From Amphibalanus amphitrite (Eukaryota > Arthropoda > Thecostraca > Balanomorpha > Balanidae), in the NCBI RefSeq assembly GCF_019059575.1, contig NW_024882759.1, positions 62,001 to 126,000 on the forward strand: 64,000 nucleotides of DNA, given 5' to 3'. The notes beneath the pieces were generated by a model. That model ran no database searches and was not told the DNA's origin. It was given only the letters and a program-made list of their open reading frames with translations. The number at the start of each line of letters is the position of its first letter. Within the stretch, counting starts at the first letter, position 1. Below are positions 1-64,000 of the stretch, piece by piece. Made by a program: the position numbers and the translations under genes.

Positions 1-2590
1 CAGAGGTGCCAGCTGGTTCATTTAACGTTTGATTTAGTGATAAGTGCGATCATATGTTGATGATGTGTCTCGAAACGGAAGCTCCCCTTAAAATTAAGCA
101 GTACGAACTTGGTACACCCATATCTGATGCAAACCTACCTCAATAGCTGATGACGGATGTCTGAAAACCTACCTCAATAGTCGATATGATCAGTTGTCCT
201 CATTCTCTACGACTTCTGTGAGCAACTGTCCCTGTCCGTTTACTATTGAACATCAATCTGTCTCCTGCCATCAGTCATCATCCTCAGCAGAGCGAAGCGT
301 GCGTGCGTACAACTCGTCCTACTCACTATGTAGTGTAGTGTGTATTTAGTCCTCCCTCCCTCCCTTCTCCCTCTCCTCCCAAGATGACGTACAGCTGGCT
401 CGGCGCACGCGCCATGCTCCCATCAATCACTGCTCCTCCCGCCTCTCCTCCCCTCCCCAACCCACCGGTCGTACGCCACGGCTAATTAAATGGCCCACCG
501 GCCGTCGGTTTTCCATTTCATTCTCCGCCCCCCCCCCCCCGCCCCGCCCGCGGGCCTACCTCGCGCCGCCCCGGCCTGCTTACTGAAGGTAACGCCTAGC
601 GGGACAACGAACTAGCCTCTGCGCGGGCGCTCTGACCTACTTCCCGTCTCGGAGACCTTCCTCCACAAGGCCGTCGCCGTCGGTTCGCGCGCCGACGGTC
701 GGCCGCCTGTTTGTGAAAGGCCGCCACTATGACGTCATAGTGCAACGACCGCTAGCCTCTGCGCGGGTGTCTGACCCAGTTGGCGGCCAGGGTCGATCTC
801 TCGGCGACGGTGATGGCGACTCGACATGGTCGCAGACTGACGACTTTGGCCACCGTCGGCTGGCGAGAGGCGCGCGCCGCGCCCCCGCCCCCGCCCCCCG
901 CCCCCGCCATGGCCAGGTGTCCTGGTCCGCTCGGTCCGCTCGTCGCGCGCGCGCTCTCTCCCGCCACGCGGCAGACGCGCGCCGGCGCGATATGGGACGA
1001 CAGCGCGCCCGGGCCGGCCGGCTGGGCTGGGAGGTTATGAAATTGGCACATGAGGCTGATTTATGTCATCATTTTGCAATGGTGGTGTGATTGTTCATGC
1101 AATGGAACTCAACTTTCTACTAGCAATGCTGATTGCTCAGTACTCAGCGTGTTTATCTCGGCGGTATAGAGGGCATAAGGCGCTTTGAAAAGCGAATATT
1201 TGGCTGAACGTTTTTCGTGTTGGAACCAAGCTCCTGAATTTTATCTGCAGATTTTGTCATTCAAAATATGTTATCTTGTAAAAGTAATGGAATGATTGAG
1301 CGAAAATGACAATGGGGAGGAAAGTGCACACCTATCATGAAAATCATGATTCATGCTGTTTGGTTAACGCAAATTTGATCATTAACCAGTACTGAGTCCC
1401 ATTTATTGACGGGGCTGTTGTGCCCAGCCCGCGGGGGCTCGCAGAACGCCGCCGACTCAGAGCTGCTGACCCCGTTCTCCTCAGCCTGTCCTCGGACGGT
1501 ACCGGCCCCGTCCCAGTTACAGCGTGTGTACTTACCGTGGCTGGGAGCCGAACGGATCGGCAGCTGAGGGGTTCGCTCCTGACCTGAGCTGCTGAAGTTT
1601 CAGTGCGAGGTTTCTCGGCTATTCTCTGTCTCGATTCAAGTTTGCAACGCTAACCGATTGAGAAGACAACTATGCAGTACGAGAAATGAGAAGTCAGATG
1701 TTTTCAAAAAAAAAAATCAATGACTTTGTCCTAATGTTTATTATGGCTCTTTTTGTTTCTTGTGTTCCACTTAAACTACGAAATATTCAGATTAGCACTC
1801 GACTTCGGTGTTGCGAAATGTTTCCGGTGTTCTTGTCTGGGCATTGTATTCATGTATGTAGTTCGTCATGTCTCACAAGTTTTTTGTTTGCCTGTTTCAA
1901 AAGACAATTTTATGTATCAAACCGTCTTGGACCATGCCTTCTATAAATAACACAATTTATGTGACTTTGTCATACGTATTTTTGTCAAAAATAAGTCCTT
2001 TTTTTTTCTTATGCTGACAAAAGCATTGTGCAACTCTACAATGTGGGCTATATCTATTTTAAATAATATCCTCTCCTTCCACGTACGTACTCCAACCATA
2101 AAAAGTGAAAGCCTCATGCCGCTGCCAGCCAGGCCTCTCCGCCGCGCACTGGAGGGTATACTGCACCGCACGACACGGCGGCGCGGCGGCACAGCCTATC
2201 TCCCCAGGCAGCCGCCGTCCCACGGGAAGCCGCAGCGTAAAACTACGGGCCCGGTGGGCGGTGCCCCGACACTTCGAGTACGGAGCCTGTTCTGTTCGCT
2301 CTGGGTCATGCACTTTCACCACTGGAGCGGTGTATGGAATAACGAGAGCATTGCCCCTCATGTGAGGCGAAAGTCATGCACAACTGGCGCTTTAGTTGCA
2401 AGCGTCACGCTCCTTATGTCGCATGAGATGTGCGTCTTGGTTGCGCTAAATGTGGCGCAGTAGGTACGCCGATCCCAATGACCCAGTCGACAGATGACGC
2501 ACGAGCTCAGCTTACAATAAGAGGAAATCAGGAACTAACTGGTGGCCAGTTTCATCATCGGGTTCAATAAACTGTGATTCATTACCCATT
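1..2590. other. 5' intergenic stretch, no supported gene
   Basis: No open frame here looks like protein and I see no splice-compatible coding exon. The stretch holds a pyrimidine tract (about 350-380), a very CpG-rich block (about 530-1,040) that could be a distant promoter of E75 or of an upstream gene, and ordinary A+T-richer DNA from 1,050 to 2,100. The short open frames in the CpG block are arginine/alanine/proline-rich in every frame, which is what high G+C alone produces. Confidence 0.5.
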
Positions 2591-2624
2591 TGCCGAAACC
2601 AAGGAGGAAAATGCTAATAATAAT

Positions 2625-2680
2625 GCGTGGTTCACACCGGATCCGTAATGACGCCGTAACCGTTACGGACGTAATGAGCT
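2625..2680. repeat. Palindromic TIR copy, left member
   Basis: This starts GCGTGGTTCACACCGGATCC and continues with several GTAATGAC/GTTACGG palindromic pieces. Its reverse complement ends at 6,449. It is either the left end of one large element or half of a short palindromic MITE whose full copy is at 6,289-6,449. No convincing target duplication was found for the large-element reading. Confidence 0.55.
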
Positions 2681-3109
2681 AGATATTTCTCAAGATTCCT
2701 CAAGCATTGTGACTTTTGTAGACGAAGTTGAAATGTGGCAACCAGCCGCCGTAAACTGGCAGCGTCCGCCGTACTCGTTACGGAACGTAACAGAAGTTGG
2801 GAAAATTGAACTTTTCGGCCCAACCGGCCGCCGTAATGACTTTTGTCGATATGTATCTCCAAAACGGTTTGACTGTTTGATGAGCGGTCTTCTTTGGAGA
2901 GGAGCTGCATCCTTTCTACCCTGAACTGCGCTATTGATAACACTCATGAGTGCCTGTTACAGCACGTGCCACGTGCGACGAGAGAGGTTCCAAAAGAGCT
3001 CGTCATACCATAACTCGGGAACGGCTGAATCGATACGGTTCAATATTTGTTTGTTGTTTTGGCTGGGTGCGCACTACACATCCCGTGACCTTAGAACGAT
3101 TTCGAATTG

Positions 3110-3620
3110 CCTCAGCGCGTGCGCACGTGCGCACCCCTTTTTCACATCTCGGGATTGGCTGTGCCAATCGCGCCCATATTTGGTATGCTGAATGGCATCA
3201 TGTTTATATGCAAATTGCACAGGTTGGCAAAAGCATTGAGCTGCACGTGCGCACGTGCGTGCCCCTTTTTCATATCTGGGGATCGGCTGGGCCGATCGCG
3301 CTCATATTTGGTATGCTGAATGACGCCATGTACATATGAGGATTGAACAGGTCTTTAAAGGCATTGGTCTGCACGTGCGCACGTGCGTACCCCTTTTTGG
3401 CATCTTGGGATCGGCTGGGCCGATAGCGCTCATATTAAGTATGCTGAATGACACCAAGTTTATATTCAGATTGCACAGGTCAGCAAAAGCATTGATCTGC
3501 ACGTGCGCACGTGCGCACCCCTTTTTCATATATGGAAATCGGCTGGGCCGAAAGTACTTATATCAAGCATGCTGAATGATACCATGCTTATATGTAGAAT
3601 TCACAAGTCGGCAGCGGTGT
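3110..3620. repeat. Tandem repeat, about 128 bp unit, 4 copies
   Basis: Four diverged direct copies with a period of about 125-130 bp. Each holds a doubled E-box palindrome (CACGTGCGCACGTGCG or a close variant), then CCCCTTTTT, then GGGATCGGCTGGGCCGAT, then CATATTTGGTATGCTGAATGA. A short run of GTGCACCCCCAT motifs follows at 3,640-3,700. A partial second array is at 5,295-5,500, and very diverged relatives are at 49,490-49,760. Confidence 0.8.
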
Positions 3621-3839
3621 AACTTTCTATATGTATGGGGGTGCAGGTGCACCCCCATCCCCTGAAAGTGCACCCCCATTACGTCAAAGTGCACCCCCAT
3701 AGGCTAAGCGGCGTACCACACGCCGCCCGACACCGATAAGCTCTTGAGCAGATGGCGAGGGTGATTTCCCGGCTACATTCCGTCTCGTGACCGGCGTCGT
3801 GATGCTTGCGGGCTTGGGAAGCGTCCAGTCGTATCGTCC

Positions 3840-4640
3840 CCCAAAAATGGGTGAAAGGGGCACCCCGGCAAAAGCGGGACTTTCTCAGCAAAAGTGGAGC
3901 GCCCGAGGCAGAAGTAGGGCACCTCCAACGTAGGTTGGGATCAGTCAAGCATAAGACTGGCGCCCCAGCGGAGGAGAGGCGCCCCCAGTAGGAATGAGGC
4001 ACCTCAAGCATAGATTCGCCCAGTAGAAGAGCTTCCTCAGTAGAACACGGGCGACTCCAGCAGAAAGGGGCGCCTCACCAGAAGAGGGGTGCCCTAGCAG
4101 AAGAAGGACACCCTAGCAGAAAGGGGGCGCCCCACCAGAAGAGGGATGCTTCCAGAAGAAGAGAGGCACTCCAATATAAATGGGGCACCTCAAGCAAAAG
4201 TTGGGCTCGTCCAGCAGTAGTGGGGCGCCCCCAGAAGAAGAGGAGCGCTCCCAGCAGAAAGGGGCGCCACACCAGAAAGGGGCGCCCTACCGGGAGAGGG
4301 ATGCCTAAAAAAGAGAGGCGCCCTTATACAAAAGGGGCACCTGGAGCAAAAGTTGGGCTCGTCGAGCAGCAGTGGGGCCGGGGGCGCCCCCAGCAGAGGT
4401 GGTGAGACGCCTTTAGCAAAAATAGGGCATACCCGGCAAGGGAAATGTCAGACTCCAGCAGAAAGTGAAACCCCAGCAGAGGAGGAGCGCCAATCAGAAG
4501 TAAGTCTCGCCGAGCAGAATGAGGGGTGGCCTCAGCAGGAGAGAGGGAGAGGCGACCCCAGCAGTAGAAGGGCGCCCAATGAAAAAGGTGATTCCAGCAA
4601 AAGTGGGTCTCGCCAGTCGACGAGCATAAAAAGGGCACCC
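3840..4640. repeat. Degenerate minisatellite, about 26-30 bp unit
   Basis: Imperfect reiterations of a unit resembling GGGGCGCCCCAGCAGAAGA, with substitutions and small indels, fill about 800 bp. The open frames across it on both strands are by-products of the repeat and show no protein family signature. Confidence 0.7.
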
Positions 4641-5294
4641 CAATTCTATAAGAGGTTGGAATAAAAAAGTAAAATGCCATTCGTTATAAATTCAATTGAT
4701 TGATTGATATTCGTGCAAACGAATTCAATTTTATTTCATAATACCCAACTTTGTACCATTGGACTCATCTGCATGATGACACTAAAATTTCGTGTCAGCG
4801 TAGGTACTAGACGGACCCGGTCTCTGCGCGTGGACGGAGCGCTGCTCCCGAGAGGAGGTAAGGGGGTCGCTCCCAGCTCCACAACAGTGTTGAAAACCGA
4901 GTGTAAAATTCAGCTAACACCAGCCAAGACATGGATTAAATCAAAGTTATGATACGTTCGAGCCTGGAGTCAAAGTCCTGAAAATGTTGGTGACTCTCAC
5001 TCCGACTCTGGTTGGGACTCGCGACTCCAACCGATTTTGACTTTACAGCCATTCATGAAAACTACCCCCATTTTTTTGCCGACCCGAAAATCTCATCGGA
5101 TCTGCATTGATCTCAGGGGGAGCCCGGTCGGGGGTGGGGGGGGGGCAAGCTGCCCCGCTTGTCCCCCCGTGGCGACGCTAATGTATAATGTATGCACCAT
5201 CTATGCACCTTGGAAGCGCCCCTATCCTCATTGAAGGTCGCCCCCATCACCAAGTGCACCCCCATCTCAAAAGCAAAAGTTACACCCCTGCAAG

Positions 5295-5500
5295 TCGGCA
5301 AAGGTATTGATCGGCACGTGCGCACGTGCGCACCCCTTTTTCATACCTCGGGATCGGCTGGGCCGATAGCGCTCATATTTGGTATGCTGAATGACACCAC
5401 GCATATAAAGCATGCAGATTGCAGATTGCAAAGGTCAGCGAGAGTATTGGTCGGCACATGCGCACGTGCCCACCCCTTCTCACATGTTGCGAATTGCGAT
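5295..5500. repeat. Second copy of the 128-bp E-box repeat
   Basis: About one and a half units of the same family as 3,110-3,620, again with the doubled CACGTG core and the CGGCTGGGCCGAT block. It is preceded by GTGCACCCCCAT and an inverted copy of the short segment that follows the first array. Confidence 0.75.
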
Positions 5501-6288
5501 TGATTGGGCTGGTCTGGGTAGCGGGTAGCGGTCTGCTCGTGTGGAAGTGCGGACCTTTCTGCTTAAAAAATCGTATCAACTCGCCGACTGATTTTTAGGC
5601 ATTATTTCATGTAGGTATGCCTTCAGTATGTCACAACCTACTTGGTATCTCTGGAGTGTCGTACATAAACTTCATGCTCCGTAATTACATTTCACTCGTT
5701 TATTTAAATATAACATTTCCTTCGTAGGCCTAATCATGTAGGTATGTTAAAGGTCAAGTTTAAAGTCCACAAAATATATTCCAATACATAGATTCTCGTC
5801 CCGAAAGAGATATTGCACAAGTCTTTTATGCAGTTCTGAGTCAACTTCGCTGCCCATATTGCCCCTGCTAGACTTGACGCTTGGACTGACACCGCATGGA
5901 CTCTTCGCAAGCCAATTGAGCAAACTGTACGATGCGTCGTTGATCTTCCCCATGGATAGCAGCGATTCACGAGTGTAGAAAATGAACTTCAGCGTTGACC
6001 AGCATAGGCATGTTTTCTTGTTTATGCCAAAAAAGGATAAAAAATTCTTTGCCATAGTGTCATGCCTACAGTTCTAGTTAATTAACAATGCTACGCCTCC
6101 ATACAATTATAAACCACTATGCAAAAGTGATATGAACAAATTTAAAAAGAAGAGAGCAAAACCAATTAAAATTATGATGCACCGATATTAAGAAACAACT
6201 CTTGGCTTTAGCCCATTTTTCGATTGTTTATAAGCAAAATAGTTTTGGCGCACTTGATTCGAAGGGCGGCGCTCAACGATGGCAATTC

Positions 6289-6449
6289 CCGGTGCACACC
6301 GAATCCGTAATCAATACGGCGTTACGTCGTCAAAAAATCGAACTACGCATGCGCGTTACATTGTGCCCTCCACTTTCAAGATATTATTTAATCGCCGACG
6401 TATTCATTACGGCACGTAACGGTCATTACGGATCCGGTGTGAACCACGC
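6289..6449. mobile_element. Short palindromic MITE-like element
   Basis: The left end (GGTGCACACCGAATCCGTAA) and the right end (TTACGGATCCGGTGTGAACC) are inverted copies enclosing further GTTACG/CGTAAC palindromes. It is non-coding. The right arm matches the inverse of 2,625-2,655 almost perfectly. The exact boundaries and target duplication are unclear. Confidence 0.55.
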
Positions 6450-7843
6450 ATAAGTCACAATGAGATTCCAAGTGCAACGACCTCATTACTGTTTTCCTTC
6501 CTGCGGAAAATTGCCTCTGATTTAATTTCTTTTCATTTGCGTGATTGACGCGTCGGCCTACTTAGCAATCTGATTTATTGCATCCAGATACCATATGGTT
6601 GGTCGGTATATTTGTGTTGATCGCGTTCTTTCAGCTGCTTGTGTTTTTATTCACCTTTTCAGCCTGTCAGCTGACATCAAGTCGGCCTGATCGTTGTGGA
6701 CTTGTCCCAAATACGTCACGCACAAAAACCGCTGGGGCCGTGCAGTTGCGTTTCTGCGCCGTTTTTTACTGCTGCGGGGCCACACCGGAGCGCCGGCCGA
6801 GATCTCCTCTGGAGGCTGGGTCGTTGAACCCTTCAAAGAAGCGACTCAGACGGCGACACGCGCGCAAAAAACGGTCGTCGGCAAAAACAACAAAGCAGCG
6901 CCGACCGGCGGCACGCTATCGGCGTGCACGGTGACGGTTTTTGGCCGGTGTCACCGCGCACCGGGTGCCGCTGTTATCTCAGGGGAATGTCAGGTGGTCA
7001 GACCAGGTGAAGCTGTGATTGGCACGGCCCAGCTCCCTATACTATACAGTACACTACAGAGCTCCTAAATTCAAATATCTATAACCTTTCGATGTGTGGT
7101 GTTTGTAAGTTTGGGAAAAGATGATGCTTTTCGAGTCTGATTTGGATAGGAATTCCAATGGTCTCGATAAACCCCAGTAACATACCTATGTAGATATTCG
7201 GGCAGTTGCCAGAACAGGCAATATGTTCCTCTTGTCAAATGTGCTAGCATCATTGGGTCCATTGGACTTGTTTGTACAATGCACAAGCAATGTACAGCTT
7301 GTCTGCTTGTTGTTTACGTATTGGAGCTCACTGGTCGTTGCCAAGTAAGCATTTTCTGTAGAGCTTTGTATGTTTGCACAGTTCAGTGGTGTCAAGAAGA
7401 AATGCTACGTTGAACGTAAAAGATGATTGGTTTTCGTTTTTTTCGTCGATTATGAAGTCTCACTTTTCAGAAATCCGCCAATATCGTCTTATATCCTTAG
7501 TAGATGTGGATTCAAAATCAAGATGAAGTGATGGGATCTGCCTGACTGGTTACGGAAGAGTCAGTGCTGGGGAGGATTAAATCCAAAACGGCATAGAAGC
7601 TCTAACTACAGCTATTGGCGAGTACCTACCTACCATTTAAACACCCAAACTTTGAGCATTGCTTTGTGCAATTGTATAAAGGCCACTGTATATCGTTACT
7701 ATACCGACCTTTGTATAAAGATCAGAGATCTATGCATGATGCGATTATTGACATAGATGAATCAACCAGCTCCTATTCCGAATGGGATCCAGGGTTATAA
7801 TGATCGTTAGCTCGCAAAATTCTCTCCACTTATCCGTTATCGT

Positions 7844-8301
7844 CATGGGTGGAACTTTTCCAGGGAAGTTGGTGGCAGTAGCGGCGGAACACCTTCAGGC
7901 TTCAATTAAAGGGGGGCACTGCCGACTTTTGGTCCAATTCTCTCCATGCAACGCCCATGGGGCTTATGTTAAAATGCCAAAATCAAAGGGGGGCGCGGTG
8001 CCCCGGTGCCCTCCCCGTTCCGCCGCCTATGGTCGGTGGGACAAAAAGTCGTCAAACCCACAACGTCCGATTATGAAGTTGAATAAAATGCCACACTGAA
8101 TCAATTCCTATCATTACAGATATAATATTTTGCATTAAACAGACATTCCAAAGCTCTTCAATGCGAAAAAGATTAATTTGCAAAGTAGCAAAGTCTTAGA
8201 AATCAGCTAAAGCTGGTGGGGAAAAAACTTATTTTGGTGGGGCAAAATACCAAGTTGGTAGGGCAGCCGCCCCACCAACTGTATAGGAAGCTCCGCCCCT
8301 G
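7844..8301. mobile_element. hAT-like MITE
   Basis: The left end CATGGGTGGAACTT and the inverse of the right end CAGGGGCGGAGCTT form an imperfect terminal repeat. The flanks GTTATCGT (7,836-7,843) and CTTATCGT (8,302-8,309) match at 7 of 8 positions, the target-duplication size of hAT transposons. It is non-coding, with paired G- and C-runs inside. Its terminal motif resembles that of the copy at 37,076-37,554. Confidence 0.65.
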
Positions 8302-8559
8302 CTTATCGTCATTCCTTGCTTACGAGCTTCTTTGGAGCAAGTCTTTGGAATACGTTCATTATTGATCGGCACTATCCTTTTATTTTTGTTTACCCATTTC
8401 TGCCGATAGAAATCTGCACATTTCTTACTCCCTGTTGTTCCTCCGCTCGTGTGTGAACCTTCCCGGATGTTTGGTGCCGTCTGAAGAGGTAGTTCAATAC
8501 TGCTTGCGATAGCGCCTTTTTTTGTCGATACGGCAGCCACCCGGACCGACGTCACTCCT

Positions 8560-8795
8560 TCATTGATCGCCCGCGGAGGTCGTTGACCCCTCCACTGCCC
8601 GGGGCGCTGTGACCACCGGCGGGGGGTGGGGGGACCGCGGGGGGCCGGGACGGGGGCGGGGCGACGGGCTGTGTGAGTGGCGGCGGCGGCGGGCGGCGGG
8701 GGCAGTCTGCTGCGCCCAGCCGCCGCGCAAGTCACGGCTGCGCTCCACTGTGATACCGCTCTAGTCGAGCCGGGCGAGAGCACCGCGTCGCAGCC
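8560..8795 (+). promoter_or_regulatory. CpG-rich region before E75 first exon A
   Basis: A dense CpG, GGGGCGGGG-type stretch directly upstream of a start codon with a phase-compatible splice donor. This arrangement suggests a TATA-less promoter and 5' UTR. No core-promoter motif could be fixed by eye. Confidence 0.35.
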
Positions 8796-8853
8796 ATGCT
8801 GCTGGACCTGGCCAAACACGACCTGACTGCCGCCAGCCCCGAGCTGGCTACAG
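8796..8853 (+). CDS. E75: E75 alternative first coding exon A
   Basis: The ATG follows CGCAGCC, a fair start context, and 19 codons are read (begin MLLDLAKHDL, end ELAT). The exon stops at a strong donor (CTACAG|GTATGT) after 58 nt, that is phase 1. The common zinc-finger-1 exon at 15,205 begins with two bases that complete a phase-1 codon, giving Asp followed by FDGTAVLC, the stretch that precedes the first zinc finger in E75 proteins. A CpG-rich block lies upstream. The phase match and the position support a real isoform-specific exon. The peptide itself has no domain, so this rests on splice logic. Confidence 0.7.
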
Positions 8854-9639
8854 GTATGTCCTGGGGACAGGTGAAATCGGACTCGCACCCGCCCGGCTCG
8901 GCGCTGTCGCGCGCGGCACCGGCCGAACCCATTTCGCCGTCCGGGGACCGCTTTCTAAGTGCCAGATTTCGGGAACGGGGTCGATCTCTTCTCCCCTTGA
9001 GACGTGGCCCTCATGGACAGCTGGCAAACAGAAAGCGGTCGCAGGAGAGGGCTTGGGCTCCTCAATAACCGGTGCTATCATCGAAGAGTTGTTTAGGATA
9101 TGTTATCCTGTGCTGTGTCGTGTGGAGTCTGCTCATGGTGTTTTCATTTCTTGTTCATTTGGGCCTTTTTATCCATGACATCTCTGTGGAAAATGTTTTA
9201 CGTTCGGCTTGTGATCTAATCGTATTTTCCATCCCCAGCAAAAATTTTTAGCTATTTATATTATTGCGTTAGACGTATCGACCAGATTGGTTTGGACGGC
9301 TCTGTCTTTCGCTAGTTGCACCCCTAACAGGCTCTGCTGCTGAGCCATTCAGAGCTCATGGCTCCTGAAGCTTCCAGCTGATCGGTCGCCGTCTTACGGG
9401 GACTTTCTCCAGCGGTCAGTGGCCTTTCCCTTTCGTTTGCTGCCACTGGCGTCAGGCCGAGGTGGTTTCCCTGGCCGCTGGCTCCGGGCCGCTGAACCCA
9501 GTTTCACTTTTCACCACGGCGCCTCGTAGCCTCGTAGGTGGTGGCTCGTGTGGGGAGAGTGCCGCTCCTGAGTGACGAGAGCCACTTTTACCGCAGCGTA
9601 AGAGCCCAAGGCCGTGGCACCGGTGTCTTGGCTGTCGGG

Positions 9640-9900
9640 TCGGCCATGGGCCGCTCACCGGGTCAAGCCGACGGGGGAGGGCTTCAGGGACCGATCATTG
9701 GCGGGTTACCGGGTCAACAAATTGTGTTAGGGGTTTCAGGGACTGGACCGTTTTTCATGGACCGTTCACCGAGTCAAACATACGGGCGGTGAGGGTTTAG
9801 GGGCGAGGGGCCGTTCCTCGGCTCAAAGCGACTGATCGTGAGGACCTACTACCTAGGCACCGACCATAGGTCGTTTGCCAGGTCATACCGACTGGGGAGT
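9640..9900. repeat. Degenerate tandem repeat in E75 intron
   Basis: Several imperfect copies of a unit of roughly 60-85 bp built around ACCGGGTCAA...GGG(C/T)TTCAGGGAC. They are non-coding and lie in the intron after first exon A. Confidence 0.45.
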
Positions 9901-12900
9901 TTCAAGAACTGGCCTGGCTGTCCCTGTTGTGGGATAGAGTGCTGATATGATGCGTAGAGTCGATGACCAATGTAGAATTTGTTTTCGAGGAGCCATCTCC
10001 GTTCCGGCACGTCGGGCATTTAAACGAGCCTTTGCAGATAGCGCCTCCCGCACCTCCATCCACCATCCCACATGCCACCTGTCTCGGCATTCGTCATGAC
10101 AGATTCCTCGCCGCATAGCTGTCATTCTGTCACCCCTGGCGCCGTCCCCCCGTCCTCCCACCGCCCGCGCCTGAATCCGCCTCTGCGCCCGGCCTAGTTT
10201 TCATGGTCAGGTGAATGAACTCTGTAGTTCGGACGGCGGCCGGCAGGCGGCGCGCAGGTCTGCCCCGCTGGCTGACGTCAGTGCCTTGAGTGGGTCGTCG
10301 GGAGCGCCCCCTCTCTGCCCCGCCCCCTGTCGGAGCTGCGCTCTGGCGTGCTGGCGGGTCGTGGCCCCAACAGGACGATGTCTGATAGGGCGGAACGTGG
10401 CGCAGCGGTTTCTCTACAGCCTGGCGCAGATTTGAAAGCGAGCGCTCCGCTTGCGAAATGGGTTCATGGACTTATTAATGGGCCGGTTAGTCTACTTAGC
10501 GTACGTGCTCTGTGCCCGGTGGGCCAGTGTGAAAGTCACCGGTGCCTAGAGAAAGCGGACCATGCTATTTAGGCACGAGGCTGTCTTCGATGTCATACAT
10601 CTTGGTGCCATCGACGAGGGATTTCGGCATTTAGTGAAAGGCTCAGGTCCCACTTTTGCTTTTCGAAAGCTCAGAAGTCACCTGATTGGTTGGGTTATGG
10701 GCGATATCTGTCACTTGCTCACTCTAGTTGGCAGTTCTCATTTAAATGGCATATGAAATTTCACAGGGTATTGCAAGTCTATTGTTGTTACGCCATGGAT
10801 CAGTACCTAACTGATATGTTGCCTTAAGTTGGGAATTGATTGATCATTTGCACCACTGGACCCTTAGATCGACCGGGTCACTCCAGTCACTGACCCTGTG
10901 GGCCACCCAACCCCCTAGGTCTCTGACCCAATCTGACCCAAATGCCCCTGCCCAGAACCAGACCAGACCAGATCGGACCAGTCAGTCTGCGACATAGGCC
11001 GCGCGTGCGTCCATGTAAAAGTGAAAGTGTTTGTGGCGCTGCGCGACCTCTGAGGCCGTTCGCCGGCCGTTGAACCGTTGGCCGACCCATCGGTGACCTC
11101 AATAGCTGCCTCATGCCTGACATGACGCCGCCGGGGGGGGGGGGGGCTCTGGACAGCTTCATGCGGTTACGAAGTCGCTCGCCTCGCCGCACTGCATGAC
11201 CTGTCATGAGTGAAGAGCAGCAGGTTTTGGAGCGGGCTGAGGCAATGATCGCTGCATTGCATGGGCGGTTTATCCAGCCATGAAGTTTCACTTACACTCT
11301 GAGGCCCTATTATGGTGACAGAACAAGTGAAATCATTTGATTTGTAGACAAGATGAATAACTTGTTTTCCCATTGTAAGCCGCGTGATTGGACCATCGAC
11401 GCTTGCTGCATTGTTTTCAATTCAAAATCCAAGCGGACTCCGCGTAGGTATTATTTTTCTAGTGCAAGATTGTCGTTACTATTGCATCTTACTGATGCGT
11501 CTGTGGGAGCTCGGCTGGTACGGTTCCGTTCGTCTGCCACTCACTGTCCGTCCTATTTGCCAATCTCCCGTCGTAATCTGCCATCTGGTGGCAGTCTCGT
11601 AAACCTTTGCTCGGCTGCCCAGTCGTAAACAACAGTTGCGAAAACTGCCGATAGGTGGCGGGCAGGTTCAGGCAGGCTCCGGCCGACATTTCGCGTGGGT
11701 TGGCAGCCTGATGTATTTCACCAGCGGAAAGCTACCAGCCACTGTTGGTGGTTCGACGAACTGGAGGCTCGAGCAGGATGAAAGGTTGAGTTTTCAGTAT
11801 CGTGCGCGCTCCATCCCGCTGGGGTAATGGATCAATGAAGGACCTGTGAGCCAATTGGTGGTCGCGGCTGAGTGCATTACTGATAGTTCATTTTATGGTA
11901 ATGGGTACGTCCTCGTTTCATACGCAAACAATGATTGATGAATTGGTTGATTCTTTTCGTTTGTTGATCAGAACAACAGGACGAATGGCGGCCTGTTATT
12001 GATACCTGATACCGGCTCGGGCACAAAGACCTGGATTTCTGGCGCACAGGCAGCGTACCGAGGCAGAATTACTTTGTACCGAGGGAGCTCGTGCACCATG
12101 TGGACCCATTAAACCTCCGTGTATATATTATCTGTCACTGACCCCTCGGGTGCAGCAGCGTTCTCAAGACGCTCCGTGCTGCCGCGCTGCTGTTCGCTCA
12201 ATTAGCCTGTCGCTGCCCATCGGGCTCCGTGGCACGGACGTCCCCGCCGCCTTCACGGCTCACTGACCAGACGTCGGCGCCGCGCGTACCTCAGAGCCAC
12301 CTGGCGGGTATTTTGGGCAGCGGTCGACGGCCGGTCGCCGGCGTATACGCATGCGCCGAACGCGGTGAGCCCAGCTGCACGAGGAAGCGCCGCGACCGGT
12401 TGTTCAACTTTTGGTTTCTACCGCTCTTGGAGTGCCCTTCACGCGTTGCGCTGCGGCGCCGGCCGGTGGCGCCTAACGGTGCCCGGTCATGACCACAGCG
12501 CGTGCACGAGCGCCGCTTCTCACGGCGAGCTGCGACCGAGCCCAATCTGGACTGAACTGGAGGCGGGCGGCGCGCGCGCGTCGGCGCTTCCTTCCGGGAG
12601 GGATAACCTCAGCGGCGCGGCGGACGTCGCGGCACCCGGCCGGGCGGGGTAACTTTCGGCGGAGCCTTGACACTCGCGGTGGCACTGGTGGCGGTGAAAT
12701 GGAGCTCTGATAGATGAAAGGAGTCATTTCGAGCTACTGCACTGCTGAAGTTAGATATTCCAGAGGTGGGTGTGAGCGCACGTTATGTAACAAATCCCCG
12801 AAGTCAGTTATGATAGCGGTCCAGTGGGTTATACAGGATAATACGAGCTCACTGCAGCCGAGAGAGCCTGTGGCACGCTGCGCTGCACATTCGCTCAGCA

Positions 12901-13129
12901 CTCAGCAAGCCATAAAGCTGGAAGTTGCCGCACCCAAACATAACAGTTATCCCCAGAGCGTGATCGAAGAGGTATTCATAGTCGCCATACATTGTTGGTG
13001 ATTGGGTCTGTGAACAACTTAATCTTAAAACCCTCGGAAGAGTCCAATGGCTCTGTCCAATGTCTCCCATCCCCGTCCCTCCACAATGCGCCGTCCCTTC
13101 ATTTAAATGCCCGCGTCCTTGAGTCTCTC
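9901..13129. other. E75 intron, no coding exon seen
   Basis: The region contains scattered CpG-rich blocks (notably 12,180-12,660), a poly-G run near 11,140 and unique-looking sequence. No frame shows protein-like composition, and none joins the phase-1 acceptor at 15,205 through a good donor with a convincing start, except the exon at 13,524. Confidence 0.45.
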
Positions 13130-13523
13130 GGGCGGGCGGCGAGGACACTGTCCTCTGCGGACCTGCCCTCCCTCTCCGCCCCCGGCGGCCGTCCCGTCCG
13201 TACACCTGTACGACGGACGCCTCCCCCGCCGTCGGGCGACCGCCCCGCACCGTCTGTCCGCCACAAGATCAAGGTCCCAGGTTCAACGGACCCGCCGAGC
13301 GGCCAATGAGAGCGGCTGTCCGGCTGGCTCCCTCGCTCGCGCGGCGCGGTTCCCGTCTGCCGGTCGCTGCACCCCGCCCGCCGACCGCCGTCCGGCGCCG
13401 AGCCGAGCTCTGCCCGGCAGTCCGGCCGCGCCCGTCGCGACACGCGCCGCTTTCGGCGGATATCGCGCGTCGGCCGGTGTGCTGTGTGCGTGTGTGAGAG
13501 TGCGTGAGCCGAGGGGAGCCGCC
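13130..13523 (+). promoter_or_regulatory. CpG-rich region before E75 first exon B
   Basis: A very CpG-dense segment immediately 5' of the ATG at 13,524, with a CCAAT box at about 13,302. It probably contains the start site and 5' UTR of the isoform that uses exon B. No TATA box is visible in the last 150 bp. Confidence 0.4.
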
Positions 13524-13587
13524 ATGGAGGGCGCCAGTGTGAGCAGCAGCTCTACCGAAGACCCGTTCGTGGCACCGTTGCCGCTCG
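13524..13587 (+). CDS. E75: E75 alternative first coding exon B
   Basis: The ATG sits in an excellent start context (GCCGCCATGG). Twenty-one codons follow, beginning MEGASVSSSS and ending PLPL. The exon stops at CTCG|GTAGGT after 64 nt, phase 1, which completes an Asp codon with the two bases of the exon at 15,205. The serine-rich stretch is typical of disordered A/B regions, but the region is very short compared with insect E75A. It lies in a CpG island, 1.6 kb upstream of the first zinc-finger exon, so it is probably the main first exon. Confidence 0.78.
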
Positions 13588-15204
13588 GTAGGTCCTGCCG
13601 ACGACTGCAGCGCGTGGAGTTACTGGAATTGTGGAGCGGACCTTGAAATGCTGCGGCTGATCGGTTATTTTTTTAGTTAATCTCTTCATTTCGACTTTCG
13701 TTGTGGTTTACAAAATGGCAAGGATGTCTGGAAATCTTTTACGGCTTGAAGTTAACTGTTAAACATTTAAAAGGCTCCGCCGGGGTTTAAATGGACAAAT
13801 CCTTCGGTCTTGGCGAAGCATTATTACACCAGCTACATTACATCAGGCAAACATTGAGCGGATTAGCCGGCGTATCATCCCTGCTGTTGACCACTCTCCC
13901 CTGTCCGCCCGCCCCCTGGCCCTGTCCGCGCTCCCCGTAGTACACCCGCAGTCCGCCGCCCGGCCGCTGAGGGCACCGCCCGGTCCCGTCTCCAGATGAA
14001 TCCAGTTACGTCATCTGGGCTCTTCCGGGCCGCCTTGCGCCACTCCGCCCCATGTCGACATCTTCGTGTATCTTGTCCGTCTAGCCAGCGCCGCCCGCGC
14101 CCCCGCCCCGCCCGGGCGGCGAGTCTCGTGCTCTCCGCACCGGCCGGCGGCCCGTCGCGTGGCTCGGAAAAACACATGGAGCAGACGAAGCGCGAGGTTA
14201 GCGACCCGGCACTGCGGAAATAGTCTGCGCCAGCTGTCAGTGGTCGGTCTGAACTGGACGGCCGTCGGCCGGTCTGACAGGACTGTCAGCTGACAGCTGT
14301 CATCAGCGCGGCGGGAGACACGGTGATAAGCTGCTGAATGATGGATTAGTACCTATACACTTTTCAAAAGTGATTGATATGAGCAAGAAATGAAGTAGCA
14401 TTGTTTATCAGCAATCGATGTCAGCGAGCGATTCAGTCATAATATGAAGTCCCTGCAATGGCCTGTCATATTATACAAAAGCACGGACAGTTTTGTCATA
14501 TTTTCGAAGCATGTTACTAGCATTTAACCTTACCACAAGACCATTGCATCTCAGCTGACCAATAGTCACCACCACATCAAAATAATCGAATCACGTCACT
14601 CCTATCCTCTGTAGTGTCGTTCTATGGCCGGGTAATCCACTCCAGCCGAGCAGTACAGCTGTAATCCGTGTAAAAACAACCGGCGTAGCACAGTAGTGGC
14701 CGCCGGGACCGGTCTGAGTATTTGTCGTCCAACGCCGGGAGTCCTTTCGCTGACGCTCAGCTGAGGGCCGGACCAGTGTACGTATATTCATGAGGTCTGG
14801 CCTGACTCAGTCGAGCTGGTGTGACGTCAATGATAATTCCAGCGGGGCCCCAATATGAGAGACCAATATTCCTAAGTGAATGGCCACTCCTTTCAATCTG
14901 AGACATACGGCCTGTGCTGTGCTTTGTCCGTGAATGTGAACCTCCTCATGTTGTGATTTGTGATTTGAAATAGCGTCTTTCTACGTGTGCTGCCGTTCTG
15001 CTATCAGTCAGCTGTTACTGAATTCGACGTAACCGTGAAACCGTTGTTCTTGAGTCACGATTAGTGACTGATCGTGTCGGAACCAGAACTGTTTGTGTTC
15101 ATAGTCATACCGCGTATCTCGCACACACGCGGTAGCTTCCACAACAGTAGCGTCACGGCTCCTGTGACACGAACTAACCGTAATCGTGTCCCGATGTGTT
15201 TCAG

Positions 15205-15293
15205 ATTTTGACGGCACGGCCGTACTGTGCCAGGTGTGCGGGGACAAGGCGTCCGGATTCCACTATGGAGTCCACTCGTGCGAAGGATGCAAG
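15205..15293 (+). CDS. E75: E75 exon: first zinc finger of DNA-binding domain
   Basis: The acceptor is TGTTTCAG at 15,204; the exon is 89 nt and ends at AAG|GTGAGC in phase 0. It encodes [20 protein letters not shown] then GVHSCEGCK, which holds all four zinc-ligand cysteines of the first nuclear-receptor finger and the start of the P-box (CEGCKG, completed in the next exon). The P-box is the half-site AGGTCA-reading type of NR1 receptors. The residues before the first Cys (FDGT) are also typical of E75. This exon is skipped in any E75B-like transcript. Confidence 0.95.
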
Positions 15294-15428
15294 GTGAGCG
15301 AGACAAAAGACATCGTGGAAGCGTGGGGACTCAGCATGCCTTTGTGTGAACTGAGACCGAGAGGCACATGTGAAAGAGTGAAACCGCTTTCGAGTTAGTA
15401 AGACGAAACAGTTGCTAGCAGTAATCTC

Positions 15429-15767
15429 TGTTCAGTATTGTTCTGACAAATCTCTCAAATCTCATTCCTCATCGCTGCGAGGCCGTAACAACTCTTGGCC
15501 ATAACGCACAAATCTTCTCATCGGTCTTTGGCACACTTTATTTTGCCACATCAACCACAAACAACCATCCAGCCACGAGACCAAGGCAAGTAATGACAAA
15601 ATCATATGAATCAACGTTGAAACACGAAGTAATGCATATATGACGCGGCTGCGTCAAACAAAGTGAAAATTCGGCAAAGTTCCCGGATGTTGGACTAAAC
15701 CGCTGCATCTGCTAAACAGCTGCAAATTCTAGAGGAGATACAGTGGCACTAATTTAAATCCTCAACA
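15429..15767 (-). repeat. BEL/Pao LTR (3' LTR in element sense)
   Basis: 339 bp with TG...CA ends. Same length as 21185-21523, and I see no difference between the two. On the element strand it lies directly after the polypurine tract. Confidence 0.93.
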
Positions 15768-15780
15768 TCCTCCCCACCTT
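15768..15780 (-). other. BEL/Pao polypurine tract
   Basis: On the minus strand the bases just before the 3' LTR read AGGTGGGGAGGA, the purine run that would prime plus-strand DNA synthesis. It touches the LTR boundary exactly. Confidence 0.7.
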
Positions 15781-15915
15781 TGAACGTAGACATACTTCAA
15801 ACACAACTCAATCACAGGTTAGCAATTAACACACATGTTCTTCTGCAACGGCGGTTACCTTAACCTAGAGAGGCAGTGAGGTGAGTAGAGCTAACACTGC
15901 ACAGACCGTAGGTAC

Positions 15916-18900
15916 TTAAACACTAGAAGGGTCGGGTCCCAGCTCCAGGTCGTGGAGACGCTGGATCGCACGAGTCCGGAGGCCCCTGCTGGTGCGGATC
16001 TCTGCCGATCTGACCGACCCGTCTCGACCTGGATACAACTTGGTGACAACACCAGTCACCCACTTCATTCTCGGGGTGTTGTCCTCACGCACGAGAACCA
16101 CAGAACCGATCTGGAGCCTGCCGCGCGGGGAGAACTTCCTCACCGACGGCGGAAGGCTCCGAAGATACTCAGTTGTCCAAACGGACCAGAAACGGTTCAT
16201 CCGTCTCTCACACAGCCTGGCCCTCTCGGGCAACAGCTTTGCAGTCACAGCATCCGGATCTTCCAAGACTCGCGCCTGGACTCCCGCACCTCTGCCGATC
16301 AAGAAGTGACTCGGCGTTAGCGGGTTTTCATAATCTACTCCGTCGCCCACAAAGGTAAGTGGGCGGGAGTTGACGCACGCCTCAACATCAAAAAGAACCG
16401 TTTCCAGCTCGGTCCGCGTGAGAGCGCGCGCACCCAGCGACTTCCGAAGGCCGGACTTCACGGATCTGATCAACCGTTCCCACCAGCCTCCCCACCATGG
16501 GGAACGAGGCACAATCCGCTTCCAGCGCGGAGCCAGATGCCCGTAGCAGTTCTGAAGCAGCTCACTTACGCTCAGAAACGTCTTGGCGTTGTCGGAATAT
16601 ATGACGGACGGCATTCCTCTCCTAGCCGCAAACCTCCTAAACGCCAACATAAACTGCTCCTGCGACAAAGAATCAACCAACTCCACGTGAATGGCGCGGG
16701 TGACCGCGCACGTGAACAAAGTAATGTAAAACTTCTTGCCCGGAAAGTCTACACAAAAGACTGGTCCGGCGTGGTCCACTCCCGTCACAGAAAAGGGCGG
16801 CGCTCGAGTGACCCTGCTCTCAGGTAGCGGAGCCGCCGACTCGTTACAGCTGGGAGCGTCCTGGCGCCTACAACTCACACAGCTGCGCTTCACTCTCTTT
16901 GCTAAACAGCGCAAGCCCACTATCCAAAACGACGACCTGATGGCACTGATGAGCGTCGAGACACCAGCATGGCTCATCAGCCGGTGCTGCTCCCTCACCA
17001 ACAACTCTGCCACACGGCCCTTCGGAAGCAAAACAGGATGCTTAGCCTCATACGATAACTCTGACATCTGCAGCCGACCTCTCATCCGAAGGAGCCCGTC
17101 ATCACCCAAAACGGGCGTCAGCTGATGGATAGGCGAGGACTTGGGCACCGGCCTGTTTCCTCTCAGCGCCCTCAACTCATCCTGGAACGCGACCCGCTGC
17201 ACGTCCTTCAACAGGTCAGTCCGGGCGTCAATCAGTTCATCACCGGACAACTCAGTCTGCAGCTCGCGGACCCGTGAACGACAGTTCCGGATGAACCGGC
17301 GAACCCACGCCATCACGCGCACCACCTTACCGAAAGAACTGCAGCGTTCGGCGTCAACTAGTGGTGTCACGGGCTGGCTCGGAGCGATCAGCACTCCTGT
17401 CTCCTCCACTGGAGACTCATCCTCGGCCAGCTCCTCGCTGGTGACAAACAGTCCGCAATCCGCCGGCCGCTCTAGCGGCGACCGCAACCACACAGGTCCT
17501 CGAGTCCACAACTCCGAGGCGAGCAGATCCTCCGCGAACAGACCCCTGGACGCTGCATCCGAGGGGTTGTCCACGCCTCTGGTGTGGTGCCAGTCGGACG
17601 GGTTCGTCAGGCTCTGGATTTCAGCAACCCTATTTCTGACGAACGGCTTCCACTTCAAGGGCGAGCTCTGAACCCATGCCAAGGCGACGGTGGAATCCGT
17701 CCAACAAAAGACAGGCACATCATCAGACAACATCAGAGCCCTCCGCACATGGCCCACCAGGCGAGCTGCTATCAAGCAGCCCATCAACTCAAGCCGAGGG
17801 AGGGTCACCGGCTTCACAGGCGCAACACGAGCACGTGCCAGAACGAATGACACAGCAAAGTCACCACTGGGCTGCTCAAATCGCAGATACACCACACTGC
17901 CATAGCCCCTGGTGCTCGCGTCACCGAACACATGGATCTCCAGTCCCGTCATCTGGGACCAAGTCACTCCAGACACAGTGTAGCAGCGAGGGATTGTCAA
18001 CTGCTGCAGCTGCGGAACCCCAGTCAACCACCTCTGGATCACGCCAGCGAGCTCACTGGGAATGGGGTCATCCCAGTCCAAGCCAAGCAGCCACAGCTGC
18101 TGAAAGAGAATCCTGAGCACCATCACAAATGGTACGAGAAAGCCCACTGGGTCAAACACTCTCGCCAGGAGGCTCAGGACAACCCGCTTGGTGGGAACAA
18201 TGTCTGAGGGAAGACTGACACCGTCATATCTCAGTACATCATCGTCTGGGTCCCAACCAACACCCAGAACCTTCAGAGTCTCTTCACGGTCCTCCCGAGG
18301 CGAACTAGCACGGTCCAGCACCAGCGTGCTGTTGGAGTGGCACTTGCTCAGCACCATCCCTGCCTCGGACAGGATTTCTCTCCCCTCAAGAAACATCTCG
18401 CTGGCCTCCTGCTCCGTGTCAGCACCGGTCAACCAATCATCAACATACAAGTTGCTCTGTAGCTCAGTCACGACCTTGGACTGCGGATACTGACTGAGGT
18501 GGTGTCTGACAGTAGCATTCAAAAGAAATGGCGACGAGGTGACCCCAAACGGAACTCTACAAAAGCGCATCTGACGCACCCTGCCGTTGAGTTCCCACAA
18601 AAATCGGAGGAAGTCCCTGTCCTCCTCTCGCACAGAGATCTGAAGGAAGGCCTTACAGATGTCCCCAGTCACCGCATACCTGTGACGGCGAAACCGCAGC
18701 AAGACGTCAGTCAGGTTGGGGATCAGGGACGGTCCAGCCTCCAAACAATCGTTCAATGATACCCCGTTGGGGCCACACGCCGAGGCGTCGAACACAGGAC
18801 GGACCTTCGTAGACGCACTCCCAGGACGCACAACAGGCCTGTGGGGCATGTAGAACGCATCATCAGAACCTTCAGCCACAGGCACCTCCTCAATCACACC

Positions 18901-21162
18901 AGACTTCTCCCAATCCAGGAGAACAGAGTCATAACTCTCTTTGAGCTGAGTGTCACGTTCTAACTTACGCATCAGCCCAGACAATCTGGCTTCAGCAGAG
19001 TCACAGTTGTTCCTCAACTCAGGGAGATCCTTCTTCCATGGAAGTGCTACCTCATAGCGACCTTCCTTCTTACAAACAGATGCATTGAAATCCGTGAGAA
19101 TAGGATTCTGACTGTCATCATCATCATGCTGAACACCAATGATTTCCAGATCCCACAAGTCACGGAATGTTTGGTCTGGCAAATCGTTCAGCAACAGGAG
19201 CTGGCAAGACGTGGTCAGAGCAGCCACCTTACCGGTCACCGATCCCGAGACAATCCATCCGAAGACGGTCTCCTGAGCCACCAGTCCAGTCGGGGTGCGA
19301 ATCATCCCGTCTCTGACTAGCTGCCAATACTGGTCCAGTCCCACCAGCAGATCCACGGTCAGACGGTGGTCGGAGCCGAACCTCCCATCAGCAAGGTCTA
19401 CACCAGCAAAGCAGCGGAGAGCCTCCGAACAGACCTGGGGACGCTGTAGGGGGGCACAAATCACTGGCACCTCGATAGCTCGCAGGGAAAACAAACCAGG
19501 CCTAGCAGTGTTAGCTCCTGTCATCTCAGCCTTGTACACATTTCGGTCACATGTGGAGGACTTTCCTCCAAACACACAGTAAGTAGTACGTTCAGCGCCC
19601 ACCCACTCTGGGCCTACCTTCTCTACCAGAGCTTGGCTGACATAACTACGATCACTGCCAGTATCAAATACCACTGTAGCTTCTACCTCTCCTTTGCTAC
19701 CCTTCACAAGAACTCTAGCAGTGGGTAGCACACTGCACTGCCTAGGAGGCACACATGACAAAGAAGCACCAACTGACCCCCCAACCCCAGTGTGTTCTCC
19801 CTCTGCACCCTGAGCCTCATGACCATTGGAGTCACCTTTGTTAGCAGAGTCAATCACATGTTTATAGCAGCACAGAATGTGATGCTTGCACTTACAGTGA
19901 GCACACTTTTGAAGGCAGTACCTGGCTCTATGTCCACTACGGAGGCAAACAAAACAGAGTCCTGACTCACGCACTCGCTGCTGCCGAGCACTAACATCTA
20001 ACTTCAGAAAACTGCTGCACTTGGCTGCCTGATGGGCACCAGAGCAAAACCCACACCTGTCTGCCGGAGATGATGACTGAAGAGCAGCTCCAGAGGGCAC
20101 AGGAGCACCTCTTGGAGCGTCCCACCTTGCTGGAGCATGTCCTGGTCGACCATCTCGGGCTGCGCCAGAGGGAGCAGGTGCCCTCTGCGAAGATCTCTGA
20201 GACTGAGACGACCGCAAGTGGCGGCCATCACCACCACCTCCCGATCCGCCCTGGCGACGGAGCTCAGGAGCGCACAGTTCAGTTTGAGCACCAAGCACAG
20301 TCGACCTGTCCTTCCTCTCAATCTCTGCTTTGAGGCATGAGAGCAGATGTTGAAGATCACTTTCTTTGTCCGCACTGTTTCTCGCCCACTCCATTCGAAA
20401 CGAGTCTGGCAGACGGCTCAAGATGAGTGGAGTAAGAATGACTCCATATGTCTCACCTCCGATCCCCAGTCTCTCCAGGCTCCTCACGTGAAGTTGGAGG
20501 GCATCTTGGACCACCTTTAGATCATCACCGTCTTTCAGACCCAACTGCAAGAGCTGATTGACATGAGCAAAAATGATCTTTGACGGCTTGGCAAATCTTT
20601 CCTTCAGTAGCTTGCAGGCTGTTTCATAGTTCCCATGCACCACAGCCAGCCCTTCTATGACCTTCTTCGCATCTCCGTATAGGACAGAGCGCAAGTACAC
20701 AAACTTTGACACCTCTGGGAGATCTGAACTGTCCACTGCTGCCTGGAATTGGTCCCAGAAAGTAGACCACTCCAAAACGTCTCCCCCAAACTTGGGTAAC
20801 TCAATTTTTGGCAGGTTCACTGTTTTGATTCCACAAGAATCACTGTCACCATGGTCTTCCGCAGCCTGACCAAGGAGAGCTTTACGAGCACGCAATGCCA
20901 GTATCTTACATTGGTGCGCCCGCTCCCTCACTTCTGCTGCCTTACTGATGTCTTCATCGAGCTCAGCACTGTCGATTAACATCTCAATGTTTTCCTGCAG
21001 CGAGTCAACCTTCAACAGACGTGCTTCAAAGTCAGCATATGCACAGTCTAGCTCCACTAGATCACCTTCACCTTCGATGACCTGCTCAAGTTTTATAATT
21101 GCCCGCTTGAGCCAACCTCGGGCGGCAATTCTGGCGCGCACCAGTTCATCCAGGCCCGCCAT
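15916..21162 (-). CDS. BEL/Pao gag-pol polyprotein
   Basis: A single uninterrupted frame of 1,748 aa. Order of parts: N-terminal gag of the DUF1759 type (about 110-270, with LPKIELPKFGGD); zinc-knuckle cysteines near 375-420; aspartic protease with DTGS near 498; Pao-type reverse transcriptase with RPVFDAS and the catalytic YVDD near 905; RNase H; integrase zinc finger (H...H...C..C) near 1,390-1,430; integrase catalytic core with D (GVDHAGP), D (YSDNAK) and E (WWERL) between about 1,455 and 1,560; C-terminal DUF5641-like domain to about 1,740. No stop or frameshift is seen, so it could be active. The start lies just after the primer-binding site. Confidence 0.95.
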   Translation of the reverse strand: MAGLDELVRARIAARGWLKRAIIKLEQVIEGEGDLVELDCAYADFEARLLKVDSLQENIEMLIDSAELDEDISKAAEVRERAHQCKILALRARKALLGQAAEDHGDSDSCGIKTVNLPKIELPKFGGDVLEWSTFWDQFQAAVDSSDLPEVSKFVYLRSVLYGDAKKVIEGLAVVHGNYETACKLLKERFAKPSKIIFAHVNQLLQLGLKDGDDLKVVQDALQLHVRSLERLGIGGETYGVILTPLILSRLPDSFRMEWARNSADKESDLQHLLSCLKAEIERKDRSTVLGAQTELCAPELRRQGGSGGGGDGRHLRSSQSQRSSQRAPAPSGAARDGRPGHAPARWDAPRGAPVPSGAALQSSSPADRCGFCSGAHQAAKCSSFLKLDVSARQQRVRESGLCFVCLRSGHRARYCLQKCAHCKCKHHILCCYKHVIDSANKGDSNGHEAQGAEGEHTGVGGSVGASLSCVPPRQCSVLPTARVLVKGSKGEVEATVVFDTGSDRSYVSQALVEKVGPEWVGAERTTYCVFGGKSSTCDRNVYKAEMTGANTARPGLFSLRAIEVPVICAPLQRPQVCSEALRCFAGVDLADGRFGSDHRLTVDLLVGLDQYWQLVRDGMIRTPTGLVAQETVFGWIVSGSVTGKVAALTTSCQLLLLNDLPDQTFRDLWDLEIIGVQHDDDDSQNPILTDFNASVCKKEGRYEVALPWKKDLPELRNNCDSAEARLSGLMRKLERDTQLKESYDSVLLDWEKSGVIEEVPVAEGSDDAFYMPHRPVVRPGSASTKVRPVFDASACGPNGVSLNDCLEAGPSLIPNLTDVLLRFRRHRYAVTGDICKAFLQISVREEDRDFLRFLWELNGRVRQMRFCRVPFGVTSSPFLLNATVRHHLSQYPQSKVVTELQSNLYVDDWLTGADTEQEASEMFLEGREILSEAGMVLSKCHSNSTLVLDRASSPREDREETLKVLGVGWDPDDDVLRYDGVSLPSDIVPTKRVVLSLLARVFDPVGFLVPFVMVLRILFQQLWLLGLDWDDPIPSELAGVIQRWLTGVPQLQQLTIPRCYTVSGVTWSQMTGLEIHVFGDASTRGYGSVVYLRFEQPSGDFAVSFVLARARVAPVKPVTLPRLELMGCLIAARLVGHVRRALMLSDDVPVFCWTDSTVALAWVQSSPLKWKPFVRNRVAEIQSLTNPSDWHHTRGVDNPSDAASRGLFAEDLLASELWTRGPVWLRSPLERPADCGLFVTSEELAEDESPVEETGVLIAPSQPVTPLVDAERCSSFGKVVRVMAWVRRFIRNCRSRVRELQTELSGDELIDARTDLLKDVQRVAFQDELRALRGNRPVPKSSPIHQLTPVLGDDGLLRMRGRLQMSELSYEAKHPVLLPKGRVAELLVREQHRLMSHAGVSTLISAIRSSFWIVGLRCLAKRVKRSCVSCRRQDAPSCNESAAPLPESRVTRAPPFSVTGVDHAGPVFCVDFPGKKFYITLFTCAVTRAIHVELVDSLSQEQFMLAFRRFAARRGMPSVIYSDNAKTFLSVSELLQNCYGHLAPRWKRIVPRSPWWGGWWERLIRSVKSGLRKSLGARALTRTELETVLFDVEACVNSRPLTFVGDGVDYENPLTPSHFLIGRGAGVQARVLEDPDAVTAKLLPERARLCERRMNRFWSVWTTEYLRSLPPSVRKFSPRGRLQIGSVVLVREDNTPRMKWVTGVVTKLYPGRDGSVRSAEIRTSRGLRTRAIQRLHDLELGPDPSSV

Positions 21163-21163
21163 C

Positions 21164-21181
21164 CCTCGAGTTTCGGCACCA
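21164..21181 (-). other. BEL/Pao primer-binding site
   Basis: On the minus strand, three bases after the 5' LTR, the sequence is TGGTGCCGAAACTCGAGG. It begins with TGG, complementary to a tRNA 3' CCA, as expected for a retrotransposon primer site. The tRNA species was not determined. Confidence 0.75.
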
Positions 21182-21184
21182 AAT

Positions 21185-21523
21185 TGTTCAGTATTGTTCT
21201 GACAAATCTCTCAAATCTCATTCCTCATCGCTGCGAGGCCGTAACAACTCTTGGCCATAACGCACAAATCTTCTCATCGGTCTTTGGCACACTTTATTTT
21301 GCCACATCAACCACAAACAACCATCCAGCCACGAGACCAAGGCAAGTAATGACAAAATCATATGAATCAACGTTGAAACACGAAGTAATGCATATATGAC
21401 GCGGCTGCGTCAAACAAAGTGAAAATTCGGCAAAGTTCCCGGATGTTGGACTAAACCGCTGCATCTGCTAAACAGCTGCAAATTCTAGAGGAGATACAGT
21501 GGCACTAATTTAAATCCTCAACA
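21185..21523 (-). repeat. BEL/Pao LTR (5' LTR in element sense)
   Basis: 339 bp, TG...CA ends, matching 15429-15767. It would carry the element promoter, reading away from zinc-finger exon 2 and toward zinc-finger exon 1 on the minus strand. Confidence 0.93.
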
Positions 21524-21639
21524 ATCTCCAAACACTAGATTCCCGTTCAATGTTGGTGGCAGAGCTGCCTTTTCAACCTTGAAGTGCAACAAGTGCGGGG
21601 AAGGAAAATCCCCGCTGCCCTCAATTCAGCCCACCAACT

Positions 21640-22030
21640 ACACTTCCCCCTCCCCCTCCCTCTCTCGTGCGTGCGTCGGCGACCTCGGTTCAGCCCCCCC
21701 CCCCCCTCTCGGGCGGAGAGCGTCGCCTCGTAGTCGATCCATACCGCTCGGCCTCGAGAGTCGTCGTCGACGGTGCCGCGAGTATCCCTGAAACCATCGA
21801 CCGCCGATGCGGCCTTCGGCGGCGCTGGGCGGCGCGCCGCGCGCTCGAGCCGCCGCGGGGTCAGGCGGGTCGCGCACTGCCGATAGCCGCCGGCTATGGA
21901 CGGCGGCATCGACCTGGCGACCGAGGTCACTGGCGGCACAGACGTTCACCCGGCGGCCGACCAAGGCCATGGGAGGAGGGAGGGGTGGTGGAATCGTCTG
22001 TAAAAGACGGAGGAAAGAAGGAGGGGAAGG
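21640..22030 (+). promoter_or_regulatory. CpG-rich block in E75 intron
   Basis: A strongly CpG-rich stretch between the BEL/Pao element and zinc-finger exon 2. Its position would suit an internal promoter for an E75B-like transcript. There is no direct evidence of transcription. Confidence 0.25.
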
Positions 22031-22051
22031 CGGCAAGTCGAGCAGAATGAT

Positions 22052-22081
22052 ATGGAGGTTGGGGCTAGGCGACCAAAGCAG
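22052..22081 (+). CDS. E75: Possible E75B-like first exon (low support)
   Basis: An ATG just after the CpG block gives ten codons (MEVGARRPKQ) and ends at CAG|GTATTT in phase 0, which fits the phase-0 acceptor at 22,716. The product (558 aa) would lack the first zinc finger, like Drosophila E75B. The exon is only 30 nt, so a chance match is quite likely. Confidence 0.2.
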
Positions 22082-22715
22082 GTATTTGCCAGAGTTCGGG
22101 TGGGCCCGGTGGGGATAATTTCGAGGATAATTTCATGATGTTTGAACGGGTTAAATGCAAAAAAAAAATCCAGACCAGCTCGCAGTTCGACTTGCATTTT
22201 CGACTAGCTCGAGGCCCAATGCCGCTTCAGAGTTTCCAACCACTTCTTATAGCTTACACTTTGATTTCTCGATTTTGGCCTGTCATCCAAATCACATGGC
22301 TCACAACACAACCACTACGGCCGTTGCCACAAGGGCGGCCAAGCGTCACGATCCGCCGCCGCCGCCGCCGCTGGTGCCCGGCTGGAGGTGCTGCCATTGA
22401 CCTCCGCCGGTCAGGCACCTGGCGGCGGCGGCGGCGGCGGCGACTGGGAATGACCGACGGACGCTGACCGGAGGCGGCGCGCGCGCTCGCCCGTGACGCC
22501 TGAGAAAACATGGACCCGAGCGGCGGCCCGCGCCGGCGGCAGGGACAAAACTGTCCCACCACTGGAATTCCAATCACAAGCGATTTTGTTGTTTGCTGCG
22601 TATCCCTGTGAACAATCTGAATGAGCTGACCCAAAATCAGCTGCTATTTCCAGTCAGCTTTTTGCATAGCTGTCCCAGTTTCTGCACTAACCCGTTGACT
22701 TGTGATCTTTTGCAG

Positions 22716-22860
22716 GGCTTTTTCCGCCGTTCGATTCAGCAGAAGATTCAGTACAAGCCGTGTACCAAGAGCCAGAACTGCTCCGTGCTGAGGATCAACC
22801 GCAATCGCTGCCAATACTGCCGCCTCAAGAAGTGTCTCACTGTTGGAATGAGCCGCGATG
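22716..22860 (+). CDS. E75: E75 exon: second zinc finger of DNA-binding domain
   Basis: The acceptor is TTTTGCAG; the exon is 145 nt, phase 0 in and phase 1 out, with donor GATG|GTAAGT. It encodes GFFRRSIQQKIQYKPCTKSQ, then NCSVLRINRNRCQYCRLKKC, then LTVGMSRD. This holds the four cysteines of the second zinc finger and the dimer-box region, nearly identical to insect E75. It completes the P-box begun in the previous exon. The intron position inside the P-box (CK|GFF) is the usual one for this receptor group. Confidence 0.95.
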
Positions 22861-23764
22861 GTAAGTCACAACTCTGTCACCGTATTACCTACGGTACAAA
22901 CCTGTCTGTGGTGGATATCATCCTCATAATGCCGAGTTTCCGGGATCGTAACCCGCTACGCTGGTCACCTTATCATTGTCGTGAACAAGTCAAGGCTATG
23001 CTCCACACCGGCGCCATTGTCATACAGGCTTCCTCAGAAAAATGCTGGCACGATAAGGTGCCGGTGGCGTGGTGGCCGAGCGGTGCATGACGGTATTTTG
23101 GGAGCACGGATCGCGCCCGCCTCGGTCGGACCTCTTTGTCCAGTCGGGACGGCCCGCTGGATCGGGGGGAGTGGAGGGGGGGGGGGGCGTCCGGGTCATG
23201 GGGCGCGCGCCAGCCCCGCTCTGGGATGACGTCATGGCGCCGCTCTGCAGGGGCCAACGACCGCTGCAGTGGGGTCGATGACCCGGCGCCGCCCGGCGTC
23301 CCCTGCGAACGGCGGGCGGTACTCTCCGGATACCTTCCTCACTCCTCTCAACACCCACCGTACCATCACCCACCACCCACCACCTCTCACCGCCCTACCA
23401 CCCATAGCCCCACCTCCCACCTCCCACCGCCCGCCGCCCGCCACACGCGACAAGTGCTCCTCTGGTAACGGGACGTGCCATGACGGTGCTCCAGATGCGT
23501 CGGTCGGTACGCAGCGCGCGTGCCGCCGGGGAGGTCATGCACCCCACCTCTGAAACTGCGCGGCTGTGGCTGCAGGCGGGCTGAGTGTGGAGTTCGGGAC
23601 GGAGGAAATTTGCCGAGAACGATGATGTTCTGTGAATCGCAATAGACCCAAGAGATCATCTATCGGATCCTTGTTGAGCCTGAACGTTCTGGCGACTGTT
23701 GCATTGCGGGGACCTGGAGTAAATGAGGTCGTATAGGAACAGCAGCATGTTTGCAGGCCTTCAA

Positions 23765-24952
23765 ATAACCCTCGCCCCGTTGGGGGGGGGGCCATTTTGG
23801 CCCCCCCCCCCTGTGGTTTTTCCTGAATAGCAAGAAAACGGCGGCGCGCAGCGCCGCCAAATTTTCAGTACCTTCCCGGGCATCAATTTGACACCTTCAC
23901 ACCAAATTTCAAGTCTTAGGTCACCTTAGGTCAGGAGTTATTGAGGTCAAACTAAGGTCATGTTCGAGCAAAAATGAGCAAAAAACATGCAATCTTGAAA
24001 CGCTCACCAAATCTACAGTTATCAAGCAATTTCAAAGTTCTTTATATGGTCTAGTAGACAAAAAGCGGCGCTACAAAACTGCTATCTCGGATTTTCAAAA
24101 TTTTTGGTTTTGACCAAAAAAAAAATCAAAAAATTGATTTTTTTTGAAAAACTTTGAAAAAATCCAAAATTTTTCCGAATTTCGAAAAAAACCGGAATAT
24201 ATGTGATAGTCCCAGCGCTCTTCTATATACATACCAAATTTCAGGTCGATATCTCGTTTTTTGGCCAAGTTATAGCGAAAAAACTGTTCAAAAATGATGA
24301 CGTCAAATTTTTGAACTCAATTTTTAGCAATTCTAGACCACGTACGGCAAAACAAAGACCACCATTGAACTCCCCGTGACGAGCTGCATCGATTCGATAC
24401 CCATTTTATGCAAAAATATTAACTTTGAAATTTGACCTAATTTGACCTGACCTTGACCTGACCTTGACCTGACCTTGACCAAAACGTGATTTAAGCTGGC
24501 CCCAAAGGCTGCCTGACCCATATAATCGCATTTGTCATGTAAAATGGACCATAAAACATGTATCACACGACACTTTAATATTGTGACCCCCCCGTGACCT
24601 GACCTCTGTGACCTGACCTGGTATCAGTGACCTCAAATAGCAAAATATGTGTTTGAAGAACATTTCCCCATCGATGATTTTCAATGAAATGCATTTTACT
24701 CGATTTTACAACGCATTTCTTGAAGTGCCTGTAAACGGTGAAAATTGGACCTTTGACCTGACCTGTGACGTCATCGGTTTGACCTAGGTCAATAAAATTG
24801 GGTCACAAGGTAGTTCCCCGTTGGGGCTATCCAACGCCGTTTACCGCTTGTCGCTATGTTGCGTGGTTCTCGAGATCTTAGGGGGGGGGCCAAAATGGCC
24901 CCCCCCCCAACCGGGCGCGTTGCTCGGCAGAGCCCAACGGGGCGCGGGATAA
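23765..24952. mobile_element. TTAA-family element (ATAA target) in E75 intron
   Basis: Flanked by ATAA on both sides (23765-23768, 24949-24952), with terminal repeats CCCTCGCCCCGTTGGG and, inverted, CCCGCGCCCCGTTGGG. Just inside each end is a G-run/C-run hairpin around CCATTTTGG or its inverse. It is non-coding. The right half holds about 18-20 TGACCT/AGGTCA half sites by eye, several as TCAAGGTCA on the minus strand (24,425-24,485). It is related to the elements at 46819, 52837 and 55178 by the subterminal GTTTTTC...GAATA motif. Confidence 0.75.
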
Positions 24953-25089
24953 ACCTCCCTTTATCTAAAATGGTACAAGTGTTTGGTGCAGTTGGCACTC
25001 GATGGGTGACCCATTTCCCAGCTCATGTTGAGATAACAGCTTCCCGTTGCAAAATGTATTTCGAGAGCGTTCATTTCATCACAAAGGAG

Positions 25090-25560
25090 CTCTGTCCCAC
25101 ATTCCGCGGAATGGCGCCCCGCCCTCGAATCTCCGAGCGTTCACCCTCATCTCCTTGCGACGGGTGACCGGTGCTGACCCGTCGATGACCTGTTGATGAC
25201 CCATGAGTGGCCGCTCATGACCGCGATCACCGACCTCTGACGGCGCCAGGGGAACGTCCGGGGCGGCCCGCCGAGTATGACACACTCCGGACGTGGCGAT
25301 AGGTCCGCCCCTCGGCCTCCCCTCCCCCGCCCCCGCCGCCGCCGCCGCCGCCGCCGCCCCGCCGGTCAGCGACCTCGCCATGACGGGTCACCCGGCTGCC
25401 GCCGCCGCCGCCGCCACTGCCCCAGTTGGCGGCGCTAATCTGAGGCGGCGGCGGCGCGCCGGCCAGAAGGGCTGGTCCGCGCGCGAGCTACGGTCGAGCC
25501 GCCGCCCGTCCGACCGTCTGGTCTGGTCTGTTTTGGTCTGGTCATCAGTTGTTGTGAGGG
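25090..25560 (+). promoter_or_regulatory. CpG/GCC-repeat block in E75 intron
   Basis: High CpG density with two runs of GCC triplets (about 25,326-25,357 and 25,398-25,416), directly upstream of a phase-compatible candidate first exon at 25,591. It could be an internal E75 promoter. Confidence 0.3.
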
Positions 25561-25590
25561 TGAATATTGTGTGAGCTGGAGGCATTCGAC

Positions 25591-25609
25591 ATGGGTTACA
25601 ACGCCAAAA
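25591..25609 (+). CDS. E75: Possible E75 first exon lacking the DNA-binding domain
   Basis: An ATG gives MGYNAK plus one base before the donor AAAA|GTGAGT. It is phase 1, as needed to join the acceptor at 28,926, and would give a 506-aa product that starts just before RFGRVPKREK. It follows a CpG block. It is only 19 nt, so support is splice phase and context only. Confidence 0.3.
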
Positions 25610-26387
25610 GTGAGTTCTCCCCATTCATTGCTTCCTATAGATTTCGTGATTTCACACTTCTCTTGCTTTTCCGAATTTCGTGATGTTAATTGAAAATTGT
25701 ATTTGAGATTGGTAGACAATATTATGTCCGTGTTGGCTTTTCTGCTCCTCATAAAACAACAGTACGCGGATCTTTCTACCTCGCCCCACCCCTCGATCTC
25801 CGGCGATTTATCAGTTTTCGCCTCGCCGACGCCGGCAGTCGCCGCCCAACATCTGTTGCCCCTGTCTAGTGTCGATGTCCTCATCGGTCACCGTCCCCAG
25901 AGCGGCCGCCGTCCTCACCTGATGACGTCATGCTGCCCTGACTGCTCTCCCTGATCCTCTCTCCCATTCGTCCTCTTCTAAATCCCACTTCCTTTTCTCC
26001 TTACTGTGTGCTCTCGAAGTCGTCCAAGCTCCTTAGTTGTGTTATTTTTTTTCGTTCATCCTCTTCACTCCTGACCTCTGTTGCATCTCATCACCTTCTT
26101 TGCTGTCTTCTTCATTCTCGCATGCTCTTTGTCGTCTTTAATCGTCGTCCTTCCTGGTCTTCACGTCCGCTTCTTTGTCATCCCCATTCCCTCGCTTGTC
26201 CTTCGCCCTTCGTGGTCTTCTCTATAATTATCAATGTCCTGCGTCCTTGCTCTTTTTTACCCATTGATCTTCTGTTGGCTTCAGAGTTCTGAATTATGGT
26301 TCATTCACCTGTGCGACATCCCGTCCGCATTACACAATCACATGTCCTCTCATTCTTCCTCATTTTGTCATTACCTGTCCTCATCCC

Positions 26388-26513
26388 GTCCTCATTTCGC
26401 GATCATCTCCTCTCATCCCGTCCGTCCTCATTTTGCTATCACCTGTCCTCCCATGCCGTCCTCATTTCGCTATCACCTGTCCTCCCATGCCGTCCTCATT
26501 TCGCTATCACCTG
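26388..26513. repeat. 34-bp tandem repeat
   Basis: About three and a half direct copies of a unit containing CCGTCCTCATTTCGCTATCA, the last two nearly identical. It lies within a long pyrimidine-rich stretch (25,940-26,520) of the E75 intron. Confidence 0.75.
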
Positions 26514-27419
26514 TGTGCGCTAGACGGCTCTGCTCGGAGCAGTGACCCCGCTCTGTGCGGGTTCAGTACCCTCACCAGCCGCCGCCGCAGCGGCCACAGC
26601 CCTCCGCTGCCCTGAACCCGGCGGCGCCGTCTGCCCTGGCCACTGCAGATCAGCTGTGGTGCTCCTCCCTCCTCTGGGGAGCCAGCCATGGGGTCAGTCA
26701 CCCTCTGCGCCACCGCAGCCGCTCGGCCGGTCACGCAGGAAGTTCACGCAGAACTTCCGCTGCGCTATTACCGTCTCGCCTGCGCCAGGAACGGGACATA
26801 ATTGTGGCGCACCGGCGGCAGGCAGCGGCGCGCGACCAGACGCCAGCACCGCGCGGCGGGCCGGGGTCACTGGCTCGGTAATGGCCCGTACGCTGAGCGC
26901 TCCTTCCTGGAGTAGGTACCATTGCCCTCTCGTTGTCTGAGCAGCTGAACGGTGCCCTCGTTTTTGCCATCGCTCGTCGTTGTTCGGAGATTGCAAGTGC
27001 TGGCAGTCACGGACGAGAGGTATGTTCGTTCGGGGTGTGGCGTCTGAGGTATGGTATGACGCCAACTGATGGGTTTCTGGTGCGAGGGTTTGGTGGGTGG
27101 CCGGAAAGGACTGTCCGAGGCCCTCTTGTGGCCTCAGCTCGGGAATGGGAGCAGTGCTGGGGACCGGCCGATGACTCGGGAGCTGAGTCATCCGACCCGA
27201 CTCCCCTGAGTCACCCTCGGGTTCCGATCCTCATTGGGGTCACTGCGAGCTGCAGAGAATCGGATCAGCTGCCCTGTCCTCCGGGTATCGACATAATTGA
27301 TTGGTTTAAACGCACCACTGAAGGCATAAGTGGCTCAAACGGCCAAAAACGCAGCGATTTCCCCCCGACGTTCGCCGGGATTATTTGATTCCGCGCTCGA
27401 AGTTTCTGGCAGCGCTGTG

Positions 27420-27764
27420 CCGCCTCCGCGGTGCTCGCGCGCTACCGTCGCAAACAACCTCCTCGTCCTCGCAGCGATGACCCACCTGACGGTCGTCGCC
27501 CCCCGATAAATGGGTCAGCGGCGCCCCCGCCTCGCCTCCGCCCCCCTATTGACGCGCCGGCTCGGTTTCAAGGTCGGGCTCAGCGCGCAGCCGCCGCCGG
27601 CGGCCGGCAGCCACGGCGTGCGCCCCCGCCGTACTGCAGTCGCCCCCCGCGCCGCGCCGCCGCAGCCGCTCCGCCGCGCCGTCCGAGAGGCCGGTCCTGC
27701 AGTGTCGGGTGGTCGTGTGAGGACGCGAGCGGTGTCACAGAGTGCAGCGAGAGAGAGTGGCGAG
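27420..27764 (+). promoter_or_regulatory. CpG-rich block before E75 candidate first exon
   Basis: A dense CpG region ending at the ATG at 27,765, within the E75 intron. The pattern is the same as at 8,560 and 13,130: a CpG block, a short coding start and a phase-1 donor. Confidence 0.35.
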
Positions 27765-27852
27765 ATGGTCGGGATGGACGTGGTCAGCCGGTCCCCGATT
27801 CTCAAAGGGATTCTGCAGGGAGAAGCGGAAGCAAAACCAAGACCGAGTTCGC
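27765..27852 (+). CDS. E75: Candidate E75 first exon without DNA-binding domain
   Basis: The start is GAGATGGTC; 29 codons follow (begin MVGMDVVSRSPILKG), with a consensus donor CGC|GTAAGT after 88 nt, phase 1. It fits the phase-1 acceptor at 28,926 and yields a 529-aa isoform with hinge and ligand-binding domain but no zinc fingers. It is the longest and best of the internal candidates: CpG island upstream, good donor and a non-repetitive peptide. Such a product would bind heme and partners but not DNA. I cannot confirm it without transcripts. Confidence 0.5.
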
Positions 27853-28925
27853 GTAAGTTTGAGGCCCGCGGGCGGCGGTCGCGACTGCAGGCCGTTGCTC
27901 CGGCTCGGGACGGGTCATTGCTTTTCTTGGCCTGGCTCTCTGCCCCTGCAGGAGCCCTCTTGCCCTAGTCACGCTGAGGTTGTGGTTTCGTGCGACGTTT
28001 CTGATTGATATCGCCTGCAGAATTGCCGACTCATTGCTCTGTAATTGTCCAGATGGGCTTCCATCCGTGACTGGGCAGTCTGAGGTCGTAGTGCCTGGTT
28101 AGTTGATCTGAAGTGAACACTGCCTACAAATTCTCTGTCTACTTAACATCACTTTACTGATAGCTACTTCTTCCTTCGGTACGCGTCGAATGACAATCGT
28201 ACTCTATTGTCGAGTCACACCCCGGCGCCATGTCACCTTCCGCTTCCGACTTCCTCGTCGCCCAGCCTTCCTGTGCGTGAGCTGTTTCCGTTTACCCGCA
28301 CCCGCCCGACCCCCAGCCAATGCGCTGCCGCTGCCGGTTCCGCATCGGCCGCTATGCTAATGACCTCCGGTAAAGGTCTCTGCCGTCGGCGAGATTCAGC
28401 TCGCTCGGGAGTGCCGGGCGGCCGGCCGGCTCCGTTAGTCCGGCGCCGTGCCGATGAGACCGGTACGGAGACGGGTTTTTCTCGCTCCAATACGGTGTGA
28501 GTGGCACAGTGAGCCAGTTAACTGGCACGTATGGGGTCAGCCGTGTGCCGCTATCTGGGTTACGCACGGCCGGTCCGGGTCTCGGCAGCGTTGGGCAATC
28601 GGATGAATTAGGTTGTGGGACGGCTTTTGCGAGAGGTCGGTCCGGTTCGGTATCTTAGTCTGTTCGTCAGATTTGTGATCTTCTTTTATATTGAATCAAT
28701 GAAATTAATTTGTCGCTACCCTTGTCGTGTCTCTTATTAGCACGCCATGCTTCCACTCTGTCTTATCTGATCGCATTTTCATCGCATCCGTGGTCAGCCC
28801 TTTTCCTCTCAATTTTCCTATCTACCCAGCCATCACCTCATGAGCTCTTTCATCCTCCTCCACCCCTGCACTCTTTAGCCGTGTGTTTCGGCCGCGTCTA
28901 ACCCGCTTTTTCTCCTCCGTTTCAG

Positions 28926-29173
28926 CCGTGCGTTTCGGCCGCGTGCCCAAGCGGGAGAAGGCCAAGATGTTGGCTGCGATGCAGTCGGTGAGCCGGCAGC
29001 AGCAGCAGCGCCAGCAGACGGCTCTGGCTGAGCTGGAGGACGGCCCGGCGCTGGCCGAGGCCGTGGTGCGCGCCCACCTGCTCACCTGCCAGTTCACCGG
29101 GGGACGGGTGGCCGCGCTACTGGAGAGGGCACGGCTTACGGCCCAGCAGGGAGCCGCCGACACCGCCGCCAAC
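28926..29173 (+). CDS. E75: E75 exon: C-terminal extension, hinge, start of ligand-binding region
   Basis: The acceptor is CCGTTTCAG; the exon is 248 nt, phase 1 in, phase 0 out (GCCAAC|GTGAGT). It begins VRFGRVPKREKAKMLAAMQS, the DNA-binding-domain extension that lets E75 and REV-ERB bind as monomers to an A/T-flanked AGGTCA. A short Gln-rich stretch follows, then LAELEDGPALAEAVVRAHLL, the conserved helix before the ligand-binding domain in E75. The pyrimidine-rich tract before the acceptor is long (28,680-28,925). Confidence 0.93.
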
Positions 29174-29357
29174 GTGAGTGTAACGGGACTACCACAGGGA
29201 GGCGCGCGGCAGCGCCGGATTCGCTGAAATACTGAGCCTCATGGCCTTCACGCTTTGTTGGCTCTTTTGTGAATGTGACGATATCTAGACAACAAGTTGA
29301 AATGTTTCATTTAGCATACTGAGCCCATAATCACATCCTTATCAGCGTTCATTTCTC

Positions 29358-32300
29358 TTGTGTTCCGACGTTAAAGCCGCCACATCTCACACGCGCCGGT
29401 TTAATATCCTGTCAAGGGCGCACGACACACCGCGCCTAAAGCCGGAAAGTGTTTCATTGCCATCGCCCTGCCCTGGCGCGGTGAGGCATCTTCTCACGAC
29501 AGCGGGCGCCGCGGACCAGATCTGTCCTCGGAGTGGGCCGCTGTCCCTGTGTGAGCGGACGGGAAGTGTGCACAGTGCACCGGCCGGGCCGTGCATGTCG
29601 GTCAGTGGGCCGCCGGACCAAGGCCAGGCCGGGCCGCTGCCGCCGACTGCAAACTGTGCAATTTCCTGACACGGTCGCTGTCGCTATGACCGCCATCGGT
29701 GCCATCGGTGCAGCCTGCAGTCCATCAGCGCGACACGGAACGCACCCTTCGGCAGTTATGTAACTCGTTGGCATGCCATCTACTCGAGCAGTACTCCTGG
29801 GAATACTACAGCGCAAGGCTTTATCGGTTGACGATTGCACTTTTGTCCGTAGTCAAGGTCTTCAAGCTACCGCCTACCTTATATGGATTGACGGGCTTCA
29901 TATATTTTGTCATTAATGTTGAATTATTATGTCATTTTGTCCATTTGAAGTCGGTAAACCTTTTTATGACACACCTGCCTCACCGGAACCCTAGATCTCC
30001 CTCTTTCTCAGCGTAAAATCCCGACTGTCGCAATCAAGTCTATCCGTTGTCTCAGAAGCCATCCCAGCGCCTCTTTGCGAGCGAACAACAACAACCCTGT
30101 GCTAACCTCCGACCTCTCTGTCCTCTCTGCGCTCTCTCTATCCACCTCAATCGACCGGCCGGTCCGGGCGAGTCGAGTGACGCACGCACTCTCTCTCTCC
30201 ACTTCCGCCCCTCTCCCCCCTCGGGCACGTGGCTCGCGCTGCCGCCTCCTGCGCTGCTCAGCCGCTGACGTCACCGCTCACCTTGGAGTGCCTCGGGGCC
30301 CAATGACCTTCGTCGGCGCCGTCGGGGTGGCCTCAGCAGCAGCGCCGTCGGCCGAGACGCCCGAGGTGCGGCTCGCTGCCGACCCGGGGCATGTTGCGGC
30401 TATCTCCGGGCGGCGAGCGGCCGAGCCGGGCCCGTGCGCTATTGTCTCGGCCCGGCCGGCCGGCAGTGGGTCGCGACCTCGTCTGACGGGCTGGACACGG
30501 CCGGTCGGCCGGACGGTCGGCGCTCAGGTGGCCCGGTGAGCCACATTTCGAAGGTCTCACCTGTGTGGAAGACCGGCCGCGCCCGGCCGGTCTGCAGATT
30601 AGGATGCTCCACTGCACCAGTTTTGGGACAGAGCTCGCCTGTCCCGCGCCGAACTGTACGCCGCAGTGGTGTGGAACGTTGCAGGACGATTTTATCGTCG
30701 GCCCGGCTTCCGGCGGTGGCAGTAGGTCGTCACGACCGGCCACGGAGCACGTGGCGCGTGCTCGGCGTGACATTTGTGACACATGTGAGCCAAGGCCCGC
30801 CGCGGAGAATCCTTCGCGGGCCGCCGGCCGGAGACAGCTGCGTCCCAGTTCTCCAGATAAGGTGACCTCTGCCTGCCGCCTCCAACACCGTTGTTTGCAC
30901 CGCGTCATCCCGTACCGACGAGCTGTTGGCAATGTAATTACTTCTCCGTGCAACGCTCGCTTCGGCAGCACTTACCGGCAATAATTACGCCTCCTGCACA
31001 GCTGCTCGGCGCCTGCCGAGGACCATTCCACCGTGACAGGGCGTCAAGGTGACAGGCGACCCCCACGGGGAGGGGGAGGGAGGGGGCCGGATGCATCGAT
31101 CCTTCCTACCGCAGCAAGATATATTTGCGAACGAACCGGTAGCATCGCTTCTGGCACGCTCCGGTTTCGTTCTGAGAAGGCCGTGAGCCGTTGGCGGTTG
31201 CGCGGCGTGGGCCGGCGCAGGGGCGCTGAACTCTGCCCGCTGCCAGTCAAGGGCAGACGGGTGCCGCCGCCAAACCGGGAAGCCATGGGATCCGGGAGAC
31301 CGACTCGAGCCACCTGGTGATGTGCACGTTCATGGAATGGGTGCGGGGAGCTCTCGGCACGAGGCTCGGCGGTGTGGAATGCCCCGAGGTTAGGGAAGCA
31401 GAGCTCAGGGGCAGCGCTGCATTCTTTCTGGACTGACGTGGCCTCCGCTGACGCTCGATGACGTGGGCGGTGACATTGGGCGGGTGACGGTGACGGTCAG
31501 CGGTGCCGTGGTCGCGGTCACAGGTCGAGCGCCGGCCGGGAGGGGTAACCTTGGCCGACGGCCAACCTTGAATTGTAGTCCTATCTTCAGACGAGGTCGG
31601 TCGGTGGGTGATAAGATAGCCCTTTCCGCGTCCATGACAGGAGACAACGCGTCGCGACAAGGAACAGAAGCTGTCGTAACCATCTGCTGCTATGAGGAAG
31701 TTGGCCAACCGTCAAGCAATACATATACAATATATTAAAGAAAGATATTGCAAAATCATTGTCGCAATCAGACTTCAGATTACGAAAACGCTTTACGTGT
31801 TTTGTTCCGAAATTGCGAAATGTTATCGACTGTCACCTTATCGTGACGCGTCAACTGCGCGACAGTACCGGGTACCTTCATCCTGGTTCGGACCGCGAAT
31901 TTCGTTGTTCTCCCATCTTAGGGCTGCCAAGTCTCACGTCAACTCGGGGAGGGGAGGGGCATTCCCGGCAGTGGCGACGTCATCCGTGACGTCAGCCGGC
32001 CTACCCGAGGTCGCGAACTGAACAAACAACCTGCCTGAGAGGCGGATTTGATTCCCGGTGCGGTAGCGGCCCGTTTGCGGGTATTTATAAACGGCACTGG
32101 CTTATACTATGCCCCGGATTCATCCGGACAGCGCGATTTTAAAATGCTGGAAATGAGGTCTCTCCTGTCTTTTCGTCTGACAACCTCTCATCCTTATCTC
32201 GGTCTTGAGAAGTCAATCCTGTTCCGCGTTTGACGGCTGCGGCTATCGTTCTGCTCCAGATCGTTGCACAAACACGCCACCTCATTCGGGGAACTTCAAC

Positions 32301-32400
32301 AGTCGATGGCGTGACCTGTTCGTCCCATGGGGCCCCCGCGGCCGGCTCCTGACCTTGGCTGTCCGTTAGTTTTCACAGTGACGTGTCGTGTCCCTTGCAC
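29358..32400. other. E75 intron, nothing coding seen
   Basis: The intron has CpG-rich patches (about 30,130-30,540 and 31,040-31,310) and otherwise ordinary sequence. No exon that would fit the phase-0 junctions on either side, and no recognisable mobile element, was found. Confidence 0.45.
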
Positions 32401-32581
32401 ATGTCAATCACAACGCTGACGTGTCCTTATGGCGAGGTCGACTGCCGTCCCACAAACTGACGTTGCACAACTGACGTTTCTCGTCCATATTTTCCCTTCT
32501 GATATCTCAAAAACTGATGCCCTCACAGCTACAAGTCCCAACATTTCGTGTCCAACTGACATTTCTCTCTCCCCTTTCCAG

Positions 32582-32791
32582 GCGTGCCCGCTGAGCCCAG
32601 CCGAATCCTCGTCACTCGGCACCGACCTGGGCGAATCAGAACTCTTCGGCCCGCACATCAAGGCGGTGGTGGAGTTCGCCAAGCGTCTGCCCGGCTTCCT
32701 GCGCCTGCCGGAGGAGGACCGCGTCACCCTGCTCAAGTCGAGTGTGTTCGAGGTGCTGCTGGTCTGGCTGGCCGCCACGTTTGACGCTGAG
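32582..32791 (+). CDS. E75: E75 exon: ligand-binding domain, helices 1-5 region
   Basis: The acceptor is CCTTTCCAG; the exon is 210 nt, phase 0 both sides, donor GCTGAG|GTGAGC. It encodes ACPLSPAE, then HIKAVVEFAKRLPGFLRLPE and EDRVTLLKSSVFEVLLVWLA. VVEFAK..PGF and the LLK segment are the core signature of nuclear-receptor ligand-binding domains. The Cys of ACPL (32,585-32,587) aligns with the heme-ligating Cys of REV-ERB-beta (CPM). A Trp stands where E75 proteins, as I recall the family, usually have Arg (LLVRLA), which is unusual. Confidence 0.93.
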
Positions 32792-34221
32792 GTGAGCACG
32801 AGAGAAATGCTGCGGCGGATGTATTGTGGGAGATATGTATGGGAGGGCAAGAGATGGGGTAGATGTAGATAAGGGAGATTTATTGTGCATGAGATGTGGG
32901 GGAAAAGTTGTTTGGTGGTGCGCATTAATTACGCAAAATATGCGTGGATAATGTCAGTAGTAGTGATGTAACCACGGGATGGAACGGAACGAATTGGTCC
33001 TTTTTGACCAATAAACACGGAAGAAGAATAGTTCGGAAGGTAGTGGGAGTGACATAAGGACAAGATAGGTGTGTGTGGGTGTGTGATAGTAGACATCTCT
33101 CGTTGAATTATCAACTTCTGAGAGTCACGGCCGCTGAACCGGTGCACTGATACCGGCCGAAACTGGCCGCGGGTGGCAGCGGCAGCGGACGGAGCGCCAC
33201 GTTCAGTCGTTCATGGAATGCTCGTTCGCGGAAGTCACCAGGGTCGGACGGGAAAGTTGGCGGGCCGAGCCGCTGCTGGCGAGCCGTTGGGGCGATAAGT
33301 TGGATACCGTCAGGGGCATCCGGGTCGCTGAAAACGTTCACAGCGAGCTCTTATTGCGTGACCAGCAATACCAGTCGCTGTCAGGAAGTTTGAGCTGAGT
33401 CCATCTAAAATTAAATCAGCCCACTCGCTGGTCGTGTACTTTCTCAGTAGTGCGCCGTATTTCAGCTCTGACTCTCGCGTTCCATCAGTTCCGCTACTAA
33501 ATGGCCGGTCATGGGGCCGCTAAATGACCGCCATGTGGTTGCTAAATCACCAGCCGGGCACATGCGCTCTGCTCCCATTTCGCTCCGACTCAGTCGAAAG
33601 GTCATCGCCCTCGGCACTGCGCACGGCTCAGGGCGCGGTGGGGCAGTGCTGATCGATAGAGTGGCGGCGGCAGCGGAGGCGGCCGAGGGGGTTGCATCAC
33701 GCCATGGGCGTCACGTCACCCCCTCCCAGCCAGTGGCCCCCAAGCCGCCCCTCCCCCCCCCCCCCCAGCCAGCGGTCATGACCCGACTCAGCCTGACTCG
33801 TGCGGGGCTGTCCACCCCGGGTGACGTCGTATGATGGAGGGAGGCGCCGCTGGGTTACCGGTCACCTTTGCTTCACGGTCAAGGTCACTCATGGCGCAGG
33901 CTGTGCCAAGGGGAGGGGCGAGGCGGCGGTGCCTGCCGGGGCGGGCCTATGACGTCAGTTCCCCAGTTCTTGCGTCACGGGTGCCGTTCTAGTCCCTACT
34001 TGCACAAACTCCGGGTGTTGCGGCCGGGAAAAGTCGACCAAATTGCCGGGGAATTTGATCCTGGGATGATGACGCTCGTCATTAATGCGGTAGTGCTGGC
34101 CAATGAGGGCCTCTAATTGCTTGTGCTGACGTCAGAGCCGAGAAAGGTAGCGCGCCGCGTGTGAATTGATTCGTTCATTATCACCTGTGGAGGTATCTAA
34201 CCGAGCTCTCCTTGTTTTCAG
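32792..34221. other. Last E75 intron
   Basis: 1.4 kb with standard GT and AG ends (CTTGTTTTCAG at the 3' end). It includes a CpG-rich, poly-C-containing patch at 33,590-33,830. No coding sequence or mobile element was recognised. Confidence 0.6.
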
Positions 34222-35265
34222 ACGAGCACCGTGGCCTGCCTGAACGGCCAGCTGGTGCGCCGCGAGGCATACGCCGTCGGCTCTCAGCCCCGTTTCCTGC
34301 TCGACTCCATGTTCGAGTTCGCCTCTCAGCTGAACGCGCTGCGCCTGGATGACGCCGAGATCGGTCTGTTCTGCGCCTGTGTGGTGCTGACTGCCGAGCG
34401 GCCCGGCCTGCGCAGCGGCACGTTGGTCGGCCAGCTGCGCGCCCGGCTGGACGCTGCACTCCGTGAGCGGCTGGCTGTCAGCCACAGCGCTCAGCCGGAC
34501 ACCTACGAGCGCCTGTCGCGCAAGGTGCACGACCTGAAGACGCTCAACTCGCTGCACGCCGACCTGGTGCGCTCGCTGCGCGTGCCGGAGGAGACGGCCG
34601 TGTCGCCTGCCTGGTCGGCGGCCACCCCGCGACGGGCCGCCTGCTCCCCCTGCAGCGCCAGCTCCGGCTATGTGGGCAGCGAGGAGGAGGGCCGCGGTCG
34701 CTCGCCGACCCCTCCCTCCCGCGACCTGCCGCGGCTGGCCGCCGCCCTGCTCTCCCACAAACGGCGAGCCGAGGATGACGGACGCGCGGCGGCCGCGAGC
34801 CCGCCGGCCTCCCCACCCTCCCTCGAGGGCGGCGCCGGCGGAGACGAGTACATGCCGCTGCTGAAGCAGGCGCTGGCCGCCCCCGGCCTGGCCACCGCCG
34901 AGCACCCCCTGCCGCACAAGAAGTTCCGCTGGCTGCGCCGGGAGAGCGGCGTCGAGGGAGACGCTGCAGAGGAGGAGCGGGCGGCCGCACGCGCCGGCGC
35001 CACGCCCACACTGAGCCGGATCCTGGGCGCGCCGCCGCAGCGGCCCTGGAGCTCGGAGCAGATCCGCCAGCGCGAGGTGGTCGCCCGGCTGCTGGGCATG
35101 CCGCCGTCGCCGGCTTCCTCATCCAGCCCGGCGGCAGGCACACCGCCCTCGACACCGTCGATCAGCCACTCCCCCTCCCCCTCCGCTCCCGCTGCCTCTC
35201 AGGCGGAGCAGCCGCTCAACCTGACGAAGAGCGTACGCAGCCCCTCACTGGAGGCCGTGCAGTGA
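34222..35265 (+). CDS. E75: E75 last exon: rest of ligand-binding domain and F domain
   Basis: The exon is phase 0, 347 codons plus stop TGA. It starts TSTVACLNGQLVRREAYAVG, continues with LRLDDAEIGLFCACVVL and ends the ligand-binding domain near residue 125. The His of TLNSLHADL (34,555-34,557) aligns with the heme-ligating His of REV-ERB, so both axial ligands appear kept. The remaining roughly 220 residues are a disordered Ser/Pro/Ala-rich F domain, shorter than in many insects. Near its end is PLNLT, close to the PxDLS motif bound by the CtBP corepressor (inference). No activation helix is recognisable, as expected for this repressor family. Confidence 0.93.
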   Translation, partial: TSTVACLNGQLVRREAYAVGSQPRFLLDSMFEFASQLNALRLDDAEIGLFCACVVLTAERPGLRSGTLVGQLRARLDAALRERLAVSHSAQPDTYERLSRKVHDLKTLNSLHADLVRSLRVPEETAVSPAWSAATPRRAACSPCSASSGYVGSEEEGRGRSPTPPSRDLPRLAAALLSHKRRAEDDGRAAAASPPASPPSLEGGAGGDEYMPLLKQALAAPGLATAEHPLPHKKFRWLRRESGVEGDAAEEERAAARAGATPTLSRILGAPPQRPWSSEQIRQREVVARLLGMPPSPASSSSPAAGTPPSTPSISHSPSPSAPAASQAEQPLNLTKSVRSPSLEAVQ

Positions 35266-36440
35266 CGGGTGTCGCCCGGCACGCCTCGCCCGGCCTCTCA
35301 GTTGGTCTGTACATACCTGCGGCCAAATGTGCCAGTTTCCTAGTACAAAACGACGCACGCACACTGTCGCGTAAAAGACAAATGCTCGGTCCCCGAGGCC
35401 GCTCTTGTTCGCTGTTCTGGATTATTGTTTAGCACATGTGTATAGTAGTGTATAAATAGCAAATACGGAGGCGCGTTGTTGTGAGACCGGGTGCTGTTTT
35501 CTCCGGGGTACAACAGCCGTGTCCGTGGCGCTTTGTTCCATGTCGCTCACTCTTGGTGTGCCCTCACTCGTCTGATGGAGCTGTGCACGTGCCCCAGTGA
35601 CCCGTGTGACCGGCCGCGCGGCGCACCCACCCCGGCTCGGCGCCGGCACCCACCGAGGTCGGGCTCACGCTGTTGCAATACTGCAGGGATAGGGTGCAGT
35701 GCACGTGCGGCTTGCATCCTGCTCACGCAGATCGAGTGTACCCGCCGAAAATGCATGTATGTTAGTTGTAAATAGACGCCCTTCGCGGCCCTTTGGGTCG
35801 TTGGCCCTTTGGCAAGGTGGAGACGTGCTCTCATGTGTGTTTGAAAGTTGACTTTCCCGTGTGGTTCTGTGTGTGAGCGTGTGCTCGTTTGTTTGCCTGT
35901 TTACTTGTTTAGGTGTGATGTGTGCGATATGTCTAAGCCTGTGGATGCGATTGACTCCCTTATGGGCTTCTATATCCTGTATTTGCGAGTTTGCGCCCAT
36001 GCGCCACCCATGTGACAGAGTTTTGGCGCGGGCTATGTTTTGCTGTTGGCGGGCGCTGGGGGAGGGGGGGGGGTGTTCGCTCGCCCTGTTGTTGGTCAGT
36101 GACCGTCTGGAGCGACCGAGAGGAAGGTGCGACGATTTAGATCTCTGATGAAGGTATATATTGGGTGCCGCCACGTGCGGAGCCCACTGCTGGTGTGAAG
36201 AGTTGACTGCGTACCATTGGTGTGATGACCAGAACGCTGAAAATACATACAGTCTGCTCGCAAAGCTCTGCTTTTCTCTGTGTTGGTTAAAGAAGATGAA
36301 GTGCGTGAGATATGATCGGAATGTGATGCTATACCCACAGCAACGGAATACGCCGGGATGAATGTCGGGAAGAATGCCGGGATGGAAGTCGAGAGCGTGC
36401 CTTTGACGAAACAATCGACACATTCAGTGTTGCACAAATA
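35266..36440 (+). other. E75 3' flank / probable 3' UTR
   Basis: Contains two matches to the Pumilio element TGTANATA: TGTACATA at 35308-35315 and TGTAAATA at 35767-35774. I found no AATAAA or ATTAAA in this stretch, so the poly(A) site is not fixed. Confidence 0.45.
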
Positions 36441-37075
36441 ACGCTTGGCTTTAGCTGAACGAGAATTGATGAGGAGTGAGAAACACGTATCCCTGAATTT
36501 CTACATAAAGCCTAATCAAATTTTTAATCCACTCCAGATACGAGCTTATACCGGTAAAAGGATGACCGCTGAGCAATGTTCCCTGGTCAGCACTCAGCAT
36601 CGTTTCACCACCCTCCACAAACAATCCGCCCCGCTCCTTTCTGCCAACTATGCCTGTCGTGACCGGCGTTAGTCAGCCGACTGCTAAAGGCCAAGGTCAA
36701 GGTGACCCGCAGCGCCGTCCATCCGCGGTATATCGCCGGGGCATGGCGTGTCGACGTTCGTTGACACGGAGCGGTCCGTGTTTTCACCCTCAACGACAGA
36801 CCGTAACGATCCACCCCGATCCTCCCCGCCTGTCGTGAGGTTTAGGAGAGCTTAAACTGCACGGCCGAGCGTGTTATCCCGGAGACACGACAGCTCATGG
36901 GAACTGTCTCACTGTCTCGCTCCGTCCGCTCCGCGAGGATGATGCTGTTCCGCGAAGGGCAGCGGTCAGGGGCATCTGATTCTGAGCTGAGCCAGCCTTT
37001 CATGCTCGGCTGCCCGTCACGGCGTCCGGTCTTTTGACATTGAAAATGAATGTCGGGCATCGTCGCCTTTTCATT

Positions 37076-37554
37076 CAGGCGCGGATACAAGGGGGGGGCC
37101 ATGGGGGCCATGGCCCCCCCCTTGGCCGATTTTTTTTCAAAAATAAAATAAAAAGTTAAAAAGTTAAAAAGCTGAAAAGGGGGCCTCCTGAAAATAAAGT
37201 GGCCGAAATCCGATGAGTTTTTTTATCCTACCCACTTAGTTATTTCTTAGAAGACTAGCTGAGAAGACTTCTTTGTTAGAAGATTGGTAAAGCTTTTCAT
37301 AACTTGGAGGTCTCTTATACTCACAGAGAAGACCACTTTTACAGGGCCTCCTAACCTGCACAGAGGGCCTCCAAGCCTGCACAGATGTTGAGATGTTGCC
37401 TGAACAGCTAGATAAGCTCAATAGACGCAGTTTTTTTTTTTGGGGGGGGGGCCCAACAAGTGGGAAGATGGGGCCTCCAACAGGTGGGATTACGGGGGGG
37501 GGCCTCCTGGTTTCTAATGGCCCCTCCCTTGGAGATTTTCTGGATCCGCCCCTG
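37076..37554. mobile_element. hAT-like MITE with 8-bp target duplication
   Basis: Perfect 8-bp duplication TTTTCATT at 37068-37075 and 37555-37562. The termini are CAGGCGCGGATACAA and, inverted, CAGGGGCGGATCCAG. It is non-coding, with paired G- and C-runs near both ends. It is related to 7844-8301 by its terminal motif. Confidence 0.85.
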
Positions 37555-37768
37555 TTTTCATTTATATTTTCCAACAACCTGACATTCTCTGTATCGCCGT
37601 TGACGTCCGTTTCTAGTGCAGATAAATCCATCCCCTTGTCAAAGTGTGTCCACAGCAGGCTACTCCTGCTAAGATAAGCCCTCAGGAAGGAACTGAACTT
37701 GCTTACTCAGTACTCACTACTCACTAAGACCAGCCGTTCATCTATGTCAGATGTTGTCCCTTCCCCCT

Positions 37769-37775
<7 letters not shown>

Positions 37776-37827
<52 letters not shown>
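37776..37827. repeat. CT dinucleotide microsatellite
   Basis: About 25 uninterrupted TC units. The Ser/Leu-repeat frames across it are not genes. Confidence 0.95.
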
Positions 37828-37830
<3 letters not shown>

Positions 37831-37839
37831 TCGATTCAA

Positions 37840-40800
37840 CCACAGCTCTGTCGTTTCCATCATCCATATAAATCTGTTACTTTCGGGCCTCCCCACCACG
37901 CCTCCGCTGGCAGCGCTGCCACCGCCCCACGAACGTCCGTGGGCGGTCTAGGGGGTCACCCCCAGGGAGCGGCAGGGGGGGGGGGGTAGGTCCGGGAGTC
38001 GCCAGCCGCCGTGGCCGACCTTGACTCTCATGACGCACCGTCGGCGCCGGCGAACTCGACGATCAATGCCTGGCAATGGACGGGAGCGTCGACCTGCCGA
38101 CCGCCGGCGGCGACTTTGTCGAGCCCGTGGGCGGCGGACCGAGCTCCGAGAAATGTCCCGAGCGTCCCGAGCCCCGAGGCGGAAACCCCCTGACCCGACA
38201 TGGACCGGATGCTGGGGGCGGCAGGGGAGGGTGGTATGGGTTCGCGGTGGCGGGGGAGGGGGAGGCGGGTATGGGCCCGGGGTGGCGGGGAGGTGTGACT
38301 CTGGGTCTGAAATTGGATGGCCGGGGAAGGTGTGGTGTGGTGATAGGTATGTAGTGCGGGGGAGCTGTGGTCTGTGATTGGTCTGCGGTCTGCGTCTGGC
38401 TGTGTGAAGGGTGTGCCGGGTCTGGACCTCGGGAAGCGGAGAGGTGGGGATATGGTCATTTGCGGCGGTTCGAGCCCGAATGTGTCCATGCTTCCTCAGC
38501 TGCTCCCACTGCAAAGGTCCCACTCCCACTGTTTCGGAGATGATCCCAAACGGTTGTCATGGGGTGTTGCCATGCTGAAGGCCCAACCGTATTACTGAGG
38601 CATGGCGAGTACACCGCAGAACAAATTAAGACGCCGTGAATTGAACAGTAAACTGCGATCATACTCCTAGTCCTTAGAGTAACCGCTCATGTCACCGCTC
38701 TCCTTCCCCGTTCCGGTCGCCCGTCCGGACTTCCCTGGTTTCCCGCCACTGCCGTGCTCCTCGGTCCTCGGTGCCATCTTTTCCTGCCAACCGATGTCAT
38801 CAGCCCCCTGAGTTCGCGTGCAGCCGGCACGGACTCAGATTGGCGCCGCGGACGCGGGAAGTCAGCCCCCTCACTATGTGGGTCACTGGCATTGGCGCGG
38901 GCGGCCGTTTTCCCGCCATTGTCTGTTTCAGATGGCGCGCTGCACATCGGCGGTGGCGGGACGGACGGGCAGCCCTTTCAGGCCGATTGGAGGGCCGTAT
39001 CGCCCGTGGCGCGGCCGGTCGGTCGGCGCAGGACGGTCGGTGGAGGACCGCCGGCGATCGGGGACAAGGTCAGAGCTCGGCCGGCGACACGGCGAGTCCG
39101 CGCGCCGACCTCGGCGACATACGAGCACTCGGCGGCGTCCCCCCCCCCCCTCCTGCTCCGCCGACCACCCGCAACCTTGACGCACCGCTCAATGCGGCGG
39201 CTTGAATCGACGCAGCCGCCGCGCCCGGGTGCGGCCCGGCCGGACGGACGCTCGACCGTACAAACCGGGTTAGTTTCGGACGGGTGAAAAGTTCCGAGGG
39301 CCGGATGCTAATCTGACGGCGCGCCACTCCAACATTGACGCCTCGTGTGGGAAATATGGGTCACGGCGCACGCTTTTGATTGGACGAATCCGGCCGTCGC
39401 GTCGGCGCCGCTCCGCGCCGGCCATCCCGGCACGGCATTCACAAGTAGTTCCAATTACCAAATGACCGCGATTCCGGCTGGCCGGCGCGGCAGCGCCCGC
39501 CTGTAAATCTGGCCCGGTACATGGCAGCTGTGGCCTTGGGTCGCCCTGGAAACGATCCGCTGCAGATACCGGCCCGTTCCCGCGAAACCGTGCAATCTTA
39601 TCACCTCGGGAACATGGCGGCCACTCCCGGCGCGCCGCCAACCCACCGGTGTTCCTATAACGGACCGCTGACCTCCAAACCCTCCCGGCCGACATACAGG
39701 CAACACACCGCCAAAAACTAACCCATGTATTCAGCCGCTGCGGACCAGGGTGGGGCCGGTGGGGTTCGCGCCCACTTCAAACACCTCACCGGTCGCCTGA
39801 GCTCCGCACCAACCACAAACTAGCGCAGTCGCGAACGGCGCTGGTCACTTAACGGTAACCCCTGCTCATTCCAACCGGGGAATGAAATGACGGCCCCACG
39901 CGGGGAGTACATTAAACACAGCTCACGCATCCATCCGGTGCTCGCAGGTAAACAAAGCCGTCCGCGCGGGGAACGGTGGGGCTGCCGGGACATCGGCAAA
40001 TCACACTCTCACTAACTCACTTTCACACTCTCACTAACTCACTCTCACAGTCACTCAGACGACGGTAAAACGCGCCCCATTCGGCGGCGGTGGGCGGAGG
40101 CAGCATTGGCGGAGTAGATAAATCACACATGACCCGAACAATAAAACACGTCTGACGCTTAATAGCGTCACGTCCAGCGTCACGTTACACTTGGTCACTC
40201 TGCACTGGCCAGCCAAGACACCACAAATGCGTGTCAAACACCCGCGCCGGCGCAAATCACTCTCACACTACCAAGTGTTCACTCACAGACGTTGGAACAC
40301 GGTGAACGATGATGCTGATGAACTTTCAAGCGCACACTCGCACACGTGACTTCGGAGTGTTACACTCTCATGGCGGCATATGAATGATGACTGTCACCTC
40401 TCAATGCTTCGTTGGTAGGACGCTGAGAAGGGCAGCTTCACATGCCCCGACGTTCGCAGAGGTGACATCCAGAGCTGATGACAGGAGAGGTCGCGGCGTA
40501 CTCGTGTCTGCAACAGACGGACAGCAGTTATATGTTGTTCAGAAAACAGAGCAGAGCTCCTATCACCGAATTGAACTGTAGATCTTAACGCTTAACTCAG
40601 TGTAAAATAAAAATGAATTCCTTTTTCAGGTACATAGCAGGAAATTTAAAGCTCCATGTAGATGTATCATTTTCTAAGCTTCTGATCACCGTCAACAATT
40701 TTAGCTGCAAACGAACAAAGAATCACAAGAAGCTGCGGTGTCTTAGTCTCCCCACGGCCCACACCACGTTCATAACCCAGCGGTCTGTACCTGCGGGCCG

Positions 40801-42100
40801 CCGGCCGCCGGCTGGCAGTCGCTCGGTGTCGGTGTGTCCATCCGTCCGCCGCTGGAAGCCGCCCGCTGCTCCGTCCTCCGTCAGAGCGCCGTCCAGGACC
40901 CCCTCAGCCGCCGCTCACCGTTTGTCGTGACCCAGTCATGGCGATCGGGCACATGAAACGCGAGCATACCGAGACACAACTGAAACGGAGGCACGAGTAA
41001 AGCACATGTCGAATTCCAGACGCGAGTGCGAGACACGCAACACTGAGAGAATGATAGCACAACGTGAACAATTAGCTCTTTGATGAATGGATCTCGGACG
41101 GACTGCTGGAATAGGACGGACCAGGGGCAGGACCGCTAACGCGACAGGACGACGGAGTGTGAGGGAGGACGGACTGCCTCGGGCCAGGTCAGGCAGTTTC
41201 AGTATACGCCGCGGCTAAGCCGCTGAACAGAGGCAGAGAGGGAGAGAGACACGGGCCGGGCGGGGGACGGGGCAGACTTTAGAGGCGTGTCGCGGAACAG
41301 GCCAGTGGCCGGTGGTCGGCGAGCGCACGGCGCGGCCCGGCGCGGCCCTATCCGCTCAGCGCGGCGACGCACAGACGTCTGCGAACAATAAAAACACGGG
41401 GCGGCCGCAGTCAGCTGCTGGTCCCGGGCTCGGCTGCTCCGACGCACGGCTGATTCCTCCAGACGCCACTCGTACCGCCGGCGATAGGCGCTGAACGCGG
41501 TAGGCCACCGAACCGTGACTGAGACTCGCTTCGAAAACTCCAGAGTCGCCGGCAAACACATGAGACACAGACACATATTCTGTGAGTAATCGGTACATTC
41601 GGAAGTCCCGTAATTTAACCGAAAGAGACACGAAAACACAGACATTCTAGGTGCAGAAGACACCGGACACATGTAGAGAAGGGCTGGACGAATAGAGGAG
41701 ACGTAAGAACTTCACATCACATGATATGTAATGGATGACGGATAGTGTTTCACAGGACTTGTGCAGTGGACGATATGAGGCTGAACGGAAAGGGACGGCG
41801 GCTGACTGCCGCGATACTTACCGGGCGCCCTCGGAAGCTGTGGTTCGCCGTCCGTCCGCCTGATGTCGCCCATGTCGTCCTCCGTCGCCGCGCCGTCCGC
41901 CGCCCTGACGGCCGCAGAGCCACCAGGTCATCTCGAGCCGGGCCGCCGCCTGAAACCGCCTCCGCCACACAGATTAGCCGCCGCCGAGAGGAGCACGCCG
42001 TCCGCGGCCGCCCCTCGCACAGCGCACACTTGCACACGGCCACGCCACCCCCACACACTCGCCGCCCGCGCGGGCACGCACCTCGTCGGCCCGCCGGCAC
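37840..42100. other. Intergenic region between E75 and PUF60
   Basis: CpG-rich blocks lie at 37,980-38,300, 38,940-39,270 and 41,780-42,100; a short CACTCTCACTAACT repeat is at 40,005-40,060. On the minus strand the part nearest 42,100 should be PUF60 3' UTR. No protein-like frame and no clear poly(A) signal for PUF60 was found. Confidence 0.4.
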
Positions 42101-42103
42101 CGG

Positions 42104-44047
42104 CTAGCCGGAGAGATCTTCGTGCTCGTACAGGCTCATATCGTACGGCTCGGCCCTGACCAGACGGCCGCCGAAGTAGCGGCCGTTGAGAGCCGTGCGC
42201 GCCGCCTCCGCTTCCGGAACCTCGGCGAACTCGACGAAGATTTTGACGACCACCTCTGCGCCGTCGTGGTCGCCCTGCGCCTCGTGGTAGATAACGACGC
42301 GCTTCACCTGGCCGAACCGGTTGCACTCGTCGGTGATCTCGTCCTGCAGCGTATCATCCACATCCTCTGGGCCGACCATGTTCCGCAGCACCACCACACG
42401 GCTCTCCTGCGGCCGCATGAGCCGCTGCATCACCAGGTGTCGGCCCGAGTGGCCCTTGATGGACATGTCCTCCTGCTGTTGCAGCGTCTGCGGCTCGTCC
42501 TCCATCAGCTTCTTCTGCAGCTCTTCCTGGCGCCGCTCCTCGTCTGTGAGGGCGCCGGCGGCCGGCTGCGCCGCGGCGCCCGGCGGGGGCACGCGGATCG
42601 CTCCGCCGGCTCCGAGCGTGGGTACCACCACACCGGGCGGAGGCACACTGACAGCCGGGCCGGCCGAGGACACGGGGCCACCACCCCCGAGCTGCAGGGG
42701 CGCAGTCAGCACTGCTGGCGGCGGCAGCGAGGGCGCCGCCACCGACACAGCACCGCCGAGCTGGAGCGGGGCCGTGATCACCGGCGGAGGCGGCAGCACG
42801 TGCGCCAGCATACTCGGCGGCGGGTTCACAGGTGTCGCCATCAGCGGCACCGGCGGCCCGGGCGGCGGCGGCGCCGGTATCGCCGGGGTGGCGCCGGCCA
42901 CGCCGATCGGCAGAGAGTTCAGCGGCGTGCTGAATCCGCCCCGGAGAACATTAGCTGTGTGTTGAGCGGCCTCCATCGACTGAATACGAGCCGACGCGGC
43001 CGCTACTGCCAGCGAGGAGGCCGTCGGCATCACCTGAGCGCCTGTAGTCGGCGGCAGCGAGCCCATCAGGATCTCCAGTGCGTTAGGCGGTGTGTTGCAG
43101 CGGCCGACGCGCAGGTACTGGCCGCCCAGATCAAACAGGTTCATGGAGGCGATGGCATCCATCGCCGCCTGCGGGGTGTCGTACTCGATGAACCCGTAGC
43201 CCTTATGTCTGCCGGTGCCGCCATCAGCCAGCGTGCACGTCACGATCCGACCGAACGCCTCGAATACACTGCGGATGTCCTGGTCGGTCAAGTCCTGGTG
43301 CACCGACGCCACGTAGATTCGGTTGTAGCTCTTGGCCTCCTCCTGGATCTGGTCAATGACAGCCTGCGCCTGCGGCATGTTGCTCGGCCGTCCCACCTTG
43401 ATGTTCCTGCCGCCGATAATTACACCGTTCATCTGATCTAACGCCAGCTGCGCCGCCTCCGGCATCTCGTACTCGACGAACGCGAAGCCCTTGTGTTTCT
43501 GCGTGACCGGGTCCCAGGAGAGATCGATCGACTTGATGGGCCCGAACGGCAGGAACGCCTGCCGCACTGTGTCCTCACGCAGCTCGAAGCTGATGGAGCC
43601 CACGTAGACTCGACACATGAGCACCAGCGCCTGATGCCGCTGCAGCGACTTAGCCTGCAGCTGCTGGTGCGCGATCGTCTGCTTCATCAGCACCATCTTG
43701 ATGCTCTGCTCCATGGCGAACTTCTTAGCCTTGTTGACGGCGTCCTGCTGGTCTCGGGACAACTTGGGTAGACCGATGCCGAGCAGGTTGGACATCAGAC
43801 CCTTGTCCTTCTTGGAGCCCGGCCCGGTGACCAGGCTGCCCAGCTGCTCCAGACTCTCGTGCACTGTGAAGCGCTCCATGTCGACGGTGCTGGCCGGCGC
43901 GGCCGGTGCCGGCGCCGGCGCGTCTGCCGCCGCCGCCTTCAGGACGGCCGGCTCACCGTTGGTGGTCGCCGCATCGCCGCCGCCGTCGGCAGGAATGTCG
44001 GCGTCGACGGCACCGTTGCCGTTCGGCAGGTCCGCCACGTCGGCCAT
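42104..44047 (-). CDS. PUF60: Poly(U)-binding splicing factor PUF60 (half pint)
   Basis: 647 aa with no intron. PUF60 is a nuclear RNA-binding protein that works with U2AF at the polypyrimidine tract and controls alternative splicing. RRM1 lies at about 145-222 (RVYVGSISFEL, KGFAFVEYE) and RRM2 at about 242-318 (RIYVASVHQDL, KGYGFIEYD), then a Pro/Ala/Val-rich linker. A C-terminal U2AF-homology motif domain spans about 550-640 with the R-x-F signature in NGRYFGGR, which binds tryptophan-containing ligand motifs of splicing factors. The N-terminal SNLLGIGLPKLSRDQQDAVNKAKKFAMEQ stretch is also PUF60-specific. The length is like other animals. An intronless copy could be a retrogene, but the intact frame suggests it works. 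Confidence 0.93.
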   Translation of the reverse strand: MADVADLPNGNGAVDADIPADGGGDAATTNGEPAVLKAAAADAPAPAPAAPASTVDMERFTVHESLEQLGSLVTGPGSKKDKGLMSNLLGIGLPKLSRDQQDAVNKAKKFAMEQSIKMVLMKQTIAHQQLQAKSLQRHQALVLMCRVYVGSISFELREDTVRQAFLPFGPIKSIDLSWDPVTQKHKGFAFVEYEMPEAAQLALDQMNGVIIGGRNIKVGRPSNMPQAQAVIDQIQEEAKSYNRIYVASVHQDLTDQDIRSVFEAFGRIVTCTLADGGTGRHKGYGFIEYDTPQAAMDAIASMNLFDLGGQYLRVGRCNTPPNALEILMGSLPPTTGAQVMPTASSLAVAAASARIQSMEAAQHTANVLRGGFSTPLNSLPIGVAGATPAIPAPPPPGPPVPLMATPVNPPPSMLAHVLPPPPVITAPLQLGGAVSVAAPSLPPPAVLTAPLQLGGGGPVSSAGPAVSVPPPGVVVPTLGAGGAIRVPPPGAAAQPAAGALTDEERRQEELQKKLMEDEPQTLQQQEDMSIKGHSGRHLVMQRLMRPQESRVVVLRNMVGPEDVDDTLQDEITDECNRFGQVKRVVIYHEAQGDHDGAEVVVKIFVEFAEVPEAEAARTALNGRYFGGRLVRAEPYDMSLYEHEDLSG

Positions 44048-44640
44048 CCGGAGAGCGCAGATTGAGTCTGATCGTCTGAGAGTGCTGTCTGAGACAAGCC
44101 AAGCTAGAACAGAACAAAATGTGCATAACGTTAGTCATAAGGCCATACATCAGCACCGCGAATTACACAGGACAGTTATGACTGCGGCTGGGAGTTTTTC
44201 AGCTAGGTTCGAAGAAATGATTGAAAAGCATGAATGTGCCGAGATGAGCGCAGCAGCATCTCAATCCGAGAGATACTGGCAGTGCGAAATAGGCAACACA
44301 CATACATTGGATCAGATCGCTTGATGCCTAAATTTCTTTGTACGCACTCTACAATGGAATACCAAGTAATCTGGTGTCTGGCTGCAATCGATTTCCGAGA
44401 GCCAGTGTAGCACCTCATCAGAAGTGCGGTATTCTTTGTGGATATTCCTCTCCTATCTATTTGGATCATCAGGCATCGCCACATATCTTAAATTGGCGAG
44501 GAGGGCAAATTCAAAGTTATGTCACATTCTACCTTTCCATGGCCGTTAGTAACTCAATTTACGTTATTCGACGCGCCATGTACATAGAGAGAAGTGCTGC
44601 GGTGACTCACTGACGTGACTAACGTGAGGGGTGATATTTT
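44048..44640. other. PUF60 5' flank
   Basis: On the minus strand this is upstream of PUF60. A possible 3' splice site (TTGTCTCAG, about 44,088-44,096) 40 bp before the start codon could end a 5' UTR intron. A poly-T run at 44,636-44,652 marks the edge of the next repeat. Confidence 0.35.
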
Positions 44641-44780
44641 TTTTTTTTTTTACTGTCTATGCAACAATCTGAAGGGGCACAATAATCTCCTTCCCAGTCT
44701 TCGTTTGATTGTGAGCTTAACTTCCTACGATCTTTCTAAAAAAAAACAATGGTTTTCCTTCTCCTCTTATCAATTTTGAA

Positions 44781-45338
44781 GTGAGGAAATTCCTCAACAA
44801 ACAATACGATCGGGTACCAGTATCTTTTGATGTGCCCAAGCTCAGCAAATACGTGACTTTCCCGTACCTTGGAGAACATTCTCAAGCTTTAAAACATGCT
44901 ATTAACGATATACTGACTACCTTCTACCCCTATGCTCAATTTCGTATCGTTCTGAGGAACCAGTTTACGATAGGCTCTTTTTTCAAATACAAAGATAGAG
45001 TTCCCAAAATGTGCTGCTCTGGCGTGGTATACAAATTCTGTTGCCCCTCGTGCGGGGGGTCGTACATTGGTTCTACCAGTGCACGCCTTAACACCAGAGT
45101 AAGCCAGCATTTAGGAATCTCTGAGAGAACGGGTAAAATGCTAACATCTCCTCTCCAGTCATCTGTTAGAGATCATTCAGATCAGTGTGACAACCGTTTT
45201 TCAAATTCGGATTTTCAGATACTAGGAAGATCGCCAACAGCTATGGACCTTAGAACGCTCGAATCTTTGTACATACATAGGGAAAAACCAAGCTTAAATG
45301 GCAAAAACTCAGCTGTGCCCCTTCAGACTGTTACATAG
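44781..45338 (+). pseudogene. Penelope-like element, C-terminal GIY-YIG fragment
   Basis: About 185 codons are open. The second half has VVYKFCCPSCGGSYIGSTSA followed by RLNTRVSQHL and, at the end, LESLYIHREKPSLN, the GIY-YIG endonuclease and tail found at the C terminus of Penelope-like retroelements. The preceding residues (RNQFTIGSFFKYKD) are the usual linker. The reverse transcriptase that should precede it is absent, so the copy is 5'-truncated. It is preceded by a poly-T run. Part of a dispersed repeat, not a host gene. Confidence 0.82.
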
Positions 45339-45539
45339 ACACTTAGACAGTGTCCACCACTTGGTGCTTTTTTTTTACATATCATGAAATGTAAGCGCAC
45401 TTCCCCAAAACGACTTCGGTAGAAAATATAAATCCTAGGCTGCATTCCGTTCGTTTCAATCTCGGAGGAAGCAGGAACGGTACTGCGGTGACGGTCGACG
45501 TCTAAGAGCATCAACATACATTATTTCATTTCGTAATTT

Positions 45540-46818
45540 CTCATCAGTGACAGGAGCATCAATACTTATGCCACTCATGTCATCCATAAGTCAGCCATAA
45601 GACCGCCGCGCACACGGGCAGAAATCGGAAAAAAGAGCCAGCACGCGGAATGGGAAAACAAGTTTACATTAAAGACTTTATTTTGATCCCGTGGCTGTAA
45701 TGATAAATGGTAAACTATGGAGGTAAATTAGCCCAGCAACCCTTCTGTTCCTGAAGGAAGTTGACCGATACAGCTTCGCGGGTCTGGCAACAAACAACCC
45801 ATTTTTTTGCGAAGTTATTTACTAAAAAGCGAACCCGTAACTTCAGTCACTTGACCTGACCTAAGACGCTACCGGTTAACCTGACACCTAAAAATCGGGT
45901 ACCAATCGCTGCGAATTGTAACGGCACACACGCTCGTTTTTACCGCGAGGCTCTAGCTCTATTAGAAGCGAAACGGCGTGCTGGGGTCGTTTCAACCCCT
46001 CCGAAACCCATTTTGCTTGCGGGAAAATGAGGAACTTAAAGAAAGAACACCTTTCTAATTTTTTGCATGTCGATTTGCAATGACATGAAGTTTATTTTGA
46101 AAAAATAAAATGTGAAAAATTTTGGTCCCAAAAGTCATTAGAGGCAAATGAAAAAAGATTAAGGTTTTTGCTCAACAATGATTTTTTTCTTTGGAATTTT
46201 TAAATAGTAATATTAATTTTTGATTCATCGCAAGCTTTGTGTTGTTTACTTTTTGTTGGTTGCCTAACCCGTTCTTGAGTTATAGGCCATCAAACTCACC
46301 GTTACAAACCGAAGTTAAAAAAATGTAATGCAATATAACTAAAAAGTTTTGATCTGAGAAGTCTGATATTTTGCCAGGCGTCTTTGGGGCCTATGATTAC
46401 CCCTAGGACCGATTTTAATTAAAATCTGAGAGATGAGGGTGACGGGCCCGGTACGATCTATCGTGGAATGCCCCAACTGTTTCATCATACCAATTGGACA
46501 ATTCTTTATCTAACTGAGTACAGTAAATGTTCTGAAATTTATCATAAATTTGATTTTTTTACAAAAAAATGATCATTCTCACCCAGAGGTCGGGGTAACT
46601 ATGATCACTACATTAAAATCACCTTATATGTGCCATAGGAGCCCTCAGAAGGGGCTTGTGTGATAAACTTACATGTTTTAAATAAAACCAAAGGCTTTGC
46701 TTGACAAAAACTCACACATTTTACAGCAAAACTATGAATAATTGAGGTATTAAAATAAAGTTGCATGTTCCAGGTCTAAACTCACATTACAGAGCTATAA
46801 GCAGCAAAATTAGCTACT
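45540..46818. other. A+T-rich intergenic DNA with a decayed TTAA-family piece
   Basis: The part at about 45,860-46,020 (TTGACCTGACC, CGCGAGGCTCTAGCTC, AAACGGC) matches the right-hand interior of the element at 52,837-53,735, so it is a fragment of that family. The rest is unrecognised. Confidence 0.5.
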
Positions 46819-48895
46819 TTAACCCACGCCCGGCTGGGGGTCCTGGATTTCCACGCCCTGCTGGGGGGGGGGGGGGGGTGTTTGAACCCCCCCTTGATAC
46901 GCAGAAGGCGGCGTTCGAAAGAGCGCCAAAAATAATGACGATATCACTTCAGTCACTTTTTCGGTCAGGTCAAAGGTCAGGTCACCAGGGGTCATTGAAG
47001 GCAAAATTTCGACGATTTTCAGGTCGAATGTCGACAATTTTTTCTCAGATTTGACCTAACGTCAACGGTTTTGCCTGCAGGGGGCAAACACTGCAAAAAT
47101 AGCCGATTTTTTCGGAAACAGTTTTTCTGCAATAATTTATGACCCAAGCCTTGTACGAGCTTACTTTTACCGGCATCGTGTTCCTCTCGTCAAGACGCAT
47201 CGAATGAACTTTAACTTGACCTTGAAAGGTCAACTTGAAAATTTGACCTCAGGTCAAGGTCATGACCTGACCGGAAAAGGTCATGTTGCATATCAGTCGA
47301 TCCGTATCGTCGAGCTGAACACATCTAAGGCGTTTTCACCGCTCTAGCATGCCTCTATCAAAAGTTATTTGCGAAAAACTGTTAGACACTATTTGTGACC
47401 TGAGACGACCTCAGGGGCATAAATAGGGGTCACGGACACCATTTTCATGTTCAGTGTGTTTTAACTGCTTGTAATTCAGTGTTTGGGAGTGTTTATAATG
47501 ACTTTCGTCCAAAAGAGACGCATTTCAATTTTCTCCCATTGCACAGTGGCCCTTTTTCAGAATTAGCACGCATAAATTCAAAATATTTTTTCTCTTCTTT
47601 TGAGTAAAAAGCAGTCTAATCGTGTGCAAAACATTCCAAACTATCCGATGGTGCCATTTTTACCTCCTAAAAAATAATTATCTTTTGTAAAACTGACCGC
47701 AAAATAGAAGTTTGTCGAGAGGCGCGCGGACACCACCGGCGGACCTTAAAAAGTAGGGTGAGATGAACATCAATTTGTAAGGCTTTCGGCGAGAAAATGT
47801 TAAAAATTAGTGGCACGGCTGTGAAGCTGAGTTTACGTAGAAGCCCTAGAAACCACAATTTTCATTGTATAAACTTCAATAGACCACTTTTGCCGAATAT
47901 TGTGGACACAATAACAGGACAATTATTAACTGGAGATGGCGGCATACATATGAAGCTTTATGTTAAGTAGCACACTCTGGAACATGTCGTATTATACATC
48001 GTTCGAATCGCCGATCTCTTCTGACCATGTCCACCAAAGGGCATCGCGCCATTTTGCGCCATTTTGCTTCTACGGTGGATAATGTGAGCCAGTTCAGTCC
48101 GCGAGCGGCTGTGGCTCCTGTTCGATACGACTAAGCTCATTGACCTGGCTCGAAGCTGGTGTCACCTGGTGTGCGCCTAAATGTGGCTCGACTTTTGCCA
48201 TAAGATGTGCTAATTGAAATTATACTAACGGTGGCTGGCAACAGCTGTAGATGCGGTCACGTGACGCCCTGGGGCGTCCTGGCGGTCAGTGCAGCGCGGT
48301 CGGCTGGCGGGCTCGCCACACTTGCGTTCGGAGCGGCCTGGCCGGCGGGCGAGCCGTGCGAACGTGCGCCAAATCTTGGCCCGAGCGGCCTGTCGCTGTT
48401 GGGCCGAATCTCCTTGGGCAGTTCGTTTCTTTTCTTCTCTTTGCATTGGCAGGGAATACGTCCTTGATCACGTGGTGATGTCTTGCACCACTTTCAGGTA
48501 TTGTGGGAATTAATGCGTGCTAATTCTGAAAAAGGGCCACTGTGCATTGACTTATAATGGGGAGGTCGCTAAATTGACCTGACCTTAGGTCACCGATATC
48601 AAAATTCTGAGATATACATTTTATAGATACTGTTACCCTTATCAATCGCTGAAAGTTTCAAAGCGATCGGTCACTCGGTGTAGCAATGGCAGACATTGAA
48701 ACTTTTATGAGGTGAGGTCACTTCAAGTGACCTGGTGACCTGACCTTGAATGACCTTGGTCTGAAATTTTCACAACATGTGTAGAATTGATGTATAATAA
48801 GGTGTACCAAAAACGGCGGCACCGTTTTTGAGATATTCGCGAAAAACCACAAGGGGGGTGTTCAAACATCCCCCCCCCAGCAGGGCGCGGGTTAA
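46819..48895. mobile_element. TTAA-family element, about 2.1 kb
   Basis: TTAA at 46819-46822 and 48892-48895. The ends CCCACGCCCGGCTGGG and, inverted, CCCGCGCCCTGCTGGG match at 13 of 16 positions. Inside each end there is a G-run/C-run hairpin around GTTTGAA or TTCAAAC. The subterminal GTGGTTTTTCGCGAATA motif (right end, inverted) links it to the other copies. AGGTCA/TGACCT sites cluster at 46,965-46,985, 47,215-47,285 and 48,575-48,770. It is interrupted by a second element at 47541-48545. Confidence 0.75.
47541..48545. mobile_element. Nested TIR element of about 1 kb
   Basis: The terminal inverted repeats span about 35 bp and are essentially perfect; the left begins GCACAGTGGCCCTTTTTCAG and the right is its inverse. 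The flanking ATT on both sides may be a 3-bp target duplication. The interior is G+C-rich (48,240-48,430) and non-coding. It lies wholly inside the TTAA element 46819-48895, so it inserted later. The superfamily is not clear. Confidence 0.65.
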
Positions 48896-50590
48896 CCTCT
48901 GACTTCAAAATTAAGTAACAGTCACAGATGTCCTAAGCCACTGCAAACTACCTGTCCTACATCACACTTTGTCTGCTGGTGGCTGTGGGATCACTTGCCA
49001 CACTGCTCATGCCCCTCCCAGTTGATTGTCTTTTTCACTTCCCATTGATGCTCCAATTACCACTGAGATAGAGCAGCTCAATGCTCATCCTCCGACCTCC
49101 ATCCTCAGTATCAAAGCCTTTGCTTTCTCTTTCTTTACCTGGGTCTTTCTCATCTTTACCATTATTATTGCTGGAGATGCTAGAGAATTTATACTCCATG
49201 CCAATGACAACAACAAAAAAAAAAGTTGTGACATAACATGATTATTTTAACTGGGACTAAACTCTTAAGTGTCTGCTATAATGCTTCATTGCTTTATTTA
49301 ACCATTGGCATAACAAATACAGTTCACAGCAGCAAAATGCTCATTTTAGGCCCAAAACTGGTCTATGATCAAAGTCACCCCGGGTATCATTGTCACCCTG
49401 GTGTAGGGTATCTCGGTAGTTACTTGGCTGATTGTGCTGAAGCCTGAAACTCAGCATATATGTAGGCACCCACTAGGCATTGCATTTCCATTTCCCACAG
49501 TTGTGGTATTGCTGCATGTGTGCAAGTGCAGGGGTCAATTCCAGATTTTGAGAATGGCTGGACCAATTGCGCTCAAATTTAGTAACCGATCAGGGACCAG
49601 TTAGTAGGGTGCCGTGCAAAAGTAACTTGGGATCCAACTTGCATGCGCACATGTGCATGGTGCCCTTCCAGATCTTGAGAACGGCTGGGCCAATTGTGCT
49701 CCAATTCGGCACATTGCTGCCTGCTGGAGAACGGATGGTAGCATTCTATACAAAATTCCAACAGCATACCAACAGCATCATATTGCTGGCTGGGAAATAA
49801 TGTTAAGTAGATGCGAATTCCACTCAAATTCAGTAAAAATTGCCCGTTAACATTACGCCCCGAAACCGAAAAAAAAACATTCTCGTTTATCATTAAGTTA
49901 ACCAGACCATTTGTGACGCCCTTCAGCGAGGAAAAACAATTTCTCTTAAGGACTCGTATCAGGGCCATCTATAGACTCGTATACGAAAATGTTACTCACT
50001 AAAAAACGTCTTTCAGCACATATCTTCAAAAATTGTGGAAAATTACAAGTCCACACCAACCACAATCGAAGGTAGACGAAGAGTGGCGCGCCAAAAAACG
50101 CTTAGCAGCGTGTTTCACGATTTGTGCGGGAATTTTATAACAAATGACGCTGCTAAATTATAACAGCTCATTTTTAAGTAAAAAAGGAAGGATGATAGAG
50201 TTTCATGGTGTCCAAAATTTGCTACACAAACTTTAAGAGGTTATAAAACTTCCCGTACTATACTGTTGTGTAATCTTAGATCATAGGTGCGGGAGCCGGG
50301 GGGCAGTGGGGGCAGCTTGCCCCCCAACTCTGGGGCCTTGGGCGCGGTGGCCCCCACAGCTTTGAGACGGGTCACGGAATACCACACTTTTTTTGCAAAT
50401 GTTTTCTTTTTTTGTTGAAAAAGCCGAGGGGTGAAAAATAAGTGGCCTAAAACCGGTGAGAAAACTAGATTTGGGGGTACCCTAGGTAAATCTCTATTAT
50501 GGTGTGCCCCCCCCCCCCCCCCCCCCAGTCGGAAAGTGGCGGAAAGTGGCTACTTCGAGTGGCGGATCACCAGCTCAGGCACCATCTCAC
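48896..50590. other. Intergenic repeat-rich DNA
   Basis: Holds very diverged relatives of the 128-bp repeat (49,490-49,760; GAACGGCTGGGCCAATTG) and a G-run/C-run segment (about 50,285-50,530) resembling MITE ends without definable borders. No gene was recognised. Confidence 0.45.
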
Positions 50591-50601
50591 CAAAAGAAAA
50601 C

Positions 50602-51264
50602 CAGAGGGGTGTTCACGGGCACCGCACACTGCTGCGTGCGGTGTGTGCGCTGCGTCCAGCAGGCGTGGGGGTAGGGGATGGGTAGGCGGCTCTGACGTCA
50701 CGGCTGCGTGCGGTGGACGGTCCGCTGTGGCCAGTCCCGACCGGCCACAGCGGTCGCTGTGTGCGGTGACGCAAGGCTGACGTAGGGACGCAGTGGGCGG
50801 AGCTTGGAGGCTGTGTGCGGTCCGACCGCACACAGGAGAGCTGTTCACGGGCCCTGTGTGCGGTCGGACCGCACACAGCCTCCAAGCTCCGCCCACTGCG
50901 TCCCTACGTCAGCCTTCCGTCACCGCACACAGCGATCGCTGTGGCCGGTCGGGACTGGCCACAGGGGACCGTCCACCGCACGCAGCCGTGACGTCAGAAC
51001 CGAACAGCTCTCCTGTGTGCGGTCGGACCGCACACAGCCTCCAAGCTCCGCCCACTGCGTCCCTACGTCAGCCTTCCGTCACCGCACACAGCGATCGCTG
51101 TGGCCGGTCGGGACTGGCCACAGGGGACCGTCCACCGCACGCAGCCGTGACGTCAGAACCGCCTACCCATCCCCTACCCCCACGCCTGCTGGACGCACCG
51201 CACACAGCGCACGCAGCAGTGTGCGGTGCCCGTGAACACCCCTAGGGTCCGTGAACAGCCCTCT
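50602..51264. mobile_element. Foldback element with partly duplicated arm
   Basis: Ends CAGAGGGGTGTTCACGG and, inverted, CAGAGGGCTGTTCACGG. The left arm (about 50,606-50,838) is the reverse complement of the right arm (about 51,005-51,243), and the inner part of the right arm occurs a second time in direct orientation at about 50,843-51,003. Each arm carries TGACGTCA, GTGTGCGGTCGGACCGCACA and AGCGATCGCT palindromes. It is non-coding and no clear target duplication was found. Confidence 0.75.
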
Positions 51265-51569
51265 GCTTTCCCACGGAACTTTTCTCGGTTTTCATCGAGC
51301 TCTACTAGTGATTTGACCCCAGCTATAGCCACTAAACGGCTGCCGGCATTCAAATCTTCCCGAGCCCCAGGGACGACGGACCGCGCTCCCGCGCCGCGCG
51401 CAGAGCCCCACGGACGCCAGCCGGCGGCCGTGTCGCCTCACCCTCCCCTCCAGCTGAGAGCCCCGCCGGCCCGCGTGGGTGGGGAGCGGCCGCTCGCGCT
51501 GCCCGCGTCCCACGGCGCGCCGCCGGCGCCCGCGGTGGCCGCGGCAGGGGCAGGAGCCGACCGGAAACG

Positions 51570-51680
51570 ACAGGAAACCACCATCGGAATCTTCGTATCG
51601 GAAGCTTGAATATTCAAAGCCTCAAGCCTAAACTATTGGACCTGACCTATGAACTCCGCCAAAACAATTACGATGTCGTA
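51570..51680 (+). pseudogene. LINE ORF2 first segment (endonuclease start)
   Basis: Reads RIGSLNIQSLKPKLLDLTYE and on to NYDVV, the opening strand of the apurinic-like endonuclease of CR1/jockey-type LINEs. It is cut at a TA at 51679-51680 by the element 51681-54056 and resumes at 54059. Sequence before 51,570 may be the 5' part of the same LINE, but I cannot show it. Confidence 0.75.
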
Positions 51681-52246
51681 CAGTCGTGTACAGGTTGATG
51701 GTCCCCTACTCTTTATCCACCGGGTTCCTATGGCTCAGCATTGGCAGCAGCCGCCTGGTACCGGTAGGCTGTGCCGCATGACCCGAGAGTGAAGCGGCAC
51801 AGCCTACCCACACTGTATGACACCGGCTCGGGTCGCCTGGTAGAGCGATTTGACCGGACGCTGCGTTACACCGGCTGGGGGAGGGGGGGGGGTAAGGGTC
51901 AGGCCTGTCTATTTGGCTCGGCTCGGTGGATGAGGCGGGCTGGAGTGTGGTGTGGGGCGGGGGTGATGTGGGGAGGGAGTGAGCGGACCTGGGGCTGGGT
52001 GTGAGTGGTCACTTGTCGCGTAGAACCGATCGTAATCCACCCTCCAAAAATTCGCTTTAGAGATATTCACAAAACCCAGGGGGGTTCAAACACCCATCTC
52101 CCAAGTGGGGTGCGGAAGGACAGGTAAGGGTCCATACGGTCTCCTCATGAATTGCAGCAAAGAAAGAAAACAGACCTGTCACCAGATAATCTTTCTGAAA
52201 AGTGGACTAATCGCATAGCCTCGGACACAGAAATAAACATCCAGCA

Positions 52247-52325
52247 CGCGAAGCGTCTCGAACCGGGCCTCTCACTACCGGCCAGTTTGACAGTCTAGCA
52301 CTCCTACGCTGAGCTACACCGGATA
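52247..52325 (-). repeat. tRNA-derived SINE head or pseudo-tRNA
   Basis: On the minus strand GTAGCTCAGCGTAGGAG (A-box-like) is followed about 45 bp later by GGTTCGAGACG (B-box-like). This resembles an RNA polymerase III promoter from a tRNA, but a clean cloverleaf is not evident. Confidence 0.5.
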
Positions 52326-52419
52326 GTTGCCACGGCCGGGGCAAAGTCTGGCCGGACGGGCGGCGGGGCCGGGAGGTCGGCAGCAAAGTCAATGAATGTT
52401 TTTGTGGTTTCGGGTGCCG

Positions 52420-52500
52420 GTCGCTCTAGCTTGGTGGAATGATGATGGATCATTGGTAAAACTTTCAACGTTGAGTCCCGGTTCGAGCCTCATCGGGGCT
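52420..52500 (+). repeat. tRNA-derived SINE head or pseudo-tRNA
   Basis: CTAGCTTGGTGG (A-box-like, 52426-52437) and GGTTCGAGCC (B box, 52480-52489) at tRNA-like spacing. It is probably a SINE relic and not a working tRNA gene, since the stems do not pair well. Confidence 0.45.
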
Positions 52501-52836
52501 CCGGCTACTTTTCCGAGTTAGGATCTGGTTTGATTTTAGTGGTTGCGAGCCATTTATACGGTTTTATATCTACATGTCGATTGTCGATTGATTGATTGAT
52601 TCATTCATTCGTTCATTTAATACATGTCGACATTTAGCATACGAATTGACATCCAGGACCAATCCGATCAATCTACCATTTTCATAAGCGTATTGCCTAA
52701 ATATCATGCATATATGTGGCACAAGACCTATGGTTGCCTCGATACCGTGCAAAATCACGTTTTGCACAATGCACAAGTAAATTATATTCGCTGGGTCGTC
52801 CGTGCATTGTGCTTAGCAAAAACAGGAATGCAGTTG

Positions 52837-53735
52837 TTAACCCTCGCATGTGTAGGGGGGGGGGGGTCGGATGGACCCCCCCCATGGTTTTTCGCGAATA
52901 ACTCGCGTAAAAAGCGGCCGATCGCGACGAAACTTTCAGTACCCTCGCATTGATCAATTTTACACCTACCCTGAAAATTTCATGACCCTGACCCAAATGA
53001 CCTTTGACCTGTGACCTCTTTTCCGAGACCATGTTTGGCCGGAATCGCGATTCGGCGTACGTCGGCTCGCATTAGCCGTGCGTTTGCAAGCTTTTCGTGG
53101 TTTCAAACGTTCAAACATGTGATTTGATGTTGCTCCCATGCATTAGGGTGGGTGTCAAGGTCACCTGAAGGTCAGGTCAGGTCATTGACCTTTGGTGACC
53201 TCGGATGACCTCGGTTCACTTTTTCGAGTTTTACATGTTTCTAGGCTAGTTTTTGGAGCTGAACTCGAATTTAGCAACCATTTGAACATTTACGAAGTAG
53301 TTTTGGTGCCTTCGTAACATGTTACGAAGCTGTCAGAGGCGGTTGACACGTACTACGAATACCCGTCACAACGCCTGCTGGTTGACCTGACCTGACCTGA
53401 CCCGACCTGGTCTAAATGCTTAAAGACATCATCTCTGATCAAAACTAACACGATATTCGTGATCAGCACCCCGAAAAACCCCTTAGCAGCCACACTTTAC
53501 GACTTTCTAATAGGTCCCGATTTTCCCGACTTTGGGTCATTGACCTGACCTGGAAGGTCAACCAATGACCTAGGACCTTAAAATTGGGTATCATCGGCTT
53601 CCTCTCGTCACGGGCAACACGCTCGTTTTTTCCGCGAAGCTCTAGCTCGATCAGGGGCCAAACGGCAAGGGGGGGTCCAACCGACCCCCCCTACACATTA
53701 GAAGCTGGAAAACGCCGCACACATGCGAGGGTTAA
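52837..53735. mobile_element. TTAA-family element, 0.9 kb, best-preserved copy
   Basis: TTAA at 52837-52840 and 53732-53735; termini CCCTCGCATGTGT and a perfect inverse. TTAA targets and CCC-starting ends are features of the piggyBac superfamily, so a piggyBac-like MITE is the likeliest class. Inside each end is a G-run/C-run hairpin around TCGGATGGA or TCCAACCGA, followed on the left by GGTTTTTCGCGAATAACTCG. TGACCT/AGGTCA half sites cluster at 52,990-53,020, 53,155-53,220, 53,380-53,410 and 53,530-53,580. No open frame of note. Confidence 0.8.
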
Positions 53736-54058
53736 GCGACGCAAAATGTGCAATGCAGCAAGTGACCACACACACCCGCCCAGCCCCCATGGTCCACAAA
53801 CACGCCCCACACCACTCGCCAGCCCACGCCAACCACCGAGACGAGCCCCTCCCCCCGCGCTGGTCTGACGCGACAGCTGGTCTACAAAGCGCTCCACCCG
53901 GCGACCCGAGCCGATGTCAAACAGCGCGGGTAGACTGTGCCGCTTCACTCTCGGGTCATGCGGCACAGCCTACCGGTACCAGGCGGCTGCTGCCAATGCT
54001 GAGCCATAGGAACCCGGTGGATAAAGAGTAGGGGACCATCAACCTGTACACGACTGTA

Positions 54059-55177
54059 CTACTGTCGGAGACCTGGCTACGCCCTTCTACGCCAAACAGA
54101 CTTTTAGTGCTCCCTGGCTACTCCCTCAGCCGCACAGACCGACCTGATGGCCGCGGGTACGGCGGCGTCGCGATCGCAACAAAATCGGATATCACATCAG
54201 TGCCCATCAAGTTCCCAAGTTTCGAGCGCGGCTGCAGCCAGCTCGAGTCAAAGTGGGCGCTGCTCAAGCTCGACAAAGGTCGTCAACTCATCGTATGTTC
54301 TTTATATCGCCCCCCTCGCCACTCCGAAACCGCTTTATGTGCCGATTTTGCCGACCTTGAAAATCAGTTACAAAGAGTACTTGTCGATCACCCTAGGACC
54401 CCGCTCGCCATCTGCGGTGATATAAACTGTGACCTGGCACCTGCTGAAGAAAGAACCCAACTTTCGTGCACGACAGCATCTCAGCAGCTTCCTATCGGAC
54501 TACTCCCTAGACCAGCTAGTAACAACTCCGACTTTCACTTCCGGTTCGCTCCTAGACGTGTGTATGGTGAACAAAGTGGACCTCTTCTCTAACACCCGTG
54601 TTGAGTTTTGTCATTTTAGTCCGCATAAATTTATTAGCGTAGATATCAATGTTCCCAAACTGCGTCCGAAGCCTACAATCATCTCAGCTCGTTCGCTCAA
54701 CCGTGTTGATGTCACTGCCCTTGATTCTGATCTGGAGCTTGTCGACTGGGAGCCTGTGTTTACCGCCGCGACTGTTAGTGATCAGTGGGATGCATTTGTG
54801 TCTAATTTTTTGCCTATTATCGACGACCACGCCCCACTCAAGCGCATTACCATTCGGAACCCCACAGCGCCCCCGGCCTCTGCTGCCACACGGAACCTTA
54901 TGTCCCAGCGCCGCGCCTCGCTACGACTGTCCGGTCGTCAGTCGACAGCTTACAAGGAGCTGAATTCGCTCTGTTCGGGCCGCACTGCGTCGCGACCGGC
55001 GAGAAGAGCTACTGAGAAATATCTGTGAGCGGGGTCCCAATAAGGTCTGGCAGTCTATCAGGACAGTTGTAGCAGGGGAAAAGGACGGTCCTAGTGTGCA
55101 GCCAAATTTACCCGCCGATGAACTAAATTCATTTTTCGTCTCTGTCGGACCTCGCATCGCTGCGGAGGTCCGGTCTC
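54059..55177 (+). pseudogene. LINE ORF2, endonuclease segment
   Basis: Continues the endonuclease from 51,680: LLSETWL at the junction, then YGGVAIATKSD, WALLKL, VCSLYRPP, the catalytic LAICGDINCD, and later TFTSGSLLDVC. At least two frameshifts (near 54,450-54,470 and 54,975) break it. The segment ends VWQSIRTVVAGEK...NSFFVSVGP, the usual linker before the reverse transcriptase. It is interrupted at TTAA (55178) by the next element. Confidence 0.85.
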
Positions 55178-56413
55178 TTAACCCGGCACCGCCTGGGCTA
55201 TTTCCGTACCCACATCAGCCTGGGGGGGGGGGGGGGGGGTCGGATCCGACCCCCCCCCCCTGTTATCTCGAGAACCAATGGTCGTATCGAGCCCCGCGAG
55301 GCGGCGTTCGAAAGGTCTCTACGAGACCTTCCCAAAGCACTCTTAAGATTTTAAGATTGAGGTCAACTTTCGGGTCAAGGTCAGGTCAAAGGTCAAATTC
55401 AGGGGTTTTGCATGATTAGGCTTACGGACAGCGGAATCGATAGCTGCTGCTCGAAACTCACCACAAATGACCTCAAAGACCTAGTGAAGGTACCATGTGC
55501 GTATAGGGGTCATACTAAGTACGGGTCAAGGTCAGGTCAGGTCACGAAAGGTCACGGTTTTCACTTTCTGCTACATGGGCGTGCGACACATGTTTTATGG
55601 CTTATTTTTGACGCCAAATCCGATGGTAATGGTTATATGTGACCCCAAGTCACTGTGCTGGTGATAAGTGTGCATTGAAAGCATAAAAAATCGTTTATAC
55701 CATACATAACTAAACGAGGGCTAAGAAAAAAAGTCAATTTTTCAACTTTTTATTTTTGACATAAAAATGCACTTTTCTAGACCAGGTTTGTCCCAGGAAT
55801 CTAGTGGTGCCATTTGTTTTCACATGCGATGTTCAGAAATGCCTCTAATTCGCGAAAATGCTGATGACGTCACCATGCCCTATGCATGTTGGAGCTATTT
55901 TTTACAATTTGGGGGTCAAAAATCAAGAAAGAAAGTTGAAATTTGGGACATCTAATGTTCTAATAGAGCTCTATAACATATATTCCGGTTTTTTGGAAAT
56001 TCTCAAAATTTTGGATTTTATTAGCTGTTTTCCAAAAAATATAGTTTTTTGAATTTTTAGGGGTGAAAAACGCATTTTATGGAAAATCCGAGATAGCCAT
56101 TTTAAAGAACGCGTTGAGCTGCGTCTTTTCATGTCCTTAATTTGCAATTTGCTTAAAACCTCGATTTTTGGCGATTTTTTAAACATTTACCATTTTTTGA
56201 CTGAAAACGCCATGTAGTTACATCACTAAAATCGATATATCTCAGAAATTTATAAAAAATTTTTTTCTTAAAAATTGCACAGGAGACGTCAAATTGATGG
56301 GGGAGAAGGTATGCGAAGTTTCAAGTTGATAGCGCAAGCGGTTCATGAGTTATTCAAGAAAAACGGAGGGGGGGTCGGATCCGACCCCCCTCCCCCAGGC
56401 GGTCGCGGGTTAA
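55178..56413. mobile_element. TTAA-family element inserted in the LINE
   Basis: TTAA at 55178-55181 and 56410-56413; ends CCCGGCACCGCCTGGG and, inverted, CCCGCGACCGCCTGGG. Both ends have an inner G-run/C-run hairpin around TCGGATCCGA, a perfect palindrome. AGGTCA/TGACCT sites lie at 55,358-55,395 and 55,525-55,555. With one TTAA retained the LINE frame reads across the site, which fixes the borders exactly. Confidence 0.85.
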
Positions 56414-58238
56414 CACCACTACCGATCTGAACGTTCGCCTCCCCCGGGTCGGTGCATGTCGTTTCCAGCTCCGCGCGGTCACTCTCGGCGAACTCGGTCA
56501 CACTATCTTTGGCATGCGCAACTCAGGCGCCAGTGGTACTGATGGCATTTGCATTCGAATGTTAAAGTCCGGCTTCTCAGCTATCGGTCGCGTCATACTT
56601 TACATTATCAATACGTGTATTACCAACTCCGATATCCCCGAGTCCTGGAAACATTCCACAGTCCACCCCATCTTCAAATCTGGCAGCCCCTCAGACCCCA
56701 CCAACTTTCGACCAATCTCATTAGTCCCCGTGATTATGAAGGTTGTGGAACGCCTTGTACATCAACAGCTTTACCACTACCTCTCAAATAACTATCTCCT
56801 TGCCTCCTCGCAGCATGGTTTTCGCCCCCGACACTCCACAGAGACCGCTCTGCTGTCCGTCACAGACCAAATCCTCGCAGCCTCTGATAGGGGAGAACTT
56901 TCACTGCTGTGTCTCCTTGATTTAAGCAAATGCTTTGATGTCATCGACCACGAACTTTTACTTCAAAAACTGGCTATGCACGGGATCGAGACCTCTTGGT
57001 TTTCTGCTTTTCTCACGGGACACACCCAGAGCGTGTCCCTATCCTATCTAACGGCGCCGGAGGTAGAGTACTGTCGCGGCCGCTTCCAAATAATATGGGC
57101 GTCTTCCAAGGATCTGCCCTGGGATCGTTACTCTTCACCATATTTTCGAACAACCTCTCGCTATACGCAGGTGACGCCACCGTTTTCCAATATGCGGACG
57201 ACACCCAGGTTCTAGTGAGCGGCCGTGCCGACGACCTCAGATCGCTTATCTCTCGCATGGAAGCTTCACTCGCATCAATCAGTGACTGGTTCTGTCTTCA
57301 CGCCCTTAAGCTAAACGCAAACAAAACTCAACTCATGGTTTTTGGCAGCAGGCAAAATTTACGGAAAGTACCCGACTTCAGCGTCTCTCTTCGTGACTCT
57401 GTGTTGCAGCCATGCGAGCAGGTGGGGAATCTGGGTGTTGTCTTTGACAGCGCCCTGTCCTGGGATGCACATGTGTCCGAGCTTAGTCGTCGGTGTACTG
57501 GCTTGTTGATCGGACTGTCTCACGCACGAAATTGTCTCCCTGACGGTGTCATTAAAGTCCTCGTTACATCTCTGGTCATATCACGAATCAACTACTGCCT
57601 CACTGTGTACGGTAACGGGACTCAGAAAAAATTTTGACCGACTCCAGAAAATTTTGAACTTTGCCGCTAGAGTGATCTTCGGACGGCGTAAGTTTGACCA
57701 CGTCTCGGACCTGCGCGACAGACTTGGCTGGCTATCATCAAAATCCATGTCAGATTACCTGACACTCACGATCGCGCAAAAGGTCATTAAGCATGAAGAG
57801 CCCGAGAACCTCGCTGCACTGTTCGTCCCCAACCAAAATTTTCGAGACAGGCACACACGGCAGGATCCTCTCCTTCATCTTCCCCGACCGAGGCTTGAAA
57901 CTGGAAAACGGCGTTTTGAGTACCACGCCGCGGCGCTATTGAATAGCCTCCCACCCCAGGTAGTGCAGCTGCCACCTGCCAGCTTCGCCCGGTCTGCCAG
58001 GGCCGCGCTGATTAACAAATCCCCGCTACGCCACGTGCGTGAAGTTAGCGTCGTATTCCGCGACGGATTCAGCGTCGAGTCCGAATTTCAACTAAACCCA
58101 ACCTATCCGATGCAGTTTGGGACGCTGATTCCGAATATCGTATTCATTTTAAATTTCAAGGTCATCTTCAAGGTCAAATCACGGATTGAAATTGAGTCCC
58201 CGATTTTTCCTACACCGATCGTCCGATCCGATTTCTGA
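56414..58238 (+). pseudogene. LINE ORF2, reverse transcriptase segment
   Basis: Shows GASGTDGICIRMLK, NFRPISLVPV, ASSQHGFRPRHSTETAL, LCLLDLSKCFDVIDHELLL, the catalytic FQYADDTQVLVSG, LKLNANKTQLMVFG and a C-terminal region with YHAAALLNSLP. This is the order of CR1/jockey-group LINE reverse transcriptases. Frameshifts near 57,040 and 57,620 separate three frames, so the copy is dead. The last codons run straight into the satellite that follows. Confidence 0.9.
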
Positions 58239-61200
58239 AAGTCGCATTCGAAAGCTAGGGTCAGAATCTCGAATTCCCTAATATATACCTTATTAAAAAT
58301 ATTTGACCTTAAAGTCAAATCACGGATTGAAATTTTGAGTCCCCTATTTTTTCTACACCGATCGTCCGATCCAATTTCTGATGGTCGCATGCGATAGCTA
58401 GGGTCAGAATCTCGAGTTCCCTAATATATACCTTATTAAAAATATCTGACCTTAAAGGTCAAATCACGGATTGAAATTTTGAGTCCCCTATTTTTCTACA
58501 CCGATCGTCTGATCCAATTTCTGATGGTCGCATTCGATAGCTAGGGTCAGAATCTCGAGTTCCCTAATATATACCTTATTAAAAATATTTGACCTTAAAG
58601 GTCAAATCACGGAGTGAAATTTTAGGTCCCCCTATTTTTTCTACACCGATCGTCCGATCCAATTTCTGATGGTCGCATTCGATAGATAGGGTCAAAATCT
58701 CGAGTTCCCTTATATATACCTTATTAAAAATATTTGACCTTAAAGGTCAAATTACGGATTGAAATTTTGAGTCCCCCTATTTTTTCTACACCGATCGTCC
58801 GATCCAATTTGTGATGGCCGCATTCGATAGCTAGGGTCAGAATCTCGAGTTCCTTAATATATACCTTATTAAAAATATTTGACCTTAAAGGTCAAATCAC
58901 GGATTGAAATTTTGAGTCTCCAATTTTTTCTACACCGATCGTCCGATCCGATTTCTGATGGTCGCATTCGATAGCTAGGGTCAGAATCTCGAGTTCCCTA
59001 ATATATACCTTATTAAAAATATTTGACCTTAAAGGTCAAATCACGGATATTCGACCTTAAAGGTCACATCACGGATTGAAATTTTGAGTCCCCCGATTTT
59101 TTCTACACCGATCGTCCGATCCGATTTCTGAAGGTCGCATTCGATAGCTAGGGTCAGAATCTCGAATTCCCTAATATATACCTTATTAAAAATATTTGAC
59201 CTTAAAGGTCAAATCACGGATTGAAATTTTGAGTCCCCTATTTTTTCTACACCGATCGTCCGAAACGATTTCTGAAGGTCGCATTCGATAGCTAGGGTCA
59301 GAATCTTAAATTCCCTAATATATACCTTATTAAAAATATTTGACCTTAAAGGTCAAATCACGGATTGAAATTTTGAGTCCGCCTATTTTTTCTACACCAA
59401 TCGTCCGATCCAATTTCTGATGGTCGCATTCGATAGCTAGGGTCAAAATCTCGAGTTCCCTAATATATACCTTATTAAAAATATTTGACCTTAAAGGTCA
59501 AATCACGGATTGAAATTTTGAGTCCCCCTATTTTTTCTACACCGATTGTCCGATTCAATTTCTGATGGTCGCATTCGATAGCTAGGGTCAGAATCTCGAG
59601 TTCCCTAATATATACCTTATGAAAAATATTTGACCTTAAAGGTCAAATCACGGATTGAAATTTTGAGTCCCCCATTTTTTCTACACCGATCGTCCGATCC
59701 GATTTCTGATTGTCGCATTCGATAGCTAAGGTCAGAATCTCGAGTTCCCTGATATATACCTTATAAAAAATATTTGACCTTAAAGGTCACATCACGGATT
59801 GAAATTTTGAGTCCCCCGATTTTTTCTACACCGATCGTCCGATCCAATTTCTGAAGGTCGCATTCGATAGTTAGGGTCAGAATCTCGAATTCCCCAATAT
59901 ATACCTTATTAAAAATATTTGACCTTACAGGTCAAATCACGGATTGAAATTTTGATTATACACCGATCGTCCGATCCGATTTCTGAAGGTCGCATTCGAT
60001 AGCTAGGGTCAGAATCTCGAATTCCCTTATATATACCTTATAAAAAATATTTGACCTTAAAGGTCAAATCACGGATATTTGACCTTAAAGGTCAAATCAC
60101 GGATTGAAATTTTGAGTCCCCCTATTTTTTCTACACCGATCGTCTGATCCAATTTCTGATGGTCGCTTTCGATAGCTAGGGTCAAAATCTCGAGTTCCCT
60201 AATATATACCTTATTAAAAATATCTGACCTTAAAGGTCAAATCACGGATTGAAATTTTGAGTCCCCTATTTTTTCTACACCGATTGTCCGATCCAATTTC
60301 TGATGGTCGCATTCGATAGATAGGGTCAGAATCTGGAGTTCCCTAATATATACCTTATTAAAAATATTTGACCTTAAAGGTCAAATCACGGATTGAAATT
60401 TTGAGTCCCCCAATTTTTTCTACACCGATCGTCCGATCCGATTTCTGATGGTCGCATTCGATAGCTAGGGTCAGAATCTCGAGTTCCCTAAACTATACCT
60501 TATAAGAATATTTGACCTTAAAGGTCAAATCACGGATTGAAATTTTGAGTCCCCTTATTTTTTCTACACCGATCGTCTGATCCAATTTCTGATGGTCGCA
60601 TTCGATAGCTAGGGTCAGAATCTCGAGTTACATATATATACCTTATTAAAAATATTTGACCTTAAAGGTCAAATCACGGATATTCGACCTTAAAGGTCAC
60701 ATCACGGATTGAAATTTTGAGTCCCCCGATTTTTTTCTACACCGATCGTCCGATCCAATTTCTGAAGGTCGTATTCGATAGCTAGTGTCAGAATCTCGAA
60801 TTCCCTAATATATACCTTATTAAAAATATTTGACCTTAAAGGTCAAATCACGGATTGAAATTTTGAGTCCCCCTATTTTTTCTACACCGATCGTCTGATC
60901 CAATTTCTGATGGTCGCATTCGATAGCTAGGGTCAGAATCTCGAGTTACCTAATATATACCTTATTAAAAATATTTGACCTTAAAGGTCAAATCACGGAT
61001 ATTCGACCTTAAAGGTCACATCACGGATTGAAATTTTGAGTCCCCCGATTTTTTCTACACCGATCATCCGATCCGATTTCTGAAGGTCGCATTCGATAGC
61101 TAGGGTCAGAATCTCGAATTCCCTTATATATACCTTATTAAAAATATTTGACCTTAAAGGTCAAATAACGGATATTTGACCTTAATGGTCAAATCACGGA

Positions 61201-61965
61201 TTGAAATTTTGAGTCCCCCTATTTTTTTCTACACCGATCGTCTGATCCAATTTCTGATGGTCGCACTCGATAGCTAGGGTCAGAAATTCGAGTTCCTTAA
61301 TATATACCTGATTAAAAATATTTGACCTTAAAGGTCAAATCACTGATTGAAATTTTGAGTCCCCCGATTTTTTCGACACCGATCGTCCGATCCGATTTCT
61401 GAAGGTCGCATTCGATAGCTAGCGTCAGAATCTCGAATTCCCTAATATATACCTTATTAAAAATATTTGACCTTAAAGGTCAAATCACGGATTGAAATTT
61501 TGAGTCCCCCGATTTTTTCTACACCGATCGTCCGATCCGATTTCTGAAGGTCGCATTCGATAGCTAGGGTCAGAATCTCGAATTCCCTATTATATACCTT
61601 ATTAAAAATATTTGACCTTAAAGGTCAAATCACGGATTGAAATTTTGAGTCCCCTTTTTTCTACACTGATCGTCCGATCCAATTTCTGATGGTCGCATTC
61701 GATAGCTAGGGTGAGAAATTCGAGTTTCCTAATATATACCTCATTAAAAATATTTGACCTTAAAGGTCAAATGACGGATTGAAATTTTGAGTCCCCCTAT
61801 TTTTCTACACCGATCGTCCGATCCAATTTCTGATGGTCGCATTCGATAGCTAGGGTCAGAATCTCGAGTTCCTTTATATATACCTTATTAAAAATATTTG
61901 ACCTTAAAGGTCAAATCACGGATTGAAATTTTGAGTCCCCCAATTTTTTCTCCACCGATCGTAAT
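58140..61965 (+). repeat. Satellite array, about 145-bp unit
   Basis: About 25-27 direct copies with a period near 145 bp. Each has TTTGACCTTAAAGGTCAAAT, then CACGGATTGAAATTTTGAGT, CTACACCGATCGTCCGATCC, GGTCGCATTCGATAGCTAGG and ATATATACCTTATTAAAAAT. Some units carry an extra short segment repeating only the GACCTTAAAGGTC palindrome plus CACGGATAT. Copies differ by a few percent. Non-coding. Confidence 0.95.
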
Positions 61966-62532
61966 CGGATCGGACGATCGGTGTAGAAAAAATCGGGGGA
62001 CTCAAAATTTCAATCCGTGATTTGACCTTTAAGGTCAAATATTTTTAATAAGGTATATATTAGGGAACTCGAGATTCTGACCCTAGCTATCGAATGCGAC
62101 CATCAGAAATTGAATCGGACGATCGGTGTAGAAAAAATAGGGGGACTCAAAATTTCAATCCGTGATTTGACCTTTATGGTCAAATATTTTTAATAAGGTA
62201 TATATTAGGGAATTCGAGATTCTGACCCTAGCTATCGAATGCGACCTTCAGAAATCGGATCGGACGATCGGTGTAGAAAAAATCGGGGGACTCAAAATTT
62301 CAATACGTGATGTGACCTTTAAGGTCGAATATCCGTGATTTGACCTTTAAGGTCAAATATTTTTAATAAGGTATATATTAAGGAACTCGAGATTCTGACC
62401 CTAGCTATCGAATGCGACCATCAGAAATCGGATCGGACGATCGGTGTAGAAAAAATAGGGGACTCAAAATTTCAATCCGTGATTTGACCTTTAAGGTCAA
62501 ATATTTTTAATAAGGTATATATTAGGGAACTG
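61966..62532 (-). repeat. Same satellite, inverted orientation
   Basis: At about 61,966 the array turns: the unit is broken in the middle of CACCGATCGT and continues as its reverse complement for about four units, making a long inverted repeat. It ends in mid-unit where the next element begins. Confidence 0.93.
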
Positions 62533-63570
62533 CAGTGGCGCAGCCAGGGGGGGTGAAAGGGGTGAGATCTCACCCCCGTCTCTTATCCTAGGGGCCCACC
62601 GTTGATTCGAACTGTAACGTTATGCAGCCTGACAATTTTTTATCAGTCTAATGTCAAGGTCCGTCATAGGACTGAAAAACAGTTTTCAGGCCTGATAGCC
62701 CCCCTTTAGGATTTATAGTCCCATTTTATGATTTAAGGGGGTACATCCAAGGCCCGATTAACCTAATCCAAGGCACAGGAGGGCCCGTTTCATGGCATGA
62801 GAGGGCCATTTCAGGCCTGAGAGCGCCCATTTCAGGTCTGTGAGGGCCCATTTCAGGCCTGAAAGGGCCCAGTTGAAGCTTAAAAGGGCCCATTTCAGGC
62901 CCTAGAGGGCCTGTTTGAGGCTTGAGAGGGGCCCATTTCAGGCCTGAGAGGGCCCATTTGATGCCTGTGAGGGCCCATTTCAGGCCTGAAGGGGTCCATT
63001 TCAGGCCCTAGAGGGCATGTTTGAGGCTTGATAGGGCCCATTTCAGGCCTGAGAGGGGCCCATTTCAGGCCTGAGAGGGGCCAGTTCAGGCCTGAGGGGG
63101 CCCATTTCAGGCTTGAGAGGGCCCATTTCATGCCCTAGAGGGCCTGTTTGAGGCCAGAGAGTTTGAGGCCAGAGAGGGCCCGTTTGAGGCCAGAGAGGGC
63201 CCGTTTGAGGTCTGAGAGGGCCCGTTTGAGGCCTGAGAGGGGCCCATTTCAGGCATAAGAGGCACCATTTCAGATCTGAGATGGCCCAGTTACGGTATGA
63301 GGGGGCCCTTTTTCGACATGATAGGGACCATTTCCGGGCTGAGGGGGCCCATTTCAGGTCTGAGAGGGCCCATTTCAGGTCTGAGAGGGCTAATGTCAGG
63401 CCTGAGAGGGCCCATTTCAGGCCCTTGAGGTCCTGTTTGAGGCCTGAGAGGGGCCCAATTCAGGTCTGAGAGGGCTAATGTCAGGCCTGAGAGGGCCATT
63501 TCAGGCCTGAGAGGGGCCCATTTCAGGTCTGAGAGGGCCCAGTTCAGGCCTGAGAAGACTCATCCCAGGA
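62533..63570. mobile_element. Element start followed by 21-bp minisatellite
   Basis: CAGTGGCGCAGCCAGGGGGG, a common left end of hAT-like repeats, interrupts the satellite. From about 62,770 to 63,560 there are some 35 degenerate copies of a 21-bp unit, GAGAGGGCCCATTTCAGGCCT. The period is a multiple of three, so several frames stay open (MGPLRPE-type heptads), but these are not genes. The right end of the element was not found. Confidence 0.65.
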
Positions 63571-64000
63571 ATGAAAGGATCATCCTATGTGTGGGAGGGT
63601 CCGTACTCCGTGCCTGGTCTGGGTCTGAGAGGGCCTATCCCAATCCTGATTGAGCCGATATCATGTTTGATATCGGTCAACTCACCACATGTATATTGAT
63701 GGCCCAGTTCATGTCTAATGGGCCCATCTCAAGACTCAGAGATTTTATGCTTCAGGAAGCCTACCCCAAGCGTGAGGGGGCCCATAGAGGTTTTTGAGGC
63801 TCATGGAGGTCCCGCAGTACGATATGTCAGCCTCTAAGAAAGCCACGCAGGGCCCTTAAGATGCCAAGCCGACATCTGAAAATTCCTCTTCTCTTCAGGC
63901 CTGTGCCTGCCTCACCGCCCGGCCCCACCCTGACGTCTAGGGGTTTGACGCCTAGGTATTAATCAGGGCTCCACGCCGGTCCATGATGGCTCCAAACTGA
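63571..64000. other. Window end, no feature recognised
   Basis: Unique-looking, moderately G+C-rich sequence with a few diverged minisatellite pieces (GGCCCA). No coding signal. Confidence 0.4.

Follow-up and report, generated by a model that had tools for sequence, protein, structure and literature searches.

The four element copies in the window (the whole 64,000-nucleotide stretch of Amphibalanus amphitrite DNA analysed here) were identified, with a probability of about 0.88, as piggyBac-superfamily transposons of the non-autonomous, cut-and-paste kind, with asymmetric ends that would be read by a transposase dimer and its cysteine-rich domain (CRD). The family is a new and very diversified lineage of this known superfamily. 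The two ends of each element differ, one being short and the other long. The first-pass annotation of the window had described the four copies and the make-up of their ends correctly; it had overlooked this asymmetry, and its placement of the GTTTTTCGCGAATA motif and its account of the interiors had to be corrected.

Copies in the Window and Target Site

All four copies were complete, c1 lying between two ATAA copies and c2, c3, and c4 between two TTAA copies (Table 1). As annotated before, all eight window ends had a CCC tip and, further in, a short core between a G-run and a C-run, the interrupted G-run of the c4 short end included.

Table 1. Coordinates of the four copies, their ends, and a nested insertion in the window.
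Feature	Position	Strand	Description
c1	23765..24952	+	1,180 bp plus a 4-bp ATAA duplication on each side; left, short end; right, long end
c1 short end	23769..23811	+	CCCTCGCCCCGTT, then G10-CCATTTTGG-C11
c1 long end	24881..24948	-	End word twice within 40 nt; inward, G10-CCATTTTGG-C9
c2	46819..48895	-	2,069 bp between TTAA copies; left, long end; right, short end; split by nested insertion
c2 long end	46823..46893	+	Doubled word in 40 nt, then G16-TGTTTGAA-C7
Insertion nested in c2	47542..48544	.	1,003 bp; inverted ends CACAGTGGCCCTTTTTCAGAATTAGCACGCAT; 5-bp duplication CATTG; outside the family
c2 short end	48853..48891	-	CCCGCGCCCTGCT and own palindrome
c3	52837..53735	+	891 bp between TTAA copies; left, short end; right, long end
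c3 short end	52841..52883	+	CCCTCGCATGTGTA, then G-run, TCGGATGGA, C-run
c3 long end	53669..53731	-	ATGTGT twice in 40 nt, then palindrome with core TCGGTTGGA
c4	55178..56413	-	1,228 bp between TTAA copies; left, long end; right, short end
c4 long end	55182..55260	+	40 nt, then G18-TCGGATCCGA-C11
c4 short end	56368..56409	-	CCCGCGACCGCCT and own palindrome; one A breaks the G-run (read inward)

The proposed flank duplication was checked in 32 paired rows, for which the flanking letters were unconstrained and which include two places counted twice and one wrong pairing (L046). Identical 4-bp flanks were present in 31 of the 32 rows, with TTAA/TTAA in 30 and ATAA/ATAA in c1. The 4-bp TTAA duplication was shown by empty sites: the joined flanks of c4 aligned over all 300 bases at 96–98% in 27 of the 40 matches listed. 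The c4 insertion site is a retrotransposon-like reading frame, which was restored when a single TTAA was kept. Insertion sites were TTAA, with ATAA or CTAG rare. In one subfamily, the first T was replaced by A, C, or G in 99 ends, which is roughly 2% if about half of 7,839 matches belong to that subfamily, as among its 100 listed rows. The fourth base of the tip varied, being T in part of the ends and otherwise G or A. Because of this variation, the ends agreed only in part with the CC[C/T]T wording in the available text of PMC2872659.

Asymmetry, Words, and Cores of the Ends

The distance from the tip to the start of the G-run was about 14 bp for the short end and about 41 bp for the long end, because the terminal word of the long end recurs 26–28 bp further in. 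One short and one long end were found in 31/31 paired elements, L001, L002, L039, and L041 having been set aside beforehand as doubles or one-ended. Among 100 ends listed, the distance from tip to G-run was 13–17 nt in 44 and 39–42 nt in 56, and none fell at 18–38 nt. A strict end pattern gave 33,515 forward matches genome-wide; the reversed-pattern controls gave 4 and 2. The GTTTTTCGCGAATA motif, formerly placed at each end, was present in 43/51 short ends and 0/54 long ends.

More than 20 end types were distinguished, each with its own word and its own core. The word recurred at 26–28 bp in 25 of the 27 long-end groups, and the best match in the other two was at 31 and 33 bp. The word-repeat match total was 154/189, against a mean of 110 and a maximum of 127 in 5,000 permutations. 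Complementary outer core pairs numbered 110/180 (shuffles: mean 47, maximum 65). The palindrome centre lay at a median of bp 27.75 in short ends. The length of the G-run was 5 to 18, 5 being the shortest searched for, and differed even between near-identical copies. Unless slippage or assembly error accounts for it, this variation is hard to reconcile with strict phasing. The constancy of the G- and C-runs is partly an ascertainment effect, because every end type was found through such runs.

Transposase-Bearing Relatives and Gene-Less Derivatives

One PF13843 (DDE_Tnp_1_7) transposase family of the same genome was represented by copies at C44, C527, and C1173. The 3' flanks of these copies were near-identical and diverged directly after GGGTTAA, and the exact right boundary of this family is a long end of the type described here in all three copies. 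Such an end was present at 3 of the 40 PF13843 places inspected (of 116), all three being one family. The proposed search for a piggyBac-like transposase with the same ends thus gave a match at the right end of these three copies, and no transposase was tied to the window subfamilies. The PF13843 family ending exactly in such an end and the TTAA duplication seen at empty sites bear out the piggyBac assignment of the first-pass annotation.

Derivatives without the gene were abundant, and at least 10 of them had complete 5' and 3' blocks, with block starts 451–516 bp apart instead of 3,140. Genome counts for this autonomous family were 1,583 short and 1,674 long ends, and 90 of 94 short ends had a convergent long end, 79 of them at 919–977 bp. 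Short ends of this family belong to the CCCTAGAACGCCTA type; a short end repeating the long-end word (ACGACC) exactly had been supposed and was wrong, with 0 matches. The 3' region of the autonomous element matched c3 at 68% across 137 bp.

The transposase C-terminus contained C-x2-C pairs and His. The C-terminal 64 residues matched no Pfam family and no solved structure (PDB), so the candidate CRD was called from the Cys/His spacing. A Pfam search with the transposase N-terminus and two retrotransposon pieces found nothing. A second transposase, with a C-terminal domain 55% identical to that of the first, sits in AGGTCA-type sequence that resembles that of c3 and other subfamilies. The G-hairpin near the transposase at C702 was assigned to an adjacent element because its end points away.

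Interiors of the Elements

AGGTCA on both strands occurred 20, 21, 17, and 9 times in c1 to c4, with Markov means of 0.5–0.8 and maxima of 3–4, so the AGGTCA-rich interiors described earlier stood in all four copies. The motif also occurred, more thinly, around the autonomous gene, with 9 in 2,402 bases of flank. A receptor role for AGGTCA found no support here. Origin of the AGGTCA interior from the satellite at 58166–62504 was dropped, as a 701-base piece of the satellite matched none of 13 element and flank sequences at E 0.01.

The interiors had been said to differ greatly, and the four window copies indeed shared only short stretches. The accompanying view that only the ends are conserved failed: the interiors are related, because other subfamilies matched c1 at 70–74% across hundreds of bases. 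No frame of at least 100 aa lay wholly within c2, c3, or c4, and c1 held one 77-aa frame wholly inside. The length was 1,153–1,201 bp in 25 of the 31 paired elements, many of which are one subfamily owing to how they were found. Like MITEs, the elements were non-coding, uniform in length, high in copy number, and bounded by inverted ends. Typical MITEs are shorter than these elements.

Proposed Mechanism and Alternative Explanations

In the proposed mechanism, a transposase dimer would grip the tip and the subfamily end word with its core, and the G-run/core/C-run palindrome would be bound by two cysteine-rich C-terminal domains. The second word, about 27 bp inward in the long end, may be the seat for an inner dimer, as modelled for Trichoplusia ni (T. 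ni) piggyBac, by which the two ends could be told apart. Differences in word and core would reflect transposase lineages that drifted apart in recognition. By analogy, the palindromes are most likely the CRD sites, because the asymmetry and the offset of about 27 bp match T. ni piggyBac (PMC7351741, in part).

TTAA is also the target of other superfamilies, Sola3 and Kolobok among them. A Kolobok-type family would account for the target, and TTAA MITE families arise from Kolobok too (PMC6004289, in part). The Kolobok tips given in the same portion of that paper are AG/RR, whereas the tips here are CCC, and the transposase with the shared end is PF13843; Kolobok was therefore ruled out as extremely improbable. 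Transposases of the ordinary piggyBac families of the genome (CCCATTAGTGCC and similar ends) might move the elements across families, since these families are numerous, have open frames in many cases, and have TTAA and the CCC tip in common with the elements. However, the six with both ends compared had no doubled word at the threshold used and no G-hairpin, and the genome has a transposase gene bounded by a matching long end, which makes such cross-mobilization quite unlikely.

The G-runs could act as a hairpin, cruciform, or G-quadruplex read by host or transposase, and not as a double-stranded binding site. Folded as single-strand DNA, five of the eight window ends clearly exceeded their shuffles, beating at least 198 of 200, and the remaining three did less well (shuffles equal or better: 0, 0, 0, 11, 2, 0, 7, and 69 of 200); G-run and C-run were also present around many different cores. 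The G-run/C-run symmetry would suit a hairpin as well as a palindromic duplex site, and the suggested G-quadruplex had no support here. The position of the palindrome and the repeat geometry agree instead with a known protein-bound palindrome, and non-G palindromes lie at about bp 24–25 in some ordinary piggyBac elements of the genome (L009 left, L035 right, and L088), so a structural role is improbable. Gene conversion or family-tree descent, without protein selection for matching, might produce the agreement of the terminal words, and descent accounts for part of it because the subfamilies share interior ancestry. This reading is rather unlikely: the word occurs at three separate positions and the core at two, yet the long-end spacer and the end-specific subterminal motifs still differ, and conversion would require tracts of about 7 bp. 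Ends read by a piggyBac transposase remained the preferred reading.

Significance

The piggyBac transposon is in wide use for gene delivery. Its kind of asymmetry returns in more than 20 differing end types of one genome, which suggests a trait kept by selection and not the oddity of a single moth element. The asymmetry of piggyBac ends was termed enigmatic in the accessible part of PMC7351741, and the family offers a comparative data set on which end bases are read and possibly orthogonal end/transposase pairs. Its genome share may be large, as 33,515 forward matches of about 1.1 kb would make up several percent of 807.6 Mb by a rough estimate. The family was absent among the matches listed in literature searches on piggyBac ends, TTAA MITEs with hairpins, and piggyBac in barnacles or Cirripedia, and in those on internal repeats or G-quadruplex in piggyBac MITEs.

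It is conceivable, with the odds somewhat against it, that the piggyBac transposases of this single genome have radiated into dozens of coexisting, mutually exclusive systems, each with a private word repeated three times and a private core in a constant G/C frame. If true, this radiation would be a natural lock-and-key series for piggyBac. The second transposase, with its related C-terminal domain and AGGTCA-type surroundings, would be expected under the lock-and-key reading and is no proof of it.

Comparison with Known Systems

The tip of T. ni piggyBac is CCC, as here. In each end, this transposon has a 19-bp palindromic internal repeat bound by a CRD dimer, and its ends are asymmetric (PMC7351741, in part); the earlier opinion that end hairpins are foreign to the piggyBac group was thereby overturned. 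Bp 34–63 of its right end (RE) are nearly the same as bp 7–35 of the left end (LE), and the CRD-dimer palindrome is at LE bp 17–33. The family thus shares with T. ni piggyBac (LE35/RE63) the TTAA target, asymmetric ends, an inner segment repeated about 27–28 bp inward on one end, and a palindromic internal repeat, as far as the available part of PMC7351741 describes them. In contrast to T. ni piggyBac, the palindrome here is framed by G- and C-runs, its median centre lies deeper by a few bp, words and cores differ among the end types, and the window copies are non-coding.

In piggyBat of Myotis lucifugus, a repeated end motif is followed 3 bp downstream by an imperfect palindrome, and both the motif-plus-palindrome arrangement and its binding by CRDs resemble the reading given here (PMC11707139, in part). 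According to the same part, the left end of piggyBat repeats motif and palindrome every 44 bp and the right end has no such palindrome, whereas here the palindrome is at both ends and the offset is 27 bp. CMITEs of Acropora corals have TTAA flanks, a CCC start, piggyBac-like ties, and differing terminal repeats over a related interior in common with this family; they are about 100 bp long, whereas the elements here mostly measure about 0.9–1.2 kb, have asymmetric ends, and are rich in AGGTCA inside (PMC2872659, in part). Kolobok/T2-MITEs of Xenopus likewise have a TTAA duplication and form MITE families, but differ in their tips and their transposase (PMC6004289, in part).

Structure of the ends

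The window corresponds to G000:C1262:62001–126000. Four complete copies of the family (c1–c4) lay in the window where the first-pass annotation had placed them, three flanked by TTAA and c1 by ATAA. As it had also described, CCC began every tip of c1–c4, and a G-run and a C-run around a short palindrome were found in all eight ends, with cores of 8–11 bases between the runs; a single A interrupted the G-run in the c4 short end. When the eight ends were folded as single-strand DNA, 0, 0, 0, 11, 2, 0, 7, and 69 of 200 shuffles folded as well. The window ends out-fold shuffles, though the degree varies.

Features of the window and genomic sites discussed in the text
Feature	Position	Description
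c1	23765–24952	ATAA both sides
c2	46819–48895	TTAA both sides
c3	52837–53735	TTAA both sides
c4	55178–56413	TTAA both sides
Insertion nested in c2	47542–48544	1,003 bp; inverted ends CACAGTGGCCC...; 5-bp duplication CATTG
Long repeats	50800–51240	CCGCACACAGC-rich, near-identical, partly inverted (by eye)
Satellite array	58166–62504	~145/289-bp units, TTTGACCTTAAAGGTCAAA-rich; orientation flips at ~61962
21-bp array	62779–63555	unit GAGGGCCCATTTCAGGCCTGA; ~37 copies, 76% match
Transposase-bearing copy	C44:1061854	
Transposase-bearing copy	C527:292116	
Transposase-bearing copy	C1173:158057	
Another copy of the c4-interrupted sequence, split	G000:C248:614988–617086	split near the c4 site (query 1–159, 152–300); insertion of other size
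Locus L036	C778:131668–135726	1–41: right end of another copy at TTAA within c3-3'-like sequence

The genome (G000; 807.55 Mb, 2,644 contigs) contained 3,887 + 3,952 exact matches of TTAACCCNCGCCCNGNTGGGGGG on the two strands, and 0 of the same sequence read backwards. A wider end pattern matched 33,515 times in the forward direction, and its reversed controls 4 and 2 times. The forward count fits distinct places, because the 100 forward matches listed cover about 2 Mb of one contig. The 87,417 reverse matches probably overstate the number of sites, as a single site can match in more than one way from that side.

The last G-run lay 13–17 nt from the tip in 44 and 39–42 nt in 56 of the 100 ends listed; in no end did it fall at 18–38 nt, though the pattern permitted 12–42. 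Ends were paired by word (the subfamily-specific terminal sequence), core, or first letters, with partnerless ends within a locus uncounted; L001, L039, and L041 (repeats of other loci) and L002 (single end) were excluded beforehand. All 31 matched pairs consisted of one short and one long end, in orientations of 17 versus 14, with no short/short or long/long pair among them. In the long end, the final seven letters ahead of the G-run reappear near the tip. An offset of 26–28 bp was the best match in 25 of 27 long-end groups (cut at 8 mismatches; about 23 after merging near relatives by eye), the remaining two being at 31 and 33. In total, the word matched at 154 of 189 letters (5,000 permutations: mean 110, maximum 127); the test is not fully independent, as four ends were added by hand and some groups are closely related.

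Among 46 distinct cores, 110 of 180 outer positions paired complementarily (2,000 shuffles: mean 47, maximum 65). By simple-pattern typing, a GTTTTTC-type motif inside the hairpin was present in 43 of 51 short ends but in none of the 54 long ends. Many long ends had another block in common, such as TCGAGAACC...TAGCGACAAGCGG (by eye). The lengths of the G- and C-runs vary between near-identical copies, reflecting either fast slippage or assembly miscount.

Target duplication and empty site

With flanks unconstrained, the flanking 4 bases were identical in 31 of 32 rows (30 TTAA, and ATAA in c1), a set in which L039 and L041 duplicate L069 and L071 and one pairing, in L046, is wrong. Locus L068 had TTAA/TTAG, and a further element near 3200 in L069 had CTAG on either side (by eye). 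In one subfamily, the first T of the target was replaced by A, C, or G at 99 ends; the 30 listed comprised ATAA (22), CTAA (6), and GTAA (2).

Joining the c4 flanks with a single TTAA gave an open frame spanning the junction. Across all 300 joined bases, 27 of the 40 matches listed aligned at 96–98%, and seven further rows spanned the junction at 73–98%; the window, C258, and C248 were broken at or near it. The frame hosting c4 reads as that of a retrotransposon, judged from its look and copy number; two short pieces of it had no match in Pfam. The right end seen in the c3-like sequence of L036 indicates that copies appear to insert into one another at internal TTAA sites. The CACAGTG start and 5-bp duplication of the insertion nested in c2 recall Transib/RAG-type ends.

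Transposase

PF13843 matched 116 places genome-wide, and the flanks of 40 were inspected (the 30 best, then 10 others). The 30 best had no G-hairpin end of their own, and 25 of them had at least one ordinary piggyBac end (CCCATTAGTGCC, CCCTTTACCGGG, etc.). Some sit within or beside G-hairpin copies: in L028, for example, the two ends of a family copy enclose an ordinary piggyBac element (CCCATTAGTGCCC ends). In L022, such an element is found 160 bp inward from a c4-type long end.

A piggyBac-like transposase with the same ends had been suggested as a check, and the right (3') end matched in 3 of the 40 places inspected. In these three copies, on C44, C527, and C1173, the common 3' flank runs for about 1.0 kb beyond the domain and ends in a G-hairpin long end; the sequences part company immediately past GGGTTAA. 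The autonomous element extends further upstream, because the upstream 1.2 kb of the three is near-identical from its first base.

The transposase C-terminus, TTARARCATCVADQQGAGYKRSRHTNVNKVKSRCCKCTMPVCRKHSKRSLPLCNSCDAGPSGVE (read from L081), has the look of the piggyBac cysteine-rich domain and had no match among Pfam families and PDB chains. It was full-length at eight places (98–100% identity) and partial at C387, C31, C153, and C235 (59–94%). Relatives were found full-length at C778 (55%) and at C702 (40%, 3–57), plus weaker ones. The 3' sequence of C778 (L036) matched c3 at 90% over 63 bp. The C778 transposase would fit the idea that differing words correspond to differing transposases; it is not tied to c3, since the same stretch matches other loci at 82–92%.

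Gene-less derivatives and shared interiors

A query joining the short end and the 5' and 3' pieces of the autonomous element found ten copies with complete 5' and 3' blocks. The starts of the two blocks were separated by 451–516 bp, compared with 3,140 bp in C527, which means that the intervening gene is missing. C264 had the short end, a portion of the 5' block, and the 3' block collinear on the same strand, all inside 0.7 kb. In the copies that bear the transposase, the search did not report the short end of the query.

The autonomous family's long-end prefix had 796 + 878 matches, and its short end TTAACCCTAGAACGCCTAGGGGG had 824 + 759. Over the stretch common to both match lists (six short ends beyond the other list's end excluded), 90 of 94 listed short ends faced a convergent long end no more than 12 kb away, in 79 cases at 919–977 bp. 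A few C2 short ends shared a long end, and four short/long neighbours were on the same strand.

The view that only the ends are conserved does not hold, as subfamilies with different words have common interiors: the L071 element matched c1 at 74% over 931 bp and that of L063 at 67% over 734 bp. The autonomous 3' region matched c3 (68% over 137 bp) and another non-coding element, in L069 (88% over 247 bp).

The AGGTCA richness noted for the interiors held: the copies carried 20, 21, 17, and 9 on both strands, against Markov means of 0.5–0.8. Density was 14.7 per kb in 31 paired elements (599 in 40,667) versus 1.0 per kb in 30 control stretches from the transposase domain; the remaining window had 1.7 per kb, much from the satellite near 58–62.5 kb. 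A piece of this satellite (58166–62504) gave no match to the elements.

Assignment and proposed mechanism

The family duplicates TTAA, has a short and a long end per copy, matches a piggyBac transposase element at the right end, and includes gene-less derivatives. It adds a new and strongly diversified lineage to the piggyBac superfamily rather than representing a new kind of element; the TTAA duplication and the PF13843 transposase at a matching right end bear out the earlier piggyBac assignment. The autonomous element's transposase would move the gene-less derivatives, its C-terminal domains binding the G-run/core/C-run palindrome. The second word of the long end may seat an inner dimer, and differing words would mean differing transposases.

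Comparison with known piggyBac systems

The end hairpins had been described as no textbook feature of piggyBac, which does not agree with the CRD-bound palindromic repeat in T. ni ends described in the available part of PMC7351741. They are best read as the superfamily's internal palindrome, set in an unusual G/C frame. According to the same part of PMC7351741, the T. ni ends are asymmetric, LE bp 7–35 being almost identical to RE bp 34–63, and a CRD dimer binds a 19-bp palindromic repeat at LE bp 17–33. The palindrome centre of the barnacle short end is at median bp 27.75, and that of the long end at 56.5; the first G is at median bp 14 and 41, respectively. Ordinary piggyBac ends of the same genome had palindromes near bp 24–25 in L009 left, L035 right, and L088 (by eye); none was found in the others tested. 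At the threshold used, no doubled word occurred in six ordinary elements with both ends compared.

In the T. ni right end, a 5-bp insertion or randomising of the second motif about halved activity (PMC7351741, available part). The native enzyme in cells gave excision and integration only with the asymmetric pair; left/left gave neither, and right/right gave excision only (PMC7351741, same part). The accessible text of PMC11707139 describes a repeated motif in piggyBat with a palindrome 3 bp downstream. Like the barnacle family, coral CMITEs have different TIRs over a related interior, as given in the accessible portion of PMC2872659.
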